From NCBI GenBank assembly GCA_945787585.1, contig CALZIG010000114.1, forward strand, positions 1 through 13,144: DNA of 13,144 nucleotides, in the 5' to 3' direction. Source of the stretch: an uncultured Gammaproteobacteria bacterium. GTDB lineage: Bacteria; Pseudomonadota; Gammaproteobacteria; SZUA-140. A model generated the notes under the pieces. The model ran no database searches. It was not told where the DNA came from and saw nothing but the letters and a program-made list of their open reading frames with translations. Shown piece by piece: positions 1-13,144 of this stretch; position 1 is the first letter of the stretch; the number at the start of each line of letters is the position of its first letter. The position numbers and the translations under genes were made by a program.

Positions 1-60
1 CACCTCAATTGACTCACCGCAGTACGGGCACGCTATCGACCTCGATTCAAGTGCATTCAT
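1..60 (-). CDS. CPXCG motif-containing cysteine-rich protein, N-terminal part (runs off left edge)
   Basis: An ATG at 60-58 opens a frame that stays open for 20 codons to the window edge. The translation holds a Cys-Pro-Tyr-Cys-Gly-Glu motif with cysteines at residues 11 and 14. This position and motif match the small (about 60-70 residue) CPXCG cysteine-rich proteins common in gammaproteobacteria. They are presumed to bind a metal through two Cys pairs; the second pair would lie outside the window. The biochemical role of the family is not established. It starts 27 bases after the stop of the protease gene on the same strand, so it may be the last gene of that operon, although the ribosome binding site is weak. 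The family call rests on 20 residues only. Confidence 0.68.
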   Translation of the reverse strand, partial: MNALESRSIACPYCGESIEV

Positions 61-87
61 CTAACACGGCACACTAATAAGTCTATT

Positions 88-1206
88 CTAATCCTCATCA
101 TCAACATCCTGTTTTTTTAGATATGCCGAAAACTCTTTAACAACATTATCAATAGGAATAGCGATACCAAAACCTTCCGAACCAATCGATGCGGTCGACA
201 TCAATTTCTGCGTATTGACGCCCAGCACGCGCCCCTCTTCATCAACCAGCGGGCCACCACTGTTACCCGGTAAAATCTGAGTATCGGTATAAATACTGTT
301 GTCGCGCTTACTGGTAATAATCCCGGATGTCACAAAATCCTTTAACCCCAGAGGACTGCCCATTGCATAGACCTTCATCCCCTGCCCCACTCTACCTATA
401 TGGGTAAGATCAATAAACGGTGTGATATGTCCATCCAGTTTAATTAACGCGAGGTCATGTTCCTTACTTAACTTTATTAATTTGGCCGTTACTTTTGTGC
501 CGCCTTTTAGCGTTACCTTAAATTGACGTGAAAATTTTGCGCTGGCAGACTTAAAACTGAAATCAGAGTCCTGACTGGAAAGTTCACGCTTCCGGCTATC
601 GAGCCATTTCTTCCGCTCTCGATAATTTGACTTCATCTTATTCAGGCGCTTTTCATAGATATCATACTCTGCGTAGGCCACCTTTTTTTCGCGATCATTA
701 TAACGATCAATATCTTTTTTATAATCGCTTAACTCAGCCTCCATATTTTTGAGCTGCTCAGCCCGCTCAGCCAACTCCCGCTCAGCGACTTTAATTTCAG
801 CCTTCGCTTCGTCAAACTTTTTATCACTCTTTTTCCACGCCTTAAACTCAGTCGGCCTGACCACATGCTTATTCGTCACAATGTAACCATCATTACTCAC
901 AAAAAAACCAGAACCGGTCCCCAAGGATGTCTCTATCGACACCACTGCCAAAGTCGTTTTTTCGATGGTAGTTGCAGGGTTAAATTTATTGGTTAACTTC
1001 TCAGCAAGATTTTTTGATACAGAACTTTTCTTCTTACCTTTATAATTTAACGTTTCAGTTTTAAGGCCCCCTTTCGGCGGCTTATCGGTAAACTGCCATT
1101 TACCATTGGCATCTTTATATTTATAAATTTCAGCCATACTGGGTAATGAAAAAAACATTAAGATAGCCCAGCAAATGACTAACGAAACAGGAGGCTTTCT
1201 AATCAT
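88..1206 (-). CDS. DUF4124 + trypsin/HtrA-like periplasmic serine protease with coiled-coil insertion
   Basis: This 372-residue protein has a clear signal peptide, probably cut after Ala25 (SMA/E), so it should act in the periplasm. Residues 26-45 (EIYKYKDANGKWQFTDKPP) are a DUF4124 module. A chymotrypsin-fold protease follows in two pieces. The first (about 85-118) has GSGFFV and TNKHVV with catalytic His114. The second (about 228-362) has HDLALIKL with Asp251 and GNSGGPL with Ser316. Between the pieces, residues 122-212 are Lys/Glu-rich, heptad-like and probably coiled coil. No PDZ domain follows; the protein ends soon after the protease domain, with an acidic tail. The triad is complete, so it should be active. 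The gene starts 8 bases after the TonB-like gene stops, with no clear Shine-Dalgarno, suggesting translation coupled to it. A quality-control or processing role for the neighbouring envelope machine is an inference; the substrate is unknown. Confidence 0.88.
   Translation of the reverse strand: MIRKPPVSLVICWAILMFFSLPSMAEIYKYKDANGKWQFTDKPPKGGLKTETLNYKGKKKSSVSKNLAEKLTNKFNPATTIEKTTLAVVSIETSLGTGSGFFVSNDGYIVTNKHVVRPTEFKAWKKSDKKFDEAKAEIKVAERELAERAEQLKNMEAELSDYKKDIDRYNDREKKVAYAEYDIYEKRLNKMKSNYRERKKWLDSRKRELSSQDSDFSFKSASAKFSRQFKVTLKGGTKVTAKLIKLSKEHDLALIKLDGHITPFIDLTHIGRVGQGMKVYAMGSPLGLKDFVTSGIITSKRDNSIYTDTQILPGNSGGPLVDEEGRVLGVNTQKLMSTASIGSEGFGIAIPIDNVVKEFSAYLKKQDVDDED
571..843 (-). other. Coiled-coil insertion within the protease domain
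   Basis: Codons 122-212 of the protease encode a highly charged Lys/Glu/Arg segment with regular hydrophobic spacing (for example AERELAERAEQLKNMEAEL). It lies between the strand bearing catalytic His114 and the strand that leads to Asp251. Simple HtrA-type proteases have only a short turn here. The insertion is in frame and both flanks match the protease fold, so it is a genuine domain insertion and not an assembly fusion. The coiled-coil call is by eye. Confidence 0.68.
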
Positions 1207-1214
1207 GATATTGA

Positions 1215-2198
1215 TTACGATGGTAGAAACTCAATGGGATATGAAACCGTCACTGTATCAACCTCTTTTTCACCAAAATTAAACTGTTTGATACGTGACA
1301 GAATACGACGTTCAAGCTTTGAATTATTGAGTTCACTAGACACAATTTTTACATCGACAACTTCACCAGAAGGCGCAATCACGATTTCCAGCACGATCAG
1401 TCCTTTCAAGCCGGGATCTGTACGACGTTCGCGATTGTAAATCGAAAAGAGCTTACTCTTGTTTCGATCAAAGACCATCGTGATCTCTTCTTGACTACGC
1501 ATGTTTATCTTAGCCTTGAGAATATCTGCCTGCTCAATTTCAAGCGTTGATTCAACCTCGGTATGCTGCAAGGCGGCCAGTTCTGTTTGCGTAAGCCCAA
1601 CATCACTAGAAAAATCTTTTTCGTTCACTCCGCCACTACTCTGGCTAACCTTTGACGTCAACAACGACTTACTCACCGTTGCCACTTTATTATGAGAACC
1701 TGCTGTCAGTTTTTTTCTCGATTTTGTGGTCAGCACTGTTTTAATATCAGACGTATCCATCAAGTCTTCGAGGCCTTTGCTTAACTCCAGCAAACCACTC
1801 TTCTGCGCCTTTTCACGCGCTGCCTTTTGCTTATCAGTCAGTGGCTTTTTCTTTTCCTGCTGTTTTTTAACCAGCTTCTTTTTCAGGCTCTCTTTGGGCT
1901 TTTCAACCTTTTTTTCAACCTTGGGCTTAGGTTTTGGTTTAGGCTTGGGCTTGGGTTTAGGCTTGGGTTTTGGTAACTCTATTTTCTTTGGCTTGGGCAC
2001 CTGTCCAACAAACTTTGCTATTCGATCGGGTATGACGTGCGCCTTGCGTGCCTCTTTTGGCACTTCAATCCCCTGAATATAAAACACAATGCCGAACAGT
2101 AATGCCAGAAGTACAACGGCAATGATTTTAAATTTACGATCATCATTACGACTAGTGGTGCCGGCAAGCGCAAGATCTTTATAGGCAATAGCTGTCAT
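1215..2198 (-). CDS. TonB-like energy transducer with AgmX/PglI-type C-terminal domain
   Basis: This 327-residue protein has a short cytoplasmic N-terminus, a single membrane segment at about 24-42 (IIAVVLLALLFGIVFYI), and a periplasmic Lys-Pro spacer (about 68-94). A long Lys/Ser-rich linker leads to a folded C-terminal domain (about 234-327). That domain follows the AgmX/PglI tail pattern: an N-terminal helix, then LKGLIVLEIVIAPSGEV, VSSELNNSKLERRI, and a closing strand ending YPIEFLPS. The topology is that of TonB/TolA, which carry motor force from ExbB/ExbD or TolQ/TolR across the periplasm. In Myxococcus, proteins with this tail (AgmX/GltJ and PglI/GltG) belong to the gliding apparatus. 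The gene sits 8 bases after the second ExbD gene. The usual TonB-box-binding signature is not evident, so an ordinary siderophore TonB is less likely. Topology is secure; the subfamily was recognised by pattern only. Confidence 0.85.
   Translation of the reverse strand: MTAIAYKDLALAGTTSRNDDRKFKIIAVVLLALLFGIVFYIQGIEVPKEARKAHVIPDRIAKFVGQVPKPKKIELPKPKPKPKPKPKPKPKPKVEKKVEKPKESLKKKLVKKQQEKKKPLTDKQKAAREKAQKSGLLELSKGLEDLMDTSDIKTVLTTKSRKKLTAGSHNKVATVSKSLLTSKVSQSSGGVNEKDFSSDVGLTQTELAALQHTEVESTLEIEQADILKAKINMRSQEEITMVFDRNKSKLFSIYNRERRTDPGLKGLIVLEIVIAPSGEVVDVKIVSSELNNSKLERRILSRIKQFNFGEKEVDTVTVSYPIEFLPS
1920..1973 (-). repeat. Hexanucleotide repeat coding for (Pro-Lys)9
   Basis: Eighteen consecutive codons alternate Pro and Lys (residues 76-93 of the TonB-like protein), giving a degenerate CCn-AAr hexamer repeat. 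Third positions vary along the tract (CCA, CCT and CCC; AAA and AAG). The protein pattern therefore appears to be selected, and the DNA is not a perfect slippage tract. Such Pro-Lys runs form the extended, rigid periplasmic spacer of TonB proteins. Confidence 0.9.
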
Positions 2199-2206
2199 AA
2201 CACGCT

Positions 2207-2707
2207 TTAGCTCTTAGGCCTGGATTTTTGCACGGCGGCAAAAGATATCCTGGTGTAGTCAGCTTCACGGCATGTGCTTAGTATTTTACTGAGCACTTCG
2301 TAGGGTGTTTTTTGGTCCCCTATGATCGTGACATTACGCGCCTTCTTTTCGACCTTCGAAAACTGCGATTTACCTGCTTCAAAATTCAACTCCTCCATTA
2401 ACCCAGGAATCATGGAATCCTCACTCAATGCGACTTCACTAATTGAGGCCACTTTACGCCCTTGTACTAAAATATCTCGCCCTGTGATGGTGATAACTAG
2501 CGTCTCTTTAGGCGCTACTGCTGAAATTGAGGTGGGCAACTTAACCTCTTTACTACTATGCAACTGCTGTACATTGGATGAACTCACTAATAGAAAAAAT
2601 ACCAGTATCGTAAAGATATCCATCAACGAAACAAGATTCAAACCAGGCTGTTTTTTGCGCTTGTGATGACGATCCATTCGTCTACTACGGCGTGATACTT
2701 CTTTCAT
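2207..2707 (-). CDS. ExbD/TolR family motor protein with the conserved membrane Asp (first of pair by coordinate)
   Basis: This 166-residue protein has a very basic N-terminus (residues 1-20) and one membrane helix, about 23-42. The helix contains NLVSLMDIFTILVFFLL, with Asp30 at the position that carries protons in ExbD/TolR. A periplasmic domain of about 120 residues follows, with the usual strand-helix-strand ending (TPYEVLSKILSTC, YTRISFAAV). It should pair with the ExbB homologue to form a proton-driven inner-membrane motor. Its ATG overlaps the stop of the preceding ExbD gene in ATGA (2704-2707), and a GGGGG run 8 bases upstream serves as ribosome binding site. Met11 is a possible alternative start, but the overlap and ribosome site favour the longer form. 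The TonB-like gene begins 8 bases after it. Confidence 0.92.
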   Translation of the reverse strand: MKEVSRRSRRMDRHHKRKKQPGLNLVSLMDIFTILVFFLLVSSSNVQQLHSSKEVKLPTSISAVAPKETLVITITGRDILVQGRKVASISEVALSEDSMIPGLMEELNFEAGKSQFSKVEKKARNVTIIGDQKTPYEVLSKILSTCREADYTRISFAAVQKSRPKS

Positions 2708-3222
2708 TGACTAGCCCCCACATCGATACCAGGTGTTGCCACAGCATCACCAATCGCGATATTGGGGAATAGTTCAACCGTATCAAGTGTAGCCACATTA
2801 ACAACATCAGCACTTCTGACACGATCCATCACCTGAACCAGCGTCTGATACTCAATATTAGGTTCAAGTAGTAATGTAATGTTCTGCTCTTCAGGAAAAC
2901 GACTCTTAATTTCAACCAGTAATTCACTGAACGCGTTCCAGTCTGTATCGTCTTCACTGCGCTCAAAACGCTTAATCACGCCCAGGCGACGATCCTGCAC
3001 ATCAAAACTCTGCTGACGAATCACCAGCTCAAGTTCAAGCTTAACCTTCTCCTCTTTCTGGGTCTGGGCATTTTTTGATGGAAGGTTAAGTTCTATGACT
3101 GTCATCCGCGAAAATACTGCGGTGACCAACAAAAACGGCACCAGAATCACCATCAAATTCATGAATGCGGTGATGTTAAGTTCTGCGGCTTCTTTGGTAT
3201 GGTGTCTACGTCTTGTACGCAT
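2704..3222 (-). CDS. ExbD/TolR family protein with Asn at the proton-relay position
   Basis: This 172-residue protein has the ExbD layout: basic N-terminus (MRTRRRHH), one membrane helix at about 16-38, and a periplasmic domain. The helix reads LNITAFMNLMVILVPFLLVT. Aligned to the ExbD pattern (INVTPFIDVMLVLL), the conserved Asp is replaced by Asn22 (codon AAT at 3159-3157). An Asn cannot be protonated like Asp, so this subunit should not relay protons by itself. It probably forms an asymmetric pair with the Asp-bearing ExbD encoded just downstream, with which it overlaps by four bases. The C-terminal tail (about 150-172) extends beyond the core domain. The gene starts 105 bases after the ExbB gene stops, with only a modest ribosome site (GGA). 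The family call is strong; the effect of the substitution is inferred. Confidence 0.9.
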   Translation of the reverse strand: MRTRRRHHTKEAAELNITAFMNLMVILVPFLLVTAVFSRMTVIELNLPSKNAQTQKEEKVKLELELVIRQQSFDVQDRRLGVIKRFERSEDDTDWNAFSELLVEIKSRFPEEQNITLLLEPNIEYQTLVQVMDRVRSADVVNVATLDTVELFPNIAIGDAVATPGIDVGASQ

Positions 3223-3327
3223 ATTGATTCCACATCTCTGTTCCGATTCTATCTCGGCTTTCTATTCAGTCCTGTCTTTCATTTTGCTGCTAACAAGGCT
3301 GTCTGCTTGTCACGGTTTCGCTATCTA

Positions 3328-3954
3328 TCAATTATGATCCTGCTCACTCACAATATTCAGACACTTGACCGCCACCATCTCCAGCTCATCAACGAGATGC
3401 GCTGTTTTCGTCGCTAGAAAAGAGTGTAAAAACAACATGGGAATCGCTGCCATTAAACCAAATGCGGTGGTATTCATCGCCACTGAAATACTCGCAGAAA
3501 GTAGATCTGCCTTTTCGGCTGGGTCGGCTGCCGCAACCGCAGTGAAAGCCTCGATTAATCCAATAATAGTGCCCAACAGTCCGAGCAAAGTGGCAATATT
3601 TGCGTAGGTTGCCAGATAGTGGGTACGCTGCTCTAGCTGCGGAATGACTTCCATCATGCCTTCTTCCATGGCCGTTTCAAGATCACTACGGCGGCGCGTG
3701 TGTCCCAGCCGAGAAAAACCATAACTTAACATATGCGCCATGGGTGTTTTGTTTTGTGAGGTGATTTTTACCGCCTGGTCTAAATCATTCTTTTTCAATA
3801 ACGGCACAAGGTCAGACCAGATCTTATTTGAATTTCGCTGAGTCGAACTAAGATAAAGGTAACGTTCCAGTGCGATCGCCATACCCAACGCCAGCACGGC
3901 GAGGATAGGATACATAAACGGCCCACCTGTCTGAAAGAAACTTACGACCTCCAT
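3328..3954 (-). CDS. MotA/TolQ/ExbB family proton channel protein
   Basis: This 208-residue protein has the three-helix layout of ExbB/TolQ. Helix 1 (about 12-32) precedes a cytoplasmic loop (about 35-112). Helix 2 (about 115-138) contains LLGLLGTIIGLIEAF, and helix 3 (about 155-180) contains the conserved Thr/Ala region NTTAFGLMAAIP. Length and motifs match ExbB/TolQ and the gliding motor protein AglR. It should form the pentameric ring around the two ExbD-type subunits and convert proton flow into movement. A strong AAGGAG site lies 6 bases before the ATG. This is the best ribosome site in the region, and fits independent initiation after the 320-base gap that precedes it. Which sub-type (ExbB, TolQ or AglR-like) cannot be decided by eye; the neighbours favour AglR-like. 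Confidence 0.93.
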   Translation of the reverse strand: MEVVSFFQTGGPFMYPILAVLALGMAIALERYLYLSSTQRNSNKIWSDLVPLLKKNDLDQAVKITSQNKTPMAHMLSYGFSRLGHTRRRSDLETAMEEGMMEVIPQLEQRTHYLATYANIATLLGLLGTIIGLIEAFTAVAAADPAEKADLLSASISVAMNTTAFGLMAAIPMLFLHSFLATKTAHLVDELEMVAVKCLNIVSEQDHN

Positions 3955-4274
3955 GACTCACTCCTTAATAAAATATGCATAACTGTCCTGAAAATTTACC
4001 GGGTAACAATACCCATGTATTGGTGACTCCACATCATTCAAACCAGTGCTCCGAGATGAGAGCTTGTGATACTAAAACCTCACGTTGGCTGAACATAGTC
4101 TAATCTGAAACGCTTAATCAAGAAGTAGTCACGTCGGCTTACTCCCCATCAATTAAGGTTCTAACGCTCTCATACCTAAATGTCATAATCTATTTTTTAT
4201 ATCGACCATTCACATAGCTCCTGCAATAAAATGCAAAAATAACAATAATTGCTGTTCTATGAACAAAATACACT
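3955..4274 (-). other. 320-base gap between the TPR genes and the motor genes, with a possible internal promoter
   Basis: No convincing gene is present on either strand. On the minus strand, TTGATT (4121-4116) and TATGTT (4097-4092) are 18 bases apart and could be a weak sigma70 promoter for the motor genes. A small perfect hairpin (GGGTA, 4-base loop, TACCC) lies at 4001-4014, too short and without a T run to be a clear terminator. Two tiny frames of 8 and 15 codons occur around 4152-4223, but nothing indicates they are used. The gap splits an otherwise close-packed gene set, which suggests the motor genes may be controlled separately from the TPR genes. Confidence 0.4.
3961..3966 (-). promoter_or_regulatory. 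Strong ribosome binding site of the ExbB-type gene
   Basis: AAGGAG lies 6 bases before the ATG at 3954. It is the closest match to the Shine-Dalgarno consensus in the left half of the window and fixes the start of the motor gene. Confidence 0.75.
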
Positions 4275-4598
4275 CTATTGAGGTACTGCGCCTTCTTTAT
4301 CAATTTCAGGCATTACCGGTTTGATCCGTCTCTCTAACAAGCTATGAAGAATAATATCCTGCTCTTGAACACGATGCTTTGTTACAACTTCCTGCCACGG
4401 TACGATATAAAGAATCTGGGGTAATTCTTTGTTACCCCTGATCTGAATCCCATCAAGATTGATGACATCATTATCCTCAATCACAGCTGTAATCTCTGCT
4501 TTACTGAGTGATGATTTTGACTCTTCTGCATTAAGCGGAAAAATCATCAGTGCCAATAAAATCATAAACACCCAACGAATATGCTCATTAACTATCAT
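4275..4598 (-). CDS. Small secreted protein of unknown family
   Basis: This 107-residue protein has a signal peptide with a hydrophobic core at about 9-22 and probable cleavage after Ala24 (LNA/E). The mature part has about 83 residues and is predicted periplasmic. It holds one compact-looking segment around 48-72 (NLDGIQIRGNKELP followed by QILYIVPWQ) and a charged C-terminal helix. I do not recognise the family. The start overlaps the stop of the TPR lipoprotein gene in ATGA (4595-4598), so it is almost certainly translated by coupling and is a real gene despite its size. Its position between TPR lipoproteins and the motor suggests a small accessory part of the same envelope complex. That is inference from context only. 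Confidence 0.78.
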   Translation of the reverse strand: MIVNEHIRWVFMILLALMIFPLNAEESKSSLSKAEITAVIEDNDVINLDGIQIRGNKELPQILYIVPWQEVVTKHRVQEQDIILHSLLERRIKPVMPEIDKEGAVPQ

Positions 4599-5188
4599 TC
4601 ACTCACCTCAGCCGAATTCAGTTGAGACTCAAGTTCACCAAGCCATGCCAATGTTGCCTTATCTTCATCAACAATCAGTTGAAGATAGCGCCGATAATGA
4701 TGTACTGCCTTTTCAATATCCTGAAAATAGGTATCATATAATAACGCCAGATTATAATGTGTATGCGCATGGTTCTGATCTTTCCCGAGCGCAGCAAGGT
4801 AATGCTTCAAAGCCAGAGGCACGTCACTCTTTTTATGAGCAATCAGCCCTAGTAAGTAATCAGCCACAGCACTCTGCGACTGTAATTCCAGCACTCTTTC
4901 AGCAGACTGCTGCGCACGATCCAACTCGCCACGGCGGAAACTAATCAGGCCTAGATTCACCCACGGCAACGCAGACTGCGGGTTACGTTGAGCTATTCCG
5001 CGCAGCAATTCCTCGGCGACAGACGGTTTATCATTATTAAGCGCGTCAATCACCGCTGCCATATCCGGTTCAGCAATACCAACTGTAGAACTTTCTTGCG
5101 GCGCGCCCTTATCCATTGTATTTTGTGATGTGCCTGCACAGCCTGCCAATATCAGAACAAACATCACCAGTAGAGGTTTATTCCACAT
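4595..5188 (-). CDS. TPR-repeat lipoprotein
   Basis: With the ATG at 5188 this gives 197 residues: a lipoprotein signal (MWNKPLLVMFVLILAGC) with lipobox LAGC and acylated Cys17, then a short linker and about three to four TPR units. The clearest units are PWVNLGLISFRRGELDRAQ, ADYLLGLIAHKKSDVPLAL and THYNLALLYDTYFQDIEKA. TPR arrays are scaffolds for protein contacts; an outer-membrane anchor facing the periplasm is likely. I chose 5188 because AAGGTGG sits 6 bases upstream and the signal peptide then has a normal short n-region. Starts at 5194 and 5215 are also in frame, but they lengthen the n-region and lack a ribosome site as good. It overlaps the large TPR gene by 11 bases and the next small gene by 4. 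A PilF- or NlpI-like role is conceivable, but the neighbours favour a motor-linked complex. Confidence 0.87.
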   Translation of the reverse strand: MWNKPLLVMFVLILAGCAGTSQNTMDKGAPQESSTVGIAEPDMAAVIDALNNDKPSVAEELLRGIAQRNPQSALPWVNLGLISFRRGELDRAQQSAERVLELQSQSAVADYLLGLIAHKKSDVPLALKHYLAALGKDQNHAHTHYNLALLYDTYFQDIEKAVHHYRRYLQLIVDEDKATLAWLGELESQLNSAEVSE

Positions 5189-7979
5189 AGGCATCCACCT
5201 TAACTTCTCTTGCATAACGTGCTGGAAATATTTTCTTTAGCCGCATAAAACTCTTTTTCGACCAGTCATTAAAGACCCCTTGATTAATATGTGCCAGGTT
5301 CGACTCATATATTTCAATCGCCTTCTCTTCAACCGGAAAGGCAAGATCCTCAAGCCCAATATCATACTGTTCCATCTCATCTTCATTAAGCCCTACGGGG
5401 CGCGCTGAACTCAACACGTCCTGACTAAATCCATAGTACATTTCGGCTATTGAAAATAACGATTCCGACATCACTTCTGGACTGTGGTACTCATAGGCAG
5501 AGGTAAATAGTTTACGCGCCCAGTCCATGGCATCTTTTTTCTTCTTCAGGTGAACTTTAAGTGGCTGTCGGATTTTAAGTTGATCAAACGCTGCCTTTTT
5601 TTCACGTCCTAAACGAATCGTTGCCACTGCTGCAATATGATTGGTACGATCACTCTTCGCCGCAGCATTAATTTGGTGGTCTGCTTTACGAATCTTACTT
5701 GCCCAAATATCACCGCGACGACTATCCCCCATTGCATCACTCATGAGCGTAAGTTTGTTTAAAGCCTCCATATATTGCGGAAATGGTTCCTGATGGTTTT
5801 CAACATAATGCTGATAAATTCTAAGCGCGGCAGGCATGTCACTCAAAGATTCATACAATTCTGCCGCTTGCCACAACGCAGACATCTTCACTTCATTATC
5901 CTTCTCAATATCGTAAACTTCTTCGAGTAACTGCGCGGCATTAGCATGCTGTCTGGCATTGATATAGGCTACTGATAATATTTTAGTAACATCATCTCGG
6001 AGCTCATGCTTAGAATATTGACTACGAAAACGGCCACCGTACTTAATCACCTCTAGCCACGACTCACTCGACATTGCCAGTGTAATTGCATCATAAAGCC
6101 CTTTGGGAGCAATCTCAGACTTCCCAGCAAGTGCAGCAATACGCTCGAATTTTTTTTGAGCAGCGACATCATTACCTGCTGCTCGCTCAATTTCAGCTTG
6201 CTTATAAAGGGCTAATGCCAAGCGGTCTTCCAGTTTTTTCTTTCTTGGATCTCCGTCGATTAACGACCGGCTCAAATAGAGAAACATCACTTCAGCCTTA
6301 GCAAACTTTGACAGGTTAAAATAGGACTCTGCTTTGATCTGTCCAACGTCAAAACGAAGATCTCTGCTGTCAACATTATCAAGTAAACTGGCAATATTAA
6401 TTGCTTGTAAATATTGCTCGCCAGTAAATGCCATCTCTGCGGCACGCAAGATGATCCTTGCAGAACGCATATCATTCGGATAAGTCCGCCTAAAGAGCAA
6501 CGCATATTTAATGTATCGAGAGCCCCACGATGCTTTATTTTTTTCGTCTCTCGAATACAGGCGATCAGACAACACTATTGTGGCGTATGCAGCACGTTGA
6601 TCAACAATATCGCCAAGACTATAGGCAACAAGTTCATAATAACCAATCGCCTTATCATAACGCTCTTCCTCAGCGAGCAAATCTGCATAGGCATAATATA
6701 CCCTGTCTTCCATTGCGTTTTCAGTATAGTGAGCCAGGTAACGTTCATACCACTGGCTCGCCAACTCAAATGACTTATCCGTAGAAGTAGACTGGTACTG
6801 ATTATGGTAATAACTAGCGATTGAAAGTATATTGTTACGCAGCAAAGGTTTGATTTCATTCAATACAGAATGCGGCTTTCCTTTCCAATAGCGAGCAGTG
6901 GGATGATAGCGCTGGTAAAAGCTATCTGCTGCCGCATAAAAGTTATCAAAAAATCCACTACGCTCCCACGTAGTCACTACACGAAACTCCATCTGCGGTA
7001 GATAACGCGAGTCAGGGTGGCGAGTGACAAACTGCTTCAATACAGCCACTACGTCTGTATAACGCTTCTGTCCTAAATAAATATCCGCGAGTCCAGCATA
7101 GATATGATAAGCAAAGAGTGATGTTCGTGTATTTCGAAAATAACCTGCCACCGCTTGATGATCTTCGAGGTATGAAAAATTAAGCGCCATCGCATAGAAA
7201 TACGCCCTAAAATGCGCGTCTTTTTCCATCTTCCCGCCACGCTCACTATAACGATATGCAGCCGCCACCATCAAATCATCTACTGCTGCCTGATACGCCT
7301 GTAATTTAAATTTAGCCCATCCTCGCTTAAAATAAGCCTTTTCAAAAAACACTAAATTATCTGGCATATCAATCACGGCACTATAACGTTTTGCCGCATC
7401 TTCATAGTCGCCGACTACAAAAGAATCCTCTGCTATTCGAAACTGCGCCTCTAAATGAAAACGTGAGCCAGGGTAATTTTGGATTATCTGGTTAAGCGCA
7501 TCTATCGATTTTTCATGCCGACCGAGTTGACTTGATATCATCGCCACACGATACAACACTTCATCATTACTACTGCTATCTGGGTGGTCATGGAGTGACA
7601 TCTCCAGTAACTGCAAAGTACGCTCTAACCGAGTTCCTTTTAGCTTTTCTCTTTTCACTTCTATCTGTTCTTCGTTCAGCGGATCGGCGTTAACAGTCGC
7701 TTTTTCAAGTTCAGCTTCCAGTTCCAGATCGGCAAGACGACTAATCGCTAGCGAGCGAAAATAATCACCTTGTTCAACTTGCTGTACATAGGAGGTATAA
7801 GCCTGGTAAATGTCGATCGGACCTTGAGCCTCTGTAGCCTCACTCGTTGACACCGGCAGCTGTTTGACTTTACTTTGCCGCTCGATATCCGACACTGTCA
7901 GTTCACGCTGTTTGAAACTACACCCAAAGAGTAAAGCTAAGCACAGGGACAACATGATGATTTTTGTGGTATCAATCAT
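5178..7979 (-). CDS. Large TPR-repeat lipoprotein (933 residues), candidate outer-membrane scaffold
   Basis: The N-terminus has a hydrophobic stretch ending LALLFGC, so Cys20 is probably lipidated; Phe at lipobox position -2 is less usual, leaving a simple signal anchor possible. The rest consists of TPR/Sel1-like helical repeats. Early units resemble those of BamD and YbgF: around 120-170 (HPDSSSNDEVLYRVAMISSQ), 171-205 (YPGSRFHLEAQFRIAEDSF) and 290-325. More degenerate repeats continue to about 770. The last 120 residues are helical but not obviously TPR. Size and content resemble the large periplasmic TPR proteins of the Myxococcus Glt system (GltD/AgmU type). The ATG at 7979 overlaps the end of the preceding gene by 8 bases; an in-frame GTG at 7982 would add one residue. 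No frameshift or internal stop interrupts the frame. The scaffold role is inferred. Confidence 0.85.
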   Translation of the reverse strand: MIDTTKIIMLSLCLALLFGCSFKQRELTVSDIERQSKVKQLPVSTSEATEAQGPIDIYQAYTSYVQQVEQGDYFRSLAISRLADLELEAELEKATVNADPLNEEQIEVKREKLKGTRLERTLQLLEMSLHDHPDSSSNDEVLYRVAMISSQLGRHEKSIDALNQIIQNYPGSRFHLEAQFRIAEDSFVVGDYEDAAKRYSAVIDMPDNLVFFEKAYFKRGWAKFKLQAYQAAVDDLMVAAAYRYSERGGKMEKDAHFRAYFYAMALNFSYLEDHQAVAGYFRNTRTSLFAYHIYAGLADIYLGQKRYTDVVAVLKQFVTRHPDSRYLPQMEFRVVTTWERSGFFDNFYAAADSFYQRYHPTARYWKGKPHSVLNEIKPLLRNNILSIASYYHNQYQSTSTDKSFELASQWYERYLAHYTENAMEDRVYYAYADLLAEEERYDKAIGYYELVAYSLGDIVDQRAAYATIVLSDRLYSRDEKNKASWGSRYIKYALLFRRTYPNDMRSARIILRAAEMAFTGEQYLQAINIASLLDNVDSRDLRFDVGQIKAESYFNLSKFAKAEVMFLYLSRSLIDGDPRKKKLEDRLALALYKQAEIERAAGNDVAAQKKFERIAALAGKSEIAPKGLYDAITLAMSSESWLEVIKYGGRFRSQYSKHELRDDVTKILSVAYINARQHANAAQLLEEVYDIEKDNEVKMSALWQAAELYESLSDMPAALRIYQHYVENHQEPFPQYMEALNKLTLMSDAMGDSRRGDIWASKIRKADHQINAAAKSDRTNHIAAVATIRLGREKKAAFDQLKIRQPLKVHLKKKKDAMDWARKLFTSAYEYHSPEVMSESLFSIAEMYYGFSQDVLSSARPVGLNEDEMEQYDIGLEDLAFPVEEKAIEIYESNLAHINQGVFNDWSKKSFMRLKKIFPARYAREVKVDAYVE

Positions 7980-9396
7980 CACGCTTTACGTCCGTATCAT
8001 GCATCTGTACCAAACCAAAACGTGCTTGACTCAGGTAGCTTTGCAGGTGCTCCCGTCGCGCTAGCATATAGGCCTTCACCATCGCTTCTACGATGACGGT
8101 ATAGTCCGCATAAAGCGTTCGGATTCGCTGATGAAAATCACGATCCTTTGCAAAATGATCGCTGCGAACAAGAAAAACACCCAGGTTCTTCATATTATCA
8201 AATAGCGAACGTGTCTCTGGAAATTCACGGATCAAATTGATATCACTGGCAAGACCAAAAATTGATTCGCTCTTAAGATCCTTATTAAGAAAATTATCGA
8301 CATTTTTAATCCGATCAACATAATAATCCATCGCCTCACTATAGGCTGTCGATGCAGCCTGAAGACGCCGACTCTTCGCCAAAATATATGCTGATAATAA
8401 ATAAGACTCATCCACCGCCAGATCAGTCGATTGCTTCGATCGCAATATTGATGCGTAGTTAAGCGCTCGAGCATATGACGTCTGCTTGGTCGCTGCATAA
8501 GCAACCCCTAATAACGCACGAGTAAAATAACGGCTCTTTACTGATATCCGTCCAAATGCATCTCGTGCAGCAGGGTATTCTTCATGTTCCAGAAAGTAAT
8601 AACCCGCCATCAATGTTAGATAGTCTCGTATCTCATTGGGCATCAGCAACGCTTCATTCGCCACGTGGGCCTGCAATTGTGTGGCTTGCGCTAAGTCACC
8701 GCCCCGGTTCAACTGCGATATCATCCCGTTCAACGTTGCGTATAGCTGATACTCTGATGCGGGGGTAATTAACTGATAGTGCTCAATTGCTGCGGCATAA
8801 TCCCCTTCTTGCTGTAACGAAATACCATACATAAGATTATAAAAATCCATATGGGCAGCTGAGATTTTTTTCTTCGAAATTTGCTGAAGCGCTATAAGAC
8901 AAAGTTTCCATTCGTTACGTCGAAAATGGAACCTTGCAAACATATAAGCCGTATTAGTGGCCTGAAACTCTAATCCTGTTTTTTTTACATGCTGATAAAG
9001 TTCATTCGCCATCTGCCACTCATTATGATCCAGCATCAACTGGATAAAACTCATAATGGCACCTCGCCTAACTTTCTTCAGTACCAGTTCTTTGTTTTGA
9101 ACAATTTCTGCAATTGCCCTGATCGGTTCATCATTCTCAAGGAATTTACGCACCTTGATTTCGAACTGTATCGGGCCACCCAACGTCTCAAGGCGCATCG
9201 GGCCGCTAACGGTCCCCATGCTGCTTCCTTCTGGGCCGATATAATTTTGATAAAGTTCAGATGAGAGCGCACGATAACGCTGATCAAGTTGCTTGAGCTC
9301 CTCGGCGAGAGGCGGCGATATCTCGGCGCGCGACCACGTTGCAGGCAATAGACATACCAGCAAGAGACAAGTTGTACTCGCTATTTTCGTAATCAT
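7972..9396 (-). CDS. Periplasmic TPR-like helical repeat protein
   Basis: This 474-residue protein has a signal peptide with probable cleavage after Ala24 (SRA/E) and no lipobox, so it is likely soluble in the periplasm. A short N-terminal helix (about 28-52) and a Gly-rich turn (about 54-75) precede degenerate TPR-type helix pairs from about 75 to 370, such as NTAYMFARFHFRRNEWKL, DFYNLMYGISLQQEGDYAA and LLSAYILAKSRRLQAASTA. A helical, probably coiled C-terminus follows (about 380-474). It is the first gene of the envelope set and lies 297 bases from gatB. The two-protein combination with the large TPR lipoprotein recalls GltE/GltD of the Glt apparatus. Its ribosome site is weak. A five-codon frame (9413-9396) ends in TAATG at its start codon and could couple translation. 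The family name is uncertain; export and repeat architecture are clear. Confidence 0.84.
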   Translation of the reverse strand: MITKIASTTCLLLVCLLPATWSRAEISPPLAEELKQLDQRYRALSSELYQNYIGPEGSSMGTVSGPMRLETLGGPIQFEIKVRKFLENDEPIRAIAEIVQNKELVLKKVRRGAIMSFIQLMLDHNEWQMANELYQHVKKTGLEFQATNTAYMFARFHFRRNEWKLCLIALQQISKKKISAAHMDFYNLMYGISLQQEGDYAAAIEHYQLITPASEYQLYATLNGMISQLNRGGDLAQATQLQAHVANEALLMPNEIRDYLTLMAGYYFLEHEEYPAARDAFGRISVKSRYFTRALLGVAYAATKQTSYARALNYASILRSKQSTDLAVDESYLLSAYILAKSRRLQAASTAYSEAMDYYVDRIKNVDNFLNKDLKSESIFGLASDINLIREFPETRSLFDNMKNLGVFLVRSDHFAKDRDFHQRIRTLYADYTVIVEAMVKAYMLARREHLQSYLSQARFGLVQMHDTDVKRDD

Positions 9397-9682
9397 TAAA
9401 TTATCGTAACCATTTCAAGCACACATAGTGCTGAAATATAATTCTCCAGGTAATCTTTATTCTGGAAGGCGGGCTAGTATTTAATCTAAATAATGAATCC
9501 GCTTACCAGTGAGGGATGCCCTCATAAAGCAATTAATGACAGCACTCCACAAAAACTTTAACGGCAAACAGTACAAAATAATAAGCGCTTAAACCGAGAC
9601 AAATATCGCAAAACAGCCCTCCCGGATGGTAAATCCAGTAAACACACGTTGACTTGCCCAGTGAAATGGCAGCTCACAACCT
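9397..9682 (-). other. Intergenic region between gatB and the envelope operon, likely holding its promoter
   Basis: No gene of convincing size is present on either strand. Possible minus-strand -10 elements are TATTAT (9583-9578, five of six bases but no matching -35) and CTTTAT, preceded at 17 bases by TTGTGG around 9550. Neither is strong. A perfect 6-base-pair hairpin lies at 9510-9524. As the upstream operon ends in a terminator and the next gene starts an overlapping cluster, the cluster promoter should lie here, but I cannot place it firmly. Confidence 0.45.
9510..9524 (-). repeat. Short perfect inverted repeat upstream of the envelope operon
   Basis: TGAGGG, a 3-base spacer and CCCTCA form an exact 6-base-pair stem. 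No T run follows on either strand, so it is not a terminator. It may be an operator half-site pair or a 5' leader hairpin; no function can be assigned. Confidence 0.35.
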
Positions 9683-9705
9683 AAAAAACCGGCTTACGCC
9701 AGCTT
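9683..9705 (-). terminator. Intrinsic terminator overlapping the gatB stop codon
   Basis: AAGCTGGC (9705-9698) can pair with GCCGGTTT (9693-9686) around the 4-base loop GTAA, giving an 8-base-pair stem with two G-T pairs. A run of six T (9688-9683) begins in the distal arm and continues past it. The loop contains the gatB TAA stop, so the hairpin is made partly of the final codons Lys-Leu-Ala. It should end gatCAB transcription. Confidence 0.75.
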
Positions 9706-11127
9706 CTGTTTCAACAGTTGATTGACCTGTGCCGGATTGGCCTTACCCTGAGTCTCCTTCATCACCTGACCCACAAAAAAACCAAATAATTTATCTTTAC
9801 CCGCGCGGTACTGATCAAGTTGCTGTGGGTTATTGGCAATAATTTCGTCGATAATTTTCTCGATCGCGCCGCCATCGGTGACCTGTTTAAGCCCTTTCTG
9901 TTCAATAACGGTGTCCGCATCACCCTCACCATTCCACATGCACTCAAACACCTGTTTTGCGATCTTTCCGGAAATGGTGTTGTCATTGATGCGCTGTAAC
10001 ATCCCACCCAGTAAAGCGGCAGAAACAGGGCTCTCGCCAATTTCTTTACCCGCTTTATTCAAAGCGCCCAGCAAATCTCCCATCACCCAGTTCGCGGTGC
10101 GCTTGGCATCATCACCCGCAATCCTGGCAGCCACCTCAAAGTAATCAGCCAGTTCACGGCTCGCCGTCAATACACCTGCCTCATACTCGGCCAGACCAAG
10201 TTCACTGATAAAACGCGCCTTCTTTTCATCCGGCAGCTCTGGCAACGTCTTGCGTACTGCCTCAATATAGGCCTCATCGAGTTCCAGCGGCAATAGATCC
10301 GGATCAGGGAAATAGCGGTAATCAAACGCCTCTTCCTTGGAGCGCATTGAGCGCGTCTCATCCTTGTCGGAATCATAGAGGCGCGTCTCCTGCACCACCT
10401 TGCCACCCCCTTCAATCACATCGATCTGACGCTCGACCTCAATGTTGATCGCGCGCTCCACAAAGCGGAACGAGTTGAGGTTTTTCAGCTCGGAGCGCGT
10501 GCCCAGCGCCTCATGACCCTTGGGGCGGATCGAGACATTCGCATCACAGCGGAATGAGCCCTCCTGCATATTGCCGTCGCAGATCTCGAGATACTGCACC
10601 AGTGAGTGGATCTTTTTCATGTACGCGACCGCCTCTTTGGCGCTGCGCATGTCGGGTTCGGAAACAATCTCAAGCAACGGCGTGCCGGCGCGATTGAGAT
10701 CAATGCCCGTCGAACCGTGGAAATCTTCGTGCAGTGATTTGCCCGCATCTTCTTCCAGATGGGCGCGCGTGATGCCGATCACTCGCGCAGTCTCACCCTC
10801 AACCTGAATCTCCAGCTGTCCCCCTTCAACCACCGGCAGTTCAAACTGGCTGATCTGATACCCTTTAGGCAGATCGGGATAGAAGTAGTTTTTACGTGCA
10901 AACACCGAATGCGGTGAAACGCGCGCGCCCACCGCCAGACCAAACTTGGCGGCCATACGCACGGCTTCCTTATTTAATACGGGCAACACACCCGGCAGAC
11001 CGAGATCAACCGCGCACGCCTGCGTATTCGGCGGTGCGCCATAGGCGGTCGAAGCCCCGGAAAATATTTTACTTTTAGTGGCCAGCTGAGCGTGAATTTC
11101 CAGCCCGATGACAATTTCCCATTCCAT
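9694..11127 (-). CDS. gatB: Aspartyl/glutamyl-tRNA amidotransferase subunit B
   Basis: GatB is the kinase-like and tRNA-binding subunit of GatCAB. It activates the misacylated Glu (or Asp) on tRNA with ATP so that ammonia from GatA can amidate it in the cytoplasm. The 477-residue length is normal. Hallmarks are GLEIHAQL (Glu10 and His12 of the metal site), [18 protein letters not shown] (78-94), [11 protein letters not shown] (123-133) and [18 protein letters not shown] (143-160). The helical middle and YqeY-like tail (about 330-477) end in the usual [12 protein letters not shown] region. GAGGGG, overlapping the gatA stop, lies 8 bases before the ATG, leaving 12 bases between the two genes. 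Nothing is missing or altered. Confidence 0.98.
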
Positions 11128-11139
11128 CTTAATCGCCCC

Positions 11140-12603
11140 TCACTTAAATGCTGTTGGCACTTGCAAGTGCCAGTCGGTCGCCTGCTGATACTTGTGGGCC
11201 ACATTGAGCAGACGCGACTCATCAAAATAGTTACCAATCAGCTGTAGCCCCACCGGCAGGCCATCCGCAAAACCCGCTGGAATCGAGGCCGCTGGCAATC
11301 CTGCCATATTGACCGCAATGGTATATATATCAGATAGATACATCGTAACCGGGTCATCCGCTTTCTCACCTAGCTTGAAAGCAGTGGTGGGCGCGGTCGG
11401 CCCCATGATCACATCGACCGTTTCAAAAGCAGTCCGAAAATCATCACTAATCAGACGGCGGATCTTCTGTGCCTTCAGATAATAAGCATCGTAATAACCC
11501 GCCGAAAGCACATAAGTGCCGATCATAATGCGGCGCTTCACCTCCGCACCAAAGCCCTCGCCACGTGAGCGGGTGTAGAGATCAAACAGATCCTGCGGAT
11601 CATCACAGCGATGGCCAAAACGAACGCCATCGAAACGGGAAAGATTGGTCGAACACTCAGCAGGCGCTACAACATAATAAGTCGGCACCGCCAATGCGGT
11701 ATTGGATAGGCTAATCTCTTTCACGACTGCACCCAGCGCCTCGTACTCCTTGACTGCTGCATCGATCACACGCGCGACGCGATCATCCAGCCCGCCATCA
11801 AAATACTCTTTTGGCAGGCCGATCTTCAGCCCCTCAATGCTATTGTCGAGATTGGCGCTGTAATCGGGCACTTCACAATCGACGCTGGTCGAATCGCGCT
11901 CATCAAAGCCCGCCATCACATTCATCAGCAGTGCCGCATCTTCGGCGCTATAAGTGATCGGCCCCGCCTGATCGAGACTGGACGCAAAGGCGATCATGCC
12001 GAAACGTGATACCCGCCCGTAAGTCGGTTTCAAGCCGGTTAGCCCACAAAGCGCGGCCGGTTGACGTATCGAGCCCCCGGTATCGGTGCCCGTTGCCGCC
12101 GGTGCCAGCCGCGCGGCCACTGCAGAAACTGAGCCTCCCGATGAGCCGCCGGGGACCCGCTCGAGATCCCACGGGTTTTTCACCGCGCCGTAGTAACTGG
12201 TCTCGTTCGACGAGCCCATCGCAAACTCGTCCATATTGGTTTTACCCAGCATTACTGCACCCGCTTCGATAAACTTTGCGGTACAGGTCGACTCATAGGG
12301 GGCAATAAAGTTATCCAGCATCTTTGACGCGCAGGTGGTCTTCACCCCCGCGGTACAAAAAATGTCTTTATGGGCGATCGGCACGCCGGTCAGCGGCGCG
12401 CCATCGCCCGCTTTCAGTCGCCGATCTGCGGCCGCCGCCGCCGCCAGCGCCTGCGCCTCCGTCATCGTAATAAAGCAGTTCAGCGTGGGGTTGTGCGCTT
12501 TGATACGCTCGAGAAACAGCGTCGTCAGCTCGACACTGGAGACCTCCCCACGGTGCAGCGCAGCACTCAATTGAGCAATGGTTTTAGTATGCATGGCAGT
12601 CAT
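11140..12603 (-). CDS. gatA: Aspartyl/glutamyl-tRNA amidotransferase subunit A (glutaminase)
   Basis: GatA hydrolyses glutamine and channels the ammonia to GatB. The 487-residue protein has the amidase signature with the complete Ser-cisSer-Lys set: Lys79 (PIAHKD), Ser154 (in PGGSSGGS) and Ser178 (in [13 protein letters not shown]). [13 protein letters not shown] (190-202) and SSLDQAGPI follow as in the family. Most GatA proteins are 480-490 residues, so it is full length. Start choice is uncertain: neither the ATG at 12603 nor the in-frame ATG at 12594 has a good ribosome site. The longer form places the active-site residues at the numbers familiar from Staphylococcus GatA. It is 53 bases after gatC and 12 before gatB. 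Confidence 0.98.
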
Positions 12604-12656
12604 TAAAAAGCTATTGTTGGAATGGATTTAAAGGTTAACAGGCGCAATCAAAACGA

Positions 12657-12944
12657 TTACTCAATCACTTTCGGCACTAAATAGAGGCCCGACTCAACCT
12701 GCGGGGCTAACGCCTGAAAGCGCTCACGCTGATCCACTTCGGTCACCTCATCCGCACGCAACCGTTGCGCGGCGTCCAGCGGGTGCGCCATCGGTGCCAC
12801 ATTATCGGTATCGACTTCGCTCATCTGCTCAACCAGACCGAGGATATTCGACAAATTGTCCACATACTGGGGCACATCGGCCTCATCGATCTTGAGCCGC
12901 GCCAACAACGCAACCTTGGTAATATCGGACTGATCCACTGACAT
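12657..12944 (-). CDS. gatC: Aspartyl/glutamyl-tRNA amidotransferase subunit C
   Basis: This 95-residue protein wraps between GatA and GatB and stabilises the complex. The sequence follows the family closely: VALLARLKIDEADVPQYVDN at the N-terminus, ILGLVEQMSEVDTDNVAPM, the AHPLDAAQRLRADEV segment and the terminal SGLYLVPKVIE. A GGGG run 6 bases upstream of the ATG is the ribosome site. It is the first gene of the gatCAB operon, with a promoter candidate about 90 bases upstream. Confidence 0.97.
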   Translation of the reverse strand: MSVDQSDITKVALLARLKIDEADVPQYVDNLSNILGLVEQMSEVDTDNVAPMAHPLDAAQRLRADEVTEVDQRERFQALAPQVESGLYLVPKVIE

Positions 12945-13033
12945 AACTTACCCCACTCACCCGAACTCTGTTTTCGAACAATATTGCAAAACGACAAGGG
13001 GATGGAATTTACCATATTCGAGTCGAATGCTGA

Positions 13034-13061
13034 AAAATATTCGCCCCACAATCGCTGTCAA
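13034..13061 (-). promoter_or_regulatory. Sigma70-type promoter candidate for gatCAB
   Basis: An exact TTGACA (13061-13056) is followed after 16 bases by TATTTT (13039-13034, four of six -10 bases). Transcription would start near 13027, giving a leader of about 80 bases before gatC. No attenuator-like hairpin is obvious in it. Confidence 0.5.
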
Positions 13062-13144
13062 ATAGATAATACACAAGCAAAATTAAATTACTGGTAAGAT
13101 CCGCCGAATAACTTAACACGCTTGCCCTAATAGTCACCCACTGC
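13062..13144. other. Unassigned sequence at the right edge
   Basis: These 83 bases hold no start codon with a ribosome site and no recognisable coding frame. In many gammaproteobacteria gatC is divergent from mreB, so a divergent gene could begin just beyond the edge. The sequence here neither shows nor excludes that. Confidence 0.3.

Follow-up and report, generated by a model that had tools for sequence, protein, structure and literature searches.

In the passages of Luciano et al. (2011; PMC3169522) cited here, a gammaproteobacterial 'core complex' that comprises gltC, gltD, gltE and gltG together with aglR, aglQ and aglS (the Group B genes) is described as being of unknown function, Teredinibacter and Saccharophagus are named among its holders, and the gliding engine of Myxococcus is thought to have grown from such a core. 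In the literature after 2011, we found no function for the gammaproteobacterial core.

The window, that is, the whole 13,144-nucleotide stretch of DNA that was analysed, from an uncultured Gammaproteobacteria bacterium, carries on its minus strand a set of eight genes running from an exported TPR protein to a TonB-like protein, as seen from the ORF list and the profile matches (Table 1). All of the eight collinear envelope genes claimed in the preliminary description were confirmed, with P8 and P7 as two TPR lipoproteins and P9 as an exported TPR protein. Within one operon-like region, the window has one ExbB-type, two ExbD-type, one AgmX/PglI-tail and several exported TPR proteins, as in the definition of the core given in the cited part of PMC3169522. 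The locus is therefore of a kind already known, in print since 2011, and its earlier designation as a gammaproteobacterial form of the Agl/Glt core fits by gene content.

Table 1. Features of the eight-gene locus in the window
Feature	Coordinates	Strand	Remark
P9, exported TPR-solenoid protein, 474 aa	7972..9396	-	GltC-like position by size and order only
P8, large TPR lipoprotein, 934 aa	5178..7982	-	GltD-like by size and order
P7, small TPR lipoprotein, 206 aa	4595..5215	-	GltE-like by order
P6, small secreted protein, 107 aa	4275..4598	-	motif G[NS]xExPxxxY[IVLM]VPW
Intergenic gap, 320 bp, boundary of TPR block and motor block	3955..4274	-	
P5, ExbB/TolQ/AglR-type motor subunit, 208 aa	3328..3954	-	PF01618 E 1.1e-27
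P4, ExbD, Asn (N22) at proton-carrier position	2704..3222	-	PF02472 E 5.9e-18
P3, ExbD, Asp (D30) at proton-carrier position	2207..2707	-	PF02472 E 5.1e-17
P2, TonB-like transducer, 327 aa, AgmX/PglI tail	1215..2198	-	NCBIfam myxo_SS_tail

The genes for P9 and P8 overlap by 11 bp, and the gap between P6 and P5 is the same boundary at which T6SS islands part the two blocks in related loci. The neighbours of the window copy are gatCAB and a protease gene, and no giant surface protein lies beside it. Neither the Rfam scan nor the tRNA scan gave a hit in the window, and the promoter-like and terminator-like matches in the scanned region were near those of shuffles (20 versus 17.6 and 10 versus 7.7, respectively).

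For the motor subunit P5, the Thr equivalents of E. coli ExbB T148 and T181 are kept, and the equivalent of Glu176 is Val. The proton-carrier position was occupied by Asn in P4 of all 79 survey loci, as well as in each of the 120 matches listed out of 7,999 homologues (the window's row included), and by Asp in P3 of all 77 survey loci; no myxobacterial name appeared among the same 120 listed ExbD matches. At this position, the ExbD pair invariably combines one Asn with one Asp subunit, a feature that goes beyond the preliminary description and is not visible from one window. The 5:2 rotary model normally has two identical, acidic copies of the inner subunit, and the invariant Asn/Asp pair provides a natural test of this model.

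The scores of P5 against TolQ (69.2 of 221 bits) and ExbB (45.8 of 206.2 bits) were both far under the cut-off. The two ExbD proteins reached 37.3 and 29.6 bits against TolR (cut-off 127.3) and 28.7 bits or less against the ExbD equivalog (cut-off 123.45). In a quick tree, in which the outgroup branches were very long, P5 branched apart from TolQ, ExbB and the ExbB/TolQ-type copies of its own genome (SH-aLRT 98). The host genome encodes three further ExbB/TolQ-type proteins besides P5, one of which clusters with E. coli TolQ (SH-aLRT 89). A siderophore (Ton) or Tol system was rejected on the tree position and the equivalog scores, and the grouping with siderophore ExbBD or TolQR, named beforehand as the outcome that would speak against an Agl/Glt-like machine, did not occur. 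A sequence search of solved structures returned TPR-type, TolQ or ExbB relatives or nothing useful, and a plasmid search returned three records with distant ExbB relatives of at most 37% identity.

P2 consists of a single TM helix, a Pro/Lys-rich linker and the AgmX/PglI tail. The profile search against the Glt families, suggested at the outset, bore out the tail, since P2 passed myxo_SS_tail (71 bits, cut-off 40), whereas the individual Glt families remained far under their cut-offs: P2 scored 36.7 bits against GltG (cut-off 650), in the C-terminal part only, and matched the C-terminal part of the GltJ model (42 of 450 bits), and P7 scored 34 bits against a GltE cut-off of 225 and is therefore not a confirmed GltE. 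GltG of M. xanthus carries an N-terminal FHA domain (Table 1 of PMC3169522), and the profile search of P2 gave no FHA match; by both score and domain matches, P2 is unlike M. xanthus GltG. The match of P2 to TonB_C (E 1.3e-4) was below the cut-off. The TM segment of P2 contains no His. In the TM check of the TonB-like proteins, 10 of 74 rows were scored 'with His', some of them through a misplaced TM segment in long proteins, and for this reason only the window's own segment was used. In nine loci, the TonB-like gene is followed by an ORF from a single DUF11-type family, which in each case runs off the end of the stretch; the label comes from Pfam on L080 alone, to which the other eight loci were joined by BLAST. 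Ig/cadherin-repeat proteins were seen nearby in L067, and members of the family in L069.

For the TPR block, P9 has a signal peptide, as judged by eye, and its AlphaFold model is nearly all helix (mean pLDDT 82), with matches in the PDB that are TPR superhelices for the most part. P8 matched TPR_6 (E 3.5e-16) and carries the lipobox LFGC, whose Cys21 is kept in at least 90% of 16 aligned sequences; its structure model shows helical repeats along most of the chain (mean pLDDT 84.9, pTM 0.49), TPR proteins are prominent among its Foldseek matches at low TM-score, and it contains YbgF-like TPR stretches (60 bits, cut-off 90). The structure comparison of P8 and P9 returned chiefly generic TPR superhelices and no nearer relative to name. 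A Campylobacter flagellar-motor scaffold was among the matches, at low TM-score. P7 matched TPR_16 (E 2.5e-11) and carries the lipobox LAGC, with the lipobox pattern present in 31 of 33 relatives. P6 gave no match in Pfam or NCBIfam, and its motif was found in 30 of 32 sequences; it has at least 7,765 relatives at E <= 0.001, and the 120 of these listed included no function name.

Among 369 sampled genomes, P8 was present in all 83 that have the motor, and 81 of 95 motors lay on the same strand within 8 kb downstream of P8; the P8 counts are lower bounds, as two candidates were scored per genome. The co-conservation of TPR and motor genes, on which the initial reading had been made to depend, thus holds. 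No motor was found within 45 kb at 28 of 113 P8 places; in at least one case (G355:C35), a contig end cuts the place off at the expected site of the motor, and others may be genuine. All of the gene families were on a single strand, in the order P9-P8-P7-P6-P5-P4-P3-P2, in 23 of 80 survey loci. The major groups of the motor tree and the TPR tree agree (33 rows, judged without a formal congruence test), and the motor and TPR blocks share one history. The motor tree put a 139-aa ExbB fragment of G249 outside the T6SS clade, a placement that is unreliable, and the TPR tree put G249 inside.

The closest relatives of the window locus lie at both ends of T6SS gene clusters, which offers a first testable lead on the function of the machine. 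In this sister clade, which is also beyond the scope of a single window and of the preliminary description, the motor and TPR blocks bracket T6SS islands in 9 of the 11 that were read; one was cut by a contig end and one was an exception. Islands with both blocks at their ends occur in Colwellia psychrerythraea GAB14E, Aliikangiella coralliicola M105 and Teredinibacter sp. ISS155, and the presence of the same machine, block for block, in named isolates takes it from 'function unknown' to assays. In the T6SS-linked loci, a gene for a PpkA-like kinase immediately precedes the motor, or is separated from it, as is often the case, by a single 88-aa gene. In four loci (L028, L032, L037 and L075), the kinase stays with the motor and the TPR block with no T6SS genes between, and two of these, L032 and L075, are nested in the T6SS clade beside G139 (97/95 and 100/100). 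In L011, the motor is at the base of the T6SS clade, and the 10 kb around it contain no T6SS or TPR genes; G370 has the motor and T6SS genes, yet no TPR block in 40 kb. We found no description in the literature of T6SS islands bracketed in this way.

In a first survey with 10-kb flanks, 35 of 80 loci had the motor behind T6SS genes with the TPR block absent. The reading of these motors as a second kind that had swapped clients was dropped, because in the class survey and in longer stretches the TPR block turned up at the opposite end of the island. The idea that T6SS is the machine's general partner was likewise rejected, because over the 369 genomes the motor and TssM are found together no more often than expected by chance (19 genomes with both, 18.0 expected); TssM lay within 12 kb of the motor in only 7 of 95 cases. 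The window contains no T6SS gene, and the host genome (86% complete) gave no TssM match. With no tss genes between or beside its blocks, the window copy is not the T6SS-embedded form.

Taken together, the window locus is probably a standalone copy of a gammaproteobacterial Agl/Glt-type core, acting as a proton-driven transducer that exerts force on an outer-membrane TPR scaffold. The machine is predicted to span both membranes. In the assembly, force path and role that we infer for it, P5 and the unlike ExbD pair (P4 with Asn, P3 with Asp) would form an inner-membrane proton motor, the Pro/Lys-rich linker of P2 would cross the periplasm, and the AgmX/PglI tail would hand the force on to an outer-membrane scaffold composed of the TPR lipoproteins P8 and P7, the periplasmic TPR protein P9 and the secreted P6. 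The scaffold, and any cargo, would thereby be moved, held or tensioned against the cell wall. In our reading, the machine is an envelope drive of general use, and its client varies by lineage: a surface protein in some standalone loci, and T6SS, perhaps its placement or a PpkA-type trigger, in the sister clade. More tentatively, the gammaproteobacterial 'gliding core' may be a portable envelope drive that runs on protons and has a single-acid motor (one Asp and one fixed Asn ExbD). A T6SS lineage would have captured this drive whole, with the blocks at the outer island ends, and would use it together with a PpkA-type kinase for placing, anchoring or triggering the weapon; the window would then be the free-standing sister of the captured form. 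If the two are coupled, this would be a secretion system with a dedicated proton-driven envelope machine, for which we found no published description.

Alternatively, the motor could tension the outer-membrane scaffold as a sensor of the envelope state, with changes in load signalled inward, via the PpkA-like kinase in loci that have one. In Pseudomonas, an envelope-sensing TagQRST unit feeds PpkA, and the position of the kinase gene immediately ahead of the motor at T6SS-linked loci, retained in the four loci without intervening T6SS genes, is consistent with such a role; however, no kinase adjoins the window copy and adjacency is no proof of signalling, and we consider a sensor unlikely. A Tol-Pal-like stabiliser, in which the motor draws outer-membrane lipoproteins inward at growth or division sites, would account for TolR as the top equivalog of the ExbD proteins, though far under the cut-off, and for the YbgF-like stretches of P8. 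Tol-Pal is near-universal, whereas the core was found in only 83 of 369 genomes; furthermore, no TolB or Pal gene was recognised in the operon, and P5 is separate from TolQ while another copy in the genome groups with E. coli TolQ, making this role quite improbable. TonB-type import, with the motor energising outer-membrane receptors and the TPR proteins as accessories, is suggested by the TonB-like layout of P2 and its TonB_C match, and there are TonB2 systems in Vibrio that include an additional TPR protein. This reading is very unlikely, given that no TonB-dependent receptor gene was recognised in the window, that the four TPR/secreted genes are inherited together with the motor, that the genome has three other ExbB/TolQ-type proteins, and that P2 lacks the TM-segment His described as motor-binding for TonB and TolA in the cited part of PMC12204202. 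A gliding machine is the least probable of all, since, despite the published homology between this core and the Myxococcus machine (PMC3169522, in the passages cited), no outer-membrane barrel, just as the preliminary description stated from the ORFs and now from the profile searches, and no FHA-GltG or other Group A glt gene was recognised in the window.

The window locus can be compared with known systems. It belongs to the same motor superfamily as TonB-ExbBD and Tol-Pal and has a TonB-like P2 layout, but differs from them in its separate ExbB branch, its two unlike ExbD proteins, its TPR lipoprotein block and the absence of a TM His in P2. Its sister clade sits inside T6SS islands of the type with PpkA/PppA/TagF/Fha regulation, whereas the window itself is free of T6SS genes. 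With the AglRQS-Glt (gliding) and AglRQS-Nfs (spore coat) machines of M. xanthus, as described in the cited parts of PMC3169522 and PMC3858216, it shares an ExbB/TolQ-type and two ExbD/TolR-type subunits, an AgmX/PglI-tail protein, TPR proteins and the proton drive. It differs from M. xanthus in that its GltG-like P2 is without an FHA match and none of the Group A genes gltA, B, F, H, I, J and K was recognised in the window. Furthermore, AglQ and AglS both carry the aspartate according to the cited section of a review (PMC9389320), whereas P4 has Asn22, so that Asp is not in both ExbD proteins. T6SS islands and an Asn-type ExbD go unmentioned in the passages of Luciano et al. cited here (PMC3169522). 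By the same passages, the window and the published core have in common the motor trio, a GltG-like TonB-tail protein and exported TPR proteins in one region, as well as an extra gene without a myxobacterial homologue.

In the window, the genes of the machine follow gatC-gatA-gatB, and all are encoded on the minus strand. Overlaps of 4 to 38 bases link P9 to P8, P8 to P7, P7 to P6 and P4 to P3, and a gap lies between P6 and P5; the genes therefore fall into a TPR block and a motor block (table). The family matches and gene calls agree with the preliminary description of a collinear motor, a TonB-like protein with an AgmX/PglI tail, exported TPR proteins and a small secreted protein.

Features of the machine and its downstream neighbor in the window
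Feature	Position	Strand	Assignment
P9	7972-9396	-	TPR block
P8	5178-7982	-	TPR block; TPR family match
P7	4595-5215	-	TPR block; TPR family match
P6	4275-4598	-	TPR block; small secreted protein
Gap, 320 bp	between P6 and P5		separates TPR block from motor block
P5 ExbB	3328-3954	-	family match, E 1.1e-27
P4 ExbD	2704-3222	-	family match, E 5.9e-18
P3 ExbD	2207-2707	-	family match, E 5.1e-17
P2 TonB-like	1215-2198	-	AgmX/PglI tail, 71 bits vs cut-off 40
DUF4124-trypsin gene	88-1206		next after P2, 8 bp on

Structure prediction gave a TPR-like solenoid for P9 (mean pLDDT 82) and a long series of helical repeats for P8 (mean pLDDT 84.9, pTM 0.49). P8 and P7 are predicted to be lipoproteins, as the lipobox pattern was found in 29 and 31, respectively, of the 33 sequences of each; lipobox-like ends that escaped the pattern are present in the remaining two P7 rows and in one P8 row, and the other three P8 rows (L053, L054, and L059) carry no lipobox. 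The small secreted proteins related to P6 (A4) form a very large family, with at least 7,765 matches at E <= 0.001, a near-fixed core, GNxExPxxLYIVPW, and no Pfam domain among the matches listed.

Genome contigs were scanned with the window ExbB, and the best 80 of 277 relatives were taken as loci (L-numbers) and typed by gene calling and iterated profiles, many of the contigs being cut. All or part of the TPR block lay on the motor strand at 29 of the 80 loci, T6SS genes and a kinase were present at 35, a kinase only at five, and a kinase with a divergent TPR block at four; every gene family was seen on one strand at 23. Seven loci were undecided. Among them, L012 has the tssE-H families on the downstream side of its motor, and at L011 the 10 kb on either side of the motor contain no T6SS or TPR genes. 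The L011 motor quartet branches at the base of the T6SS clade. A DUF4124 and trypsin-like protease next to the TonB-like gene was seen, besides the window, only at L010 (4187-5353) among the 80 loci.

In a sample of 369 genomes of the class, 83 carried the Asn-type ExbD (P4 and relatives), at 95 places in all, and 88 carried P8, at 113 places. P8 lay within 8 kb of 81 of the 95 motor places, always upstream and on the same strand. Four others had P8 at a distance of 8-45 kb and TssM within 12 kb; three had TssM within 12 kb and no P8 seen on the contig; and seven had neither gene. All 83 motor genomes hold P8, and five genomes hold P8 without the motor. These results indicate that the TPR genes are co-conserved with the motor in other genomes, as had been anticipated. 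No Asn-type ExbD lay within 45 kb of 28 of the 113 P8 places; some of these are cut by contig ends (e.g., G355:C35), and the others perhaps have a TPR block without a motor or with a divergent one. Machine copies also occur in MAGs labelled Nitrospira, Desulfuromonadales, and Bacteroidetes (L066, L078, and L033), as a result of either misbinning or horizontal transfer; the L033 branch, next to the gammaproteobacterial L045, has zero length. Four relatives of the window (L006, L008, L009, and L058) have a member of the L006 MreB family upstream of gatCAB, in divergent orientation. The available part of PMC13104615 ties MreB to the Agl motors in Myxococcus, and the synteny seen here may be incidental.

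At L034, the genes upstream of the motor encode TssK, TssL, TssM, TagF, a PP2C phosphatase, and a Ser/Thr kinase with an FGE domain (Pfam, NCBIfam), the last of which we read as PpkA. The remaining genes of the island in genome G003 encode TagH (FHA), TssJ, TssB, TssC twice, TssE, TssF, TssG, and TssH; the gene at the tssA place was named by position, and BLAST against the survey families and G003 supplied the labels for the remaining islands. The first arm of the island reads P6-P7-P8-P9-tssH-G-F-E-C-C-B-(A), and the second, divergent arm fha-tssJ-K-L-M-tagF-PP2C-kinase-exbB-exbD(N)-exbD(D)-tonB. The TPR block was present at nine of the 11 places read (G003, G139, G088, G148, G249, G355, and the named isolates A. 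coralliicola M105, C. psychrerythraea GAB14E, and Teredinibacter sp. ISS155); P9 adjoins tssH in seven of them, and three or four other genes lie between the two in G148 and G355. G249, in which the motor is cut by the contig end, is a biased case, chosen since P8 and TssM share a contig, and the stretch read in G139 stops inside P7, before the P6 position. The G190 contig stops at tssE, and G370 is an exception, with neither tssE-H nor the TPR block across the 40 kb read. The places read include all seven class-sample motors with TssM within 12 kb (five with the block, one cut, one exception) and three T6SS-linked isolates, each with the block. Between the kinase and exbB of L034 sits an 88-aa protein without a family match (F12; 9670-9936), whose own family is present at 23 of the 80 loci, all with the kinase and 21 with T6SS genes. 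Our literature search, with thin coverage of subscription journals, found no paper describing the T6SS link among those listed, and such a paper may exist elsewhere; the terms TolQ, TonB, MotA, and Exb do not occur in the available part of PMC2660368.

The motor tree (ExbB+ExbD+ExbD, 546 columns) and the TPR-block tree (P8+P7+P6, 1215 columns; long branches and uneven composition flagged by the tree tool) were built from the same 33 rows and rooted by hand on a standalone group; standalone operons were also basal in an ExbB tree rooted with TolQ/ExbB outgroups. Compared by their groupings, the two trees agree in the major groups, with small differences inside them. In both trees, the window clade is sister to a single clade of T6SS-embedded machines (union 100/100); the latter clade excludes the G249 fragment in the motor tree (support 95/98) and includes G249 in the TPR tree (87/89). 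Both blocks therefore appear to have entered the island together, a single entry being the simplest account. In L032 and L075, no T6SS genes separate the kinase, motor, and TPR block; these two loci adjoin G139, a T6SS-embedded machine, in each tree (97/95, 100/100), which suggests that the T6SS genes were lost and the kinase and machine kept. TssM was found elsewhere in three genomes of the four kinase-motor-TPR loci (L028, L032, L037, and L075), the search giving none in that of L028. The one read, from the L032 genome, belongs to a different T6SS (36% identity to G003 TssM), and the 35 kb examined there contain no motor.

Nine loci have a large ORF of a single family downstream of the TonB-like gene, directly adjoining it at eight (L065, L071, L073, L076, L077, L080, L081, and L083) and after a small ORF at L061; it leaves the stretch in all nine, with a visible part of 316 to 2,451 aa, and the L080 member matches DUF11. 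One gene beyond this position, L067 (13999-20609) encodes adhesin-like Ig/cadherin-repeat proteins, and L069 (13781-20609) encodes members of the same family, the domains having been examined in L067 only. Together with the T6SS islands, these ORFs and repeat proteins suggest that the machine serves differing outer-envelope clients across loci. The window copy has neither T6SS genes nor a large ORF or repeat protein beside it.

The residue aligned with E. coli TolR D23 is Asn in the first ExbD (79/79 survey loci) and Asp in the second (77/77). Asn is also present in 120/120 listed homologues of the first ExbD, which include the window's own and were selected by likeness to it. In the window and nine aligned relatives, both channel threonines of ExbB/TolQ are conserved and Val replaces the E176 equivalent of ExbB. 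If the motor is a 5:2 rotary motor, protons would power only one of two half-steps. One inner subunit here naturally carries the residue that is reported to stop the Myxococcus motor when introduced into AglQ.

Given these parts, their order and shared history, and the predicted localization signals, the machine would assemble with the motor (P5, P4, and P3) in the inner membrane, P2 as a strut, and the TPR lipoproteins P8 and P7 with P9 as a scaffold at the outer membrane, for which P6 would be a small conserved ligand; force would pass along this path. As the kinase sits just before the motor in the T6SS islands, the machine could there either position the weapon or trigger it via the kinase.

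In the available text of Luciano et al., 2011 (PMC3169522), gltD, E, G, and C and aglR, Q, and S lie together in single regions in several gammaproteobacteria, as a core complex of unknown function that is insufficient for motility. The window operon fits this kind by gene content. The proposed gammaproteobacterial form of the Agl/Glt core holds for gene content. The matches of P7 to the GltE model and of P2 to the GltG and GltJ models were far below cut-off, and the domain search found no FHA match in P2. An extra protein of ~180 aa, exported by eye, lies directly upstream of P9 at L080 (3053-3592) and 16 further loci, in other branches and with none seen in the window's group; like P6, it is a candidate for the "additional gene" of the available text of Luciano et al. 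Neither an Asn-type ExbD nor T6SS islands are mentioned in that text, and the invariant Asn and the sister machines inside T6SS islands would be additions to the published core complex.
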